Source: Jiangella mangrovi
GTDB taxonomy: Bacteria > Actinomycetota > Actinomycetes > Jiangellales > Jiangellaceae
DNA: 64,000 nt
Assembly (NCBI RefSeq): GCF_014204975.1
Contig: NZ_JACHMM010000001.1
Span: forward strand, 3,038,001-3,102,000
Direction of reading: 5' to 3'
This document shows positions 1 through 64,000 of the stretch, piece after piece (positions within the stretch are counted from its first letter, which is position 1; every line of letters starts with the position of its first letter). Below the pieces are notes generated by a model that saw nothing but the letters and a program-made list of their open reading frames with translations, was not told where the DNA came from and searched no databases. Both the position numbers and the translations under genes were made by a program.

Positions 1-72
1 ACCACGGCCATCGTCGCGACCACGCTCGACCCCGCCTGGCTGGTCGAGATCGAGGTGGTCGCGGCGGGCTGA
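1..72 (+). CDS. C-terminal end of a RidA-like protein (partial)
   Basis: Only the last 23 codons and the TGA are in the window; the gene starts upstream. The readable tail ends in LVEIEVVAAG. RidA/YjgF/UK114 family members usually end in a strand of the form LVEIEAVA, so a RidA-type enamine/imine deaminase is the best guess, but 23 residues cannot prove it. It is convergent with the endonuclease-family gene that follows after 23 bases. Confidence 0.4.
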   Translation, partial: TTAIVATTLDPAWLVEIEVVAAG

Positions 73-95
73 GCGGGATCGCCGCGGACGGAGCG

Positions 96-1178
96 TCAGC
101 GGGTGAAGCGGAGCTTGGCCACCACGCCGGCGTGGTCGGAGGGCCAGAGCCCGGTCGGCACGGTGCGGTCGGCCTCCTCGTCGCCGATGATCTCCGTCCG
201 GACGGCGCGGACGCCGGCGCCGGCCAGGACGTAGTCGATGCGGCTGCGCAGCCGGTTCTCGTCGAGCAGCGTCGCGGTCTGGCCGGCGGTGAAGCCGGTC
301 GCCGGGTCGCCGCCGGTCGCGAGCCAGGCGTCACCGAAGCCGGCGCCGGTGAGGATGCCGTACGCCCCCGCGGTGTCGGCCGGCCGCGAGTTGAGGTCGC
401 CGACCAGCACCGTCCGCAGCGGCGACGCGTCGAGCAGACCGGCCAGCTCCGTCGCCTGCGCGTTGCGGATGGCGGCCGGCCCAGACGCCTCGAGGTGCGT
501 GTTGGCGAACCGGAACCGCACCCCCAGCAGCCGGACGTCCACCGTCGACCACCCGCGCGGCGACTCGAACGTCAGCCCCGGGATCGCCGTCGGGATCTCC
601 AGCACCGCGCCGTACGTGCCGGACTGCGGGTTCGTCACCTGCAGAAGCGCCCGCGGCAGGTCGGCGCGGACGATGACGACGTCGCGGTCGCGGAACCGGG
701 CCTGCTCCGTCGCCGAGATCGGCAGCGTCCCGTCGAAGTTCCAGTTGGTCGCGACGGCGCGGTACGGGTGGCCGCGCTCGGCCAGCTCGTCCAGCAGCAG
801 GTCGAGGAAGTCGTAGCTGACCTGCAGCTGTCCGCCCAGCGGGCCCTTCTCCCAGAGCGCGACCTCCTGCAGCCCGACCACCTCGGGGCCGTGCTCGGCG
901 ATCTGGTCGGCGATGGCGCCGGCCCGCTCGGGGAAGTTCGTGGCCTCGACGCCGGCGTAGACCTCGCCGGCGAGGCGCACCAGCTCCTGCGGGGTGGTCG
1001 CGGTGAACAGCGGGTCGAGCGTGGCGCCGAGATAGACGTTGTAGGTGGCGACGTCGGCGGCGAAGATCGGCGGGAGGCCGGCACGGTCACCGGCAGCGGT
1101 GGCGGACGGTGTCAGCGTGAGGACGGTGGCGGCCGCGAGCGCCGAGAACAGCGCCGCGCGACGGAGTCTGCGGAACAT
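96..1178 (-). CDS. Secreted endonuclease/exonuclease/phosphatase family protein
   Basis: 360 residues. The N-terminus (two Arg pairs, an Ala/Leu-rich core and a PSATAA-type cleavage site near residue 29) is a Sec signal peptide, so the enzyme is exported. The DNase I-like metallophosphoesterase fold is shown by VATYNVYLGA near residue 43, the catalytic-acid motif GLQEV near 102, GDLNSRPAD near 262 and the terminal SDHAGV box at 347-352. Substrates in this superfamily include nucleic acids, sphingomyelin and inositol phosphates; nothing here selects one. The start is supported by GGAAGG eight bases upstream. The 5' end overlaps the preceding ArsR-type gene by 67 bases, so the two are probably co-transcribed. 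Confidence 0.85.
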   Translation of the reverse strand: MFRRLRRAALFSALAAATVLTLTPSATAAGDRAGLPPIFAADVATYNVYLGATLDPLFTATTPQELVRLAGEVYAGVEATNFPERAGAIADQIAEHGPEVVGLQEVALWEKGPLGGQLQVSYDFLDLLLDELAERGHPYRAVATNWNFDGTLPISATEQARFRDRDVVIVRADLPRALLQVTNPQSGTYGAVLEIPTAIPGLTFESPRGWSTVDVRLLGVRFRFANTHLEASGPAAIRNAQATELAGLLDASPLRTVLVGDLNSRPADTAGAYGILTGAGFGDAWLATGGDPATGFTAGQTATLLDENRLRSRIDYVLAGAGVRAVRTEIIGDEEADRTVPTGLWPSDHAGVVAKLRFTR

Positions 1179-2263
1179 CGTGATCCTTCCGGGAGACGAA
1201 GATCGTCGTCACCCGAGAGAGGCACCGCGCCCGGCCGAGGTTGCCCGCCGGGCCCGACGGCGTCAGCGCGCGAGCCGGCCTCGTCCTCGTCGCACTCCGT
1301 GGCCGCGACGATCGACGCCGCGAGAGGCGTGCGGCGGTAGAGGACACTGCGCCCCGTCCGCCACGACGTGAGCAGGCCGCTGCGCCGCAGCACGGACAGG
1401 TGCTCGCTCACGGTGCCGGCGCTCTGCCCGAGCTCGCGGGCCAGCTGCGTCGTCGTCATCGGCGTGGTCAGGGCGGTCAGGATGGCGGCCCGGCCGCGGC
1501 CGACCAGCGCCGCCAGCGACGTGTTGGCGGCGGTGTCGCCGAGGCTCTCCCAGACCCGGCCGACGCCTCGCGCGGCGTAGATGAGCTGGAAGTACTCGGG
1601 GGTGTCATGGGCGACGATGAGGTTCGGCCACACGAACACCGACGGCAGCAGGCTCAGCTCGGCCTGCGCGTAGACGGCGTCGGCGTGCTGCGGCTTGTCG
1701 ATGTAGATGCCGCCGTTGCCGAGCGCGACCTCGGGATGCAGGTCGCCGAGCAGGTCGTAGATGCCGCCGGACAGCATGCGCGACGCCCGGTAGGCGATGT
1801 CGTCGTCGATGACCGAGCGCATCCGCGTCCAGTACGGCGCGAGCGCGGCCTCCCAGTACCGCCCGACGGTGTCGGCGACGATCCGGCCGCAGTCGGGCGA
1901 GGCGACCAGCTCGCGCAGGACGGGCGGCAGCCGGTCGCCGCCGTGCACCTGCTCGCAGTCGGCCCGGAACCGCTCGGCCGGGTGTTCGGCGAGCGCCTGC
2001 AGCTGGGCGCCGATGCCGACGGCGGGATCGGTGGACCAGGCGAAGAAGAGGCTCGGCGCGAACCGGCCCGGCGGGGCGAGTGCTCGCAGCAGAGCGAGGT
2101 CCCGGCGGTCGACGGTGCCGGCGGTCTCGCGCAGCCACGGCGACATGAGATGACCGGGGTGGGCGGTGCCCAGCAGGCGCAGGCTCGACCCGACCTCGGC
2201 CAGCGGGGAGTAGGCGAACCTCGTCTTCCCGAGGGCCTCGACGCTGAGCCTGAACTCCAGCAT
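1112..2263 (-). CDS. ArsR-type winged-helix transcriptional regulator (DUF5937-like)
   Basis: 383 residues from ATG at 2263; the longer upstream frame looks untranslated. Residues 1-240 resemble the conserved N-terminal domain of actinobacterial DUF5937 regulators (MLEFRLSVEALGKTRFAYSP opening). Residues 258-312 form an ArsR-like winged helix (TTTQLARELGQSAGTVSEHL followed by a wing ending VLYRRTPLA). The ligand is unknown. After about residue 320 the protein continues for some 60 Arg/Ser/Pro-rich residues that read into the next gene in another frame. Family members normally stop soon after the wing, so the tail is either dispensable or the sign of a lost stop. Confidence 0.8.
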   Translation of the reverse strand: MLEFRLSVEALGKTRFAYSPLAEVGSSLRLLGTAHPGHLMSPWLRETAGTVDRRDLALLRALAPPGRFAPSLFFAWSTDPAVGIGAQLQALAEHPAERFRADCEQVHGGDRLPPVLRELVASPDCGRIVADTVGRYWEAALAPYWTRMRSVIDDDIAYRASRMLSGGIYDLLGDLHPEVALGNGGIYIDKPQHADAVYAQAELSLLPSVFVWPNLIVAHDTPEYFQLIYAARGVGRVWESLGDTAANTSLAALVGRGRAAILTALTTPMTTTQLARELGQSAGTVSEHLSVLRRSGLLTSWRTGRSVLYRRTPLAASIVAATECDEDEAGSRADAVGPGGQPRPGAVPLSGDDDLRLPEGSRCSADSVARRCSRRSRPPPSSR

Positions 2264-2360
2264 CCGGCCACGATAGGGGTGGCGCCGCACCGCCGCCAGG
2301 ATGCGGTCGTGGCCGAATCCTGGCGGCGGGCGGGTACGGCGTCGGCATCGGCGGGGCGGC

Positions 2361-2504
2361 CTACCAGGTGACGCCACCTTCCTCCCAGCCGTCGGGCGTC
2401 GAGCCGACCTCCCAGCCGGCCTGGGCGGGCGCGGCGATTCCGACCAGTGCGGTCAGCAGCAGCCCGGCGCCGACCGCGAGCCGGCGAACGAGACGTGTGC
2501 GCAT
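2361..2504 (-). CDS. Small secreted peptide, 47 residues
   Basis: A 47-codon frame with ATG at 2504 and a complete Shine-Dalgarno (AGGAGGTGA) eight bases before it. The product has a basic start (MRTRLVRRLAVG), a hydrophobic stretch (LLLTALVGIAA), an APAQA cleavage motif, and an 18-residue mature part rich in Trp, Gly and acidic residues: GWEVGSTPDGWEEGGVTW. It would therefore be an exported Trp-rich mini-peptide. It lies between ackA and the ArsR-type regulator on the same strand. No family is recognised. Near-consensus ribosome binding plus a textbook signal peptide make chance unlikely. Confidence 0.7.
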   Translation of the reverse strand: MRTRLVRRLAVGAGLLLTALVGIAAPAQAGWEVGSTPDGWEEGGVTW

Positions 2505-2602
2505 GCGTGTCACCTCCTGTCACAGCGATGGAAGCGACCCATGCTGGCCGGACGGCGACCGGGACCGGAACCATTCGGTCCCGGCCGAAGGGCCGTGAGG
2601 GC

Positions 2603-3742
2603 TCAGCGCGCGACGAGCTCCGACGCCTGCCGGGCGATCTCGAGCTCCTCGTCGGTCGGGACGACCAGGACCGCCACATCGGCCTCGTCGGGCGAGATGA
2701 CCTGGGCCCGGCTGGAGGCGAAGGAGTTGCGGACGTGGTCGACCTCGACGCCGAGGTGGCGCAGGCCGGCCAGCGAGTGCGACCGCACCCACGAGTCGTT
2801 CTCGCCGACCCCGGCGGTGAAGACGATCGCGTGCGTCCGCCCCAGCACGGCCAGGTAGGCGCCGACGTAGTGCCGGATCCGGTAGCAGTACAGCTCGCGC
2901 GCCAGTTGCGCCGCCTCGTCGCCGGCCTTGGCCCGCCGGTGCACCTCGCGCAGGTCGTTGGCGCCGGCCAGCCCGAGTAGTCCGCTGCCCCGGTTCAGCA
3001 GCGTGTCGATCTCGTCGACCGACAGCCCGGCCTCGCGGTGCAGGTAGAACAGCGCGCCGGGGTCGATGTCGCCGGTGCGCGTGCCCATGACGAGGCCCTC
3101 CAGCGGCGTCAGGCCCATGGAGGTGTCGACGGACCGGCCGCCGCGCACCGCCGTCGCCGACGCCCCGTTGCCCAGGTGCAGCACGATGAGGTTGGTGTCG
3201 GCGGGGTCGCGGTCGAGCAGCCAGGCGGCCGCCCGGCTCACGTACGACACCGACGTGCCGTGGAAGCCGTAGCGGCGCACGCCGTACCGGCCGGCCACCG
3301 CACGGTCCAGCGCGTAGGTGTACGCGACGGGCGGCAGCGTCTGGTGGAACGCGGTGTCGAAGACGGCGACGTGCGGCACGTCCGGCAGCTCGCGGCGGGC
3401 CAGCCGCAGCGCCGTCAGGCCGGGCGGGTTGTGCAGCGGCGCCAGCGGGGCGAGCTCCTCGATGGCCCGCTCGACGCCGTCGTCGACGAGGACCGGCTCG
3501 GCGAACCGGTCGCCGCCGTGGACGATCCGGTGCCCGACGGCGGTCAGGCCCAGCTCCGGGAGCGGGCCGCACTCGGCCTCCAGCTCGCCGACGACCCGAC
3601 GCAGCGCGGCCGCGTGGTCGGCGACGCCGTCGTCCTCGCCGATGCGCTCCACCAGGCCCTTGGCCAGGCGCGACGGGCCCGCGAGATCGATCAGCTGGTA
3701 CTTGATGGACGACGAGCCGCAGTTGAGGACGAGGACGGTCAT
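2603..3742 (-). CDS. ackA: Acetate kinase
   Basis: 379 residues, slightly shorter than the usual near-400. Transfers phosphate between ATP and acetate to give acetyl phosphate, in the cytoplasm. Family signatures are present: VLNCGSSSIK at the N-terminus (nucleotide/acetate fold), GHRIVHGGDRF near 88, VAVFDTAFHQTLP near 143, LHLGNGAS near 187 and FTAGVGEN near 310. Start at ATG 3742 puts the family N-terminus exactly in place. It pairs functionally with pta on the same strand, but an LLM-type gene on the opposite strand sits between them, so each needs its own promoter. Confidence 0.97.
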   Translation of the reverse strand: MTVLVLNCGSSSIKYQLIDLAGPSRLAKGLVERIGEDDGVADHAAALRRVVGELEAECGPLPELGLTAVGHRIVHGGDRFAEPVLVDDGVERAIEELAPLAPLHNPPGLTALRLARRELPDVPHVAVFDTAFHQTLPPVAYTYALDRAVAGRYGVRRYGFHGTSVSYVSRAAAWLLDRDPADTNLIVLHLGNGASATAVRGGRSVDTSMGLTPLEGLVMGTRTGDIDPGALFYLHREAGLSVDEIDTLLNRGSGLLGLAGANDLREVHRRAKAGDEAAQLARELYCYRIRHYVGAYLAVLGRTHAIVFTAGVGENDSWVRSHSLAGLRHLGVEVDHVRNSFASSRAQVISPDEADVAVLVVPTDEELEIARQASELVAR

Positions 3743-3774
3743 CGGGGGCTTCCGTTCCTGTCGGAGGGTGCCGT

Positions 3775-3780
3775 TACGCT
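3775..3780 (+). promoter_or_regulatory. -10 element for a leaderless LLM oxidoreductase transcript
   Basis: TACGCT fits the actinobacterial TANNNT -10 consensus and ends six bases before ATG 3787. This places the transcription start at or next to the A of ATG, consistent with the absence of a ribosome-binding site. Confidence 0.5.
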
Positions 3781-3786
3781 GCGCCC

Positions 3787-4755
3787 ATGCCTACCAACCG
3801 CCTGCAGGTCGGAATGTGTTTCGACAAGGTCTTCCCGCCCGCGTTCGTCACCGAGGTGGCCCGCGCGCTGGAGGACGGCGGTGCTCAGCAGCTCTGGGTC
3901 ATCGAGGACTGCTTCTACACCACCGGCCCGAGCCTGGCGGCCGCCGCGCTGGCGGTCACCGAGCAGCTCACGGTGGGGGTCGGGATCCTGCCGGCGGTCG
4001 CCCGCACCGCGCCCGTCACGGCCATGGAGATCGCGACGCTGTACGGGTTCGGCCCGGGGCGGCTGCTGCCCGGCATCGGGCACGGCGTGCAGTCGTGGAT
4101 GGGGCAGATGGGCGTGCGGCCGGCCTCGCCGCTCACCGCACTCGAAGAGGTCATGGTCGCGGTCACCCGGCTGCTCGCGGGCGAAGAGGTCACCAGCCAG
4201 GGCCAGTACGTCACGCTCGACGCCGTCAGGCTCGACCAGCCGCCGGCCGACCCGCCGCCGCTGCTGGCCGGCGTCTACGGGCCCAGGTCGCTGGCGCTGG
4301 CCGGCCGCGTCGCCGGCGGCGTGCTGCTCGCCGAACCGGCCAGCCCCACCTACGTGCGCTGGTCGCTCGAGCAGGCCGGGCGCAGCGCCGGCGACCCCGA
4401 CTTCCACGTGGCGGTCTTCGGCGTGGTCTGCGTGAAGAAGGACCGCACCGAGGCCTACCGCACCATGGCGCCGTGGCTGGCTCACCAGCTCAGCGGCGCC
4501 CGCACCAACCTCACCACGCTGCCGTTCTACGACGACCTCGTCGCTCGCCACGCCGACAAGGGCCTCGACGGCCTGGTCACCATGCCGTCGGAGTGGTGGA
4601 CCGAGCTCGCTCCCATCGGGACCATGGACGACGCCGCCGCGCATCTGCAGGCGCTCGAGGACGCCGGGGTCCAGGGCATCGGCATGTACCCGCTCCCCGA
4701 GGTCGGCGCAGCGCGCGACCAGCTCCCCGACGTGCTCGCACTCGCCAAGCGTTGA
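3787..4755 (+). CDS. LLM-class flavin-dependent oxidoreductase
   Basis: 322 residues with the luciferase-like TIM-barrel pattern: N-terminal LQVGMCFDKVFPP strand, a GVGILPAVARTAPVTAMEIATL region and GRLLPGIGHGVQSWMGQMG, typical of F420- or FMN-dependent LLM enzymes. The C-terminus (EDAGVQGIGMYPL) is also family-like. Substrate cannot be told. It is divergent from ackA with a 44-base gap and convergent with pta. In M. tuberculosis an LLM enzyme, Fgd1, also adjoins pta-ackA (from memory), but this protein lacks the Fgd1 N-terminal pattern, so I do not call it glucose-6-phosphate dehydrogenase. Confidence 0.85.
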   Translation: MPTNRLQVGMCFDKVFPPAFVTEVARALEDGGAQQLWVIEDCFYTTGPSLAAAALAVTEQLTVGVGILPAVARTAPVTAMEIATLYGFGPGRLLPGIGHGVQSWMGQMGVRPASPLTALEEVMVAVTRLLAGEEVTSQGQYVTLDAVRLDQPPADPPPLLAGVYGPRSLALAGRVAGGVLLAEPASPTYVRWSLEQAGRSAGDPDFHVAVFGVVCVKKDRTEAYRTMAPWLAHQLSGARTNLTTLPFYDDLVARHADKGLDGLVTMPSEWWTELAPIGTMDDAAAHLQALEDAGVQGIGMYPLPEVGAARDQLPDVLALAKR

Positions 4756-4778
4756 CAGAGCACCGGCGACAGCCGCGG

Positions 4779-6845
4779 TCACGGGGCCGTCACCGACTGC
4801 GCCTGGATCGCCGTGATGGCGACGGTGTTGACGATGTCGCGGACCAGCGCGCCACGGGACAGGTCGTTCACCGGCTTGCGCAGCCCCTGCAGCACCGGCC
4901 CGACCGCGACGGCGCCGGCGCTGCGCTGCACCGCCTTGTAGGTGTTGTTGCCGGTGTTCAGGTCGGGGAAGACGAACACCGTCGCCCGGCCGGCCACCTC
5001 GCTGCCGGGCAGCTTCGCCCGGGCCACGCTGGCGTCGACGGCGGCGTCGTACTGGATCGGCCCCTCGACCTCGAGCTCCGGCCGGCGCTCGCGCACCAGC
5101 GAGGTCGCGGTCCGCACCTTGTCGACGTCGGAGCCCGAGCCGGACGCGCCGGTCGAGTACGACAGCATGGCCACCAGCGGCGCCACACCGAACTGCGCCG
5201 CTGTCTCGGCCGAGGAGATCGCGATGTCGGCGAGCTGCTCCGCCGTCGGGTCGGGGTTCACCGCGCAGTCGCCGTAGACCAGCACGCGGTCGCGCAGGCA
5301 CATGAAGAACACGCTGGACACGACGGTCACGCCGGGCAGCGTCTTGATGACCTCGAACGCCGGCCTGATGGTGTGCGCCGTCGTGTGCGCGGCGCCGGAC
5401 ACCATGCCGTCGGCCAACCCGAGCTGCACCATCATCGTGCCGAAGTAGGACACGTCGGCGACGGTGTCCCAGGCGGCCTCCTGGGTGACGCCGCGGTGCG
5501 CGCGCAGCCGGGCGTACTCGTGCGCGAACCGGCCGCGCAGCTCGCTCTCGCGCGGGTCGACGATGTCGGCGGCGGAGATGTCCGCACCCACCCGATCGGC
5601 GGCGGCGCGGACCTCCGCGGGCGGGCCGAGCAGCGTGAGGTCGGCGATGCCGCGGCGCAGCACGGTGTCGGCGGCGCGCAGGATCCGCTCCTCCGTCCCC
5701 TCCGGGAGGACGATGTGCCGCCGCGAGGAGCGCGCCCGGTCGACGAGGTCGTGCTCGAACATCAGCGGGGTGACGGCGCCGCTGCGGGTGACGTCGAGGC
5801 GGTCCAGCAGGTCGCCGGCGTCGACGTGCCGGTCGAACAGTGCGAGCGCCGTCTGCACCTTGCGGGTGGCGTCGTAGGTGAGCCGGCCGCGGACCGCGGC
5901 GAGCGCCGTCGCCGTCCCGAAGGTGTCGCCCGGTGCGGTCACGATCGGCAGCCCGACGTCGAGGCCGTCCATCAGCCGCACGACCTGCGGGCGCAGCGGG
6001 AAGCCCCCGTTGAGCACGACACCGGCCAGCGTCGGGAAGGTCTTCGAGGCGTGTGCCGCCAGAACCCCGAGCAGTACGTCGCTGCGGTCGGCGGGCGTGA
6101 TGACGACGGCGTCGTCGAAGAGGTGGTCGAGCACGTGCGGCAGCGTCATGCCGGCGATGACCAGCCCGCCGACCTCGCGGCCGAGCCGGGACGGGTCGCC
6201 GCGGAACAGCTCGCCCCCGGCGGCCGCGACGAGGTCGCCCATGGTCGGCGCCGACAGCAGCGGCTCCTCGGGCAGCGCGTACGCCGGGCCGAGCCCGCTC
6301 AGCGCCTCGCGGGCGGCGGCCAGCGACGGCACCGGCACCCGGTTGGCCACCAGCGCGGCCAGCGTGCCGTAGTTCGCGGTCAGCTCGGCGCTCGCCATCT
6401 CGGCGACGGCGCGCAGGTCGCCCGGCGAGCGGTCGTGCCCGTTGAGCACCAGCACCACCGGCGCGCCCAGGTCGGCCGCTACCCGCGCGTTGAAGGAGAA
6501 CTCCGTCGGGCTGTCGACGTCGGTGTAGTCGCTGCCCACCACCACGACCGCCTCGCACTGCGCCGCGACCGCGCGGTACCGGCTCAGGATGGTGCTCATG
6601 GCGGCGTCGGCGTCGGCGTGCACGTCCTCGTAGGTGACGCCCGCGCACACGTCGTACGGCAGGTCGACGCCGTCGTGCTCGAGCAGCAGCTCCAGCACGT
6701 AGTCGGGCTGGTCGCCGGAGCGCACCACCGGCCGGAAGACACCGACGCGGCCCAGTCGGCGGGTGAGCGCCTCCAGCGCGCCGAGCGCGACCGTCGACTT
6801 CCCGGTCTCGCCCGTCACGGATGCCACGTAGACGCTGCGAGCCAC
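4779..6845 (-). CDS. pta: Phosphate acetyltransferase
   Basis: 688 residues, the long multidomain form. Residues 1-220 are the BioD/CobB-like P-loop domain (VTGETGKSTVALGALEAL), about 220-340 a DRTGG domain, and about 360-685 the catalytic PTA/PTB domain (RRHIVLPEGTEERILRAAD, YSTGASGSGSDVDKV, FPDLNTGNNTYKAVQ). It converts acetyl-CoA and phosphate to acetyl phosphate; together with AckA it links acetate and acetyl-CoA. GTG 6845 lies six bases after TAGCCT, suggesting a leaderless mRNA. It is convergent with the LLM gene across 23 bases. Confidence 0.97.
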   Translation of the reverse strand: MARSVYVASVTGETGKSTVALGALEALTRRLGRVGVFRPVVRSGDQPDYVLELLLEHDGVDLPYDVCAGVTYEDVHADADAAMSTILSRYRAVAAQCEAVVVVGSDYTDVDSPTEFSFNARVAADLGAPVVLVLNGHDRSPGDLRAVAEMASAELTANYGTLAALVANRVPVPSLAAAREALSGLGPAYALPEEPLLSAPTMGDLVAAAGGELFRGDPSRLGREVGGLVIAGMTLPHVLDHLFDDAVVITPADRSDVLLGVLAAHASKTFPTLAGVVLNGGFPLRPQVVRLMDGLDVGLPIVTAPGDTFGTATALAAVRGRLTYDATRKVQTALALFDRHVDAGDLLDRLDVTRSGAVTPLMFEHDLVDRARSSRRHIVLPEGTEERILRAADTVLRRGIADLTLLGPPAEVRAAADRVGADISAADIVDPRESELRGRFAHEYARLRAHRGVTQEAAWDTVADVSYFGTMMVQLGLADGMVSGAAHTTAHTIRPAFEVIKTLPGVTVVSSVFFMCLRDRVLVYGDCAVNPDPTAEQLADIAISSAETAAQFGVAPLVAMLSYSTGASGSGSDVDKVRTATSLVRERRPELEVEGPIQYDAAVDASVARAKLPGSEVAGRATVFVFPDLNTGNNTYKAVQRSAGAVAVGPVLQGLRKPVNDLSRGALVRDIVNTVAITAIQAQSVTAP

Positions 6846-6851
6846 CCGCAG

Positions 6852-6857
6852 AGGCTA
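6852..6857 (-). promoter_or_regulatory. -10 element for leaderless pta transcript
   Basis: On the minus strand TAGCCT lies six bases before the GTG start of pta, and no Shine-Dalgarno is present. Spacing matches leaderless actinobacterial promoters. Confidence 0.45.
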
Positions 6858-6898
6858 TATCGCGAACCTGTACGCGCGACGGCGACGGGCCCGGCGAG

Positions 6899-7387
6899 TC
6901 ACGAGGTCTGCGAGCCCCGTCGTGGCTGGTCCTCGCTCCCGCTGGACTCCGACCGGGTGAACACCGAGAACGTGCCGTCGGCCTCGAGCACCATGAGGTC
7001 GACGTCGGCGAGGTCGCGGATGCCGTGCTCGCGCGCCGCCGCCAGGATGTCGTCCATCGGCAGCCGCTCGTAGCGCAGGACGTCGTCGTCGACGTGGCCG
7101 TCCTTGATGATGATGGTCGGCTCGCCCTCGAGCAGCCGCCGCGAGCGCCGGAACCGCCAGCTCAGCCAGGACAGCAGCACCGACAGCAGCGTGAACGTCG
7201 CCACCGCCAGGGCGCCGCCGGTCAGCGAGAGGTCCTCCTGCAGGACGGTCTGGCTGATCAGGTCGCCGAGCGTGACCAGCAGGATCAGCTCGAACGCCGA
7301 CAGCTGCGTGACCTGCCGTTTCCCGGACACCCGCAGCACGAACCAGAGCAGCGCGAAGACGATGGCGGCGCGGATCACGATGTCCAT
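6899..7387 (-). CDS. DUF421 (YetF-like) membrane protein
   Basis: 162 residues. About the first 75 are hydrophobic and hold two to three transmembrane helices (IVFALLWFVLRV, LILLVTLGDLI, TFTLLSVLLSWLSW) around the family marker GKRQVTQLSAFELILLVTLGD. A soluble domain follows with EGEPTIIIKDGHVDDDVLRYERLPMDDILAAAREHGI, typical of DUF421/YetF. The biochemical function of the family is not established. Its ATG shares its A with the TGA of the upstream gene (TGATG), so the two are translationally coupled. The C-terminal tail is short and polar. Confidence 0.9.
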   Translation of the reverse strand: MDIVIRAAIVFALLWFVLRVSGKRQVTQLSAFELILLVTLGDLISQTVLQEDLSLTGGALAVATFTLLSVLLSWLSWRFRRSRRLLEGEPTIIIKDGHVDDDVLRYERLPMDDILAAAREHGIRDLADVDLMVLEADGTFSVFTRSESSGSEDQPRRGSQTS

Positions 7388-7917
7388 CAGGGCAGCACCG
7401 CCATCCGGAAGTCCGCCTCGACCAGCATCCGTCCGGTCTGCCCATCGACGACGGCGACGGCGTACCGGTCCGCGCTGGGCAGCTGGCCGGGCGCCGTCCG
7501 GGCGTCGAGCAGGACGTGGAAGACCTCGCCGCTCGGCGGGGTGAACTCGTACTCCACCCGGTCCGGCCCGCTTGTCGCCTCGCCGTCGGGGTTCGGGTAC
7601 CAGTTGTTGAAGTCGAGCCGGTCGACCAGGTCCTTGCTGATCGACAGCGTCACGGGCCCGTCGAAGCCGCCCGCCCGCTCGACGGTGATTTCCAGCGGCA
7701 CGGGGATGCTCGGCCGGGTGATCTGGCCGTGCCGGACGGTGAGCTCGTAGCCGTCGGCCGACGCCGTCGTCGTTCCGGCGCGAGGGCCGAGCGCGCCGAG
7801 GAGGGCCGCCGCCACGAGCGCGCACAGCAGCACGATGCCGATGCGGCGCAGGTTCCGGCCGCGCCGCGCGGCGGCGGAGTCGCGGCTGCTCGGGAGCGTC
7901 GCGATGTGCTGGGCCAC
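7387..7917 (-). CDS. Membrane-anchored protein of unknown function upstream of DUF421
   Basis: 176 residues: a basic cytoplasmic start, one transmembrane helix (RIGIVLLCALVAAALLGALG, residues about 25-45) and an exported beta-rich domain (YELTVRHGQITRPSIPVPLEITV, RVEYEFTPPSGEVFHVLLDARTAP). The pattern of paired strands ending in AVVDGQTGRMLVEADFRMAVLP suggests an immunoglobulin-like fold, which is inference. I recognise no named family. It overlaps the DUF421 gene by one base, so the two proteins are expected in equal amounts and may form a complex. Confidence 0.75.
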   Translation of the reverse strand: MAQHIATLPSSRDSAAARRGRNLRRIGIVLLCALVAAALLGALGPRAGTTTASADGYELTVRHGQITRPSIPVPLEITVERAGGFDGPVTLSISKDLVDRLDFNNWYPNPDGEATSGPDRVEYEFTPPSGEVFHVLLDARTAPGQLPSADRYAVAVVDGQTGRMLVEADFRMAVLP

Positions 7918-7967
7918 GTCCCCGTTCTACCTGCGACGGCGCCGGCTCCGAGAGTGCCGCGCCGGGG

Positions 7968-7973
7968 TAGGTT
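7968..7973 (+). promoter_or_regulatory. -10 element for leaderless adenosine deaminase transcript
   Basis: TAGGTT fits TANNNT and ends six bases before ATG 7980. There is no ribosome-binding site in the short gap to the divergent gene. Confidence 0.5.
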
Positions 7974-7979
7974 CGGATC

Positions 7980-9125
7980 ATGCGACCGACCGATGCCGAG
8001 ATCCTCGCCGCCCCGAAGGTGCTGCTGCACGACCACCTCGACGGCGGGCTGCGGCCGGCCACCGTGCTGGAGCTCGCGGCGGGCATCGGACACGAGCTGC
8101 CGGCCGACGACGAGGACGGCCTGCGGCGGTGGTTCACCGACTCCGCCGACTCCGGCTCGCTCGAGCGCTACCTGGCGACGTTCGAGCACACCGTCGCCGT
8201 CATGCAGACCCGCGAGGCGCTCGTGCGGGTGGCCGCCGAGTGCGCCGAGGACCTCGCCGCCGACGGCGTCGTCTACGCCGAGGTGCGCTACGCGCCGGAG
8301 CAGCACCTCGCCGGCGGCCTCTCGCTCGGCGAGGTGGTCGCGGCGGTCGAAGAGGGGTTCCGGCTGGGGGAGTCGCGGGCGGCCGCGGCCGGCCGGCCCA
8401 TCCGCGTCGCGACGCTGCTCACGGCCATGCGCCACGCCGCGCGGTCGCGCGAGATCGCCGAGCTCGCCGTGCGGAACTGGGACGCCGGCGTCGTCGGCTT
8501 CGACATCGCCGGCGCCGAGGCCGGCTTCCCGCCCACCCGCCACCTCGACGCGTTCGAGTACCTGCGCCGCGAGAACGCGCACTTCACCATCCACGCGGGC
8601 GAGGCGTTCGGGCTGCCGTCCATCTGGGAGGCGCTGCAGTGGTGCGGCGCCGACCGGCTCGGGCACGGCGTGCGCATCATCGACGACGTGACGGTGTCGC
8701 CTGACGGTTCGGTCTCGCTGGGGCGGCTGGCGGCCTACGTCCGCGACAAGCGGATCCCGCTGGAGCTGTGCCCGTCTTCGAACATCCAGACCGGCGCGGC
8801 CGGGTCCATCGCCGAGCACCCCATCGGGCTGCTCGCGCGGCTGCGGTTCCGGGTCACCGTCAACACCGACAACCGGCTGATGAGCGGGACCTCGATGTCC
8901 CGCGAGTTCGCCCTGCTGGCCGACGCCTTCGGCTACGACCTGCCGGACTTCGAGTGGTTCACGGTCAACGCTCTGAAGAGCGCGTTCATCCCGTTCGACC
9001 AGAGGCTCGCGCTGATCAACGACGTGGTCAAGCCCGGTTACGCCGCGCTGGGCGCCCAGCGGGCGTTCGACCGCGTCCGGACGGCCGGAGCCACCGGCGA
9101 ACGGGTCAGTCCTCGCTCGGCATGA
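7980..9125 (+). CDS. add: Adenosine deaminase
   Basis: 381 residues. Hydrolyses (deoxy)adenosine to (deoxy)inosine and ammonia, feeding the phosphorylase encoded at 31.2 kb. Zinc site: the HDH pair in [12 protein letters not shown] (residues about 17-19), the His of [10 protein letters not shown] near 204, and the Asp of [12 protein letters not shown] near 300. RLGHGVRI near 226 carries the catalytic His. The second acid of the usual NTDD is Asn here; from memory this NTDN form is shared by actinobacterial enzymes such as M. tuberculosis Add. The 3' end overlaps the convergent PspC gene by 20 bases. Confidence 0.95.
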
Positions 9126-9321
9126 TGATCCAGAGCGCCAGGTAGACCAGGATCTGCGGGCCGGGCAGCAGGCAGGACAGCAGGAAGAGCAGCCGCACCG
9201 TGCGGGTCTTCATGCCGAACCGCCGGGCCAGGCCGGCACAGACACCGGCGATCATCCGGTTGCCGTGCGGGCGGACCAGGCCGCTGCGGGCCTCGGGGTA
9301 GTAACTGCTGCTTGTGCTCAT
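9106..9321 (-). CDS. PspC-domain small membrane protein
   Basis: 71 residues. After a polar N-terminus comes the PspC signature [46 protein letters not shown] (start of motif near residue 21). A single membrane helix or hairpin lies at about 43-67. PspC proteins act in envelope-stress sensing, but in actinobacteria many are stand-alone single-domain proteins with no shown role. No pspA partner is nearby. It overlaps the 3' end of add on the other strand. Confidence 0.88.
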
Positions 9322-9391
9322 ACCTCAACGGTAGGCCGCAGGGCCGCCGCGGACGTCCGTCTCGCGGATGGTCCGCCCCGGAGTGCGGAGG

Positions 9392-10021
9392 TCAGGGCAT
9401 CCCGGAGGGCGTCTCAGCGGCACCCCGGAGGGCGTCCCGGACCTCCTCGGCATCGGCCGGCCGGGCACCGAGCGCACGCTGCCGCTCGACGATGGCCCGC
9501 TCGAGCCGCATGAGGGTCCGGCCGCGGCGCAGCAGCGTCAGCGGCGGCTTGCGGTGCTCGGCGAGGTCGCGGGTGAGCCGGCGCAGGAAGTTCTTCCACG
9601 GCTTGCGCCGCAGCACCATGGCGTCGGCGAGGATCCCGCGGGCCCGGCACTCCTCGACGATCTCCGCGGCGAACAGCCCCTCGGCGACGAACACCGGCGT
9701 GGCGCCGACGGTGAACAGCTCCGTCCCGACGGTGCGATCGTGGGCGATGTCGTAGACCGGGATCTGCGCGCTGCCGGTGCGGCACACCTGCACGAGGGTG
9801 TCGACGGCCCGCTCACCGTCCCACGACCGCGGGTCGTCCCAGTCGATGATCCCGAGCTCCGGATGCCGCGGCATGCCCGGGTCGTCGCCGTCGCGGTAGA
9901 AGTGGTCGAGGTTGAGTACCGGGAGCCCGCTCTCGCGGGCCAGGCGCGACTTGCCGCTGCCCGACGGGCCGGCGAGGAGGACGACTCGGTGCACGGACGC
10001 ACAGTCTCTCACGGCTATCAC
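9392..10021 (-). CDS. Uridine kinase-like P-loop ATPase
   Basis: 209 residues if GTG 10021 is used; GTG 9994, just before HRVVLLAGPSGSGKS, is an equally good start. The Walker A motif GPSGSGKSRLA lies at about 19-29 and is followed by VLNLDHFYRDGDDP, the substrate-binding strand of uridine kinase/phosphoribulokinase folds, then DWDDPRSWD and VFVAEGLFAAEIV (Walker B region). The protein likely phosphorylates a small hydroxyl compound such as a nucleoside; the exact substrate is not determinable. An Arg-rich C-terminal half (LLRRGRTLMRLERAIVERQ) follows. It is divergent from the copper operon. Confidence 0.8.
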   Translation of the reverse strand: MIAVRDCASVHRVVLLAGPSGSGKSRLARESGLPVLNLDHFYRDGDDPGMPRHPELGIIDWDDPRSWDGERAVDTLVQVCRTGSAQIPVYDIAHDRTVGTELFTVGATPVFVAEGLFAAEIVEECRARGILADAMVLRRKPWKNFLRRLTRDLAEHRKPPLTLLRRGRTLMRLERAIVERQRALGARPADAEEVRDALRGAAETPSGMP

Positions 10022-10048
10022 CGGGTGGTCCTCCGCACCTGCCGCTCG

Positions 10049-10096
10049 ATGGTTGAGGGATCGGTGTCGCTAGGGCGACACCGATCCCTCAACCAT
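10049..10096. repeat. Perfect 22-bp inverted repeat with 4-base loop
   Basis: Arms 10049-10070 and 10075-10096 are exact reverse complements around TAGG. The left arm begins ATGGTTGAGG and ends GGTGTCGC. It lies between the divergent kinase gene and the copper operon. It is too long and perfect for an ordinary operator. No T-run follows on either strand. It could be a terminator insulating the two promoters, a repeated extragenic palindrome, or a recombination site. Confidence 0.85.
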
Positions 10097-10133
10097 GTCC
10101 GCGCGACCGTGGGCATTCTCACGAACGGCTCGA

Positions 10134-10157
10134 CATACCCTAGGGGGGTAGTGTATG
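10134..10157 (+). promoter_or_regulatory. CsoR-type operator of the copper operon
   Basis: A GC-rich palindrome with the core TACCCTAGGGGGGTA (10136-10150) inside an outer CATAC...GTATG pair. CsoR sites have the form TACCC...GGGTA. A weaker copy, TACCGCACCGGGGTA, lies at 10175-10189. Both sit between the 22-bp inverted repeat and the csoR start, where repressor binding would block transcription until Cu(I) releases it. Confidence 0.75.
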
Positions 10158-10224
10158 AATGGTGCAGACGCCAATACCGCACCGGGGTACCGTGTACGGA
10201 GAGGCGTCGAGCAGGGAGGATCAC

Positions 10225-10542
10225 ATGACCGAGACCACGGGTGACGACCAGGCGGGCAGCCACCACGGCTACATCCACCGCAAGGACGACTACCTCAAGC
10301 GGCTCACCCGCATCGAGGGTCAGGCGCGGGGACTGCAGCGCATGGTCGCCGAGGAGAAGTACTGCATCGACATCCTCACCCAGGTGTCGGCCATGACGAA
10401 GGCGCTCGAGTCGGTCGCCCTCGGCCTGCTCGAGGAGCACCTGGCCCACTGCGTCGTCGAGGCGGCCCGGCAGGGCGGCCCCGAGGCCGACAAGAAGGTC
10501 AAGGAGGCGTCCGACGCCATCGCGCGGCTCGTCCGGTCCTGA
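10225..10542 (+). CDS. csoR: Copper-sensing repressor CsoR
   Basis: 105 residues from ATG 10225, chosen because GGGAGG lies just upstream; in-frame codons before it look untranslated. The all-helical CsoR/RcnR fold is evident (DDYLKRLTRIEGQARGLQRMV). The Cu(I) ligand triad is complete with the same spacing as the M. tuberculosis protein: Cys47, His72 and Cys76 (25 and 4 residues apart). It should repress this operon from the palindrome at 10134-10157 and let go on binding Cu(I). First gene of a four-gene copper operon. Confidence 0.95.
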   Translation: MTETTGDDQAGSHHGYIHRKDDYLKRLTRIEGQARGLQRMVAEEKYCIDILTQVSAMTKALESVALGLLEEHLAHCVVEAARQGGPEADKKVKEASDAIARLVRS

Positions 10543-10597
10543 TCTCGCGCCCACCACATCACCCGAACGCACCACACGCTCCAGGGAAGGCTTCGCC

Positions 10598-10807
10598 ATG
10601 ACCACGTCCACGTACTCCGTCGTCGGCATGACCTGCGGCCACTGCGCCGCCTCGGTCCGCGAGGAGATCGGCGGCATCGACGGCGTCAGCCGGGTCGACG
10701 TCGACATCGCCACCGGCAACGTCGACGTGACCAGCGCGGCGCCGCTCAGCGCCGAGGCCGTCAAGGCCGCCGTCGAAGAGGCCGGCTACCAGCTCGCCGG
10801 CGCCTGA
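10598..10807 (+). CDS. copZ: Copper chaperone CopZ
   Basis: 69 residues, a single heavy-metal-associated (HMA) domain with the beta-alpha-beta-beta-alpha-beta pattern. The Cu(I) site is GMTCGHCAASV (Cys13 and Cys16). It would carry Cu(I) to CopA encoded two genes downstream. GGGAAGG precedes the ATG. The usual Tyr of the C-terminal EAGY motif, which shields copper in CopZ proteins, is present. Confidence 0.95.
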   Translation: MTTSTYSVVGMTCGHCAASVREEIGGIDGVSRVDVDIATGNVDVTSAAPLSAEAVKAAVEEAGYQLAGA

Positions 10808-10831
10808 TTCACCGTCCCTGGAGGTAGTGAC

Positions 10832-11787
10832 ATGAACACACCGGCCAAGCTCGGCGTCTACGCGCTGTGTCTCGCCGGCGCGTTCGGTCTCGCGGCCGGA
10901 GTCGGCAGCATCGTCGGCCCCATTGGCGACGACGAGACCGCGCCCGCCGCCGCGGAGTCGCAGCAGGAGTCGCAGGAGGACGGCATGGCCGGCCACGGCG
11001 ACGAACCGGCCGGCGACGCTGCTGAGGAGGAAGGCGGCCACGGCGAGTCCGGCGGGTCGAGCGGCGACGGCGCCGGTCACCTGCCCGGCGGCCTGATGGT
11101 CTCCGACCAGGGCTACACGTTCGCCCTGACCGCCGACACGCTGCCGGCCGGTCCGGCGCAGCCGCTCAGCTTCACCATCGAGGGGCCCGACGGCGCCGTC
11201 ACCGAGTACGACGTCGAGCACGAGCAGGAGCTGCACCTCATCGCGGTCCGCCGCGACTTCACCGGCTACCAGCACGTCCACCCGACCCGGGGCGCCGACG
11301 GCACCTGGTCGATCCCGCTGGACCTCACGCCCGGCGAGTGGAAGGTGTTCGCCGACTTCTCCACCCACGGCACGGCGCTCACGCTCGGCACCGACCTCTC
11401 CGTCCCCGGCGACTACCGGCCGGAGCCGCTGCCGGAGCCCACCACCACCGCCGAGGTCGACGGCTACACCGTCACGCTCGACGGTCATCTGGACGCCGGC
11501 GTGGGCTCGGACGTCACCGTCTCGGTGAGCCGCGACGGGGTCCCCGTCACCGACCTCGAGCCGTACCTCGGCGCCTACGGGCACCTGGTGGCGCTGCGCG
11601 ACGACGACCTCGCCTACCTGCACGTCCACCCCGAGGGTGAACCCGGCGACGGCGTCACGCAGCCCGGCCCGGGCGTCGCGTTCACCGTCACCCCGGCATC
11701 CGGCGGCGTGCACCGGCTCTTCTTCGACTTCCAGCACGACGGCGTGGTGCGGACGGCGGAGTTCACCATCGTCGCGGAGGAGCACCC

Positions 11788-11791
<4 letters not shown>
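10832..11791 (+). CDS. Exported copper-operon protein with two HVHP modules
   Basis: 319 residues. A signal peptide or anchor ([20 protein letters not shown], about 8-28) leads to an acidic Glu/His/Gly-rich linker (about 35-85), then two related beta domains. Each contains a matching block: [16 protein letters not shown] near 135-150 and [16 protein letters not shown] near 255-270, each followed by a strand ending in a FADF or FFDF motif. The duplicated HVHP, the His/Met in the linker and its place between CopZ and CopA suggest extracytoplasmic copper binding; this is inference. Its stop overlaps the CopA start (ATGA). Confidence 0.75.
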
Positions 11792-14002
<2,211 letters not shown>

Positions 14003-14019
<17 letters not shown>

Positions 14020-15100
14020 GGTCGGTGCACTCGCGCAGGGCGGCGCGGTCGGCGAACATGTCGTCGGCCGCGTCGCCTTCGTCGGTGAAAGAGGGGAGGC
14101 CGTCGGCGCCGATGGTCGCCGGCGACCAGCTCTCCGCCGTCACTGCCCCGTTCTCGACGGTCACCGTGAGCATTCCGGTCGCCTCGGTCGGCGTGTACCA
14201 GACGAAGTTGCCCAGCCCGTACGCCACGTAGGTGTCGGTGGTGGGCGCGAGCCCGGCACCCTGGACCAGGTGCGCGTGGCTGCCGACGACGATGTCCGCT
14301 TGGCCGGCGAGGGCCGACGCGAGGGCGGTCTGCGACGGGCTCGGGCAGCTCTCGCCCTGGACGCCCCAGTGCAGGTAGACCACGACGACGTCGGCGGTTG
14401 CGCGGGCCTGGGTGACGGCGGCGAGCAGCGGCGCCGGGTCGAGGGCGGTCGCGACACCCGGAGTGCTCGATCTCGCGGCCCAGTGGGCGGTCGGGTCCGC
14501 GCCCGGGTCGTCGGGCACGTTCGCCCCGATGACCGCGACCGTCGTGCCGCGGACGTTGCGGAGCGCCGGCGCGAACGCCTCCGTGAGGTTCGCGCCGACC
14601 CCGACGACGTCGAGGTTCTCGGGCCTGGCGGCGGCCGTGGCCGCGAGGGTGTCGGTCAGCCCGTCCGGCCCGAAGTCCATCGCGTGGTTGTTCGCCATGG
14701 TCACGACGTCGACGCCGGCTGTGTGGAGCGCGGTCAGGGCCGACGGCGGCGCCTGGAAGGTGAACCGCTTGCCCGGCTCCGGCGTGCCGCTGGTCCCCAC
14801 CGACGTCTCGAGGTTGACGACGGTGAGGTCGGCCGCGCCCAGCTGCGTGGCGATCGGCGCGAGCGCGGTCGCCGGGTCTTCCAGCCGCGCACGGAGGGCG
14901 CCCTCGAAGTGGACGTCGCCGGCGAACGCCAGCGTGACGGGGGACGGCGGCGGCATGGGTGACGGTGTGGGCGACGGCGTCGCGCTCGCGGTGGGCGCCG
15001 GCGGCGCCGAGGTGGGTGCCGCGGACGGCAAGCCGACCCCGTCGTCGCCCGCACAGCCCGCGAGCAGGGCCGCCACCAGCAGGATCCCGCGTCCGCGCAT
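14003..15100 (-). CDS. CapA-family lipoprotein (metallophosphatase fold)
   Basis: 365 residues. The start [20 protein letters not shown] is a lipoprotein signal with lipobox LAGC, so it is anchored outside the membrane; LspA is encoded at 32.1 kb. A Pro/Ala/Thr/Ser linker (about 24-50) leads to the CapA/PgsA domain: [45 protein letters not shown] and [11 protein letters not shown], with the metal-binding Asp, Asn and His residues in order. CapA proteins are linked to poly-gamma-glutamate export, but no pgsB/C genes are present, so the substrate is unknown. Confidence 0.9.
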
Positions 15101-15166
15101 GTCCCGAGCCTACGGTGACGGCGTGTCGCGCGATCCGCGGTACTGCGTGATGCAGAATAGTGCGCC

Positions 15167-15502
15167 ATGGACACCAGTCAGCTCCTCAAGGGTGTGCTCG
15201 ACCTCGCCGTGCTCGCCGTGCTGCGCGACGAGGACGGCTACGGCTACGACGTGGTCCGGCGGCTGCGCAACGCCGGGTTGACCGAGGTCGGCGACGCGTC
15301 GGTCTATGGGACGCTGCGGCGGCTGTACCACGCCGGCGCGCTGACCACCTACGTCGTGCCCTCGGAGGAGGGCCCGCATCGCAAGTACTACAGCCTCAAC
15401 GGCACCGGGCGCGACCTGCTGCGGAGGTCGGCCAAGACCTGGCGCGAGTTCGCCGGGGTGCTGACGGAGCTGGTCGACACCGCCACCAAGGAGGCAGCGT
15501 GA
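15167..15502 (+). CDS. PadR-family transcriptional regulator
   Basis: 111 residues. A PadR winged helix covers most of the protein: LLKGVLDLAVLAVLRDEDGYGYDVVRRL, then DASVYGTLRRLYHAGALTTYVV and the wing GPHRKYYSLNGTGRDLL. Its stop overlaps the next start (GTGA). PadR plus HAAS-domain membrane protein is a common pair in which the regulator controls the membrane protein. CTGC/GCAG half-sites near 15142-15153 may be its operator. Confidence 0.92.
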   Translation: MDTSQLLKGVLDLAVLAVLRDEDGYGYDVVRRLRNAGLTEVGDASVYGTLRRLYHAGALTTYVVPSEEGPHRKYYSLNGTGRDLLRRSAKTWREFAGVLTELVDTATKEAA

Positions 15503-16569
15503 CCACCACGCGACGCACCGCGCACCCGGCCGTCGCGACGTACGTCGCCGCGGTCCGCGACGAGCTCGGAGACCTGCCGCCGGACGAGCTCGCCGAGATC
15601 ACCGAGGACGTCCGCGACCACCTCGACCACGTCGCCGCCGAGTACGGCGACGACGTCACCGTCGGCACGCTGATCGACCGGCTCGGCGCGCCGGCGGCGT
15701 ACGCGGCCGAGCTGCGGTCGGCGGCCGGGCTGCCCGAGCCCGAACCTACGCCGGAGCCGACGAGGACCGGCTTCGTGCGGTCGCTGCTGCGGCTGATGGT
15801 CGCGCTGTTCGGCTGGGGCGCCGTCGGCCTGGGTGCGGTGGCGTTCGTCGACGCGCTGTTCGGGCTGAGCGGAGCGCCGGCGATCTTCGCGGTGCCCGCG
15901 CTGGTCGCCGCCGTCGTCGCGGTGGGTGCCGCGCTGCTGCTGGTGACCGGGCGCGACGATCCCGTCGCGGAGCTGCGGCAGGTCCCGACGGCGCCGATCC
16001 TGGCGCAGGTCGAGGAGTGGGTCCGCAGCATGCCGTGGGGACGGCCGGCCATCGAGCTGGTGACGTCGCTGCGACCGGCCTGGTGGATCGCCCGGGCGGT
16101 GGCGCTGGGGCTGGTCGTCGCGCTCGTGACCGGCAGCGTCCCGTTCGGCCTGGTGGTGTTCCTCGGCGCGGTCATCGGTTCCGTGTGGCTGGGCCGGCGG
16201 ACGGCGGCTGGCGAGGTCCGCGGCCGCCGGCTGCTGGCGGTGCAGGTCGCCAACGCCGCGCTGGCCATCGGCGGGCTCGTGGCCGTGGGCTCGGCCGCGA
16301 GCTTCGCCGCGGGCGACCACGTGCAGTACGTCGACGGCGGCTACAGCTACGACTACCCGGGCCCGGGGTTCTACGACCAGAACGGCGCGCAGATCACCAA
16401 CATCTTCCCGTACGGCGCCGACGGCACCCTGCTCGAGAACGTCCGGCTCTACGACCAGGACGGCAGGCCCATCGACCTCGGCTGGTCCGAGGAGTGCTAC
16501 GACGGCGCCTACGACGAGCAGTCGTTCGCCGCCGCCAATCCGTGGGGGACCACGTCTTCCCGCGGCTGA
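15499..16569 (+). CDS. HAAS/DUF1700-type membrane protein, probably frameshifted at its 3' end
   Basis: 356 residues from GTG 15499, which overlaps the PadR stop. Residues 1-75 form a HAAS signalling domain (LGDLPPDELAEITEDVRDHLDHVAAEYG). Five or so membrane helices follow (about 100-155, 200-235, 255-275), then an exported Tyr/Gly/Asp-rich tail (YVDGGYSYDYPGPGFYDQ). After a five-G run at 16544-16548 the frame ends in TTSSRG and stop. In the -1 frame the protein would continue convincingly to 16691 (see separate entry). Confidence 0.8.
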   Translation: MTTTRRTAHPAVATYVAAVRDELGDLPPDELAEITEDVRDHLDHVAAEYGDDVTVGTLIDRLGAPAAYAAELRSAAGLPEPEPTPEPTRTGFVRSLLRLMVALFGWGAVGLGAVAFVDALFGLSGAPAIFAVPALVAAVVAVGAALLLVTGRDDPVAELRQVPTAPILAQVEEWVRSMPWGRPAIELVTSLRPAWWIARAVALGLVVALVTGSVPFGLVVFLGAVIGSVWLGRRTAAGEVRGRRLLAVQVANAALAIGGLVAVGSAASFAAGDHVQYVDGGYSYDYPGPGFYDQNGAQITNIFPYGADGTLLENVRLYDQDGRPIDLGWSEECYDGAYDEQSFAAANPWGTTSSRG

Positions 16570-16691
16570 CGGTCGAGGTGACGCCGGACGGCCGGTGCGA
16601 GCCGCCGCTCCTGGACGCCCCGTTCGGGCCGCAACTCCCAGGGACGCAGCCGACGGAGACGGGGACGCCGTCGGCCGATCCGCTGAAGTGA
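16544..16691 (+). other. Out-of-frame C-terminal continuation of the HAAS protein
   Basis: Reading the G-run at 16544-16548 with one extra G gives NPWGDHVFPRLTVEVTPDG and on to a stop at 16689-16691, four bases short of the convergent ALDH stop. The extra 48 or so codons contain FPRLTVEVTPDGRCEPPL, a plausible end, whereas the annotated frame ends in a low-complexity stub. A one-base deletion, a sequencing error in a homopolymer, or -1 slippage would each explain it. Confidence 0.55.
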
Positions 16692-16695
16692 CGCC

Positions 16696-17568
16696 TCAGA
16701 TGCCGACCGGGTGCCAGACGGTCTTGGTCTCGAGGTAGGCGGCGATGCGGTCGAGGCCGGGCTCGGCGATCCAGTCGGGCTCGGCCTCGGGCGCGCGCAC
16801 GACACGCTTGAGGTTGTCGGCGGCGGCCAGCTCCAGCGACCGCGCCTGCTCGGCGTCGCCGGCCGCGCCCGCGAGGTCGACGGCGTTGACGTCCATGTGC
16901 GCGGCCAGGATCGGCGCGGTGTCGCCCAGCGGGCCGGTGAGGATGTTCACCACGCCGCCGGGGACGTCGGACGTCGCCAGCACCTCGGACAGTGTGATGG
17001 CCGGCAGCGGGCGCTCCGCCGACGCCGTCAGCACGACGGTGTTGCCGCCGACGATGGCCGGCGCCAGCACCGAGACCAGGCCGAGCAGCGACGACTGCTG
17101 CGGCGCCAGCACGGCGACGACGCCGGTGGGCTCGGGCACGGAGAAGTCGAAGTACGGCCCGGCGACCGGGTTGCTCGACCCGACGACCTGGGCGATCTTG
17201 TCCGACCAGCCCGCGTACCAGACCCAGCGGTCGATGGCCTCGTCGACGGCCGCCGTCGCCTTCGGGCGGGACAGGCCCTCGCCGGCCGCGACCTCGTCGA
17301 CGAACTGCGAGTGGCGGCCCTCCATGACCTCGGCGACGCGGTAGAGCACCTGGCCGCGGTTGTACGCCGTCGCCCCGGACCACCCGCCGACAGCCTTGCG
17401 GGCGGCGACGACGGCGTCGCGGGCGTCCTTGCGCGAGGCCCAGGCCGCGTTGGCCAGGAACGTACCCTTGGCGTCGGTGACCTCGTAGGATCGGCCGGAC
17501 TCGGAGCGGGGGAACTTGCCGCCGACGTAGAGCTTGTAGGTCTTCTTCACAGCCAGACGCTCGGCCAT
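16696..17568 (-). CDS. Truncated aldehyde dehydrogenase-like protein
   Basis: 290 residues from ATG 17568, about 60% of a normal ALDH. The N-terminal NAD-binding half is recognisable (KLYVGGKFPRSESGRSYEV, PTGVVAVLAPQQSSLLGLVSVLAPAIVGGNTVVL, PGGVVNILTG). The catalytic half, with the ELGGK glutamate and the GQxC cysteine, is missing. It cannot be a classical dehydrogenase and may be a structural or regulatory partner of the full-length ALDH. Its start overlaps that gene's stop by one base (TGATG), which forces coupled translation. Confidence 0.85.
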   Translation of the reverse strand: MAERLAVKKTYKLYVGGKFPRSESGRSYEVTDAKGTFLANAAWASRKDARDAVVAARKAVGGWSGATAYNRGQVLYRVAEVMEGRHSQFVDEVAAGEGLSRPKATAAVDEAIDRWVWYAGWSDKIAQVVGSSNPVAGPYFDFSVPEPTGVVAVLAPQQSSLLGLVSVLAPAIVGGNTVVLTASAERPLPAITLSEVLATSDVPGGVVNILTGPLGDTAPILAAHMDVNAVDLAGAAGDAEQARSLELAAADNLKRVVRAPEAEPDWIAEPGLDRIAAYLETKTVWHPVGI

Positions 17569-19010
17569 CAGTGCTCGCCCTTCAGGTACGCCAGCAGACC
17601 GTGGCGGCCGCCTTCGCGGCCGTAGCCCGACTCCTTGTAGCCGCCGAACGGCGACGTGGGGTCGAACCGGTTGAACGTGTTGGCCCAGACGACGCCGGCG
17701 CGTAGCTGCTGGGCCATCCACAGGATGCGCGAGCCCTTGTCGGTCCAGACGCCGGCGGACAGGCCGAACGGCGTGTTGTTGGCCTTCTCGACCGCCTCGG
17801 CCGGGGTGCGGAACGTCAGCACCGACAGGACCGGGCCGAAGATCTCCTCACGCGCGATGCGGTGCGCCTGGCTGACGCCGGTGAACACCGTCGGCGGGAA
17901 CCAGAAGCCGCGCTCGGGCAGCTCGCACTCGGGCGACCAGCGCTCGGCGCCCTCGGCCTCGCCGACCTCGGACAGCTCGCGGATGCGGGTCAGCTGCTCC
18001 GCGGAGTTGATGGCGCCGATGTCGGTGTTCTTGTCCAGAGGGTCGCCGACGCGCAGCGTGCCGAGCCGCCGCTTGAGCCGGGCCAGGACGTCGTCGTACA
18101 CCGACTCCTGCACCAGGAGCCGCGAGCCCGCGCAGCACACGTGCCCCTGGTTGAAGAAGATGCCGTTGACGATGCCCTCGACGGCCTGGTCGATGGGGGC
18201 GTCGTCGAACACGATGTTCGCGGCCTTGCCGCCCAGCTCGAGCGTCGCCTTCTTGGCGGTGCCGGCGACGCTGCGGGCGATCTGCTTGCCGACCTCGGTG
18301 GAGCCGGTGAACGCGACCTTGTCGACACCCGGGTGCTCGACCAGCGCGCGGCCGGTGTCGCCGGCGCCGGTGACGATGTTGACCACACCCGGCGGGAGGC
18401 CGGCCTGCTGGCAGATCTCGGCGAACAGCAGCGCCGTCAGCGGCGTGGTCTCGGCCGGCTTGAGCACGACGGTGTTGCCCGCGGCCAGCGCGGGGGCGAT
18501 CTTCCACGACAGCATGAGCAGCGGGAAGTTCCACGGGATGACCTGGGCGGCGACGCCGTACGGCTTCGGGTCGGGCCCGGCCCCGGCGTACCCCAGCTTG
18601 TCGGCCCAGCCGGCGTAGTAGAAGAAGTGCGCGGCGACCAGCGGGATGTCGACGTCGCGCGACTCGCGGATCGGCTTGCCGTTGTCGATCGACTCGAGGA
18701 CGGCCAGCTCGCGGGCGCGCTCCTGGATGATCCGCGCGATGCGGAACAGGTACTTGCCGCGGTCGCGCCCGGACAGCTTCGACCACGTGCGCTCGTAGGC
18801 GCGGCGGGCGGCCTGGACCGCCTTGTCGACGTCTTCGGCGCCGGCCGACGCGATCTCGGCCAGCACCTCCTCGGTGGCCGGGTTGACCGACTTGAACATC
18901 GACCCGTCGGTGGGCTCGACGAACTCGCCGTTCACGAACAGGCCGTACGAGCTCTTGATGTCGACGATGGCCCGCGACTCGGGCGCGGGGGCGTACTCGA
19001 ACTTCGTCAT
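17568..19010 (-). CDS. Aldehyde dehydrogenase (full length)
   Basis: 480 residues with all ALDH landmarks: IPWNFPLLMLSWKIAPALAAGNTVVLKPAE, FTGSTEVGKQIA, catalytic Glu in LELGGKAANIVF and catalytic Cys in FFNQGHVCCAGSR, then EEIFGPVLSVL and NTFNRFDPTSPFGGYKESGYGREGG. It oxidises an aldehyde to acid with NAD(P). Twelve bases separate it from deoC, so the acetaldehyde made by DeoC is a natural substrate; that is inference. The truncated ALDH follows with coupled translation. ATG 19010 is the family-like start. Confidence 0.95.
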   Translation of the reverse strand: MTKFEYAPAPESRAIVDIKSSYGLFVNGEFVEPTDGSMFKSVNPATEEVLAEIASAGAEDVDKAVQAARRAYERTWSKLSGRDRGKYLFRIARIIQERARELAVLESIDNGKPIRESRDVDIPLVAAHFFYYAGWADKLGYAGAGPDPKPYGVAAQVIPWNFPLLMLSWKIAPALAAGNTVVLKPAETTPLTALLFAEICQQAGLPPGVVNIVTGAGDTGRALVEHPGVDKVAFTGSTEVGKQIARSVAGTAKKATLELGGKAANIVFDDAPIDQAVEGIVNGIFFNQGHVCCAGSRLLVQESVYDDVLARLKRRLGTLRVGDPLDKNTDIGAINSAEQLTRIRELSEVGEAEGAERWSPECELPERGFWFPPTVFTGVSQAHRIAREEIFGPVLSVLTFRTPAEAVEKANNTPFGLSAGVWTDKGSRILWMAQQLRAGVVWANTFNRFDPTSPFGGYKESGYGREGGRHGLLAYLKGEH

Positions 19011-19022
19011 GGTGGTGCCGCC

Positions 19023-19985
19023 TCAGTCCAGCGTGAAGTAGTCGGGGCCCGCGTAGCGACCGGTGGCGATCTTCTGCCGCTGCATGAGCAGGTCGTTCAG
19101 GAGGCTGGACGCGCCGAGCCGGAACCAGTCGGGGTCGAGCCAGTCGTCGCCGACGGTCTCGTTGACGAGGACCAGGTACTTGATGGCGTCCTTGCTGGTC
19201 CGGATGCCGCCGGCGGGCTTGACGCCGACCTGGCGGCCGGTGGCCTCGCGGAAGTCGCGGACAGCCTCGAGCATGACCAGCGTGACGGGGAGCGTGGCGG
19301 CCGGCGCGACCTTGCCGGTGCTGGTCTTGATGAAGTCGCCGCCGGCCAGCATGGCCAGCCAGGACGCCCGCCGGACGTTGTCATAGGTGGCCAGCTCGCC
19401 GGTCTCGAGGATCACCTTGAGGTGGGCGTCGCCGGCCGCCTGCTTGACGGCCACGATCTCCTCGAACACCTCGCCGTAGCGTCCGGCCAGGAACGCGCCG
19501 CGGTCGATGACCATGTCGACCTCGTCGGCGCCGGCCGCGACCGCGTCGCGGGTGTCGGCCTCTTTGACCGCCAGGCTGGTGCGCCCGGACGGGAAGCCGG
19601 TGGCGACGCTGGCGACCTTGACGGTGCGATGCGCGCCGCCGAGTGCCTCGACCGCCGTCGCGACGAGGTCGGGGTAGACGCAGACCGCCGCGACCTGCGG
19701 GACCGTCCGGTCGGAGGGATCGGGGCGCAGCGCCTTGGCGCTCAGCGCCCGCACCTTGCCGGGGGTGTCCTGACCCTCGAGCGTGGTGAGGTCGATCATC
19801 GAGATGGCGAGGTCGATGGCGTACTGCTTGGCCGTGGTCTTGATGGACCGCGTGGCCAGCGTGGCCGCCCGCGCCTCGGCGCCGGCCTGGTCGACGCCGG
19901 GCAGGCCGTGCAGGAAGCGGTGCAGCGACGCCTCGGAGGAGGTGATGTCGGGGAGCGAGCTGCGCGCGTCGTCGAGCGTGGTCAC
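19023..19985 (-). CDS. deoC: Deoxyribose-phosphate aldolase
   Basis: 320 residues, the longer DeoC type. It cleaves 2-deoxyribose-5-phosphate to acetaldehyde and glyceraldehyde-3-phosphate. Core motifs: AVCVYPDLV, VASVATGFPSGRTSLAVKEADTRDAVAAGADEVDMVID, LKVILETGEL, then GGDFIKTSTGKV with the Schiff-base lysine and VGVKPAGGIRTSKDAIKYL with the second lysine. It heads an operon deoC-ALDH-truncated ALDH and would act downstream of nucleoside phosphorylase and a phosphopentomutase activity. Confidence 0.96.
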   Translation of the reverse strand: MTTLDDARSSLPDITSSEASLHRFLHGLPGVDQAGAEARAATLATRSIKTTAKQYAIDLAISMIDLTTLEGQDTPGKVRALSAKALRPDPSDRTVPQVAAVCVYPDLVATAVEALGGAHRTVKVASVATGFPSGRTSLAVKEADTRDAVAAGADEVDMVIDRGAFLAGRYGEVFEEIVAVKQAAGDAHLKVILETGELATYDNVRRASWLAMLAGGDFIKTSTGKVAPAATLPVTLVMLEAVRDFREATGRQVGVKPAGGIRTSKDAIKYLVLVNETVGDDWLDPDWFRLGASSLLNDLLMQRQKIATGRYAGPDYFTLD

Positions 19986-20014
19986 GCACCGAGTCTAAGG
20001 CGACGATCCGGAGA

Positions 20015-20020
20015 TAGGCT
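20015..20020 (+). promoter_or_regulatory. -10 element for leaderless FGE transcript
   Basis: TAGGCT fits TANNNT and ends seven bases before ATG 20028; no Shine-Dalgarno is present. Confidence 0.45.
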
Positions 20021-20027
20021 GATCGCG

Positions 20028-20972
20028 ATGTCCGGGGGCGACGCCTGCTGCGCTCCGCACCGTCCCGACGTCACGACGGGGGTGGTTGCGGAGCCGCATG
20101 CTGCCGCCGTCGTCGATACGGAGGGCATGGTCCTGCTGCCGGGCGGGCCGTTCCTCATGGGCACCGACGCGGCCGACGGCTATCCCGCCGACGGCGAGGG
20201 CCCGGTCCGCGAGGTGACGGTCGACCCGTTCCGCATCGACGCGACGACGGTGACGAACGCGGCCTTCGCGGACTTCGTCGACGCGACCGGCTGGGTCACG
20301 CTGGCCGAACGGTTCGGCACGTCCTTCGTCTTCGCCGGACTGCTCCCCGACGACCACCCGCCGACCCGCGCGGTGGCGGCGGCACCGTGGTGGCGCGAGG
20401 TGCCGGGGGCGTCGTGGCGGTGTCCGGAAGGGGTCGGTTCGAGCGTCGCGGAGCGCATTGATCACCCCGTCGTCCACGTGACCTGGCGCGATGCGCGGGC
20501 GTACGCGCGGTGGGCCGGCAAGCGGCTTCCCACCGAGGCCGAGTGGGAGTACGCCGCGCGGGGCGGCCTGGTACAGGCGCGCTATCCATGGGGCTCGGAG
20601 CGCGAGCCGGGCGGCGAGCACCGGATGAACGTCTGGCAGGGCACCTTCCCGACGACGAACACGCTGGCGGACGGGTGGCTGGGGACGGCGCCGGTCCGTG
20701 CGTACCCGCCGAACGGGTACGGGTTGCACGAGATGACCGGCAACGTCTGGGAGTGGTGCTCGGACTGGTTCCACCCGACGTGGCCGGGGTCGGCCGCGGC
20801 GCCGCGGGTCAACCCCGCCGGGCCGCCGCGGACGGACGCGAAGGTCATGCGCGGCGGCTCGTACCTGTGCCACGAGAGCTACTGCTTCCGGTACCGCGTC
20901 GACGCCCGCAGCTCGAACACGCCCGACAGCTCCGCCGGCAACATCGGCTTCCGCTGCGCCGCCGCCGTGTGA
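20028..20972 (+). CDS. Formylglycine-generating enzyme (SUMF1/FGE)
   Basis: 314 residues. FGE oxidises the cysteine of CxPxR sulfatase motifs to C-alpha-formylglycine using copper and oxygen. The FGE-sulfatase fold is clear: MVLLPGGPFLMGTD near 34, DHPVVHVTWRDARAYARWAGKRLPTEAEWEYAARGG, NGYGLHEMTGNVWEWCSDWF, and the active-site pair GSYLCHESYCFRYRVDAR with Cys281 and Cys286 spaced as in the human and M. tuberculosis enzymes. The Cys-Cys near the start (DACCAPH) is also seen in actinobacterial FGEs. No sulfatase is in the window, so its client lies elsewhere. Confidence 0.95.
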   Translation: MSGGDACCAPHRPDVTTGVVAEPHAAAVVDTEGMVLLPGGPFLMGTDAADGYPADGEGPVREVTVDPFRIDATTVTNAAFADFVDATGWVTLAERFGTSFVFAGLLPDDHPPTRAVAAAPWWREVPGASWRCPEGVGSSVAERIDHPVVHVTWRDARAYARWAGKRLPTEAEWEYAARGGLVQARYPWGSEREPGGEHRMNVWQGTFPTTNTLADGWLGTAPVRAYPPNGYGLHEMTGNVWEWCSDWFHPTWPGSAAAPRVNPAGPPRTDAKVMRGGSYLCHESYCFRYRVDARSSNTPDSSAGNIGFRCAAAV

Positions 20973-21022
20973 GGCGCTGATCCCGGCCGCACCCCTGGAC
21001 ATGGAACGCTCCGCGCGGCACG

Positions 21023-21038
21023 GTGTATACGTATACAC
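21023..21038. promoter_or_regulatory. 16-bp palindromic operator upstream of the HisD-family gene
   Basis: GTGTATACGTATACAC is a perfect palindrome with a central CG, the architecture of LacI-family operators. It lies 29 bases before the dehydrogenase ATG. The LacI-type regulator encoded just downstream is the obvious ligand, giving an autoregulated two-gene unit. Confidence 0.7.
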
Positions 21039-21066
21039 ACGTCTCCACCACCGGGAAGGGCTCGCG

Positions 21067-22386
21067 ATGAAGACGCTCAAGGACCGCTCCGCCGCCGTGG
21101 ACCGCACCGCCGAGGCCGCCGCCGTCACGGCGACCGTCGCGCGCATCCTGGCCGACATCGAGGCCGGCGGCGACGGCGCCGTGCGCAAGTACTCCGAGGA
21201 GCTGGACTCGTGGTCGCCGCCGTCGTTCCGGCTGAGCGACGAGGAGATCGAGCGCATCGTCGCGACGGTGCCGGCGCAGGCGATCGAGGACATCCGGTTC
21301 GCGCAGGCGCAGGTCCGCAACTTCGCCGAGCGGCAGCTGGCCTCGATGCAGGAGTTCGAGGTCGAGACCATGCCGGGCGTCCACCTGGGCCAGAAGCACA
21401 TCCCCATCGCGAGCGTCGGCGCGTACATCCCGGGCGGGCGCTACCCGCTGACGGCGTCGGCGCACATGACGATCGTGACGGCGAAGGTCGCGGGCGTGGG
21501 CCGGGTGGCCGCGTGCACGCCGCCGATCCGGGGCGAGATACCGGCCGCCACCATCGCGGCGATGTCGCTGGCCGGCGCCGACGAGATCTACCTGCTCGGC
21601 GGCGTCCAGGCCATCGGCACGCTGGCGCTGGGCACCGAGTCGGTCCCGCCGGTCGACCTCATCGCGGGGCCGGGCAACGCCTACGTCGCCGAGGCGAAGA
21701 AGCAGCTCTACGGCCGGGTCGGGCTCGACCTGTTCGCCGGGCCGACGGAGATCCTGGTGCTCGCCGACGAGACGGCCGACCCGTTCACCGTGGCCGTCGA
21801 CCTCCTCTCGCAGGCCGAGCACGGGCCGGACTCGCCCGCCGTCCTCATCACCACCAGCGAGGAGCTCGCCCGCCGGGCCATCGCGCACGTCGAGGAGATC
21901 CTGCCCGGCATGCCGACGAAGGACATGGCCGAGCCGGCGTGGCGCGACCACGGCGAGGTGCACGTCGTCGACACCCTCGAGGACGCGTACGCGCTGACCG
22001 ACGAGCGGGCGTTCGAGCACGTCGAGGTGCTGACGGCGGACCCGCGAGCCGCGCTGGACCGGCTGCGCAACTACGGCAGCCTGTTCCTCGGCGAGCGCAC
22101 GACGGTGTCGTTCGGCGACAAGGTCATCGGCACCAACCACGTGCTGCCGACGCGCGGTGCGGCCCGCTACACCGGCGGGCTCTGGGTCGGGAAGTACCTC
22201 AAGACGGTCACGTACCAGGAGATCACCGACGCCGCGTCCAGCGCGCTGCTCGGCGAGGTCTGCGGCCGGGCGTCGCGGGTCGAGCTGTTCGAGGGGCACG
22301 CGCGCTCCGGCGACATCCGCGCGGCCGCGCACACCGGCGTCTCCCCGGAGTGGACCGACCACGCGTTCGGCCCCGTGCGAGACTGA
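21067..22386 (+). CDS. HisD-family dehydrogenase, HpsN-like (probably catabolic)
   Basis: 439 residues from ATG 21067 (GGGAAGGG upstream). The histidinol dehydrogenase fold is clear: PGGRYPLTASAHMTIVTAKVAGV, LAGADEIYLLGGVQAIGTLALGT, LIAGPGNAYVAEAKKQLYG, and the Zn ligands in LLSQAEHGPDS. The second half (MPTKDMAEPAWRDHGEV, GTNHVLPTRGAARYTGGLWV, GKYLKTVTYQ) matches, from memory, the sulfopropanediol 3-dehydrogenase (HpsN) branch rather than biosynthetic HisD. It has no his genes beside it and is followed five bases later by a LacI regulator. A role in oxidising a small diol or sulfonate is inferred. Confidence 0.8.
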   Translation: MKTLKDRSAAVDRTAEAAAVTATVARILADIEAGGDGAVRKYSEELDSWSPPSFRLSDEEIERIVATVPAQAIEDIRFAQAQVRNFAERQLASMQEFEVETMPGVHLGQKHIPIASVGAYIPGGRYPLTASAHMTIVTAKVAGVGRVAACTPPIRGEIPAATIAAMSLAGADEIYLLGGVQAIGTLALGTESVPPVDLIAGPGNAYVAEAKKQLYGRVGLDLFAGPTEILVLADETADPFTVAVDLLSQAEHGPDSPAVLITTSEELARRAIAHVEEILPGMPTKDMAEPAWRDHGEVHVVDTLEDAYALTDERAFEHVEVLTADPRAALDRLRNYGSLFLGERTTVSFGDKVIGTNHVLPTRGAARYTGGLWVGKYLKTVTYQEITDAASSALLGEVCGRASRVELFEGHARSGDIRAAAHTGVSPEWTDHAFGPVRD

Positions 22387-22391
22387 CCCGC

Positions 22392-23408
22392 ATGCCGAAG
22401 CCCGCGGGCGCCGCGCACCGTCCGCCCACCAGCGTCGACATCGCCCGGGCGGCGGGGACGTCGCAGGCGACGGTGTCGCGGGCGCTCAACGGCGGCCGGG
22501 TCGCGGCGGCCACGCGCGAGCGGATCCTGGCCATCAGCCGCGAGCTCGGCTACACCCCGAACGCCACCGCTCGCGCCATGGTGACCAGCCGCACCGGCCT
22601 GGTCGGCGTGGTGGTCTCGGACATCACGAACCCGTTCTACCCGGAGTTCCTCGAAGAGATCGCCGCCTGCCTGGGCGCTCGCCGGCAGCACATGCTGCTG
22701 CAGAACGCCGCCGGCGGGGACGAGGTGGACGCCGTCGACCTGCTGCTGCAACAGCGGGTCGACGGCATCGTCTTCACGGCCGCGGTCGAGGGGTCGGAGG
22801 CGGTCGCCGGCCTGGTGGCGCGCCGGTTCCCGGTGGTGCTCGCGAACCGCGTCACCGACGCCGGCTGCGACGCCGTCGAGGGCGACAACGCGGCCGGGGC
22901 CGCCGCCGTCGTCGACCATCTCGCGGACCTCGGGCACCGCACCATCGCGGTGCTCGCGGGCACGCCGGGTGCGAGCACGTCGAAGCAGCGGCTCGACGGG
23001 TTCCGCCGCCGGCTCGCGGCACTGGGGCTGCCGCCGGCGCGGGTCGTGCCGGCCGACTTCCACTACGACGACGGCGTCCGCGCGGCGACGGCACTGCTCA
23101 CCGGACCGGAGCCGCCGACGGCGATCGTCGGCCAGAACGACCTGCTGGCGTTCGCCGCCCTCAACGCCGCCGCCGCGCTGGGCGTGCCGGTGCCGGAGCG
23201 GCTCTCTGTCGTCGGCTTCGACGACGTGCGGCAGGCGTCCTGGCCGACCCTGGGCCTGACGACGGTGCGCCAGCCGCTCGCGGGCATGGCGGCGCGCTCG
23301 GTCGAGCTGCTGAACGAGCGGATCGCCGACCCCGGCCTCCCGCCGCGGCGCGAGGTGCTGCCGGCGAACCTCGTCGTGCGCGGGACGACGGGTCCAGCCC
23401 ACTCCTGA
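22392..23408 (+). CDS. LacI-family transcriptional regulator
   Basis: 338 residues from ATG 22392. The LacI helix-turn-helix is SVDIARAAGTSQATVSRALNG with hinge GYTPNATARAMVTSRTG; the effector domain starts at VGVVVSDITNPFYPEFLEEI and ends with the dimer region LSVVGFDDVRQASWPTLGLTTVRQP. The effector is unknown but is likely the substrate of the dehydrogenase five bases upstream. The CG-centred palindrome at 21023-21038 is the candidate operator. Confidence 0.93.
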   Translation: MPKPAGAAHRPPTSVDIARAAGTSQATVSRALNGGRVAAATRERILAISRELGYTPNATARAMVTSRTGLVGVVVSDITNPFYPEFLEEIAACLGARRQHMLLQNAAGGDEVDAVDLLLQQRVDGIVFTAAVEGSEAVAGLVARRFPVVLANRVTDAGCDAVEGDNAAGAAAVVDHLADLGHRTIAVLAGTPGASTSKQRLDGFRRRLAALGLPPARVVPADFHYDDGVRAATALLTGPEPPTAIVGQNDLLAFAALNAAAALGVPVPERLSVVGFDDVRQASWPTLGLTTVRQPLAGMAARSVELLNERIADPGLPPRREVLPANLVVRGTTGPAHS

Positions 23409-23475
23409 GCCGCGCAATCCCCGCGGCCGATTCCTGCGTACTCCACGCGACGCAGCTCGACCGAGGAGGTTCGAC

Positions 23476-24429
23476 ATGCATGTCCGCAGGCGTCTCATCG
23501 CACTGGCCACCGGGCTGGCCGCCGCGGCGTTCCTGGGCCTGACGGGGCCCGCGACGGCGACCGCGGGGTCCGCGCCGCCGACCCCGTTCAACTTCTACGT
23601 CAACAACGTCACCGCCACGCAGGTCTCGATGCAGTGGTCGCCCGGGTACATCACCGAGCCGACCCGGTGGCGGGTCTACCAGAACGACGTGCTCGTGACC
23701 ACGAGCCTCGGCAGCGCCTACGTCGCGCGGAACCTGGTGCCGGGCCAGACGTACAGCTACCGGATCGTCGCCGTGGACACCGGCGGCGACGTCGCCGCGC
23801 CGACCCGCACGATCACCGTCACGACCCGCGGTCCCGGTGTGCAGCCGGGCGCGCCGTCGGGCCTGCGGGCCACCGAGGTGTCGCCGGCGCGGGTCGCCCT
23901 GGAGTTCGACCGGCCGGGTGACGAGTTCGACGTGTGGGCGTACCAGGTCTTCGACGGGCCGACGCTGGTCGGGTCGGCGGCCGCGCCGTTCGCGCAGCCG
24001 ACGGCGACGGTGACGCTCCGGCAGCTGGCCCCGGGCAGTGCCCACGCGTACACCGTCCGCGCCCTCCGCAGCGGCGGCCTGTCCGCGCCGTCGAACACGC
24101 TGGCCGTGACGACGCCCACGACGACCGACGTGACGCCGCCGACCGCTCCCGCGGCGCTGGCCGGCCGGATCGTCCGCTACACCTGCGACAACGCGTCGCT
24201 CACGTGGACGCCGTCGACGGACGACCGGGAGGCCGCCGCCGGCATCGACTACGAGGTGTTCGGCAACGGCCGGCTGATCTCCGTCGCCCGCGGCGCCGGG
24301 GCGGCCACCGTCTGGCTGCCCGACCTCGGTGCCAACCGGCTCACGGTGCGCGCCGTCGACGGCTCCGGCAACGCGTCAGCGTTCAGCAACACGATCACGC
24401 TGACGGTGGACCCGGCCTGCGAGCCCTAA
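23476..24429 (+). CDS. Secreted fibronectin type III protein
   Basis: 317 residues. A signal peptide (MHVRRRLIALATGLAAAAFLGLTGPATATAG) is followed by three FN3-like units: about 36-118 (PFNFYVNNVTATQVSMQWSP), 122-212 (PSGLRATEVSPARVALEFDRPG) and 220-317 (APAALAGRIVRYTCDNASLTWTPS). No catalytic domain is attached, so it is likely a binding or wall-associated protein. AGGAGG precedes ATG 23476. A pair of Cys (in YTCDN and the terminal PACEP) may form a disulfide. The stop overlaps the convergent mutase stop by three bases. Confidence 0.85.
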   Translation: MHVRRRLIALATGLAAAAFLGLTGPATATAGSAPPTPFNFYVNNVTATQVSMQWSPGYITEPTRWRVYQNDVLVTTSLGSAYVARNLVPGQTYSYRIVAVDTGGDVAAPTRTITVTTRGPGVQPGAPSGLRATEVSPARVALEFDRPGDEFDVWAYQVFDGPTLVGSAAAPFAQPTATVTLRQLAPGSAHAYTVRALRSGGLSAPSNTLAVTTPTTTDVTPPTAPAALAGRIVRYTCDNASLTWTPSTDDREAAAGIDYEVFGNGRLISVARGAGAATVWLPDLGANRLTVRAVDGSGNASAFSNTITLTVDPACEP

Positions 24430-26120
24430 CCCTCCAGTCCCAGCGCGGCGGCGACGTCGGCGCGGACGGCGGCCAGCCGCTCGCGGGCGACGGTGCGGGC
24501 GGCTGACACGCCGGCGCCGGCGTCGCCGTCGACCGGGACGACCACCTCGAGGTAGCACTTGAGCTTCGGCTCGGTGCCGCTGGGCCGGACGACGACGCGG
24601 GTGGAGTCGGCGGTCAGGTAGCGCAGGCCGTCGGTGGGCGGGAGTCCGCCGTCGCCGGCCAGCAGGTCGTCGGCGACCTCGACCGCGGACCCGCCCAGCG
24701 ACGACGGCGGCGCGGACCGCAGCCGCGCCATGGCGGCGCCGATCAGCGAGAGGTCGTCGACCCGCACCGACAGCTGGTCGGTGGCGTGCAGGCCGTGCGC
24801 GACGGCGAGATCGTCGAGCACGTCCCACAAGGTGCGCCCGGCCGCCTTCGTCAGCGCCGCCAGCTCGGCCACCAGGACGGCGGCGGAGATGCCGTCCTTG
24901 TCGCGCACCGACTCGGGGTCGACGCAGTAGCCGAGCGCCTCCTCGTAGCCGTAGGCCAGGCCGGGCACCCGCGAGATCCACTTGAACCCCGTCAGCGTCT
25001 CCGAGTGCTCGAGGCCGTGCGCCGCGGCGATGCGCCCGAGCAGCCGTGACGACACGATCGAGTTCGCCAGCACGCCGCGAGCGCCGCGCCCCGCGAGGTG
25101 CGAGCCCAGCAGCGCGCCGACCTCGTCGCCGTGCAGCATCTTCCAGCCGTCGCCGTCGGATGCGCGGACCGGCAGCGCCACCGCGCACCGGTCGGCGTCG
25201 GGGTCGTTGGCGATGACGATGTCCGCTCCGACCCGCTCGGCGAGAGCCAGCGCGAGGTCGATGGCGCCGGCCTCCTCGGGGTTGGGGAAGTCGACGGTGG
25301 GGAAGTCGGGGTCGGGCTCGGCCTGCTCGGCGACAGCGTGGACGTCGGTGAACCGGGCCCTGATGAGCGCCTCGCCGACGGTGACGCCGCCGACGCCGTG
25401 CAGCGACGTGTGCACGATGCGCAGGTCGCGCGGTCCGCCCTCCTCGGCCACTTCGGCCGCCGCGGTGAGGTACGCCGTCACGACCTCCTCGCCGATCTCG
25501 GCCCAGCCGGACTCGGCTCGCGGCACCGACGCCACCGACGGGACCGCGTCGATGCGCGCGGCGATCTGCACGTCCGCGGGATCGACGATCTGCGAGCCGC
25601 CGTCCGGCCCGCCGAGGTAGACCTTGTAGCCGTTGTCCTGCGGCGGGTTGTGGCTGGCCGTGACCATGACGCCGGCGTCGGCCGCCAGGTGCCGCACCGC
25701 GAACGCCAGCACCGGCGTCGGCAGCGTGCGCGGCATGACCAGCGCCTCGATGCCGGCCGCGGTCATGACGGCGGCGGTGTCGACGGCGAAGTCGTAGGAG
25801 CGGTAGCGGGCGTCGAAGCCGATGACCACGCGGTGGCGCGAACCGTTCGCCGGAGAGCGGGTGTCGCGCAGGTACGCGGCCAGACCGGCGGCGGCGCGGA
25901 TGACGACGGCGCGGTTCATGCGGTTGGGGCCTGCTCCGATGGCGCCGCGCAGGCCGGCGGTGCCGAACTGCAGGATTCCGGCGAACCGGTCGGCGAGGTC
26001 GGCGAGCGCGGCGTCGTCACCGCCGGCGGCGCCGTCGAGCACCGTCTGCAGCTCCTGGCGCGTCGCCGGATCGGGGTCGTCGGCCAGCCAGGCGCGGGCC
26101 TGGTCGAGCACGTCGGTCAT
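24426..26120 (-). CDS. Phosphohexomutase (phosphomannomutase/phosphoglucomutase family)
   Basis: 564 residues from ATG 26120. Alpha-D-phosphohexomutase domains I-IV are in order: catalytic Ser loop VMVTASHNPPQDNGYKVY near 145, metal loop NDPDADRCAVALP near 300, sugar loop and the phosphate loop RPSGTEPKLKCYLE near 525. These enzymes interconvert sugar-1- and sugar-6-phosphates; PGM2-type members also act on (deoxy)ribose phosphates. Orthologues (pmmB in M. tuberculosis) sit beside nucleoside phosphorylase, which favours a phosphopentomutase role here; this is inference. Confidence 0.9.
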   Translation of the reverse strand: MTDVLDQARAWLADDPDPATRQELQTVLDGAAGGDDAALADLADRFAGILQFGTAGLRGAIGAGPNRMNRAVVIRAAAGLAAYLRDTRSPANGSRHRVVIGFDARYRSYDFAVDTAAVMTAAGIEALVMPRTLPTPVLAFAVRHLAADAGVMVTASHNPPQDNGYKVYLGGPDGGSQIVDPADVQIAARIDAVPSVASVPRAESGWAEIGEEVVTAYLTAAAEVAEEGGPRDLRIVHTSLHGVGGVTVGEALIRARFTDVHAVAEQAEPDPDFPTVDFPNPEEAGAIDLALALAERVGADIVIANDPDADRCAVALPVRASDGDGWKMLHGDEVGALLGSHLAGRGARGVLANSIVSSRLLGRIAAAHGLEHSETLTGFKWISRVPGLAYGYEEALGYCVDPESVRDKDGISAAVLVAELAALTKAAGRTLWDVLDDLAVAHGLHATDQLSVRVDDLSLIGAAMARLRSAPPSSLGGSAVEVADDLLAGDGGLPPTDGLRYLTADSTRVVVRPSGTEPKLKCYLEVVVPVDGDAGAGVSAARTVARERLAAVRADVAAALGLEG

Positions 26121-26184
26121 CGCGAGCCATCCCTTCTCGCGGGGCGGGCCGGGCGCCGCGTCGCGTACAGGAGATCCTAGGAGC

Positions 26185-29100
26185 ATGCAGGTGTGCATCC
26201 TCGGACCGGTGCGCGTCGGGCCGGCCGGCGTCGTCCCGGGCGCCGGCGTGCGCGCGTTGCTGGCCCGGCTGGCGCTGGCGCCCGGGCGCGTGGTGGGGGC
26301 CGAGACCCTCGTCGACGACCTCTGGACCGACCGCCCGGCCAACGCCGCCAACGCCGTGCAGGCGGTCGTGTCGCGGCTGCGCAAGGCGCTGAACGGCCAT
26401 CCGGTCGTGGTCGAGGCGGTGGCCGGCGGCTACCGCCTCGCGGTCGGCCGCGAGGACATCGATGCGACAGCGGCAGAGTCGCTGCTGGCGGCCGCGACGG
26501 CGGCGCTGCGGGCCGGTGACGCGCCGGCGGCTGCCACCGACGCGGGCCGGGCGCTGGACCTCTGGCGGGGCGAGCCCTTGGCCGACGTCGGCGACGCGCC
26601 GTTCGCCGCGACCGAGGCGACCCGGCTCGCGACCCTGCGCCTGGACCTGCGCCGCACCCGGGTCGAGGCCGACCTGCGCCGCGGGGCGCACGCCGACCTC
26701 CCCGCCGAGCTGGCCGCACTGGCCGACGACCACCCACTCGACGAGGCGCTGCTGGTGCAGCTGATGCGGGCGCTGGTGGCGACCGGGCGGCCGGCCGAGG
26801 CACTGGCGGCGTACGAGGCCGGGCGCGAGCGGCTGGCCGACGCCCTGGGTGCCGACCCCGGGCCGCAGCTGCGCGCCGTGCACCTGGCGGTGCTGAACCA
26901 GGATCGGTCCGCGCTGCGGCTGGGCACGACGGCGGCGGGCGACGGCGTCCGCCCCGCGCCGACGGCGACACCGCTGCGGCTGCGCCGGTCGGCGACCCCC
27001 CTGCTCGGCCGCGACGACGAGCTGGCCGCCGTCGAGGCACTGCTCGGCGACGCCCGGCTGGTGACGCTGCTGGGCCCCGGCGGCGTCGGCAAGACCCGCT
27101 TCGCCACGGAGGTCGCGCTGCGCCGCGTCGACCGCACCGGCCGCCCCGTCCACCTGGTCGAGCTGGCAGGCCTGCGCGCCGCCGAGGACGTGCTGCCGGC
27201 GGTGCTCACGGCGCTCGGGGTGCGCGAGGTCAGCCTCATCGACCGCAGCGCTCACCCCGTCGTCCGGAGCCCGGTCGAGCGGCTGCGCGAGGCGCTGGCC
27301 GACAGCGACGCGCTCCTCGTCGTCGACAACTGCGAGCACCTGGTCGAGGCGGTCGCGCCCGTGGTGCACGAGATGGTGACGGCGTCGGCCGAGGTCCGCG
27401 TGCTGGCGACCAGCCGCACCCCGCTCGCCGTCGACGGCGAGGTCGTCCACCCGCTGCCCGCCCTCGCACTACCGCCCGACGGCGTGGACCAGCTGGGCTA
27501 TCCGGCGGTCCGGCTGTTCCACGACCGCGCCCGGGCCGCCCGACCCGCGGTCCTGCTCGACCCGGCCGTCGTCGCCGACGTCTGCCGGCACCTCGACGGG
27601 CTGCCGCTGGCCATCGAGCTGGCCGCCGCGAAGGTGCGGTCGATGTCGGTGGAGCAGATCGCCGCGCGGCTCGACGACCGGTTCGGGCTACTGGTCGACG
27701 GTCCCCGCACCGCGCCCGAGCGGCACCGGACGCTGCTCGCCGTCGTCCGCTGGAGCTGGGAGCTGCTCGACAAGGGCGAGCAGGCCGTGCTGCGGCGGCT
27801 GTCCGTCCTGCCCGGCGGCGCCGACGCGGCGACCGCGGCCGCGGTGTGCGGGTACGACGGCGTCCTCGTCGACCCCGCGCTGGCCGGGCTGGTGGACCAG
27901 TCGCTGCTGGTCGTCGACGAGTCAGGCGGCGTCGTCCGGTTCCGGCTGCTCGAGACGGTCCGCGAGTTCGCCGACGCCGAGCTTCTGGCTGCCGGCGAGC
28001 GGGCCGCCGCGACCGACGCGCTGGTCGCCTGGGCGGCGGAGCTGACGGCCGAGGCCAGGCCGCACCTGCGCGGGCCGGGCCAGGTGACCTGGGCCGGCAC
28101 TCTCGCCCGCGAGCACGACAACCTGGTGGCCGGGCTGCGTGCCGCCATCGACGGCGCCGACAGCCAGGCCGCGTACACCATCGCGGCGACCATGTGCTGG
28201 TACTGGGCGGTGCAGGGGCTGCACTCCGAGGTGTCCGCCTGGGCCGCGCAGGTGCTGGAGCTGACCGGCCCGGTCGACGACGACACCGTCGTGGTGCTGT
28301 GCTCGGTGGCGATCCCGAACCTGCTCATCCACGGCGCCGACCGCAACAGCGGCGCGACCATGCTCCGGCTGCGGCGCATCGTGTCGTCCGGCCGCGTGCT
28401 CGACCCCGTCGTCCGGGCCCTCGGCGAGATGATCCTCGGCGCGATGAACCCCCGGCCGGAGCGGCAGGAACGGGTCCGTGCCGCCGTCGCCGCGGCCGAC
28501 GACCCGTGGATCGAGAGCGCGCTGACGCTGTTCGACAGCTTCACCGCCGACAACGACGGCCGGCCTGAGGACTCGCGCCGGCTGGGCCGCACGGCGTTCG
28601 AAGGGTTCTCCGAGATCGGGGACCAGTGGGGCGTCGGCATGGCCGCGATGACCCTCGGCATGAACGAGGCGGTCAGCGGCGACGGCTCCGTGGCGGTCGG
28701 GCTGCTCGACCAGGCGGTGCGCAGCTTCGAGGCTCTCGGCGCGCGCATGGACGGCAGGCAGGTGGAGCTGCTGCGGGCCATCGTGCGCATCCGGGCGGGC
28801 GACGTCGCCCGCGGGGTCACCGAGCTGACCGAGCTGCTCGACGCCTACCCGGGCGACTCCGGGGTCGTCACGCTGGCCGAGAGCGGGCTGGGCGAGGCGG
28901 CGGCGCGCATGGGTGACCCCGTGGCCATGCTCTCGCACTACGAGGACGCGGTGGCGGCGGCCCGGGCGCCCGAGCCCACCGGGCCGCTGCAGCTGCGCGT
29001 CGTCGCGCTGGCCGGCGCCGCCATGGCCCGCCTGCGCACCGGCGACGAGGACGTCGACGACCTGCTCGACGACGCGTTCGGCTTCGCCATCGCCGACGGC

Positions 29101-29397
29101 GACCGCCCGGTCATCGGGCTGGTCGCCGTCGCGTACGGCCGGATCGCCCAGGCCCGTGGCGACGCCACCCGGGCGGCCCGGCTGATCGCGCTCGGCCGCC
29201 GGCTCAGCGCGATCGAGCTGCTCGGCGACATCACGCACCCGGCGCTCGCCGAGCTCCCGGAGCCCGACGAGCGCCTGCTGGGGGCCGAGCGGGACCGCGT
29301 CCGCGACCTGACCGCCCCCGCCGTCGTGCGGGAGATCGCGGCGCTCGTCCGGCCCGATGAGGACATCAGGACTTCCGGCGGTAGGCCCGCACCGTGA
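26185..29397 (+). CDS. Large BTAD/AfsR-type regulator with NB-ARC-like ATPase
   Basis: 1070 residues from ATG 26185. Order: OmpR-type winged helix with the SARP start MQVCILGPVRVG (1-90), bacterial transcriptional activation domain (about 95-240, GDAPAAATDAGRALDLWRGEPLADV), STAND ATPase with Walker A GPGGVGKT (297-304) and Walker B LLVVDNCEHLVE, HLDGLPLAIELAAAKV, then TPR-like helices to the end. The family activates secondary-metabolite or stress genes on ATP-dependent oligomerisation. No biosynthetic cluster adjoins; the nearest candidate target is the ABC exporter, whose 3' end it overlaps by 32 bases on the other strand. Confidence 0.93.
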   Translation: MQVCILGPVRVGPAGVVPGAGVRALLARLALAPGRVVGAETLVDDLWTDRPANAANAVQAVVSRLRKALNGHPVVVEAVAGGYRLAVGREDIDATAAESLLAAATAALRAGDAPAAATDAGRALDLWRGEPLADVGDAPFAATEATRLATLRLDLRRTRVEADLRRGAHADLPAELAALADDHPLDEALLVQLMRALVATGRPAEALAAYEAGRERLADALGADPGPQLRAVHLAVLNQDRSALRLGTTAAGDGVRPAPTATPLRLRRSATPLLGRDDELAAVEALLGDARLVTLLGPGGVGKTRFATEVALRRVDRTGRPVHLVELAGLRAAEDVLPAVLTALGVREVSLIDRSAHPVVRSPVERLREALADSDALLVVDNCEHLVEAVAPVVHEMVTASAEVRVLATSRTPLAVDGEVVHPLPALALPPDGVDQLGYPAVRLFHDRARAARPAVLLDPAVVADVCRHLDGLPLAIELAAAKVRSMSVEQIAARLDDRFGLLVDGPRTAPERHRTLLAVVRWSWELLDKGEQAVLRRLSVLPGGADAATAAAVCGYDGVLVDPALAGLVDQSLLVVDESGGVVRFRLLETVREFADAELLAAGERAAATDALVAWAAELTAEARPHLRGPGQVTWAGTLAREHDNLVAGLRAAIDGADSQAAYTIAATMCWYWAVQGLHSEVSAWAAQVLELTGPVDDDTVVVLCSVAIPNLLIHGADRNSGATMLRLRRIVSSGRVLDPVVRALGEMILGAMNPRPERQERVRAAVAAADDPWIESALTLFDSFTADNDGRPEDSRRLGRTAFEGFSEIGDQWGVGMAAMTLGMNEAVSGDGSVAVGLLDQAVRSFEALGARMDGRQVELLRAIVRIRAGDVARGVTELTELLDAYPGDSGVVTLAESGLGEAAARMGDPVAMLSHYEDAVAAARAPEPTGPLQLRVVALAGAAMARLRTGDEDVDDLLDDAFGFAIADGDRPVIGLVAVAYGRIAQARGDATRAARLIALGRRLSAIELLGDITHPALAELPEPDERLLGAERDRVRDLTAPAVVREIAALVRPDEDIRTSGGRPAP

Positions 29398-30187
29398 GCG
29401 GCGCGAACACCGCCACCAGGACCACGCAGCCGATCAGCGCCCAGCCGACGTCGCCGGCCTGCGGGTTGCCCGCCATGAGCCCGCGGGCCGCCGTCACCAG
29501 GTGCGACACCGGGTTGACGTCGACCCAGGCGCGCAGCCAGCCGGGCATCGTCGACGGGTCGACGAACACGTTGCTGGCGAACGTCAGCGGGAACATCGCG
29601 AGCATGCTGACGCCCTGAACGGCCCCGGCCGAGCGCATGACCAGGCCGAGGAGCGCGAAGACCCAGCTCAGCGAGAACGCGAACACCAGCACCAGCAGAA
29701 TGGCGGCGACCACGTCGAGCACGCCGCCGTCGGGCCGGAAGCCCATCGCCATGCCGACGCCGAGGCAGACCACGGCCGCCACGACATAGCGGATGCCGTC
29801 GGCCAGCAGCGCGCCGAGCAGGGCCGCCGGCCGCCAGATCGGCAGCGACCGGAACCGGTCGAAGATGCCCTTGCCGATGTCGGTGTTCAGCGAGATGCCG
29901 GTGTACAGCGACGCCATGACCACGGTCTGCACCAGGATGCCCGGCAGCACGAACTGCAGGTACTCCTGCGTGCTGCCGGAGACCGCGCCGCCGAACAGGT
30001 AGACGAACATCAAGATGAAGATCACCGGCTGGAACGTCACGTCGAACAGCTGCTCGGGGATGCGCCGGATCTTCAGCACGCTCCGCCAGCCCAGCGTCAG
30101 GCTGGCCGACAGCGCGCTCGGCGGGGTGGGCCGCTCGACCCGAGTGGCGACGGTGCGGACGGGCCGCTCGAGAGTGGTGGTGCTCAT
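29366..30187 (-). CDS. ABC-2 type transporter permease (DrrB-like)
   Basis: 273 residues with six membrane helices of the ABC-2 family ([121 protein letters not shown]). The motif after helix 5 ([30 protein letters not shown]) is typical of DrrB/antibiotic exporters. Its start overlaps the ATPase stop by four bases, forming an operon. Likely exports a lipophilic drug or lipid; substrate unknown. Confidence 0.93.
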
Positions 30188-31161
30188 GCGGCGCTCCTTT
30201 CGGTGTTCTCGGCCGGGATGTCCTCGGCCGCGTGGCCGGTCAGGGTGAGGAAGACCTCGTCGAGGCTGGGGCGCTGGACCCCGATCTCGTCGATGCCGAC
30301 GCCCTCGGCGCGCAGCCGGATCATCAGATCGGCGACGGCGTCCGGGTCAGCGACCGGCGCGGTGATGACGGCGGCCTCCGGGGTGCGGTGCGGGGTGGTG
30401 TCGAGGACCTGCGCGACCAGCCGCTCGGCGGCCTCGCGCTGGGTGTCGTCGGCCAGGCGCAGGTGCAGCGAGTTGCGGCCCACCGACGCCTTGAGGTCGG
30501 TGCTGGTGCCCTCGGCGATGACGGTGCCGCGGTCGATGACGGCGATCCGGTCGGCCAGCTGGTCGGCCTCGTCGAGGTACTGGGTGGTGAGCAGGACGGT
30601 GGTGCCGCCGGCGACGAGGTCGCGGACGATGTCCCACACCTGGCCGCGGCTGCGCGGGTCCAGGCCGGTGGTCGGCTCGTCCAGGAACAGCACGTCCGGC
30701 GTGACGACGATGCTCGCGGCCAGGTCGATGCGCCGGCGCATGCCGCCGGAGAAGTGCTTGACCGGCCGGCTCGCGGCCTCGGTGAGGTCGAAGCTCTCGA
30801 GCAGCTCGGCCGCCCGGGCCTTCGACTGCGAGCGGCTCAGCCCGACCAGCCGCGACTGCAGGACCAGGTTCTCGGTGCCGGTGAGGTCCTCGTCGACCGA
30901 GGCGTACTGCCCGGTCAGCCCTATGAACGTGCGCACCTCGTCGGCGTCGTCGACGACGTCGTGCCCGAGGACCCGGGCGCTGCCGCCGTCGGGCCGCAGC
31001 AGGGTGGTGAGCATGCGGACGGTGGTGGTCTTGCCGGCGCCGTTCGGCCCGAGGACCCCGTAGACGGTCCCGGCGCGCACGGCGAGGTCGACGCCGTCGA
31101 CGGCGCGGTTCTCGCCGAACGCCTTGACCAGGCCGTGCGCCTCGATGGCCAGTTCGTTCAT
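30184..31161 (-). CDS. ABC transporter ATP-binding protein (DrrA-like)
   Basis: 325 residues. Walker [15 protein letters not shown] near 38, Q-loop region [13 protein letters not shown], signature [16 protein letters not shown] near 140, Walker [19 protein letters not shown] and H-loop [15 protein letters not shown]. The C-terminal extension ending in [14 protein letters not shown] is the DrrA-type daunorubicin-resistance domain. AGGAGGAACGC precedes ATG 31161. It energises the permease encoded immediately downstream. Confidence 0.95.
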
Positions 31162-31246
31162 GCGTTCCTCCTGAGTTCGATGTGCTCAGGAGTCAGCTTC
31201 AGGGGCGCGGCTGACCGACCGCTGACAGTCCGCTGACGGCGTCGTG

Positions 31247-32059
31247 TCAGAGCTTGGCGACGACCTCCGCGAGCAGGGCGCTGATGCGAGGACCGGCGGC
31301 CTGACCTGCCTCGATGACCTCGGCATGGCTCAACGGTGTGGAGCTGATGCCGGCCGCGGGATTGGTGACCAGCGAGACGCCGAGCACCTCGAGCCCGGCC
31401 TCGCGCGCGGCGATCGCCTCGAGCGCCGTCGACATGCCGACGAGGTCGCCGCCGATGCGCTGGGCCATGCGGACCTCGGCGGGGGTCTCGTAGTGCGGCC
31501 CGCGGAACTGGACGTAGACGCCGTCGGGCAGGGAGGGGTCGACCTCGCGGGCGAGGCTGCGGAGGCGGCTGGAGTAGAGGTCGGTGAGGTCGACGAAGTT
31601 CGCGCCTTCGATCGGCGATGTCGCGGTGAGGTTGATGTGGTCGCTGATCAGCACCGGCCTGCCGGCCGCCCACTCCTCGCGAAGACCGCCGCACCCGTTC
31701 GTCAGTACGAGCGTGGCTGCACCGGCCGCTGCCGCCGTCCGCACCCCGTGCACGACGGCGCGCACCCCGCGACCCTCGTAGAGGTGGGTGCGGGCGCCGA
31801 GGACGAGCGCGTGCTTGCCGCTGGTTGCGACGCGGATCGAGCGGAGGGTGCCCACGTGCCCGACGACGGCCGCCTTGCCGAACCCCGGCACGTCGGTGCT
31901 CGGCAGCTCCGCCACCGTCTCGCCGATGAGGTCGGCCGCGCCGCCCCACCCGGAGCCCAGCACGAGTGCGATGTCGTGCCGCTCCACTCCCGTGGCGGTG
32001 GCGATGTACTCGGCCGCGGCCTGGGCGGCGCCGCGCGGGTCGTCCAGCAGCTCGGTCAC
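31247..32059 (-). CDS. Purine nucleoside phosphorylase
   Basis: 270 residues, the trimeric (mammalian-like) class. It splits (deoxy)inosine and (deoxy)guanosine to base and (deoxy)ribose-1-phosphate. Markers: LVLGSGWGGAADLI (phosphate loop), HLYEGRGVRAVVHGVR, LTNGCGGLREEW, FRGPHYETPAEVRMAQRIGGDLVGMSTALEAIAAREAGL and SLVTNPAAGI with the base-binding Asn. Homologous to M. tuberculosis deoD. Follows adenosine deaminase metabolically and supplies the mutase and DeoC. Confidence 0.95.
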   Translation of the reverse strand: MTELLDDPRGAAQAAAEYIATATGVERHDIALVLGSGWGGAADLIGETVAELPSTDVPGFGKAAVVGHVGTLRSIRVATSGKHALVLGARTHLYEGRGVRAVVHGVRTAAAAGAATLVLTNGCGGLREEWAAGRPVLISDHINLTATSPIEGANFVDLTDLYSSRLRSLAREVDPSLPDGVYVQFRGPHYETPAEVRMAQRIGGDLVGMSTALEAIAAREAGLEVLGVSLVTNPAAGISSTPLSHAEVIEAGQAAGPRISALLAEVVAKL

Positions 32060-32097
32060 CGGGCGACCCTATCGCTCTCGCCTGCCAAGGGGGCGGA

Positions 32098-32628
32098 TCA
32101 GCGGTGGTGCCGGATCCCGTCCACGCTCACACCACGCCAGGTCAGGACGGCGATGAGGACGGCTGCGGCGGTGATGGCGATGTCGGCGACGTTCCCGACG
32201 AAGAGGCCGCCGTAGTCGATGAAGTCGACGACATGGCCCTCGGGGAAGCCGGGGTCGCGGAACAGCCGGTCGATGAGGTTGCCGAACGCGCCGCCGAGCA
32301 GCAGGCCGAACGCGACCGCCCAGCCGCGCGAGCCCAGCTTCGCCGACGCCCGGATGACCACCGCGATCACCACGACGACGATGAGCGTGAGCACCCAGGT
32401 CATCCCGGTCGCGATCGAGAACGCCGCGCCGGAGTTGTAGAGCAGCCGCAGTTGCAGCAGGTCGCCGACGATCTCGATCGGCTCGCGCCCGGTCAGCTCG
32501 TTCTCGGCCCACCACTTCGTCAGCTGGTCGACGGCGGTCACCAGCACGGCGATGACGGCGAGCCGGCTGATGAGGCGCCAGTTGGTCGGCGCGGGCGGTG
32601 TGGCCTCGTCGTCGGGTGTGGTCGGCAC
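32098..32628 (-). CDS. lspA: Lipoprotein signal peptidase (signal peptidase II)
   Basis: 176 residues from GTG 32628; an ATG at 32703 is possible but would run into the lpdA promoter. Four membrane helices. Aspartic protease residues are in GGAFGNLIDRLF and VGNVADIAITAAA, and the conserved NSGAAFSI loop is present. It removes signal peptides from lipoproteins after lipid attachment, such as the CapA-like protein at 14 kb. No Shine-Dalgarno is evident. Divergent from lpdA. Confidence 0.93.
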   Translation of the reverse strand: MPTTPDDEATPPAPTNWRLISRLAVIAVLVTAVDQLTKWWAENELTGREPIEIVGDLLQLRLLYNSGAAFSIATGMTWVLTLIVVVVIAVVIRASAKLGSRGWAVAFGLLLGGAFGNLIDRLFRDPGFPEGHVVDFIDYGGLFVGNVADIAITAAAVLIAVLTWRGVSVDGIRHHR

Positions 32629-32710
32629 GGAGCTAGGGTGCCATGCCGGGTTCACGCAGGTGACCACCGGGCGTGCCGCAGGTGCCGCCGTCGTGCGGGA
32701 CAATGGCCAC

Positions 32711-34078
32711 GTGACACGTGTGGCGATTCTCGGCGGCGGACCCGGCGGTTACGAGGCGGCGCTCGTCGCGGCGCAGCTCGGGGCGGAGGTCACGCTGGTC
32801 GACCGCGACGGCGTGGGCGGCTCGGCCGTCCTCACCGACTGCGTCCCCAGCAAGACCCTCATCGCGACGGCCGAGGTCGTCACCGACGCCGCCGAGTCAG
32901 CGGAGCTGGGCGTCGAGCTGGGCCACGACACCGTCGGCGTCGACCTCCGCCGCGTCAACCAGCGAGTGCTCGCGCTGGCCAAGGCGCAGTCGGCCGACAC
33001 CACGGCGGCGGTCGAGAAGGCCGGCGTGCAGATCCTGCGCGGCACCGGCCGGCTCGCCCCCGGCGACCGTGTGGTCGTCGACGACGGCGCCCATGAGTTC
33101 GTCGCCGACGTCGCGCTGCTGGCCACCGGCGCGCGGCCGCGCATCCTGCCCGAGGCGGAGCCCGACGGCGAGCGCATCCTGACCTGGGAGCAGGTCTACG
33201 ACCTCGACGAGCTGCCGGAGCACCTGGTCGTCGTCGGGTCCGGCGTCACGGGCGCGGAGTTCGCCAGCGCCTACAGCGCCCTCGGCGCCGACGTCACGCT
33301 GGTGTCGTCGCGCGACCGCGTCCTCCCCGGCGAGGACGCCGACGCCGCGTACGTGCTGGAAGAGGTGTTCGCGCGGCGCGGGCTGACCGTGCTGTCGAAG
33401 TCGCGGGCGGCGTCGGTGCGGCGTTCCGGCGACGGCGTCGTCGTGGAGCTGACGGACGGGCGGACGGTGCGCGGCTCGCACTGCCTCATGGCGGTCGGGT
33501 CGGTGCCGAACACCGAGGGACTCGGGCTGTCCGAGTGCTCGGTGGCGCTCGACGACCACGGCTTCATCAAGGTCGACCGCGTGTCGCGCACGTCGGCCCG
33601 CGGCGTCTACGCGGCCGGCGACGTCACAGGCGTGAACATGCTGGCCTCGGTGGCGGCCATGCAGGGCCGGACCGCCATGTGGCACGCGCTGGGCGACGCG
33701 GTGTCGCCGCTGAACCTCAAGACGGTCGCCGCGAACGTCTTCACCGACCCCGAGATCGCGACCGTCGGCTGGTCCCAGGCCGCCGTCGACTCCGGCGACA
33801 TCGACGCGGTCGCCGTCAAACTGCCGCTGGCCACCAACGCGCGGGCGAAGATGCTGGGCATCCGCGACGGCTTCGTGAAGCTGTTCTGCCGGCCGGGGAC
33901 GGGCATCATCGTCGGCGGCGTCGTGGTGGCGCCGCGGGCCAGCGAGCTGATCCACCCCATCTCCATGGCCGTCGAGGCGTCCCTCACCGTCGACCAGATG
34001 GCGCGCGCCTTCACCGTCTACCCGTCGTTGAGTGGTTCGGTCGCCGAGGCGGCAAGGCAGCTGCACCGCCGCGACTGA
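32711..34078 (+). CDS. lpdA: LpdA-type flavoprotein disulfide-reductase homologue (NAD(P)H quinone reductase)
   Basis: 455 residues from GTG 32711. FAD-binding VAILGGGPGGYEAALVAAQLG, NAD-binding VVVGSGVTGAEFASAYSALG, VYAAGDVTG and the dimerisation domain (FTDPEIATVGWS, HPISMAVEASLTVDQMARAF) are all present. The redox disulfide CxxxxC is not: the first Cys is Ala39 in GGSAVLTDC, leaving Cys44 alone. The terminal catalytic His-Glu pair is also lost (AFTVYPSLSGSVAEAARQL). This matches M. tuberculosis LpdA (Rv3303c), a quinone reductase rather than a lipoamide dehydrogenase. Confidence 0.92.
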   Translation: MTRVAILGGGPGGYEAALVAAQLGAEVTLVDRDGVGGSAVLTDCVPSKTLIATAEVVTDAAESAELGVELGHDTVGVDLRRVNQRVLALAKAQSADTTAAVEKAGVQILRGTGRLAPGDRVVVDDGAHEFVADVALLATGARPRILPEAEPDGERILTWEQVYDLDELPEHLVVVGSGVTGAEFASAYSALGADVTLVSSRDRVLPGEDADAAYVLEEVFARRGLTVLSKSRAASVRRSGDGVVVELTDGRTVRGSHCLMAVGSVPNTEGLGLSECSVALDDHGFIKVDRVSRTSARGVYAAGDVTGVNMLASVAAMQGRTAMWHALGDAVSPLNLKTVAANVFTDPEIATVGWSQAAVDSGDIDAVAVKLPLATNARAKMLGIRDGFVKLFCRPGTGIIVGGVVVAPRASELIHPISMAVEASLTVDQMARAFTVYPSLSGSVAEAARQLHRRD

Positions 34079-34108
34079 ACCTCCGCCGACCTTGTCGGTG
34101 GGTGCGGG

Positions 34109-34114
34109 TAAGAT
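34109..34114 (+). promoter_or_regulatory. -10 element for leaderless DUF222/HNH transcript
   Basis: TAAGAT fits TANNNT and ends seven bases before ATG 34122, in a stretch clearly more AT-rich than its surroundings. Confidence 0.5.
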
Positions 34115-34121
34115 CATTTGC

Positions 34122-35489
34122 ATGTTCGAATTCGCTGCTCCGCCTGAGGCTCCGCCGGACTTTGGTCCGGTGGAGGATGTGGGTTGGGCGGAGCCGTCCG
34201 ACGCCGACACGCGGGCCCTGCTGGAGGGGTTGGCAGCGTCGTATGCGGCTGTTCCGGCGGCGGAGCTGGACATCGACGCGGCCGCGGTGGGGCCGGAGCT
34301 GGCGGCGCTGCTGACCGAGCGCGACCCCGCTGCCGCCGGCGACGCCCACGACGTGGTCGAACTGGTCGCCGGGTGGGCGCGGCAGGTCGCCCACGCCGAG
34401 GCCGGGCTGGCCCGGGCGCTCGCGGCGTTGGCCGCCCGGGTCGAGCTGCGACCCGCCGAGACCGGGTATCGGTCGGTCAACCCCGTCACCAACACCGCCG
34501 TCGTGGTGGCCGGACGATGCCAGCTGACGACCAAACAGGCCGAAGGCATGGTCGGACCCGCAGTCCAACTGCTACGCGACTTCCCCGACACCTGGGCCGC
34601 CTGGTGGGCCGGGCTGATCGACTGGCGGCGGGTCCGCGCCATCATGGACGAGCTCGGCGGCCAGGACCCCGATGTGCGTTCCCGGGTGGAAGCGGCGGTG
34701 CTGCCGCAGACGCCGCACCTGGACTCCGTCGCGCTGCGCAAGCTGATCAAGCGGCTGCTGCACGAACTCGCCCCCGTCACGGTCGCGGAGCGGCACCGGG
34801 CCGCCCGCGAAGAACGCTACGTGTCGGTGATGCCCGCATCGGACGGGATGGCCCACCTCGAGGCCCGGCTGCGCGCCGAGGACGCCATCGCCCTCAACGC
34901 GAGGTCGAACGCCGACGCCGCCGATCTGAAACGCGCCGACGCCGCGGCCGGTGCACCGGCCCGGACCCACGACCAGCGCCGCGCCGACGCCCTCGCCGCA
35001 CTCGGGACGGGCCCGACCCGGTCCGTGAGCGTGCACGTCACGATCCCGTTCGGGTCGCTGTCCGGGCTGAGCGAGGAGCCGGGTGAGCTCGAGGGCTACG
35101 GACCCATACCCGCCCACATCGCCCGCAAGCTCGCCGCCGAAGGGGTATGGCGATGGCTGGCCACCGATCCCGGCAGCGGGCGGGTCATGGATCTCGGCCG
35201 GACCACGTACCGGCCCACCAAGGCGCTCGCCGACTTCATCATCGCCCGCGACCGGACCTGCCGCATGCCCGGCTGCCACCGCCCCGCCCGCTACTGCCAC
35301 ATCGACCACCGCGACCCCTACCAGAACGGCGGGGCCACCTCAACGGCGAACTGCCAGTGCCTGTGCGAGACCCACCACCTGCTCAAACACCACGGACACT
35401 GGCACTGCACCACCCTGCCCAACGGCACCACCGTCTGGACCAGCCCCACCGGCCATCGCTACCTCACACCACCGGCACGAGCGGGCTAG
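34122..35489 (+). CDS. DUF222 / HNH endonuclease signature protein (13E12 repeat family)
   Basis: 455 residues. The N-terminal two thirds are DUF222 (helical, VELVAGWARQVAHAEAGLARALAAL, RVRAIMDELGGQDPDVRSRVEAAVL). The C-terminus (about 380-440) is an HNH nuclease: two CxxC-like pairs in CRMPGCHRPARYCHIDHRDP and CQCLCETHHLLKHHG. This family (REP13E12 in mycobacteria) occurs in many copies per actinobacterial genome and behaves as a selfish or defence-related element; the role is not settled. No target-site repeats were seen. Confidence 0.92.
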   Translation: MFEFAAPPEAPPDFGPVEDVGWAEPSDADTRALLEGLAASYAAVPAAELDIDAAAVGPELAALLTERDPAAAGDAHDVVELVAGWARQVAHAEAGLARALAALAARVELRPAETGYRSVNPVTNTAVVVAGRCQLTTKQAEGMVGPAVQLLRDFPDTWAAWWAGLIDWRRVRAIMDELGGQDPDVRSRVEAAVLPQTPHLDSVALRKLIKRLLHELAPVTVAERHRAAREERYVSVMPASDGMAHLEARLRAEDAIALNARSNADAADLKRADAAAGAPARTHDQRRADALAALGTGPTRSVSVHVTIPFGSLSGLSEEPGELEGYGPIPAHIARKLAAEGVWRWLATDPGSGRVMDLGRTTYRPTKALADFIIARDRTCRMPGCHRPARYCHIDHRDPYQNGGATSTANCQCLCETHHLLKHHGHWHCTTLPNGTTVWTSPTGHRYLTPPARAG

Positions 35490-35498
35490 TCGGACCGG

Positions 35499-35972
35499 CT
35501 AGGGGCGGACGAAGTAGGCGGCCGGCTCGTCCTTCAGCGCCTGCAGCAGCCGCTCCTGCTGTTCGTCGTCGAGCGGCGGCAGTTCGTCGGGCGCGAACCA
35601 CCCGACCGCGAGCGACTCGTCGTCGTTCACGCGCGCCTCGCCGCTCACCGGACGGCACCGGAACGCGACGTCCATGAACTGGACGCGGTCGCCGTTCGGG
35701 TAGGCGGCCGGCGGGCCGGTGACGACGCTGCTGATGCGCTCGACCTCGATGTGGACGCCGGTCTCCTCGAACGCCTCGCGCACGACGGCGACAGCTGGCT
35801 GTTCGCCGGGCTCGAGGATGCCGGAGATCAGCGCCCACCGCCCGGTGTCCGAGCGCTGGCCCAGCAGTACCCGCCCCTCGTCGTCGACGATGACCGCGGT
35901 GACGCCGGTGAGCCACAGCAGGTCGTGGCCCACCTGCTCGCGCAGCGCCAGGATGAACTCAGGAGTCGGCAC
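35499..35972 (-). CDS. NUDIX hydrolase
   Basis: 157 residues. The NUDIX box is intact: GILEPGEQPAVAVVREAFEETGV (residues about 52-74), with VLLGQRSDTGRWALISG leading in. It hydrolyses a nucleoside diphosphate linked to X; the substrate is not predictable. The opening MPTPEFILALREQVGHDLLWLTGVTAVIVDDEG is typical of actinobacterial homologues with an N-terminal helix. Convergent with the HNH gene across nine bases. Confidence 0.93.
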   Translation of the reverse strand: MPTPEFILALREQVGHDLLWLTGVTAVIVDDEGRVLLGQRSDTGRWALISGILEPGEQPAVAVVREAFEETGVHIEVERISSVVTGPPAAYPNGDRVQFMDVAFRCRPVSGEARVNDDESLAVGWFAPDELPPLDDEQQERLLQALKDEPAAYFVRP

Positions 35973-35992
35973 GGGTCAGCGGCCCGCTGGGG

Positions 35993-37231
35993 TCACTCGA
36001 ACCCGCCGCCGAAGTCGCCCCCGCCGAAGTCGCCGCCGCCGAAGCCACCGCCGCCGAAATCGCCGCCGCCGAAGCCGCCATCGCCGAAGTCACCACCACC
36101 GCCGCCATCTCCGCCGCCCTCGATGTAGACCGGGCTGGACATGGCCGAGCCGAGCATGGTGCCGATGAGCATGCCGGGCAGCAGGCCGCCGAAGTAGCCG
36201 CCCGCCCAACCGCCGTAGGCCGGGCCGGCGTCGTAGTACGGACGGCGTTCACCGTCACCGACCGGGACCATACGGGTCTCGGGATCGGCACCGGCCTTGA
36301 CCCGCATCGCATCGGCGGCACAGGCCGGAACGGTGCGCGGCGCGCCTCCCATTGGGGCCCACTCGACGTCCTCGACGGACGGACCGTGGCCAGGGTCGAA
36401 GAAACAAGGGAGGCGGCGTTCCGGGATCGGCTCGCCCTTGCTGCGGGCATCGACGCAGGCCAGCAGCCAGCGGCCCTCCTCGAGCGCGGTGGTGACCGGT
36501 TTGAGGTCTGTGGGCTTCTCGGCGCGGTCGGCGAAGGTCTTCGCGTTCTCGTAGAGGTCGAGGGCGCGGCCGTACTCGTTGCGGGCCTCGATCGGGACCT
36601 TGGAATCCTTGCCGAGGTCGAGGTCGAGCTCGGAGAGTCGTTCGCCGTACTTGGTGATGTCCTCGTCGAGGGCGCCGCGGACCTGCTCGAGCTGGGCACG
36701 CTCCTTGCTGCGCTTGTTGCGCCGGTACAGGAGGAACCCGCCACCGCCGGCGGCCGCCAGGATCGCGAGCGGGAGTAGCCCACCGCCACCGTCGCCCGAC
36801 GAACCTGTCGCATCTCCAGACCCACCGCCGCCTGCCGCCAGATCCTCCGCCTGCGGGGTGAAGCTCTCGATGAACTCCGAAACGTCACTGGAAGCGTCAG
36901 CGACGTTGATGGCCGTGTCGCGCACCGTTGTGGAATCGATGGTCATCGAGTCCGCATTGACGCGGAGGTCGGGTAGGACCGCGACGTAGGTCCCCTGCTC
37001 ACCCACCGCCTGTGCAATGGTGGCCAATCCATCTGGATCCGAGGCGGCGGCGGCCGGCAGGACAGCGACGAAGATGGGCGTCGAGGCGCCAGACAACGTC
37101 TGCTCGGCTGCGGACCGCTCGCCGTCGCTGAACGGCCGGCCCTCGGCCTCCAGCTCAGTTTCGGCGTCAGGGTCGACGTACAGCCGCGAGTTGCGGAGGG
37201 CTTCGGCGGCTGCCTCGTACGCGCTCGACAT
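35993..37231 (-). CDS. Single-pass membrane protein with glycine-rich tail
   Basis: 412 residues from ATG 37231. No signal peptide: the protein opens with SSAYEAAAEALRNSRLYVDPDAE, a motif I associate with actinobacterial TPM-like proteins. A beta/alpha domain runs to about 150 (PIFVAVLPAAAASDPDGL), a Gly/Ser linker and one helix (LLPLAILAAAGGGGFLLYRRNKR, about 168-190) follow, then a coiled region (ERAQLEQVRGALDEDITKYGERLSEL), a Cys-containing domain (LACVDARSKGEPIPERRLPCFFDPGHG) and a 40-residue Gly/Asp/Phe tail. Topology without a signal peptide is puzzling. Function unknown. Confidence 0.75.
   Translation of the reverse strand: MSSAYEAAAEALRNSRLYVDPDAETELEAEGRPFSDGERSAAEQTLSGASTPIFVAVLPAAAASDPDGLATIAQAVGEQGTYVAVLPDLRVNADSMTIDSTTVRDTAINVADASSDVSEFIESFTPQAEDLAAGGGGSGDATGSSGDGGGGLLPLAILAAAGGGGFLLYRRNKRSKERAQLEQVRGALDEDITKYGERLSELDLDLGKDSKVPIEARNEYGRALDLYENAKTFADRAEKPTDLKPVTTALEEGRWLLACVDARSKGEPIPERRLPCFFDPGHGPSVEDVEWAPMGGAPRTVPACAADAMRVKAGADPETRMVPVGDGERRPYYDAGPAYGGWAGGYFGGLLPGMLIGTMLGSAMSSPVYIEGGGDGGGGGDFGDGGFGGGDFGGGGFGGGDFGGGDFGGGFE
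36002..36115. repeat. 15-base coding repeat for the Gly-Phe tail
   Basis: Six to seven imperfect copies of a CCGCCGAAGTCGCCG-like 15-mer encode repeating GGDFG/GGGFG units at the C-terminus of the membrane protein. Such runs expand and contract easily by slippage without breaking the frame, since the unit is a multiple of three. Confidence 0.8.
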
Positions 37232-37279
37232 ATACCCATCATCCACGGTCCGGCGGATCGTGCCACGAGCAGGTCCGGC

Positions 37280-38470
37280 GTGATCGACGTTGTCGGGGGT
37301 GGATGGTTCGATGGTCCCGTGGACAAGGTCACCTGGGCCCAGGTGCTCGGCCGCCGGCTGCAGCACCTGCACGTCACCGACCCGTCGCCCGGCCTGGTCG
37401 AGACCGCCGAGCGGCTCATCGGCGTGCATGCGCAGGTGGCGTCCACGGGCGAGCTCATCGCGGCGGCGCGGACCCCGTCGTACCAGCTGGGCGACGCCGC
37501 TACCGCGCTCTGGACCGACCGCACGCTGGTCAAGACGTGGGGCATGCGCGGCACGCTGCACCTGTTCCCGGCCGCCGAGCTGCCGCTGCTCGTCTCGGCG
37601 TGGAAGCACCGCCAGTTCCCGAACGTCAACGCCGCCTGGGAGCGCTACCACGGCATCAACCTCGCCGCTCTCCAGCAGATCACCGAGGTCATCGGCGAGG
37701 TCCTCCCGGGCCAGGTGCTCACCCGCGAGGAGCTGCTGACCGAGATCGCCGCCGTCGTCAAGGCGCCCGGACTGGCCGAGGCCGTGCGTTCCGGCTGGGG
37801 CCAGATGTTCAAGCCGGCCGCGGCGGGCGGTCTGCTCTGCTCGGGCCCCGAGCGCGACCGCAACGTCACGTTCACCAGCCCGCGCACCTGGCTGCCCGAC
37901 GTCGCGTGGGACCGGCAGCCCGACCACCGCACCGCCATGACAGCCGTGCTCGAGCGGTTCCTCGACGTGTACGGCCCGGCGACGCACGAGGACTTCAGCC
38001 GCTGGTGGGGCGTCGACGCCGCCAAGGCGCGCCGCCTGTTCAAGGAGTACGCCGAGGTCATGGTCCAGGTCGACCTCGACGGCATCGCCTGCTGGACCAC
38101 GCCGGCGGTGCTCGACGACCTCGTCGACCAGAGCGGCGACCAGAGCGTCGACCAGGCCGGCGCCGCCACCGGGGTGCACCTGCTGCCGGGGTTCGACCCC
38201 TACGTCATCGCGCCCATTGGCCACCGGGCCTGGACCATCCCCGACGGCTTCGTCGACCGCGTCTCGCGCGCCGCCGGCTGGATCTCACCGGTCCTCGTCG
38301 TCGACGGCGTCGTGCGCGGGGTGTGGAGCCACGAGCTGAAGAACGGCACCCTCACGGTCACCGTCGAGCCGTTCGCCAAGGTCACGGCCGCCACGAAGAA
38401 GGCCACGGCCGGCGCCGCCCAGCGCTACGGCGCGCTGTTCGACGCCGAGCCGCAGCTCACCTGGGGGTGA
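37280..38470 (+). CDS. Winged-helix DNA-binding domain protein (HTH_42 family)
   Basis: 396 residues if GTG 37280 is used (AGGT upstream); GTG 37319 would start at VDKVTWAQVLGRRLQHLHV, which is the more family-like beginning. HTH_42 markers: ERLIGVHAQVASTGELIAAART, WTDRTLVKTWGMRGTLHLFPAAELP, and VYGPATHEDFSRWWGVDAAKARRLF with a C-terminal LPGFDPYVIAPIGHR. Relatives include AlkX/YcaQ-type DNA crosslink glycosylases; the typical catalytic QxQ motif of YcaQ is not obvious here, so I only claim the fold. Confidence 0.85.
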   Translation: MIDVVGGGWFDGPVDKVTWAQVLGRRLQHLHVTDPSPGLVETAERLIGVHAQVASTGELIAAARTPSYQLGDAATALWTDRTLVKTWGMRGTLHLFPAAELPLLVSAWKHRQFPNVNAAWERYHGINLAALQQITEVIGEVLPGQVLTREELLTEIAAVVKAPGLAEAVRSGWGQMFKPAAAGGLLCSGPERDRNVTFTSPRTWLPDVAWDRQPDHRTAMTAVLERFLDVYGPATHEDFSRWWGVDAAKARRLFKEYAEVMVQVDLDGIACWTTPAVLDDLVDQSGDQSVDQAGAATGVHLLPGFDPYVIAPIGHRAWTIPDGFVDRVSRAAGWISPVLVVDGVVRGVWSHELKNGTLTVTVEPFAKVTAATKKATAGAAQRYGALFDAEPQLTWG

Positions 38471-38473
38471 GGC

Positions 38474-38869
38474 TCAGGCCGCCTCGCCACGCACCTGGTC
38501 GACGGCCACGCGCACCGTCACCCGCTGCTCGTCCTCCTTGCGGAATGGGTAGCTGTCGGCGTCAAGGTACTTCTTCGCGAGCCGGTCGATGACCTCGTCG
38601 CCGTCCTCGACGCTCAGCGTGGCGCGGCCGGTCACGCTGGCCCACCGCCACGGGTTCTCCGGGTCGAGCACACTGAGCGACACGACGTCGTTCTCGCGCA
38701 GACGGCGCTCTTTCACGCGGCCGGCGGCGGTGTTGAAGATGACGCCGTCACCCTCGACGTCGACCCAGACGATCGAGTTGTGCGGGTGGCCGTCGGCGTC
38801 CAGAACCGTCGCCCAGGCCGGGATCGGCTGGGAGAACAGGTCACGAGCGTTGTCGGTCAGAGCGGGCAT
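38474..38869 (-). CDS. PPOX-class F420-dependent split-barrel enzyme
   Basis: 131 residues. Split beta-barrel flavin/F420 reductase fold: AWATVLDADGHPHNSIVWVDVEGDGVIFNTAAGRVKERRLRENDVVSLSVLDPENPWRWASVTGRATL. The GRVKERRLRENDRVSL-type segment is the F420/FMN phosphate-binding region typical of the TIGR03618 group. Natural substrate unknown. GAAGGA precedes the ATG. A TTGAC-GT-GTCAA inverted repeat near 38893-38904 lies upstream and could be its operator or -35 region. Confidence 0.9.
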   Translation of the reverse strand: MPALTDNARDLFSQPIPAWATVLDADGHPHNSIVWVDVEGDGVIFNTAAGRVKERRLRENDVVSLSVLDPENPWRWASVTGRATLSVEDGDEVIDRLAKKYLDADSYPFRKEDEQRVTVRVAVDQVRGEAA

Positions 38870-38956
38870 GCGCGTACATCCTTCACAAAAAGTTGACGTG
38901 TCAAACGTTCCACGTTCGACAACGCCGGATGTGCGCGCGAGCTTCCCGTAGTCCCG

Positions 38957-40756
38957 TCAATCCTCGATGGTGCAGATGATCGCGCCGTTGCCGATGGTCG
39001 CGCCCACTTCGGCGCTCAGCCCCGTGACGGTGCCGGCCTTGTGCGCCGTGATGGGCTGCTCCATCTTCATCGCCTCCATGACGACGACGACATCACCCTC
39101 GGCCACGCTCTGCCCGTCCTCGGCGACCACCTTGATGATGGTGCCCTGCATGGGCGAGGTGAGGGCGTCGCCGCTGACGGCGGCCGCCCCGGCCCGGCCC
39201 GCGGTGCGCCGCGCCGGCCGCCGGGCCGCGCCCGCGCCGGCAGCGGCCGTGCCGCCGCCCGCGCCCGCCCCGAACCCGGCCGGCAGCACGACCTCGAGCC
39301 GCTTGCCGCCGACCTCGACGGTGACCCGCTCGCGCCCGACGCCCTCGCCGTCGGACCCGTCGGCCGTGGAACCCTCGAACGGCGCGACCGGGTTGTCCCA
39401 CTCGGTCTCGATCCAGCGCGTGTGGACGGTGAACGCCTCGCCGTCGGAGGCGGGGACGAAGGCGGGGTCGTCGAGCACGGCGCGGTGGAACGGGATGACG
39501 GTGGCCAGCCCGCCGACCTCGAACTCGGCCAGCGCGCGCCGGGCCCGCTCGACCGCCTGGCGCCGCGAGGCGCCGGTGACGACCAGCTTGGCGAGCAGGG
39601 AGTCGAAGTTCTGCCCGACGACGCTGCCCGGCTCGACGCCCGCGTCAACCCGAACGCCCGGGCCCGACGGCGGCTTGAACGTCGCCACGGTGCCGGGCGT
39701 GGGGAGGAAGCTGCGGCCCGGGTCCTCGCCGTTGATGCGGAACTCGATGGAGTGGCCGCGGACGACGGGGTCGTCGAAGCCGAGCTCCTCGCCCTCGGCG
39801 ACCCGGAACATCTCGCGGACGAGGTCGAGGCCGGTGACCTCCTCGGTGACCGGGTGCTCGACCTGCAGCCGGGTGTTGACCTCGAGGAAGGAGATGGTGC
39901 CGTCGGTGCCGACCAGGAACTCGCAGGTGCCGGCGCCGACGTAGCCGGCCTCGCGCAGGATCGCCTTGGACGCGCGGTACAGCTCGGCGTTCTGCTCCTC
40001 GGAGAGGAACGGAGCGGGGGCTTCTTCCACCAGCTTCTGGTGCCGCCGCTGCAGTGAGCAGTCGCGCGTGGACACGACGACGACGTTGCCGTGCCGGTCG
40101 GCCAGGCACTGGGTCTCGACGTGGCGCGGCCGGTCGAGGTAGCGCTCGACGAAGCACTCGCCGCGGCCGAACGCCGCGACCGCCTCGCGCACGGCGGACT
40201 CGTAGAGGTCCGGGATCTCCTCGAGCGTGCGCGCGACCTTGAGGCCGCGCCCGCCGCCGCCGTAGGCCGCCTTGATGGCGACCGGCAAGCCGTGCTCCTT
40301 GGCGAAGTCGACGACCTCGTCGGCGCTGGTGACGGGGTCGGAGGTGCCCGCGACGAGCGGGGCGCCGGCGCGCGCGGCGATGTGCCGGGCGCTGACCTTG
40401 TCGCCGAGCGCGGTAATGGCGGCCGGCGGCGGCCCGATCCAGACCAGCCCGGCGTCGAGGACGGCCTGCGCGAACTCGGCGTTCTCGGCCAGGAAGCCGT
40501 AGCCGGGGTGGACGGCGTCGGCGCCGGAGCGCGCGGCGACGTCGAGCAGCTTCGCGATGACCAGGTACGTCTCGGCGGCGGTCTCGCCGCCCAGCGCGTA
40601 GGCCTCGTCGGCGAGCCGGGCGTGCGGGGCGTCGCGGTCGCCGTCGGCGTAGACGGCGACACTGCCCAGGCCCGCGTCGCGGCAGGCCCGAATCACCCGC
40701 ACCGCGATCTCGCCGCGGTTGGCCACGAGAACCTTGCTGATCCGGCGGTACTCCAC
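38957..40756 (-). CDS. Acyl-CoA carboxylase alpha subunit: biotin carboxylase plus biotin carrier
   Basis: 599 residues from GTG 40756, with GGAGGAGA just upstream. Biotin carboxylase (about 1-450): [26 protein letters not shown]-grasp loop [60 protein letters not shown] linker rich in Ala, Gly and Arg precedes the biotinyl domain, whose lysine is in [11 protein letters not shown]. It makes carboxybiotin for the AccD carboxyltransferases; equivalent to M. tuberculosis AccA3. BirA at 61.9 kb would biotinylate it. Confidence 0.96.
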
Positions 40757-40894
40757 GCTCTCTCCTCCCAGAACTGCAGCGAGTCTAGGGGACTGCCAGG
40801 TGAACTCCGTCTGACGCATCGTCGCGAGGCAACCCGTGCACCGTCTCCAGCGTGTTCACGACAACGAGTCAAGACAGGGGGAAGCGGGGTCGTG

Positions 40895-41461
40895 ATGCTT
40901 ATACAGTCCCCTGACGGTGAAGCCGCACCGGCCGTGGGCGCGACGGTGTATGCGGGCCGCTCCGAGCCGGACGAGGCGACGATGGATTTCGAGGAGTTCG
41001 TCCGGGCGAGTCTGCCCGGGCTGCTGCGCTACGGCCACGCGCTCACGGGTTCGCCGCACGACGCGGCCGACCTCGTCCAGACGGTGCTGGAGAAGGTCGG
41101 ATCGCGGTGGACGCGGATCATGCGGCAGGACGTCGAGCCGCTCGCCTACGTACGGCGGTCCATGGCCAACGCCCACGTCAGCCGCTGGCGGCGACGACGC
41201 CGTGAGGTGCTGGTCGACGTGTTCCCCGACCAGGGCGTGTCGCCTCCGGACCGTCTCGACGGCGAGCCGATGTGGCAGGCGCTGGCCGAGCTGCCGCCGC
41301 GGCAGCGGGCGGTGCTGGTGCTGCGCTACTACGAGGACCTGTCCGAGGCGGAGATCGCCGCGGCGCTGGGCATCAGCCAGGGCACCGTGAAGAGCCAGGC
41401 GAGCAAGGCGCTGGCGAAGTTGCGGGCGAACGTGTCCGCCGTGGAGGGACGAGACCGATGA
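40895..41461 (+). CDS. SigE70-type ECF RNA polymerase sigma factor
   Basis: 188 residues from ATG 40895 (GGGGGAAG ten bases upstream); ATG 40982 (MDFEEFVRASLPGLLRYGHALTG) is the minimal start. Region 2: LLRYGHALTGSPHDAADLVQTVLEKV and YVRRSMANAHVSRWRRRRRE. Region 4: WQALAELPPRQRAVLVLRYYEDLSEAEIAAALGISQGTVKSQASKALAKLR. It overlaps the next gene (ATGA), whose membrane protein is the likely anti-sigma or signal-input partner. A GCAACC box near 40822 could be an autoregulatory -35. Confidence 0.93.
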   Translation: MLIQSPDGEAAPAVGATVYAGRSEPDEATMDFEEFVRASLPGLLRYGHALTGSPHDAADLVQTVLEKVGSRWTRIMRQDVEPLAYVRRSMANAHVSRWRRRRREVLVDVFPDQGVSPPDRLDGEPMWQALAELPPRQRAVLVLRYYEDLSEAEIAAALGISQGTVKSQASKALAKLRANVSAVEGRDR

Positions 41462-42792
41462 ACGACTTCGACGACGAACTGCGCCGGATCCTCGGCGACG
41501 AGCGGCTCGGGCTCACCCCGCAGGCCGACGCCGTCGGGCGGATCGTCAAGGGCGCCCACCGCCGGCGGACCGTCCGCGTCGTGGCGTCGGCGGCCGGATC
41601 GGTCGGCCTGGTGGCCGCGGTGGCGATCGGCTCGATGGCCGTCAGCGGCCAGTTCACCGCCGCGCCCGACTACGATCCGCAGCCGGCTGTGTCGCCGACG
41701 GTGCTCCCCGGCCCGGAGCTCACCCCGGACCCGGCCACCCCGACGACGACGCCGGACCCCACGGCCGACCCGACGGGCGACCCCACCGGCGACTCCGGCG
41801 GCGACCCGGCTGGGGGATCGTCCGGCACGGGTGACCCGGCCGGCGACACGCCGCCCGGCGGGCTCGACCCGGTGGACGTCTCGACGCTGCCGCTGCTCGA
41901 TCCGGCCGCGCCGTTCGATGGCGTCCAGGTGCGGATGCCGCTGGCCCAGCTCCAGCAGGTCCCCGGCGTCGAGATCACCCGGCTGCGGGCCCAGACCGAC
42001 TCGCCCGAGCTCTGCTACGGCGAGTTCCGCACCGCCGACGCTCACGGCTACATCTCGCTGCGCGGCGCGATCGGCAGTCCGCCGGACGACCTCATGGGCG
42101 CCTACGAGGTCGCGACGCTGGTGGCGGACGTCCCGGTGCGCACGCCCGAGGGCATCGGCGTGGGCAGCTCCGCCGCCGACGTGCGGGCGGCCTACCCGGA
42201 GACGTACGCCGAGGACAACGGCGACCTCGGCAGCGTGATCCACGGGCTGGCCGGGGTGATGTCGTCCTGGGAGTTCCAGGTCGTCGACGGCCTGGTCACC
42301 CGGATCGCCCACGACGGCAGGCACAACTGCGGTGTCGACCCGCCGCCGGTCGAGGGCCCCACGCCCGACCCGGACGTGCCGGTGATCACCGCGGACGGCT
42401 ACGGCCCGATCCGGATCGGCATGAGCGTCACCGAGCTGGAGGACGTCGACGGCGTCACCATGGACACCAGCGACCAGAGCGCCACGTGCCACGGATCGTT
42501 CACCTACGGCGACGTCCACGGCTCGGTCTCGGTGCGCCGCGACCCGGACACCGGCGAGATCTTCGACGACACGCTCCAGGTGACGACCATCACCTCCGAT
42601 CGGCCGCTGCAGACGCCGGAGGGGGTCCGGCAGGGCACGCCGCTCGACCAGGTCCGCCTCGTCCACCCGAACCTGGAGGTGTCCGCCGAGCAGGCGCGGG
42701 CAGCGGCCGGTTCCCGGACGTACTGGGTGTTCCGCACCGCGGGCGGCGACGTCGTCGTGCAGGTCATGCTCGACGGCGGATGGGGCTGCTGA
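41458..42792 (+). CDS. Membrane partner of the ECF sigma factor with duplicated Cys domain
   Basis: 444 residues. A short cytoplasmic helix (MNDFDDELRRILGDERLGLTPQADAVGRIV, 1-38) is the probable sigma-binding part, followed by one membrane helix (39-64), a Pro/Thr/Asp/Gly linker (65-145) and two homologous exported domains (about 150-300 and 315-444). Each has one Cys after the first strands (PELCYGEF, ATCHGSF), a TPEGI/V...G block followed by VRAAYP or VRLVHP, and a closing Cys (HNCGV, GWGC), suggesting one disulfide per domain. No ZAS zinc motif is present, so its anti-sigma role rests on context. Confidence 0.8.
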   Translation: MNDFDDELRRILGDERLGLTPQADAVGRIVKGAHRRRTVRVVASAAGSVGLVAAVAIGSMAVSGQFTAAPDYDPQPAVSPTVLPGPELTPDPATPTTTPDPTADPTGDPTGDSGGDPAGGSSGTGDPAGDTPPGGLDPVDVSTLPLLDPAAPFDGVQVRMPLAQLQQVPGVEITRLRAQTDSPELCYGEFRTADAHGYISLRGAIGSPPDDLMGAYEVATLVADVPVRTPEGIGVGSSAADVRAAYPETYAEDNGDLGSVIHGLAGVMSSWEFQVVDGLVTRIAHDGRHNCGVDPPPVEGPTPDPDVPVITADGYGPIRIGMSVTELEDVDGVTMDTSDQSATCHGSFTYGDVHGSVSVRRDPDTGEIFDDTLQVTTITSDRPLQTPEGVRQGTPLDQVRLVHPNLEVSAEQARAAAGSRTYWVFRTAGGDVVVQVMLDGGWGC

Positions 42793-42804
42793 CCCGGCGC
42801 GACC

Positions 42805-43191
42805 TCAGCCGGCGAGCCGGTCCAGGTCGGCACGGCATCGGCGCTCGAGTTCGACGAGGTCGGACAGGGTGGCGTCGATGTCGCGCCGGCGCTGTTCCAG
42901 CTCGGCCCGGCGCTGCTCGATCTGGTCGAGCAGGTAGCGGAGCTGGCCGACCTCGCCGGGCTCGGCGTCGTACATGCCGATGATCTTCTTGATCTCGTCC
43001 AGCGGGAACCCGAGCCGCTTCCCGCGCAGCACCAGTCCCAGCCGCACGCGGTCGCCGTCGGCGAAAATGCGCCGGGTGCCGTTGCGGGCCGGCGTCAGCA
43101 GCCCCTGCTCCTCGTAGAACCGGATGGTGCGGAGCGTGACGCCGTACTCCTCGGCGAGTTCGGCGATGCTCCACGTGCGCTCGTCGACCAC
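42805..43191 (-). CDS. MerR-family regulator of acyl-CoA metabolism (LiuR-like)
   Basis: 128 residues. MerR winged helix: WSIAELAEEYGVTLRTIRFYEEQGLLTPARNGTRRIFADGDRVRL, then GKRLGFPLDEIKKIIGMYD and a dimerising coiled coil. There is no Cys metal site; the short effector region fits the LiuR/branched-chain acyl-CoA type. It is divergent from an acyl-CoA dehydrogenase/carboxyltransferase operon with a 16-bp palindrome in between. Confidence 0.92.
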   Translation of the reverse strand: MVDERTWSIAELAEEYGVTLRTIRFYEEQGLLTPARNGTRRIFADGDRVRLGLVLRGKRLGFPLDEIKKIIGMYDAEPGEVGQLRYLLDQIEQRRAELEQRRRDIDATLSDLVELERRCRADLDRLAG

Positions 43192-43225
43192 CTCGGCGTC
43201 TCCTTCTCCTGGTGCGGGTCCAAAA

Positions 43226-43241
43226 CTTACGTTAACGTAAG
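43226..43241. promoter_or_regulatory. MerR-type operator in the divergent promoter
   Basis: CTTACGTTAACGTAAG is a perfect 16-bp palindrome in the 87-base gap between the MerR gene and the acyl-CoA dehydrogenase. Its ACGTnnACGT core resembles, from memory, LiuR sites of leucine-degradation regulons. A TTGACG box (minus strand, 43242-43247) abuts it, so binding would affect at least the regulator's own promoter. Confidence 0.75.
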
Positions 43242-43278
43242 CGTCAAGTACCGAGCACTACGGAAAGCGGGAACGACG

Positions 43279-44445
43279 ATGTTCGAGCTCTCCGCGGAAC
43301 ACGAAGAGTTCCGCCAGGTCGTCCGCGACTTCGCCCGGGCGGAGATCGCTCCGCACGCGGCGGAGTGGGACCGCAAGCACGAGTTCCCGGTCCCCGTCGT
43401 GCGGGCCATGGGCGAGCTGGGGCTGTTCGGCCTGACGGCGCCCGAGGAGTACGGCGGCGCGGGCGGCGACCTCACCAGCCTGTGCGTGGCGATCGAGGAG
43501 ATCGGGCGCGTCGACCAGTCGCTCGGCATCACGCTCGAGGCCGCCGTCGGGCTGGGCATCACGCCGATCCTGTCCTACGGCACCGCGGAGCAGAAGGACC
43601 GCTGGCTGCCCGACCTCGTGGCCGGCCGTGCGCTCGCCGCGTTCGGCCTCACCGAGCCCGGTGCCGGGTCCGACGCCGGCGCGACGGCGACCCGCGCGGT
43701 CCTCGACGGCGACCAGTGGGTCGTCGACGGCGCCAAGCAGTTCATCACCAACTCCGGCACCGAGCTGACCAGCTGTGTCACCATCACGGCGCGCACCGGT
43801 GAGCGGCCTGACGGCAGCGCCGAGATCTCCGCGATCATCGTCCCGTCCGGAACGCCCGGGTTCATCGTCGAGCCGGCCTACGACAAGCTCGGCTGGCACG
43901 CGTCCGACACCCACCCGCTGACGTTCGACGGCGTGCGGGTGCCGGCCGACCACCTCCTGGGTGCGCGCGGTCACGGGTTCGCGCAGTTCCTGGCGACGCT
44001 CGACGACGGCCGCATCGCGATCTCCGCGCTCGCCGTCGGCTGCATCCAGGCCATGCTCGACGCCACCCTCGAGTACGCGCACGACCGGACGTCGTTCGGC
44101 GTGCCCATCGGCGCGAAGCAGGCCGTCGCGTTCCAGATCGCCGACCTGCACGTCATGGCGCAGGCCGCCCGGCTGCTCACCTACCGGGCCGCGGCCCTGC
44201 GCGACGCCGGCGCCCCCGCCGACCAGGTCAAGCAGGCGGCCGCGTCGGCCAAGCTCTACGCGACGGAGTCCGCCGTCACCGCCACCCGGGTCGCGACGCA
44301 GGTGTACGGCGGCTACGGGTTCATGGAGGAGTACCCGGTGGCGCGCTTCTACCGCGACGCGAAGATCCTCGAGATCGGCGAGGGGACCAGTGAGATCCAG
44401 CGACTCGTCCTGGCTCGCGGGCTGGGCCTGCCGGTTCAGGCATGA
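43279..44445 (+). CDS. Acyl-CoA dehydrogenase
   Basis: 388 residues. FAD-dependent alpha,beta-desaturation of an acyl-CoA thioester. Markers: FGLTEPGAGSDAGATATRA (FAD/substrate strand), DGRIAISALAVGCIQAMLDATLEYAHDRTSFGVPIG, QVYGGYGFMEEYPVARFYRDAKILEIGEGTSEIQRLVLARGL, the last containing the usual catalytic Glu loop (IGEGTSEIQ). Chain-length specificity cannot be read. The MerR/LiuR-like regulator and the carboxyltransferase 25 bases downstream point to branched-chain (isovaleryl-like) acyl-CoA; inference. Confidence 0.94.
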   Translation: MFELSAEHEEFRQVVRDFARAEIAPHAAEWDRKHEFPVPVVRAMGELGLFGLTAPEEYGGAGGDLTSLCVAIEEIGRVDQSLGITLEAAVGLGITPILSYGTAEQKDRWLPDLVAGRALAAFGLTEPGAGSDAGATATRAVLDGDQWVVDGAKQFITNSGTELTSCVTITARTGERPDGSAEISAIIVPSGTPGFIVEPAYDKLGWHASDTHPLTFDGVRVPADHLLGARGHGFAQFLATLDDGRIAISALAVGCIQAMLDATLEYAHDRTSFGVPIGAKQAVAFQIADLHVMAQAARLLTYRAAALRDAGAPADQVKQAAASAKLYATESAVTATRVATQVYGGYGFMEEYPVARFYRDAKILEIGEGTSEIQRLVLARGLGLPVQA

Positions 44446-44470
44446 TCGGCGTGTGAGGGAAGGGGACGAC

Positions 44471-46000
44471 GTGGGGCGCGACCACTACGCCGAAGTCGAC
44501 GCGGCGCGCAAGGCCACCGAGGTCCCGTCGGACGCCGGTGCCGCCAAGCTCGCCGCGCAGGGCAAGCTCTACGTCCGCGACCGCCTCGGCCTGCTCTTCG
44601 ACACCGGGACGTTCGTCGAGGACGGCCAGCTGGCCAACTCACTGGCGACGGGGCTGCCGGCCGACGGCGTCGTCACCGGCCGCGGCCTGGTCGAGGGCCG
44701 GCCCGCGCTGGTGGTCGCCAACGACCCCACCGTCAAGGCCGGCTCGTGGGGCGCGCGCACCGTCGAGAAGATCGTGCGGGTCACCGAGACCGCGCTGCGC
44801 GACGAGCTGCCGGTGTTCTGGTTCATCGACTCCGCCGGCGCCCGCATCACCGACCAGGTCGACCTGTTCCCCGGCCGCCGCGGCGCCGGGCGCATCTTCC
44901 ACAACCAGGTCGCGCTGTCGGGCCGGGTGCCGCAGATCTGCTGCCTCTTCGGGCCCAGCGCGGCCGGCGGCGCCTACATCCCGTCGTTCTGCGACGTCGT
45001 GATCATGGTCGAGGGCAACGCGTCGATGTACCTCGGCTCCCCCCGCATGGCCGAGATGGTCGTCGGCGAGAAGGTGTCGCTCGAAGAGATGGGCGGCGCC
45101 CGCATGCACGCGACGGTGTCCGGCTGCGGCGACAACCTCGCCGCCGACGACGCCGAGGCGATCGAGCAGGCGAAGGCGTTCTTCTCCTACCTGCCTGGCT
45201 CGTGGCGCCAGCCGCCGCCGTCGTACGAGTCGGGCACCGCGGCCCGCGAGTTCACCCGCGACCTCGTCCCCGCCGAGGAGTCGCAGGGGTACGACATCCA
45301 CGACGTCATCGACGCGCTGGTTGACGACGACTCGTTCTTCGAGGTCAAGCCGTTGTTCGCGGCCGAGCTGGTCACCGGTTTCGGCCTGCTCGAGGGCCAG
45401 GTCGTCGGCGTCGTCGCCAACCAGCCCGCGGTCAAGGGTGGCGTTCTGTTCACCGATTCCGCGGACAAGGCGGCCCGGTTCATCTGGCTGTGCGACGCGT
45501 TCAACGTGCCGCTGATCTACCTGGCCGACGTGCCCGGCTTCATGATCGGATCGGTGGTGGAGCGCGAGGGGATCATCCGGCACGGCGCCAAGATGATCAC
45601 CGCCGTCGCCGAGGCGACGGTGCCGACGGTGTCGGTCATCGTCCGCAAGGCCTACGGCGCCGGGTTGTACGCGATGTGCGGCCCCGGCTTCGGGCCCGAC
45701 GCCTGCCTCGCCCTGCCGACCGCGAAGATCGCCGTCATGGGCCCGGAGGCCGCGATCAACGCCGTCTACTTCAACAAGATCGCGGCGATAGCGGACGAGG
45801 CGGAGCGGGCTGCGTACGTCGCGGGGCTGCGGCTGGAGTACGAGGCCGACATCGACATCCTGCGGCTGGCGTCGGACCTGGTCATCGACGCGATCGTCGA
45901 GCCCGAGGAGCTACGTGGCCAGCTGGTCGCTCGCTTGGCGGCGGCTGCGGGCAAGGACCGCAGGTTTTCCGAGCGGCGCCACGGCGTTCCGCCGGTGTGA
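44471..46000 (+). CDS. Acyl-CoA carboxylase carboxyltransferase (beta) subunit
   Basis: 509 residues from GTG 44471, preceded by GGGAAGGGG; GTG 44453 is an alternative. Crotonase-fold carboxyltransferase with two halves: RDRLGLLFDTGTFVEDGQ, PVFWFIDSAGARITDQVDLFPGRRGAGRIF, LFGPSAAGGAYIPSFCDVVIMV (first oxyanion hole), and VPLIYLADVPGFMIGSVVEREGIIRHGAKMITAVAEATVPTVSVIVRKAYGAGLYAM (second). It differs in sequence from the AccD at 57.5 kb. Pairing with an acyl-CoA dehydrogenase suggests methylcrotonyl-CoA carboxylation, not proven. The biotin chain would come from 38957-40756. Confidence 0.92.
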   Translation: MGRDHYAEVDAARKATEVPSDAGAAKLAAQGKLYVRDRLGLLFDTGTFVEDGQLANSLATGLPADGVVTGRGLVEGRPALVVANDPTVKAGSWGARTVEKIVRVTETALRDELPVFWFIDSAGARITDQVDLFPGRRGAGRIFHNQVALSGRVPQICCLFGPSAAGGAYIPSFCDVVIMVEGNASMYLGSPRMAEMVVGEKVSLEEMGGARMHATVSGCGDNLAADDAEAIEQAKAFFSYLPGSWRQPPPSYESGTAAREFTRDLVPAEESQGYDIHDVIDALVDDDSFFEVKPLFAAELVTGFGLLEGQVVGVVANQPAVKGGVLFTDSADKAARFIWLCDAFNVPLIYLADVPGFMIGSVVEREGIIRHGAKMITAVAEATVPTVSVIVRKAYGAGLYAMCGPGFGPDACLALPTAKIAVMGPEAAINAVYFNKIAAIADEAERAAYVAGLRLEYEADIDILRLASDLVIDAIVEPEELRGQLVARLAAAAGKDRRFSERRHGVPPV

Positions 46001-46034
46001 GGTTTTACGGGTCTCGCGTGGTTGCGTTGGGTTT

Positions 46035-46171
46035 CCCCGTCCCCCTGCTGCCCATTTTCTTAGCCGCGTATCCGCGCCTCAAGCGGACCCTTGGGGCGCT
46101 GCGCGCCGGTGGGGGTCCGCTTGACCCGCGGCTCCGCGGCCAAGAACCTGGCAGCTATCAGGGGGACGGGG
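46035..46171. repeat. 135-bp hairpin element, copy A
   Basis: Bounded by the 13-base inverted ends CCCCGTCCCCCTG and CAGGGGGACGGGG. Inside, CTGCC/GGCAG, TTCTTnGCCGCG/CGCGGCnAAGAA and CAAGCGGACCC/GGGTCCGCTTG also pair, so the whole element can form one long imperfect hairpin. Copy B (46608-46740) matches its reverse complement closely, including the bulge containing ATAGC. It begins 35 bases after the carboxyltransferase stop. No ORF and no clear target duplication are seen. Confidence 0.85.
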
Positions 46172-46221
46172 GGAGTCTGGCGACGGGTGGGTGGTCGGGG
46201 CCTGCTTGGTCTTGGGTTGAG

Positions 46222-46295
46222 CGCGCGTCCTGGGTGTGAGTCGCGCTGTCGGGGCTGATTCGGCTGTTTCGCGCGCGTCACGCCCAGGACGCGCG
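46222..46295 (+). repeat. 18-bp inverted repeat with 38-base loop
   Basis: Arms 46222-46239 and 46278-46295 match except for one T.G wobble (CGCGCGTCCTGGGTGTGA on the left). A third partial copy of the right arm follows at about 46290-46308 (GACGCGCGTCAGACCCAGGA). Part of the hairpin cluster between the two convergent genes. Confidence 0.75.
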
Positions 46296-46320
46296 TCAGA
46301 CCCAGGATGTGGCGGTGCGG

Positions 46321-46360
46321 GGAGGGACTTCTTCCCGCTATGGCGGGGAGAACTCCCTCC
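46321..46360 (+). terminator. Hairpin, 18-bp stem and 4-base loop
   Basis: Arms 46321-46338 and 46343-46360 around TATG pair with one mismatch and one G.U wobble as plus-strand RNA (GGAGGGACTTCTTCCCGC on the left). It lies downstream of the carboxyltransferase gene and may act as an intrinsic terminator without a U-run, as is common in actinobacteria. Confidence 0.5.
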
Positions 46361-46465
46361 TGACGTGTGTCGTGGGCGAGCTACTGCTGCTCTGGCGGTA
46401 GTAACTCTTCCTTGACCACCCGTGGGGTCCACGATGTGGGATTTGGGGGTGTTTGCTGGGCCGCC

Positions 46466-46527
46466 CACCACGATTACCCGAGCCTCGACACGCCTGCAAT
46501 CGTGTTGGGGCTCGGGTAATCGTGGTG
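46466..46527 (+). repeat. Long hairpin, 19-bp perfect arms extending to 27 bp
   Basis: Arms 46466-46484 and 46509-46527 are exact inverse complements (CACCACGATTACCCGAGCC on the left). The inner eight positions also pair if G.U wobbles are allowed in plus-strand RNA, leaving an 8-base loop CCTGCAAT. It sits midway between the two 135-bp elements. A terminator or structured RNA is possible. Confidence 0.8.
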
Positions 46528-46607
46528 ATGTAGCGGATCGTTGATGATCATCGCTGTCCACAGTCCCGGCGGACCGCAACCAAGCCAGCGAGGCGTGCCC
46601 AGGGTCT

Positions 46608-46740
46608 CCCCGTCCCCCTGATAGCTGCCAGGTTCTTGGCCGCGGGTGGCCGGGTCAAGCGGTCCCCTTCGCGCGAAGCGCCATCGGTCCGCTTGAGGCG
46701 GGTGCCTGCGGCTGAGAGACTGGGCAGCAGGGGGACGGGG
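46608..46740. repeat. 135-bp hairpin element, copy B (inverted relative to A)
   Basis: Same 13-base inverted ends as copy A. Read on the plus strand it matches the reverse complement of copy A nearly base for base in its outer 40 bases (ATAGCTGCCAGGTTCTTGGC) and near its other end (GGTCCGCTTGAGGCG), with more divergence at the apical loop. It ends 38 bases before the maf stop. The 436 bases between A and B contain no convincing ORF. Confidence 0.85.
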
Positions 46741-46778
46741 AGCCCGCCTCACCACCCCGGCAGAACCCCCGCAGAATC

Positions 46779-47459
46779 TCAGGACGAGGCGGCTCGGCGG
46801 GCGCGGCGGCGGACGGGCTCGTGGTCGGGGTCGGTGCGCCACAGTTCGGTGATCGAGACCCCCAACCGGCCGAGCAGGACCCGCAACAACGGCAGCGACA
46901 GGCCGACGACGGCGTGGTGGTCGCCGTCGATGGCGGTGACGAACGGGCCGCCGAGGCCGTCGATGGTGAAGGCGCCCGCCACGCGCAGCGGCTCGCCGGT
47001 GGCGACGTAGGCGCGGATCTCGGCGTCGGAGAGGTCGGCGAAGTGGACCGTGGTGCTGGCGGTGTCGCCGATGGCCCGGCCGGTGCCGCCGTCCTCAGGG
47101 TCGCGCAGGTCGATGAGCCAGTGGCCGGAGTGCAGGATGCCCGACCGGCCGCGCATGCGCCGCCAGCGTCGCACCGCGTCGACGGAGTCGGCGGGCTTGC
47201 CGTGGATCTCGCCGTCGATCTCGAGGACGGAGTCGCAGCCGAGGACGATCATGCCCGCGAACGTGCGCCCGGCGACCTGTTCGGCCTTGGCCCGGCCGAG
47301 CAGGAGCGGGACGTCGTGCGGGGTGATCGGCCCGCGGGCGAGCGCGTCGGCCAGCACGGCGTCCTCGTCGACGCCGGAGACCTGGACCACCGGTTCGATG
47401 CCGGCGGAACGCAGGGTCGCCAGCCGGGCGGGGGACTGGGAAGCGAGCAGCAGGCGCAC
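46779..47459 (-). CDS. maf: Maf-type nucleoside triphosphate pyrophosphatase
   Basis: 226 residues from GTG 47459 (GAGGT six bases upstream; GTG 47462 directly before it is an alternative). Maf/HAM1-like fold: LLLASQSPARLATLRSAGIEP at the N-terminus binds the triphosphate, VLGCDSVLEIDGEIHGKP supplies the catalytic Asp, and GAFTIDGLGGPFVTAIDGDHHAVVGLSLPLL closes the site. It removes noncanonical or methylated nucleotides. It lies between the acyl-CoA carboxylase genes as in M. tuberculosis (Rv3282 beside accD5/accE5). Confidence 0.94.
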   Translation of the reverse strand: MRLLLASQSPARLATLRSAGIEPVVQVSGVDEDAVLADALARGPITPHDVPLLLGRAKAEQVAGRTFAGMIVLGCDSVLEIDGEIHGKPADSVDAVRRWRRMRGRSGILHSGHWLIDLRDPEDGGTGRAIGDTASTTVHFADLSDAEIRAYVATGEPLRVAGAFTIDGLGGPFVTAIDGDHHAVVGLSLPLLRVLLGRLGVSITELWRTDPDHEPVRRRARRAASS

Positions 47460-47482
47460 CACGAGACCTCACGTTACCGAAA

Positions 47483-47532
47483 ATGATCATCGGCGGTCGA
47501 TGCCTGGAACAGCATCGGCCGCCGACGATCAT
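47483..47532 (-). terminator. Intrinsic terminator after the DAACS symporter
   Basis: Arms 47483-47503 and 47512-47532 form a 21-bp stem with two imperfect pairs around CTGGAACA. Read on the minus strand the stem ends in ATGATCATTTTCGG, giving a four-U tail. Its place between the symporter stop and the maf start is right for termination of the symporter transcript. Confidence 0.75.
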
Positions 47533-47592
47533 GGGGTGATCATGGTCACGGAGAGGTTAACCCGTGGTCGGTCACCGTGTCTCGGTCATGGC

Positions 47593-49014
47593 TCAGTGGG
47601 CGGACACCGGGGCCGGCGCCAGGGTCGCCGTGGCCGGGGCCGTGGCCGGACGGTCCTCGCCGGCGTCGGCGAACACGTCGCCGCGCCGGTCGGAGTTGTA
47701 GATCGCCAGGTCCAGCAGGCCCTCGCGCTTGGCGACGATGGTCGGGACCAGCGCCTGCCCGGCGACGTTGACCGCCGTCCGGCCCATGTCGAGGATCGGG
47801 TCGACGGCGAGCAGCAGGCCCACGCCGGCCAGCGGCAAGCCCAGCGTCGACAGCGTCAGCGTGAGCATGACGGTCGCGCCGGTGGTGCCGGCGGTCGCGG
47901 CCGAGCCGACCACGGAGACCAGCGCGATCAGCAGGTAGTCCGACACCGACAGGTCGAGGCCGAAGAACTGCGCCACGAAGATCGCGGCGATCGCCGGGTA
48001 GATCGCGGCGCAGCCGTCCATCTTCGTCGTCGAGCCGAACGGCACCGCGAACGACGCGTACGACCGCGAGACGCCGAGGTTGCGCTCGGTGACCTGCTCG
48101 GTGACCGGCAGCGTGCCGACCGACGAGCGCGACACGAACGCCAGCTGGATGGCCGGCCAGGCGCCGGTGAAGAACTTGACCGGGTTCAGGCCGTGCGCGC
48201 GCAGCAGGATCGGATAGACGACGAACAGCACCAGCGCCAGGCCGATGTAGATGGCCAGCGTGAAGCGGCCGAGCGAGCCGATGGCGTCCCAGCCGTAGTC
48301 GGCGACGGCGTAGCCCAGCAGGCCGATAGTGCCGACCGGGGCCAGCCGGATGATCCACCAGAGCACCTTCTGGATGATCGACAGCGCGGCCCGGTTGAAG
48401 GCCAGGAACGGCTCGGCCTTCTCGCCCACCTTGAGCGCGGCGATGCCGATGGCGGCCGATACGACGACGAACTGCAGCACGTTGAACGACAGGCTCGTCG
48501 CGGCCGCCCCGGACTCGGGGTCGACGGACGTCGACGCCGTCAGGGCGAGGAAGTTGGTCGGGACCAGGCCGGTGAGGAACGCCCACCAGTCGCCGGTGCG
48601 GCCGGGCTCGGCCGCCTGGTCCTGGGTGACGGACGTGTGGTCGCCCGGCTGCAGGATCAGGCCGAGCGCGATGCCGATGGCGACCGCAATCAAGGCGGTG
48701 ATCGCGAACCACAGCAGCGTCTGGCCGGCCAGGCGGGCCGCGTTGGTGACGTTGCGCAGGTTCGCGATGCTCGCGACGATCGCGGTGAAGATCAGCGGGA
48801 TGACGGCGGCGCGCAGCAGGTCGACGAAGAGACCGCCGACGGTGTCGAGGGTGCTGGTGAGCCAGTTCGGGTTGCCGTCGGCGGCCGGGCCCAGCTCGCG
48901 GGCGATCAGGCCGAGGACGACGCCCAGCGCCAGGCCGATGAGGACCTGGACGGAGAACGAGGGCAGACGCAGCCGGCGGGACGCGGGCGCGTCGGCGGTC
49001 GCGGTTTCGGACAT
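47593..49014 (-). CDS. DAACS-family symporter, probably cystine/dicarboxylate uptake
   Basis: 473 residues from ATG 49014 (GGAAGG upstream), about eight membrane helices plus two re-entrant hairpins. DAACS markers: PLIFTAIVASIANLRN, RSSVGTLPVTEQVTERN (hairpin 1) and SASFAVPFGSTTKMDGCAAIYP-region of helix 7. The DGCAAIYP version resembles cystine symporters of the TcyP type more than the NMDGTA of glutamate carriers; this is from memory. A Cys-containing leader peptide lies upstream, which supports sulfur amino acid uptake. A terminator follows at 47483-47532. Confidence 0.88.
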   Translation of the reverse strand: MSETATADAPASRRLRLPSFSVQVLIGLALGVVLGLIARELGPAADGNPNWLTSTLDTVGGLFVDLLRAAVIPLIFTAIVASIANLRNVTNAARLAGQTLLWFAITALIAVAIGIALGLILQPGDHTSVTQDQAAEPGRTGDWWAFLTGLVPTNFLALTASTSVDPESGAAATSLSFNVLQFVVVSAAIGIAALKVGEKAEPFLAFNRAALSIIQKVLWWIIRLAPVGTIGLLGYAVADYGWDAIGSLGRFTLAIYIGLALVLFVVYPILLRAHGLNPVKFFTGAWPAIQLAFVSRSSVGTLPVTEQVTERNLGVSRSYASFAVPFGSTTKMDGCAAIYPAIAAIFVAQFFGLDLSVSDYLLIALVSVVGSAATAGTTGATVMLTLTLSTLGLPLAGVGLLLAVDPILDMGRTAVNVAGQALVPTIVAKREGLLDLAIYNSDRRGDVFADAGEDRPATAPATATLAPAPVSAH

Positions 49015-49139
49015 GCGAAGACCTTCCGGTCGGGGGAAGAAGGGAACGAGAGAGAGGGCGCGAGCGCGCTGAACCACGACCGGGCGGCCAAGAGAGAGGC
49101 TGGTGACGGGGGTGCCGGGCGATCGCGGGTGCTGCGGTC

Positions 49140-49217
49140 CTAGGCCGGACAGGCAGCGCTGGCCTGCCGTCGCAGATCGACGTGCAGGCGCTCGGTGAGG
49201 CCCCAGATGTTCACCAT
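49140..49217 (-). CDS. 25-residue cysteine-type leader peptide upstream of the symporter
   Basis: ATG 49217 to TAG 49140-49142. The peptide contains LTERLHVDLRRQASAACPA, which matches the pattern RLHxDLxRxxSAxC of actinobacterial putative leader peptides found before sulfur-metabolism genes. A TACGGT -10 box lies at 49247-49252, 30 bases upstream. The ORF ends 125 bases before the symporter ATG. Translation stalling at the near-terminal Cys codon when cysteine is scarce would couple symporter expression to cysteine; the mechanism is inference. Confidence 0.75.
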   Translation of the reverse strand: MVNIWGLTERLHVDLRRQASAACPA

Positions 49218-49333
49218 GCCGTCGAGCCCAACGGCGGGCGAACCGGACCGTATTCCCGTCCTCCCGGAACCGCGTGGTGATCTGGGTCACATCGGGCGAA
49301 ATGGGCAGTCTCGGGACCATCGACCCTAAGTGG

Positions 49334-49355
49334 GGCGCGGATCCGCGCCTAGCAT
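49334..49355 (+). promoter_or_regulatory. Palindrome plus -10 box upstream of the exopolysaccharide operon
   Basis: GGCGCGGATCCGCGCC (49334-49349) is a perfect 16-bp palindrome directly abutting TAGCAT (49350-49355), a TANNNT -10 box. A regulator bound there would cover the promoter. The operon starts at 49431. The opposite strand carries the leader-peptide promoter about 80 bases away. Confidence 0.5.
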
Positions 49356-49430
49356 CGTCGGTATTCACCGCACGCCGTCGTGGGCCCCCGGCGCGGTGTG
49401 CGAAAGCGGAAGTCGTGCTCTCTGGGGGGA

Positions 49431-49697
49431 ATGATGCACGAGTTCGCCGCGGCGGGAGCGGCGCGCCCGCCACACGAGAACAGGCCCGGCACACCGGTCT
49501 TCGTCGACCGGCGTGGACGAAGACGCCGCTGGATGACCTACTGGGGCCTGCTGGTCGCCTGTCTGGGTCTGCTCTACGTCGCCCTGCTCACCGCGAGCCT
49601 GGCGGCCGAGCCCGTCCGGCCCGATCGATCGGAGCCGGCCGACGTGGGCCCGCCCGCCGATCTGGGCCCACCCGCCGGGGCGGACGCGCCCGAATGA
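49431..49697 (+). CDS. Small single-pass membrane protein opening the exopolysaccharide operon
   Basis: 88 residues from ATG 49431 (a second ATG follows directly; GGGGGGA upstream). A basic N-terminal half (DRRGRRRRW) precedes one membrane helix (YWGLLVACLGLLYVALLTASLA, about 37-58) and a short acidic, Pro-rich outside tail (PADVGPPADLGPPAGADAPE). Its stop overlaps the next start (ATGA). In size and place it resembles the small accessory subunits of synthase complexes (IcaD/PgaD), though no sequence match is claimed. Confidence 0.7.
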   Translation: MMHEFAAAGAARPPHENRPGTPVFVDRRGRRRRWMTYWGLLVACLGLLYVALLTASLAAEPVRPDRSEPADVGPPADLGPPAGADAPE

Positions 49698-51850
49698 CCA
49701 CCGTGCGCCGCGGACGCGGAGCCGCGCGCGCGACAGCGCCTCGCCTGCACTGGCTCCTGCTCAGCCTGATGCTCGTCGTCCTCGCCGTCGTGCTGCTGGT
49801 GAACGGCCTGGTCATGGCGCAGTTCGGGGCCGACCACCGGGTCGCGGCGCCGACGGACGCGCACACCGTCCCGGATGTCGTGCGGGCCGGCCGGCCGATC
49901 ATCGACCTGCGCCACGGCACGGCCCGGACCCTGCACGTCCCCGACGGCACCGTGGTGCTGACCTTCGACGACGGTCCGGACGCGGTCTGGACGCCCCGCA
50001 TCCTCGAGGTGCTGGAACGCCACCGCGTGCCCGCCACGTTCTTCGTCGTCGGCAACCTCGCGGCGCAGCGGCCGGACCTCGTCCGCCGCATCCACGACGC
50101 CGGCGGCGAGCTGGGCATCCACACGTTCACCCACCCCGACCTCGCCTACGTGCCGGCGTGGCGGCGCGAGCTCGAGCTCTCGCAGACCCAGCTGGTCGTC
50201 GCCGGCGCCGCGGGCGTGACGTCGACGCTGGTGCGCCCGCCGTACTCGTCGGCGGCCGAGGCGATCGACGACATCAGCTGGCCGTCGGTCCGCGACCTGG
50301 GCCGCACCGGCTACGTCACGGTGCTGACCACGCACGACACCCAGGACTGGTCCCGGCCGGGCGCCGACGAGATCGTCCGCCGGGCCATCCCCGAGGACGG
50401 CGCCGGCGGCGTGATCCTCATGCACGACGCGGGCGGCGACCGGTCGCAGACGGTCGAGGCGCTGGACCGGCTCATCCCGGAGCTGCGCGCCCGCGGCTAC
50501 CGGTTCGGCACCGTCGGCGACGTCGTCGGCGAGCCGGTGACCGTGCCGGCCGACCCGTCCGAGCGGCTGCGCGGCGACACCCTGCTGATCCTGGTGCGCG
50601 GCGCGACGGCGGCGACGTCGGTGCTGGCCGTCCTGGTGGGCGTGACCGGCGCGCTGGTCATCTCGCGGCTGCTGCTGCTGGTCGTGCTCGCGCGCCGGCA
50701 CGCGCGGCAGGGCTCGTCGTGGGGCCGCTCCGCCCCCGTCCGCCCGCCGGTGACCGAGCCGGTGTCGGTGATCGTGCCCGCCTACAACGAGGAGGCTTGC
50801 GTCGCCCGGACGGTCCGGTCCCTGGTCGCCAGCGACCACCCGGTCGAGGTGATCGTCGTCGACGACGGCTCCACGGACGCGACCGCCGAGGTCGTCCGCG
50901 GGCTCGGGCTGCCCGGCGTGACGGTGTTCCGGCGGCCCAACGGCGGCAAGCCGGCGGCGCTGAACACCGGGATCGCGCAGGCCCAGCACGACCTCATCGT
51001 CATGATGGACGGCGACACCGTGTTCGCCCGCGACACCGTCCGCCGGCTCGTGCAGCCGTTCGCCGACCCGGGCGTCGGCGCCGTCGCCGGCAACGCCAAG
51101 GTGGCCAACCGGTCCGGCGTCCTGGGCGCCTGGCAGCACATCGAGTACGTCGTCGGGTTCGCCATCGACCGCCGCGCCTACGACGTGCTCGAGTGCATTC
51201 CGACGGTGCCCGGCGCGGTCGGAGCCTTCCGGCGGCGCGCGCTCTGGGGCGCCGGCGGCGTCAGCTCCGACACGCTGGCCGAGGACACCGACCTCACCAT
51301 GGCGATCTCGCGGGCCGGCTGGCGCATCGTGTACGAGCCGGAGGCCGTCGCGCGCACCGAGGTCCCCACCGACCTCGGCCAGCTCTGGCGGCAGCGGTAC
51401 CGGTGGAGCTACGGGACCATCCAGTCGATGTGGAAGCACCGGCGGGCCGTCCTCGAGCCCGGCCGGGCCGGCCGCTTCGGCCGCCGCGGCATCCTGCACC
51501 TGGCGCTGTTCCAGGTCGCGCTGCCGCTGCTGGCGCCACTGATGGACGTGTTCCTGATCTACGGTCTGCTGTTCCTCGACCCGGTGCGCACGGTCCTCGG
51601 CTGGCTGGCACTGGTGCTCAGCCAGCTGGTGGCCGGCGCCTACGCGTGCCGGCTGGACGGCGAGTCGATGCGCGGGCTGTGGCTGCTGCCGCTCCAGCAG
51701 CTGGTGTACCGGCAGCTCATGTACGCCGTCGTGATCCAGTCGATCGTCACCGCGCTGGTGGGGATCCGGCTGCGCTGGCAGAAGCTGCGGCGCATCGGGG
51801 AGGGCGCTGATGCGCGCGATGCGCCAGACGTGGTGAGGGCCGGGCGATGA
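49694..51850 (+). CDS. Fused polysaccharide deacetylase and family 2 glycosyltransferase
   Basis: 718 residues from ATG 49694. A membrane anchor (LLLSLMLVVLAVVLLVNGLV, about 19-40) leads to a NodB deacetylase domain: TFDDGPD (90-96), HTFTHP (143-148), RPPYSS near 180 and LMHDAGGDRSQT near 243. A second helix (VLAVLVGVTGALVISRLLLLVVLA) precedes a GT2 domain: VPAYNEE (about 361-367), DDGST (about 390), MMDGDT (437-442), EDTD (531-534) and RQRYRW (567-572), then two or more C-terminal helices. It would synthesise and N-deacetylate a beta-linked hexosamine polymer, the work of IcaA and IcaB, in one chain. Confidence 0.92.
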   Translation: MTTVRRGRGAARATAPRLHWLLLSLMLVVLAVVLLVNGLVMAQFGADHRVAAPTDAHTVPDVVRAGRPIIDLRHGTARTLHVPDGTVVLTFDDGPDAVWTPRILEVLERHRVPATFFVVGNLAAQRPDLVRRIHDAGGELGIHTFTHPDLAYVPAWRRELELSQTQLVVAGAAGVTSTLVRPPYSSAAEAIDDISWPSVRDLGRTGYVTVLTTHDTQDWSRPGADEIVRRAIPEDGAGGVILMHDAGGDRSQTVEALDRLIPELRARGYRFGTVGDVVGEPVTVPADPSERLRGDTLLILVRGATAATSVLAVLVGVTGALVISRLLLLVVLARRHARQGSSWGRSAPVRPPVTEPVSVIVPAYNEEACVARTVRSLVASDHPVEVIVVDDGSTDATAEVVRGLGLPGVTVFRRPNGGKPAALNTGIAQAQHDLIVMMDGDTVFARDTVRRLVQPFADPGVGAVAGNAKVANRSGVLGAWQHIEYVVGFAIDRRAYDVLECIPTVPGAVGAFRRRALWGAGGVSSDTLAEDTDLTMAISRAGWRIVYEPEAVARTEVPTDLGQLWRQRYRWSYGTIQSMWKHRRAVLEPGRAGRFGRRGILHLALFQVALPLLAPLMDVFLIYGLLFLDPVRTVLGWLALVLSQLVAGAYACRLDGESMRGLWLLPLQQLVYRQLMYAVVIQSIVTALVGIRLRWQKLRRIGEGADARDAPDVVRAGR

Positions 51851-54015
51851 CCGTCGTCGTCCCCGAGCGCGAGCGGTACATCGACGTGTACCGCGCGGTC
51901 GCGCTGGTCAGGGTGATGATCTACCACCTGGCCGGCTGGGCCTGGCTGTCGATCGCCTTCCCCGCCATGGGCGTGATGTTCGCCGTGGCCGGCTCGCTGA
52001 CGGCGCGCTCGCTGCAGCGCCGGCCGGCGTTCGACGTGGTCGCCGGCCGGCTGCGCCGGTTGCTGCCGCCGCTGTGGCTGCTCGGCGCCGTCGTCGTGAC
52101 GGGCATGATCATCGTCGACGGCGGCAGCCTCGGCGCCGTCGTGGGCCGGTGGCGCGAGCTGATCCACTGGATCGTGCCGGTGGCGGACCCGCCGGGCGAC
52201 GTCGCGGCCGGTGGGGGCAGCTGGGCCGAGAACATCGTCGCGCCGCTCTGGTACGTGCGCGCCTACCTGTGGTTCGTGCTGCTCTCGCCGCTGCTGATGT
52301 GGGCGTTCCGCCGGTGGCCGGTGCGGACGCTGCTGGTGCCGCTCGTCGTCGTGGCGGCCGCCGGGACCGGGCTGGTGGACCTGGAGGCCCTCGGCGCGCC
52401 GGGCGACGCCGTCCGCGACTTCGCCACGTACGGCGCCTGCTGGCTGCTCGGCTTCGCGCACCGCACCGGGCAGCTGCGCCGGCTGCCGCTCGCGGCCGCG
52501 GTGGCGGTCGCGGCCGCCGCGATGGCCACCGGGCTGTGGTGGGCGCTGACGCACCCGTCCGAGGACTTCGGCTACGACCTCAACGAGATCCCGCTCGCGC
52601 AGGCGCTCTGGTCGCTGGGCGTGGTGCTGCTGCTCCTGCGCTGGGCGCCGCCGATGGGCGGGGTGGACCGCGTGCCCGGGCTCGGCCGGCTGGTCGACTT
52701 CATCACGGCGCGCGCCGTGACCCTCTACCTGTGGCACAACCCGGCGATCGACCTCGCCTGGGTGCTGTGCGAGCGGGCCGGGGTGTCCGCCGTCTGGGCG
52801 GCGGGCCTCGTCGCGGCGGCACTGACGCTGCTGGCCACCATGCTGTTCGGCTGGGCCGAGGACCTCGCCGCGCGGCGGCCGGTGCGGCTGCTCCCCGGGC
52901 TGCTGCGGCGCCGGGCCGCGACCCGCCGCCCGGTGGGGGCGCGCGCCATCGGCCTGGTGTTCGGCCGGGTCGGGCTGACCGCGCTCGCCGCCGTCGTGCT
53001 GGCCTCATGGGTGACGGCGCCCGCGGCGGACCGCACGCCGGTGGCGTCGGACCGGCCCTGGACCGTGAGCGCCTACCTCGTCCCGTGGGACCTCGACCGC
53101 GGCCTGGCCTCGCTGCCCGCCGCCGCGGGACCGCTGAGCGCCGTCAGCCCCGTCTGGTACACGCCCGCCGACGACGGCGCCCTCGTGCGCAACGACGACT
53201 CGCCCGTCGAGCCGGTCGCGGCCCGGGTGCGGGCGCTGGACCTCGACGTCGTGCCGTCCATCAGCAACTTCCGCTCGGGTGAGTGGGACGCCGAGCTGGT
53301 CCGCCGCCTGATCGGCTCGCCGGCCCTGCGGTCCGCGCACGTCTCGGCGATCGCCGAGACGGCCCGCGACCAGGGCTGGGACGGCATCGACATCGACTAC
53401 GAGGCGCTGGAGCCGGCCGACTACGCGGCATTCGGGGTGTTTCTGAACGACCTGGCCGCGGCGCTGCACGCCGACGGACGTCGCCTGACGGTGGCGCTGC
53501 CGGCCGGGACGGCGGCCGACCGGCCGGAGCTGGCGCGCCTCTACCGGCTGGCCGGCGCCGTGGTCGACGAGGTCCGGGTCATGGCCTACGACTACGCCTG
53601 GGAGGGCTCCGGACCGGGCCCGATCGCACCCGTCGACTGGGTCGAGGACGCCGTCGCGCACGTCGTGACGTACGTGCCGCGCGAGCGGGTCGTGCTCGGC
53701 CTGGCGGCGCACGGGTACGACTGGCCGGACCCCGGCTCCGGCGCCGAGGGCGGCGGTCAGGACCTCATGTACGCCGACGCGATCGCCGTCGCCGAGGAGC
53801 ACGGGCGCGAGGTGCAGTGGAGCAACGACGCCCAGACCCCGTGGTTCTCCTATGCCGACGACGACGGCCAGGTGCGCGCCGTCTGGTTCGAGGACGCGCC
53901 TAGCCTCGCCGCCAAGCTCGAGGTGGCCGCCGAGCAGCGGCTCGGCGGCGTGTTCCTCTGGCGTGTGGGCGGCGAGGACCCGACGCTCTGGGACGTCCTC
54001 GACGACGCCCCCTGA
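51847..54015 (+). CDS. Fused acyltransferase-3 membrane domain and family 18 glycoside hydrolase
   Basis: 722 residues; the ATG overlaps the previous stop. Residues 1-375 are an acyltransferase-3/OafA-type membrane domain with about ten helices, opening with RYIDVYRAVALVRVMIYHLAGW (the His is conserved). Residues about 400-722 are an exported GH18-like domain with WDGIDIDYEAL, whose catalytic box is complete (DGIDIDYE, 512-519), followed by VRVMAYDYAWEGSGPG and GVFLWRVGGEDP. It would O-acylate or export the polymer and hydrolyse it outside the cell. Such a fusion is uncommon. Confidence 0.9.
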   Translation: MTVVVPERERYIDVYRAVALVRVMIYHLAGWAWLSIAFPAMGVMFAVAGSLTARSLQRRPAFDVVAGRLRRLLPPLWLLGAVVVTGMIIVDGGSLGAVVGRWRELIHWIVPVADPPGDVAAGGGSWAENIVAPLWYVRAYLWFVLLSPLLMWAFRRWPVRTLLVPLVVVAAAGTGLVDLEALGAPGDAVRDFATYGACWLLGFAHRTGQLRRLPLAAAVAVAAAAMATGLWWALTHPSEDFGYDLNEIPLAQALWSLGVVLLLLRWAPPMGGVDRVPGLGRLVDFITARAVTLYLWHNPAIDLAWVLCERAGVSAVWAAGLVAAALTLLATMLFGWAEDLAARRPVRLLPGLLRRRAATRRPVGARAIGLVFGRVGLTALAAVVLASWVTAPAADRTPVASDRPWTVSAYLVPWDLDRGLASLPAAAGPLSAVSPVWYTPADDGALVRNDDSPVEPVAARVRALDLDVVPSISNFRSGEWDAELVRRLIGSPALRSAHVSAIAETARDQGWDGIDIDYEALEPADYAAFGVFLNDLAAALHADGRRLTVALPAGTAADRPELARLYRLAGAVVDEVRVMAYDYAWEGSGPGPIAPVDWVEDAVAHVVTYVPRERVVLGLAAHGYDWPDPGSGAEGGGQDLMYADAIAVAEEHGREVQWSNDAQTPWFSYADDDGQVRAVWFEDAPSLAAKLEVAAEQRLGGVFLWRVGGEDPTLWDVLDDAP

Positions 54016-54032
54016 CCGCCGGCCAGCCGGTC

Positions 54033-54525
54033 CGCCCGCGACGGTGGGGCATCACTGCCGGATCCGTGTGGCGTAGCTGTCGTTGGGGCGACAGTTGTGC
54101 CACACCAATCGCGCAGCAACGCCGCACCGTTCCGGCGCGGCCCGGTGGGCAGGTCCGCCATGATCATCCAGGATGGTTGGCGTCCTGACCCACTGATCCT
54201 GGATCGTTTCGCCGATGGCGGGGTTCGCCCGCGACGGTGGGGCATCACTGCCGGATCCGGGTGGCGTAGCTGTCGTTGGGGCGACAGTTGTGCCACACGA
54301 ATCCCGCAGCAATGCCACACCGATCGCGCAGCAATGCCGCACCGTTCCGGCGCGGCCCGGTGGGCAGGTCCGCCATGATCATCCAGGATGGTTGGCGTCC
54401 TGACCCACTGATCCTGGATCGTTTCGCCGATGGCGGGGTTCGCCCGCGACGGTGGGGCATCACTGCCGGATCCGTGTGGCGTAGCTGTCGTTGGGGCGAC
54501 AGTTGTGCCACACCAATCGCGCAGC
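54033..54525. repeat. Tandem repeat, 2.4 copies of a 193/215-bp unit
   Basis: Units start with the same CGCCCGCGACGGTGGGGCAT block at 54033, 54226 and 54441. Unit 1 is 193 bases, unit 2 is 215 bases, and unit 3 stops after 85. Unit 2 differs by an extra 22-base internal duplication around GCAGCAATGCCACACC and a few substitutions. Each full unit holds a hairpin (see next entry) and an ATCCAGGAT...ATCCTGGAT inverted repeat. The 529-base gap has no credible gene. Near-identity shows recent duplication. Confidence 0.92.
54066..54105 (+). terminator. Hairpin within tandem repeat unit 1 (also in units 2 and 3)
   Basis: GTGTGGC (54066-54072) pairs with GCCACAC (54099-54105) and CTGTCG (54077-54082) with CGACAG (54089-54094). 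The four positions between pair as G.U, U.G, A-U and G.U in plus-strand RNA, giving a continuous 17-bp stem with a TTGGGG loop. The wobbles break on the other strand. It begins 51 bases after the exopolysaccharide operon and may terminate it. Confidence 0.6.
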
Positions 54526-54544
54526 GACGACGTCCGGTGAGCCG

Positions 54545-56212
54545 TCACAATCGGGCGAGTGCCTCGCGGAGGGGGTCGAGGCCGATGGAGCCGAGGTCGA
54601 GCGCCGCCCGGTGGAACTCGCGCAGGTCGAACGCGTCGCCCTGGCGGCGCTGGGCGTCGTCGCGGGCGGCGAGCCAGATGCGCTCGCCGATCTTGTACGA
54701 CGGCGCCTGGCCCGGCCAGCCGAGGTAGCGGTCGAGCTCGAAGCGGAGGAACTCGTCGGGCATGCGGCAGTGCTTGCGCAGGAACGTGTACGCCGACTCC
54801 GGGGTCCAGACGCCGGTCGGCAGCCCGTCGGAGGCGACCAGCGACGCCGGGACCTCCTTGCCCAGGTGGATGCCGATGTCGACGACGACGCGGGCGGCGC
54901 GGAAGGACTGGCTGTCGAGCATGCCGAGGCGGTCGCCGGGGTCGTCGAGGAAGCCGAGGTCGGCCATGAGCCGCTCGGCGTAGAGCGCCCAGCCCTCGCC
55001 GTGGCCGGACACCCAGCACAGCAGCCGCTGCCAGCGGTTGAGCACCTCGCGCCGGTAGATGACCTGCGCGACCTGCAGGTGGTGGCCGGGCACGCCCTCG
55101 TGGAACACCGTCGTGGTCTCGCGCCAGGTCGAGAACTCCTCGACGCCCTCGGGAACCGACCACCACATGCGGCCCGGGCGGGTGAAGTCCTCGCTGGGCT
55201 GCGTGTAGTAGATGCCGCCCTCCTTGGTGGGGGCGATGCGGCACTCCAGCCGGCGGATCGGCTCCGGGATGTCGAAGTGCACGCCGTTCATGGCCTCGAT
55301 GGTGCGGTCGGAGAGCTTCTGCATCCACGACTGCAGTCCGGCCGTGCCGGTGATCTTGCGGGCCGGGTCGGCGTCGAGGGCGGCGACGGCGTCGTCGACG
55401 GCGCCGCCGGCGACGATGTCCTGCGCGACCTCGGCCAGCTGCGTCTCGATGCGGGCCAGCTCGGCGACGCCCCAGTCGTAGGTCTCGTCGAGGTCGACGG
55501 CCGCGCCGAGGAAGTACCGCGAGGCGACAGCGTAGGCGTCGCGGCCGACGGCGTCCTGCTCGCGCGCCGCCGGTGCGGCGGTCTCGGTGAGGTAGCCGCC
55601 GAACGCGCGGTACGCCTCGGACGCCGCCGCGGCGGCCGCGTCGAGCTCGGCGCGCATCGACTCGGGCCCGGTGGCGGCCAGCCCGGTGAAGAAGGTGCCG
55701 GCGACCCGCCCGGCCTGATCGGCGACGGCGAGCACCTGGCGGCGCGGCGACGGGCGGCCGGCGGCGATGTCGGCGTCCATGGTGTGCCGGTACTGCTCCA
55801 GCGCCGTAGGGACGGCGCGCATGCGGGCGGCGATGTTCGCCCACTGCTCCTCGGTGTCCGTGGGCATGAGGTCGAACGTCTCGCGGGCCCAGTGGAACGG
55901 GCTCTCGATGACGTTGAGGTTGCGGTTCAGCCCGGCGTCGTCCATCTCGAGGTCGAGCGACAGCCGCTCGCGCATCGCCTCGCCCGCGACCCGCTCGCGC
56001 TCGTCGGCGGCGGTGGCCGTCCCGAGGGCGGCGAGCGTCCGCTCGGCGAGCGCCCGGCGCTCGGCGAACCCGTCCGGCGACAGGTCGGTGCTGAGGGCGT
56101 CGTAGCCGCTCAGCCCGGCGTAGGTGGCGGTGTAGGGGTCGAGGGCGGCGTACTCGTCGACGTAGGCGTCAGCGATCTCGTCGACGGCGCGCGGTGGCTG
56201 CTGGGTCGTCAC
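54545..56212 (-). CDS. DUF885 family protein, probable zinc metallohydrolase
   Basis: 555 residues from GTG 56212. DUF885 markers: YVDEYAALDPYTATYAGLSGYD at the start, SYLAW-like helices and the zinc motif TTTVFHEGVPGHHLQVAQ (HExxxxHH arrangement), then VSGHGEGWALYAERLMADLGFLDDPGDRLGML and GWPGQAPSYKIGERIWL. The fold resembles carboxypeptidase/M32-like helical proteases; peptidase activity is likely but substrate unknown. No signal peptide, so cytoplasmic. Its stop lies 20 bases beyond the tandem repeats. Confidence 0.92.
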   Translation of the reverse strand: MTTQQPPRAVDEIADAYVDEYAALDPYTATYAGLSGYDALSTDLSPDGFAERRALAERTLAALGTATAADERERVAGEAMRERLSLDLEMDDAGLNRNLNVIESPFHWARETFDLMPTDTEEQWANIAARMRAVPTALEQYRHTMDADIAAGRPSPRRQVLAVADQAGRVAGTFFTGLAATGPESMRAELDAAAAAASEAYRAFGGYLTETAAPAAREQDAVGRDAYAVASRYFLGAAVDLDETYDWGVAELARIETQLAEVAQDIVAGGAVDDAVAALDADPARKITGTAGLQSWMQKLSDRTIEAMNGVHFDIPEPIRRLECRIAPTKEGGIYYTQPSEDFTRPGRMWWSVPEGVEEFSTWRETTTVFHEGVPGHHLQVAQVIYRREVLNRWQRLLCWVSGHGEGWALYAERLMADLGFLDDPGDRLGMLDSQSFRAARVVVDIGIHLGKEVPASLVASDGLPTGVWTPESAYTFLRKHCRMPDEFLRFELDRYLGWPGQAPSYKIGERIWLAARDDAQRRQGDAFDLREFHRAALDLGSIGLDPLREALARL

Positions 56213-56271
56213 CCGGCGACCCTATCCGGGCACCTTTGCGGCGAGAAGGACAGTTGACAGGCAGATCTTCG

Positions 56272-56481
56272 TCAACGCGGCAGCGCGCTGGCCCGCCACG
56301 CGCCCGCGCCCGGCGCCAGCGGTGCCCGGTGGTTCCAGTACGACGCCCACGACGAGCGCTCCGGGGCCGACGGCGCGCGCCCGGCCGCCGCCTTCGCCGT
56401 CAGCACGACGACGAGGGCAGCCAGCTCCTCGTCGGTGGGCGTCCCTCGGACGACCCGGAACAGCGGCGGCGCATCGCTCAC
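56272..56481 (-). CDS. accE: Acyl-CoA carboxylase epsilon subunit
   Basis: 69 residues. The pattern LFRVVRGTPTDEELAALVVVLTAKAAAG followed by SSWASYWNHRAPLAPGAGAWRASALPR is diagnostic for AccE, the small actinobacterial subunit that bridges and stimulates AccA and AccD. It normally follows accD directly, but here a Tat metallophosphoesterase gene on the same strand lies between them. Confidence 0.93.
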   Translation of the reverse strand: MSDAPPLFRVVRGTPTDEELAALVVVLTAKAAAGRAPSAPERSSWASYWNHRAPLAPGAGAWRASALPR

Positions 56482-56499
56482 GCCGTCGACCCTAACGCG

Positions 56500-57438
56500 T
56501 CACTGCGACCGGAACGGCAGCAGCCGGTCGGGCTCGCGGCCGTAGCCGTCGACGCGGAGGTGATCGGGGTGCACCTCGACGATCGAGAAGGCGTTGGTGT
56601 CCAGCTCGACCATGCCGCGGAACGTCACGTAGTGGACCCCGTTGCGGAAGCCGTAGTTGCCGGCGTGGTTGTGCCCGTTGACGTAGGCGATGACGTTGTC
56701 GAAGCCGTCGATCAGCTCGAGCAGCTCGTCGTCGTTCCAGGCGTTGTGCGCGTTCTTCGGGAAGACCGGGTGGTGCGAGCTGAGCACGACCTTCTCGCCG
56801 CGGCGCCGGGCGTTGGTCAGGACGGTGCGCAGCCAGGCCAGCTGCTCCTGGCCGACGGCGCCGTTCCAGGTCTGCGCGTTCGGGGCGCCGGCGGCGACCA
56901 GCTCCGCGTACATCTCCTGGGCCAGCGCGTGCTTCTCCGAGCCGGCCGGGTTGGCGTAGGTGCTGACGTCGTTGGTGTCGAGCACGACGAAGCGCCAGTC
57001 GCGACGGCGGTAGTGGTAGTACGGCGCCGGCATGTCCAGCACGTCGAGCAGCTCGGCCGTGGGCAGCTGGAAGTCGTGGTTGCCCAGGACGTGGTACTTC
57101 GCCCGCCGCGCCTTCTCGAACGTCGGCAGCAGCTCGGCGAAGCTGCGCTCGAAGCGGTCCACGAAGTCGCCCAGGTGGGTGATGAACTCGAGGTCGGCGT
57201 TGTTGAACGTGTCGACGGCCTCGGCCAGCTTGGCGATCGACGAGCGGTAGTAGCGGGTGCCGGTGTCGGGGAAGTCGGCGTACTGGCAGTCGGCGATGAC
57301 GCCGAACCGGAACAGGTCGTCGCGGGCGGCCGCAGCTGTCGCCGTCCCGCCCAGTGCGAGGGGGACGGCGATGGCGCCGGCTGCGGACGCGCCCAGGAAG
57401 CCTCGGCGGCTGAGCCGCGCGGAAGTCGTCTCGGTCAT
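56500..57438 (-). CDS. Tat-exported metallophosphoesterase
   Basis: 312 residues. The N-terminus has a twin-arginine signal (ARLSRRGFLGASAAGAIAVPLAL) and an Ala-rich cleavage region, so it is exported folded with its metals. The calcineurin-like site is complete: FGVIADCQYAD, ITHLGDFVDR, HVLGNHDF, VVLSSHHPVF and VNGHNHAGNYG. Substrates in this group include ADP-ribose/CDP-alcohol-type phosphodiesters; which applies is unknown. It interrupts the usual accD-accE pair. Confidence 0.94.
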   Translation of the reverse strand: MTETTSARLSRRGFLGASAAGAIAVPLALGGTATAAAARDDLFRFGVIADCQYADFPDTGTRYYRSSIAKLAEAVDTFNNADLEFITHLGDFVDRFERSFAELLPTFEKARRAKYHVLGNHDFQLPTAELLDVLDMPAPYYHYRRRDWRFVVLDTNDVSTYANPAGSEKHALAQEMYAELVAAGAPNAQTWNGAVGQEQLAWLRTVLTNARRRGEKVVLSSHHPVFPKNAHNAWNDDELLELIDGFDNVIAYVNGHNHAGNYGFRNGVHYVTFRGMVELDTNAFSIVEVHPDHLRVDGYGREPDRLLPFRSQ

Positions 57439-57516
57439 GTCGATCAGCCAACCGAGCCGACCGGGCGGACGGCGGAAGCCGGCGGGAACGCCGTATGAAC
57501 TCGGGATGACTCCGGG

Positions 57517-59103
<1,587 letters not shown>

Positions 59104-59217
59104 GCGTGGCCTCCGTCGTCGGGTGAAGCCCTAGCAGGGTAGAGCACACCGGACGAAGCAGCAGTGACACGCGTCTCGCACTGTGGGGCGCGGGCCCGGC
59201 GTTCCATGTCCGCTGTC

Positions 59218-59223
59218 TACGCT
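59218..59223 (+). promoter_or_regulatory. -10 element for leaderless PEP carboxylase transcript
   Basis: TACGCT fits TANNNT and ends six bases before ATG 59230, which is the reason for choosing that start over ATG 59206. Confidence 0.45.
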
Positions 59224-59229
59224 GGGCGC

Positions 59230-61887
<2,658 letters not shown>

Positions 61888-61892
61888 CGCTC

Positions 61893-62639
61893 GTGTGGAC
61901 CGTTCACCGGGTCGCCACGACGGGGTCGACGAACGCCGACGTCGCGGCGGCGGCCCGGTCCGGCGCCGCTGAGGGCTACGTCGTCGTCGCCGACCACCAG
62001 AGCGCGGGCCGCGGGCGGCTCGACCGGCGCTGGGAGGCCCCTCCCGGCACGGCGCTGGCGATGTCGTTCCTGCTCCGGCCCGACGGCGTCCCGGTGGCGC
62101 GCTGGCCGTGGCTGCCGCTGCTGGCCGGGGTCGCGGTCGTCGAGGCGGTCGCTGCCGCGGCCGGGGCGTCCGCCGTCCTCAAGTGGCCCAACGACGTCCT
62201 GCTCGACGGCGGCAAGCTGGCGGGCATCCTCACCGAGCGGGTCGACACGCCGTCGGGACCGGCCGCCGTCGTCGGCATCGGGCTCAACGTCCTGCAGACG
62301 GCGGACCAGCTGCCGCCGGGCGGGGTCTCGCTGGCGTCCGCGGGCGCGGGGGCCGCGCCCGACGCCGTGCTGGACGCCGTCGCCCCCGCCCTGGGGGAGC
62401 GCTACGCGGGCTGGCGCGCGGCCGGCGGCGATCCGCTCGCCAGCGGGCTGGCCGCCGACTACGCGAGCCGCTGCGACACCGTCGGCCGTGACGTGCGGGC
62501 CGAGCTGCCCGGCGGCGACGCCGTCGAGGGCAGAGCGACCGGCGTCGACGGGTCCGGGCGGCTGCTCATCGCGACCCCGGCGGGCGGTGACCCCGTCGCC
62601 GTCGGCGCCGGAGACGTCGTCCATCTGCGTCCGCGGTGA
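61893..62639 (+). CDS. birA: Biotin-acetyl-CoA-carboxylase ligase
   Basis: 248 residues from GTG 61893. Biotinyl-AMP-forming ligase core: ATTGSTNADVAAAA, VVADHQSAGRGRLDRRWEAPPGTAL (adenylate loop), LKWPNDVLLDGGKLAGIL and VVGIGLNVLQT. A C-terminal SH3-like domain follows. The N-terminal repressor helix-turn-helix of bifunctional BirA is missing, so this is the monofunctional type that only attaches biotin, chiefly to the acyl-CoA carboxylase alpha chain at 38957-40756. Confidence 0.96.
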   Translation: MWTVHRVATTGSTNADVAAAARSGAAEGYVVVADHQSAGRGRLDRRWEAPPGTALAMSFLLRPDGVPVARWPWLPLLAGVAVVEAVAAAAGASAVLKWPNDVLLDGGKLAGILTERVDTPSGPAAVVGIGLNVLQTADQLPPGGVSLASAGAGAAPDAVLDAVAPALGERYAGWRAAGGDPLASGLAADYASRCDTVGRDVRAELPGGDAVEGRATGVDGSGRLLIATPAGGDPVAVGAGDVVHLRPR

Positions 62640-62685
62640 GAGAGCCTGGTTCTCTCCTGTGGCATGACGTGCCAGGATTCACGCC

Positions 62686-63195
62686 ATGGGGTTTTCCGAT
62701 AAGCAGCTCAGCGACGACGAGCAGGTGATCTACCACCTGCACACGCACGTCAAGGCGCTGATCGTGCCCGTGCTCGTGCTGCTGGTCCTGGCCGCGGGGG
62801 TGGGCTTCGGGCTCAGCGCCCTGCCCGACGGCGAGCTCGTCGGCACCGTCGGGCGCTGGGCCATCGTCATCGTCGGCGTCGTGGTGCTCGGCGTCTGGGT
62901 CATCTGGCCGTTCCTCACCTGGCTGACCACGACGTACACCATCACCAGCGAGCGGCTGATCACGCGGCAGGGCATCATCACCCGCACCGGCCGCGACATC
63001 CCGCACACCGTCATCAACGACGTCGCGTACGAGATGCAGCTCACCGACCGCATCCTGCGCTGCGGCACGCTGGTGGTCTCGGCCGCCAGCGAGCAGGGCC
63101 AGGTGCGCCTGCACGACGTCCCGCGGGTCCACCAGGTCCAGCTGCGGCTGAGCGAGCTCGTGCGCGAGGCGCACGACCTGGACGAGCGCGCGTGA
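62686..63195 (+). CDS. PH-domain membrane protein (bPH_2)
   Basis: 169 residues. Two membrane helices (LIVPVLVLLVLAAGVGFGLSAL and WAIVIVGVVVLGVWVIWPFLTWL) precede a bacterial PH-like domain: TTYTITSERLITRQGIITRTGRDIPHTVINDVAYEMQLTDRILRCGTLVVSAASEQGQVRLHDVPRVHQVQ. Corresponds in position to M. tuberculosis Rv3278c next to birA. Function not established. Its stop overlaps the start of the cyclase (GTGA), indicating coupled translation. Confidence 0.92.
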   Translation: MGFSDKQLSDDEQVIYHLHTHVKALIVPVLVLLVLAAGVGFGLSALPDGELVGTVGRWAIVIVGVVVLGVWVIWPFLTWLTTTYTITSERLITRQGIITRTGRDIPHTVINDVAYEMQLTDRILRCGTLVVSAASEQGQVRLHDVPRVHQVQLRLSELVREAHDLDERA

Positions 63196-64000
63196 CACTG
63201 CCGCCCGAGCCGCCGCGGCGACCCACCGCCGACGAGCTCGAGCGGCTGCTGCTCGGCGCGTCCCGCCGGTACACCCGTGAGCAGATCGCCGAGGGGGCCG
63301 GCCTCAGCGTCGACGAGGTCACGCGGTACTGGCGGGCGCTCGGCTTCCCCGACGTCGGCGAGGAGCAGGCGTTCACCGTCTGGGACATGGAGGCGCTGCG
63401 CGGCGTCACCGAGCTGGTCCAGGACGAGGTGGTCGACGAGGCCACCGCGGTGCAGATGGTGCGGGCGCTGGGCCGCATGACCGGCCGTCTGGCCGAGTGG
63501 CACGTCGAGACGCTCGCCGAGATCATCGAGGACAACGAGGCCGAGGGCCGCGGCACCGGCAGCCGGCTGACGTCGGCCTACCTCGTGGCGCAGAAGCTGC
63601 TGCCGGAGTTCGAGCGGCTGCTCATCTACGCGTGGCGGCGCAAGCTGGGCGCGTCGGTCAACCGGCTGGTCGCCATCGGGCGCATCGGCGAGGCGCCGCT
63701 GCTGGCCGCGCCCGCGTCGGTCGGGTTCGCCGACCTGGTCTCGTTCACCCGGCTGTCCCGCGGACTGAGCGTCGACGAGCTCGGCCAGCTGGTCGAGCAG
63801 TTCGAGGCCACCACCAACGACGTCATCTTCGGCACCGGCGGGCGGGTCATCAAGACCCTGGGCGACGAGGTCGTGTTCACCGCCGACGACCCCGAGACGG
63901 CGGCGCGCATCGGCTGCCGGCTGGTCGAGGAGATCGGCGAGGACGAGGACCTGCCCGACATCCGCGTCGGCATCGCGACCGGCCCGGTGGTCGCCCGGTT
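63192..64000 (+). CDS. Class III adenylate/guanylate cyclase (partial, runs off the window)
   Basis: 269 codons are visible from GTG 63192, with no stop before the end. The N-terminal 140 residues are a helical actinobacterial domain (TREQIAEGAGLSVDEVTRYWRALGFPDVG, AVQMVRALGRMTGRLAEWHVE). The cyclase domain begins at SVGFADLVSFTRLSRGLS, whose FAD carries the first metal Asp, and continues with GGRVIKTLGDEVVFTADDP (the GDE loop) and VGIATGPVVAR. The second metal Asp and the transition-state residues lie beyond the edge. In S. coelicolor the gene after birA is cya (from memory), so adenylate cyclase is favoured. Confidence 0.92.
   Translation, partial: MTLPPEPPRRPTADELERLLLGASRRYTREQIAEGAGLSVDEVTRYWRALGFPDVGEEQAFTVWDMEALRGVTELVQDEVVDEATAVQMVRALGRMTGRLAEWHVETLAEIIEDNEAEGRGTGSRLTSAYLVAQKLLPEFERLLIYAWRRKLGASVNRLVAIGRIGEAPLLAAPASVGFADLVSFTRLSRGLSVDELGQLVEQFEATTNDVIFGTGGRVIKTLGDEVVFTADDPETAARIGCRLVEEIGEDEDLPDIRVGIATGPVVAR

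Follow-up and report, generated by a model that had tools for sequence, protein, structure and literature searches.

A mat-type operon of Jiangella mangrovi with an acyltransferase-GH18 fusion

Three overlapping genes and their domains

The window analyzed here is a stretch of 64,000 nucleotides from the genome of Jiangella mangrovi, which is assembled as one contig of 7.16 Mb. Towards its end lie three plus-strand genes. The first (49431..49697) encodes a MatA-like small membrane protein of 88 aa, recognized from its translation, a family alignment and the signature PVFVDRRGRRRR, which starts at residue 22. The second (49694..51850) encodes MatB, a 718-aa protein in which a CE4 deacetylase is joined to a membrane GT2 synthase (Pfam, NCBIfam and translation). 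The third open reading frame (51847-54015; 722 aa) consists of an AT3 acyltransferase domain with an 11th helix (approximately residues 1-395; 51847..53031; Pfam, alignments and structural model) and a GH18 domain of the SleL/YdhD type (approximately residues 401-722; 53047..54012; Pfam, PDB sequence search, motif, tree and fold search). As the original prediction had read from the DNA, neighboring genes share ATGA start/stop overlaps on the plus strand, at 49694-49697 between genes 1 and 2 and at 51847-51850 between genes 2 and 3.

That prediction had also assigned the activities of IcaA (GT2), IcaB (CE4), an IcaC-like protein (AT3) and a hydrolase to the operon, and all four domains were recovered by Pfam. 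The second protein matched Polysacc_deac_1 at 104.7 bits and GT2 models at up to 129.5 bits, and the third matched Acyl_transf_3 at 95.2 bits and Glyco_hydro_18 at 88.5 bits, all above the curated cut-offs (29.6 bits for GH18); the joining of AT3 and GH18 on one chain is a real fusion. In the translation of MatB we could read TFDDGP, HTFTH and RPPY, which we take to be the CE4 motifs, and DDGSTD, DGDT, EDTDL and QRYRW, presumably those of GT2. Judged by residues, these and the AT3 and GH18 motifs described below all appear functional. The identical three-gene set was found in four further genomes, with third-protein identities of 78, 62, 60 and 61% (nearest named relatives: J. endophytica, 78%, and J. 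asiatica, 62%), and the operon is therefore not an artefact of a single assembly.

Directly 3' of the operon lie two copies of a 215-bp tandem repeat (54098-54525; 97% matches) and a partial third copy (54029-54119). Parts of the repeat match 24 further places in the genome, many of them at approximately repeat positions 58-107. Since plus- and minus-strand matches overlap at three of these places, this stretch of the repeat seems palindromic and REP-like.

Operon type and likely product

Searching with two AT3 peptide patterns yielded 79 AT3-relative loci, a sample that AT3 forms without those patterns escape and in which some loci are short contigs. CE4, GT2 and AT3 occurred together in 30 of the 79 loci (hereafter mat-type loci), with CE4 and GT2 in one open frame in 30/30 and the order CE4-GT2-AT3 kept on one strand in 29/30 (the exception being L075). 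The fused deacetylase-GT2 protein, singled out as special in the original prediction, is consequently the ordinary arrangement, and one such protein, from Kocuria, already bears the annotation 'bifunctional polysaccharide deacetylase/glycosyltransferase family 2 protein'. The remaining 49 loci had neither a CE4 nor a GT2 match at 1e-5 in the stretch; many of the AT3 relatives in these 49, including L074, L078 and L081 from Actinoplanes and relatives, have C-terminal extensions of 50-225 aa.

In J. mangrovi the CE4-GT2 fusion is directly followed by the AT3 gene and directly preceded by the MatA-like gene. By gene content and sequence the operon is of the mat type, composed of a MatA-like membrane protein, MatB and an AT3 acyltransferase, and most of it is an operon type that has been described before. 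The Streptomyces mat locus has the same gene order (SCO2963 matA, SCO2962 matB, SCO2961 AT3), with the same CE4-GT2 fusion, AT3 downstream and small membrane protein upstream, and in four Streptomyces loci (L068, L083, L095, L113) the upstream small protein carries the signature PVFVDxxGRR, as in Jiangella. The two differ in the tail of the small protein, which is much longer in Streptomyces MatA, and in the acyltransferase, which in the mat loci of Streptomyces, Micromonospora and Saccharomonospora has no GH18, unlike in Jiangella. The available text of two papers describes matA as encoding a membrane protein without known domain, matB as CE4-GT2 and SCO2961 as an AT3 protein termed icaC-like (PMC5972031, PMC4391728), and an IclR regulator is reported to adjoin the mat locus (PMC4391728). 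A further established comparison is staphylococcal icaADBC, which has GT2, CE4 and AT3 activities for PNAG in common with the Jiangella operon. There the genes are separate and include IcaD (PMC4391728), whereas Jiangella has a CE4-GT2 fusion, a MatA-like small protein and an additional hydrolase.

In S. lividans and S. coelicolor, MatAB makes PNAG, as demonstrated with antibody F598, dispersin B and periodate (PMC5972031). Because the Jiangella operon matches the Streptomyces mat locus in both order and sequence, the PNAG-like product named in the original prediction fits, and by this analogy such a polymer would be a well-supported product for Jiangella. The best NCBIfam match of the MatB GT2 domain was PgaC_IcaA (TIGR03937) at 180.3 bits, below the 422.3-bit cut-off of that model (PgaC_IcaA 180 bits versus MftF 105 and NodC 89).

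The small protein and the one-piece synthases

The 88-aa protein consists of the signature, one hydrophobic helix and a short proline-rich tail, and had no Pfam or NCBIfam match above cut-off. Across Streptomyces, Micromonospora and some Saccharomonospora the MatA signature reads P-V/I-F-V/L-D-x-x-G-x-R; it leads into a hydrophobic helix and then a tail that varies and is often rich in proline. The family alignment shows signature (PVFxDxxGRR) and helix conserved in the Jiangella proteins, whose tail is short. A simple pairwise estimate gave an omega of 0.10 over residues 18-60, indicating purifying selection, and of 0.40 over the tail. Of 35 mat loci, 24 have the signature 5' of the CE4 match, all of them among the 29 for which 1000 nt or more of upstream sequence were available. 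This compares with 32 matches in the 3.4 million six-frame residues of all loci sampled for this count, and a chance motif was rejected. It was absent despite at least 1000 nt upstream in L059, L120 and L128 (Saccharomonospora), L075 and L188, and also in six loci with shorter upstream sequence (L060, L065, L066, L077, L079, L190).

The same signature opens GH18-CE4-GT2 synthases of other phyla that are made in one piece. It is exact at the N-terminus of L176 (from the actinobacterial genome G190), L207 (Novosphingobium) and L212 (Sphingomonas), and exact but 5' of the annotated start in L211 (Sphingobium). Near forms occur at the N-terminus of L208 (Deinococcus) and 5' of the annotated start in L210 (Sulfitobacter), and only a degenerate form is found in L209 (Prevotella). 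In Kocuria (L214) the signature precedes a CE4-GT2 chain without GH18. A GH18 domain above the Pfam cut-off was present in L176, L208, L209 and L212; L210 and L211 gave no GH18 at 1e-5 in the Pfam scan, which covered these six. For L213, a Streptomyces plasmid match, only the CE4-GT2 part aligns with the one-piece enzyme. Apart from L176, these examples are the 8 retrieved among 25 listed plasmid matches; the one-piece enzyme was covered to at least 80% in 20 of 67 matching plasmid records, and in the actinobacterial set only G190 had a one-piece match (1 of 396 genomes). The annotated starts of the synthase genes in L210, L211 and L214 omit all or part of an in-frame signature module directly upstream.

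The one-piece enzymes of Sphingomonas, Deinococcus, Prevotella and one actinobacterial genome thus contain the same three catalytic domains as the Jiangella operon, behind an N-terminal module of VFxD..GRR plus helix that resembles the small protein (degenerate in Prevotella). Unlike in Jiangella, all their domains are on a single chain, and no acyltransferase is annotated alongside in five annotated stretches, some of which hold unnamed proteins. Since their N-terminal module carries the MatA signature, the small protein more probably represents a synthase module that has become detached than an IcaD. The original prediction of a small protein in the IcaD position accordingly stands for the position; a likeness to IcaD beyond it found no support, and the protein carries the MatA signature. 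The function of MatA is termed unclear in PMC5972031, whose authors liken its role to that of IcaD, and an IcaD-like function for the small protein may follow from their comparison. The kinship of the small gene with the synthase module is, as far as we searched, new.

Distribution of the AT3-GH18 fusion

The original prediction had proposed a domain-architecture search for how often AT3 and GH18 are combined, and in the genomes sampled the combination was rare. It was found in five distinct genomes, four of Jiangella (the J. mangrovi genome itself, G005, G007 and G008) and a MAG of the same family (G016), corresponding to 5 of 60 relatives with the J. mangrovi genome counted. Three of the 30 mat-type loci, and hence 3 of the 79 AT3-relative loci, carried it; these three are taken to represent G005, G007 and G016 and add no further genomes. 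Among 396 genomes of the phylum, a match over both domains was found only in the J. mangrovi genome (two candidates were scored per genome, and misses are possible), and no plasmid record covered 80% of the AT3-GH18 protein (29 matched in part). These counts led us to reject the idea that the fusion is common. A search for further AT3-GH18 proteins in the J. mangrovi genome was likewise negative, as only three GH18 places were found there, the other two of which both lie within a 943-residue frame distant from every AT3 match.

Within the genus, 4 of 12 genomes (J. mangrovi counted) have the fusion, and the same four are the only ones with a full-length MatB match, the operon being absent from the other eight; this suggests that the operon is gained and lost as a whole. 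In the sampling used, the fusion was confined to Jiangella and one MAG from its family. Among the best matches of the larger literature result lists, titles and abstract openings described no AT3-GH18 fusion, and this narrowly distributed fusion is new as far as searched.

The AT3 domain and the placement of GH18

The AT3 domain of the J. mangrovi protein has R16-X10-H27 in helix 1 and R68-X-X-R71 in helix 3, corresponding to the R-X10-H and RXXR motifs defined for the family (PMC9833829). R-X10-H is constant in a 21-row alignment (A3). One Jiangella fusion protein (L046; G008:C1:7483409-7485472) has an AT3 domain without R16 and H27 and an intact GH18 motif. Acyl transfer by the usual route therefore looks lost in that protein, which may be retained to anchor GH18 at the membrane, and the loss of the catalytic pair in one of five fusions counts against acyl transfer being essential.

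In the AlphaFold model of the AT3-GH18 protein, a helix at residues 374-395 follows the AT3 bundle and precedes the GH18 barrel; mean pLDDT was 82.9 and pTM 0.54, so that the arrangement of the domains is uncertain. From this model, GH18 is predicted to lie outside the membrane, behind the 11th helix of AT3. The layout resembles that of the AT3-SGNH proteins OafB and OatA, in which an 11th helix carries a C-terminal outside enzyme (PMC9833829); there the outside enzyme is SGNH, whereas in Jiangella it is a GH18 glycanase. The fusion partners of AT3 named in the available text of that paper are SGNH, alanine racemase and some eukaryotic domains, and GH18 is not among them (PMC9833829).

Catalytic motif, fold and ancestry of GH18

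The GH18 domain contains the catalytic motif DGIDIDYE (DxxDxDxE), ending in E519. Two omega estimates of 0.31 and 0.46, obtained by a simple pairwise method, indicate purifying selection. PDB sequence matches were YdhD and SleL, and the fold-search lists for the AT3-GH18 model comprised GH18 matches throughout (5jh8, Z 37.7, rmsd 2.2, 309 aligned residues; SleL 4s3k, Z 35.3, rmsd 2.8, 312 aligned).

A midpoint-rooted tree of 34 GH18 domains placed those of the fusions in one clade (support 100/100) within an 11-row set (support 97/96), inside which the order of branching is not resolved. The other six members of the set each lie beside a GT2, and five of these six come from the same family as J. 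mangrovi. Across 29 retrieved GH18 loci, a subset of all GH18 matches, a GT2 was found in the stretch of 11 (on the same strand in 9) and was missing from the stretch of 18. The most likely history, we infer, is the fusion, within this family, of a GT2-linked GH18 gene to a mat-operon AT3.

Distinct GT2 and GH18 gene pairs with no CE4 in the stretch occur in L048-L052, from the same family, and in L164. Their GT2s are 26-33% identical to the MatB GT2, and the GT2 of L049 matches PgaC_IcaA at 56 bits; an established name for these pairs was not found. On the Kocuria rosea plasmid (L214, 2506-5811), the CE4-GT2 gene adjoins an opposite-strand gene annotated as chitinase, whose product contains a DxDxE sequence and no Pfam domain at 1e-5.

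Proposed mechanism and alternative readings

Taken as a whole, the reading that we favor, with somewhat better than even confidence, is a mat-type operon for a surface polymer of the poly-N-acetylglucosamine (PNAG) type with a tethered GH18 that trims or releases the emerging chain. The GT2 domain of MatB would polymerize UDP-GlcNAc and thread the chain outward, where the CE4 domain would remove part of the acetyl groups, with the MatA-like protein placed against MatB as a membrane subunit. AT3, beside the MatB complex, would probably O-acylate the emerging chain, and GH18, held outside the membrane on the 11th helix, would trim or release the partly deacetylated polymer, a job comparable to that of the GH153 domain of PgaB in Gram-negatives. 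PgaB of E. coli and Bordetella (CE4 plus GH153) appears to be the closest functional parallel, as it likewise pairs PNAG deacetylation with a hydrolase outside the membrane and couples deacetylation with limited hydrolysis (PMC5933820). By the description in the available text, its GH153 domain is without the GH18 catalytic motif (PMC5933820), whereas the Jiangella hydrolase is a GH18 with a canonical motif on the AT3 chain.

That the substrate of GH18 is the polymer itself seems to us somewhat more likely than not. This is favored by the genomic company of GT2 and CE4 and by a phage depolymerase whose GH18 region is YdhD/YaaH-like and which degrades a Geobacillus capsule of undefined chemistry (PMC10131341). 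Against it, among solved structures with an assigned role, the nearest relatives are SleL, which lyses the spore cortex, and YdhD, a glycosylase of sporulation. No GH18 is known to us that cuts beta-1,6 PNAG, and none appeared in the two papers listed by a literature search. Also counting against the favored reading as a whole are the 27 of 30 mat-type loci without a GH18, the 8 of 12 Jiangella genomes without the operon, the 18 of 29 GH18 loci without a GT2 in the stretch and the PgaC_IcaA score below its cut-off.

The kinship with SleL instead favors peptidoglycan, and an enzyme tethered at the export site might open the wall locally for passage of the polymer. Such a role has a precedent in Streptomyces, where LpmP and CslZ are proposed wall openers for the CslA glycan (PMC9040799). 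The need for wall opening is, however, less clear in the Gram-negatives Sphingomonas and Prevotella, which have one-piece GH18-CE4-GT2 enzymes, and the best fold match by Z, 5jh8, is described as a chitinase only. In addition, 27 of the 30 mat-type loci manage without a GH18, either fused or in the locus, such that GH18 seems dispensable for the pathway. Considering both sides, we regard wall opening as unlikely, while giving it serious weight.

GH18 enzymes act mostly on beta-1,4-linked GlcNAc, and GH18 could also be an ordinary chitinase-like editor of a beta-1,4 product resembling chitin or chitosan, a reading that agrees with the CE4 domain of MatB being nearest to peptidoglycan and chitin deacetylases (NCBIfam and further search). 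The CE4 of Streptomyces MatB is likewise nearest to deacetylases of these types, yet its product is PNAG, and calcofluor staining of beta-1,4 glycan in Streptomyces was independent of matAB (PMC5972031). Together with a GT2 score approximately 90 bits higher on PgaC_IcaA than on NodC, this makes a beta-1,4 product improbable. Least credible is a non-catalytic GH18 that holds the polymer, as several chitinase-like binding proteins among the structural matches might suggest, given that all five fusions retain the complete DGIDxDYE motif.

Extending the polymer-trimming reading, the fusion GH18 and the GH18s of the one-piece synthases could be dedicated PNAG-trimming glycanases specific for (partly deacetylated) beta-1,6 PNAG. 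MatA would then be a synthase module that is detached in the mat operons of Actinomycetota and fused elsewhere, and five modules (signature helix, GH18, CE4, GT2 and AT3) would have been distributed in varying combinations over one, two or three chains. This is a tentative proposal, and we think it more doubtful than not.

Implications for polymer export in Jiangella

The shared signature gives MatA a testable role, that of a synthase subunit. Should GH18 cut peptidoglycan, the fusion would exemplify, in simple form, a polymer exporter with its own wall-opening enzyme. Were the tethered GH18 to cut PNAG, it would represent a new type of enzyme for dispersing PNAG biofilms, and Jiangella and its relatives would have a Gram-positive PNAG system with a chain-trimming hydrolase, as Gram-negatives have through PgaB.
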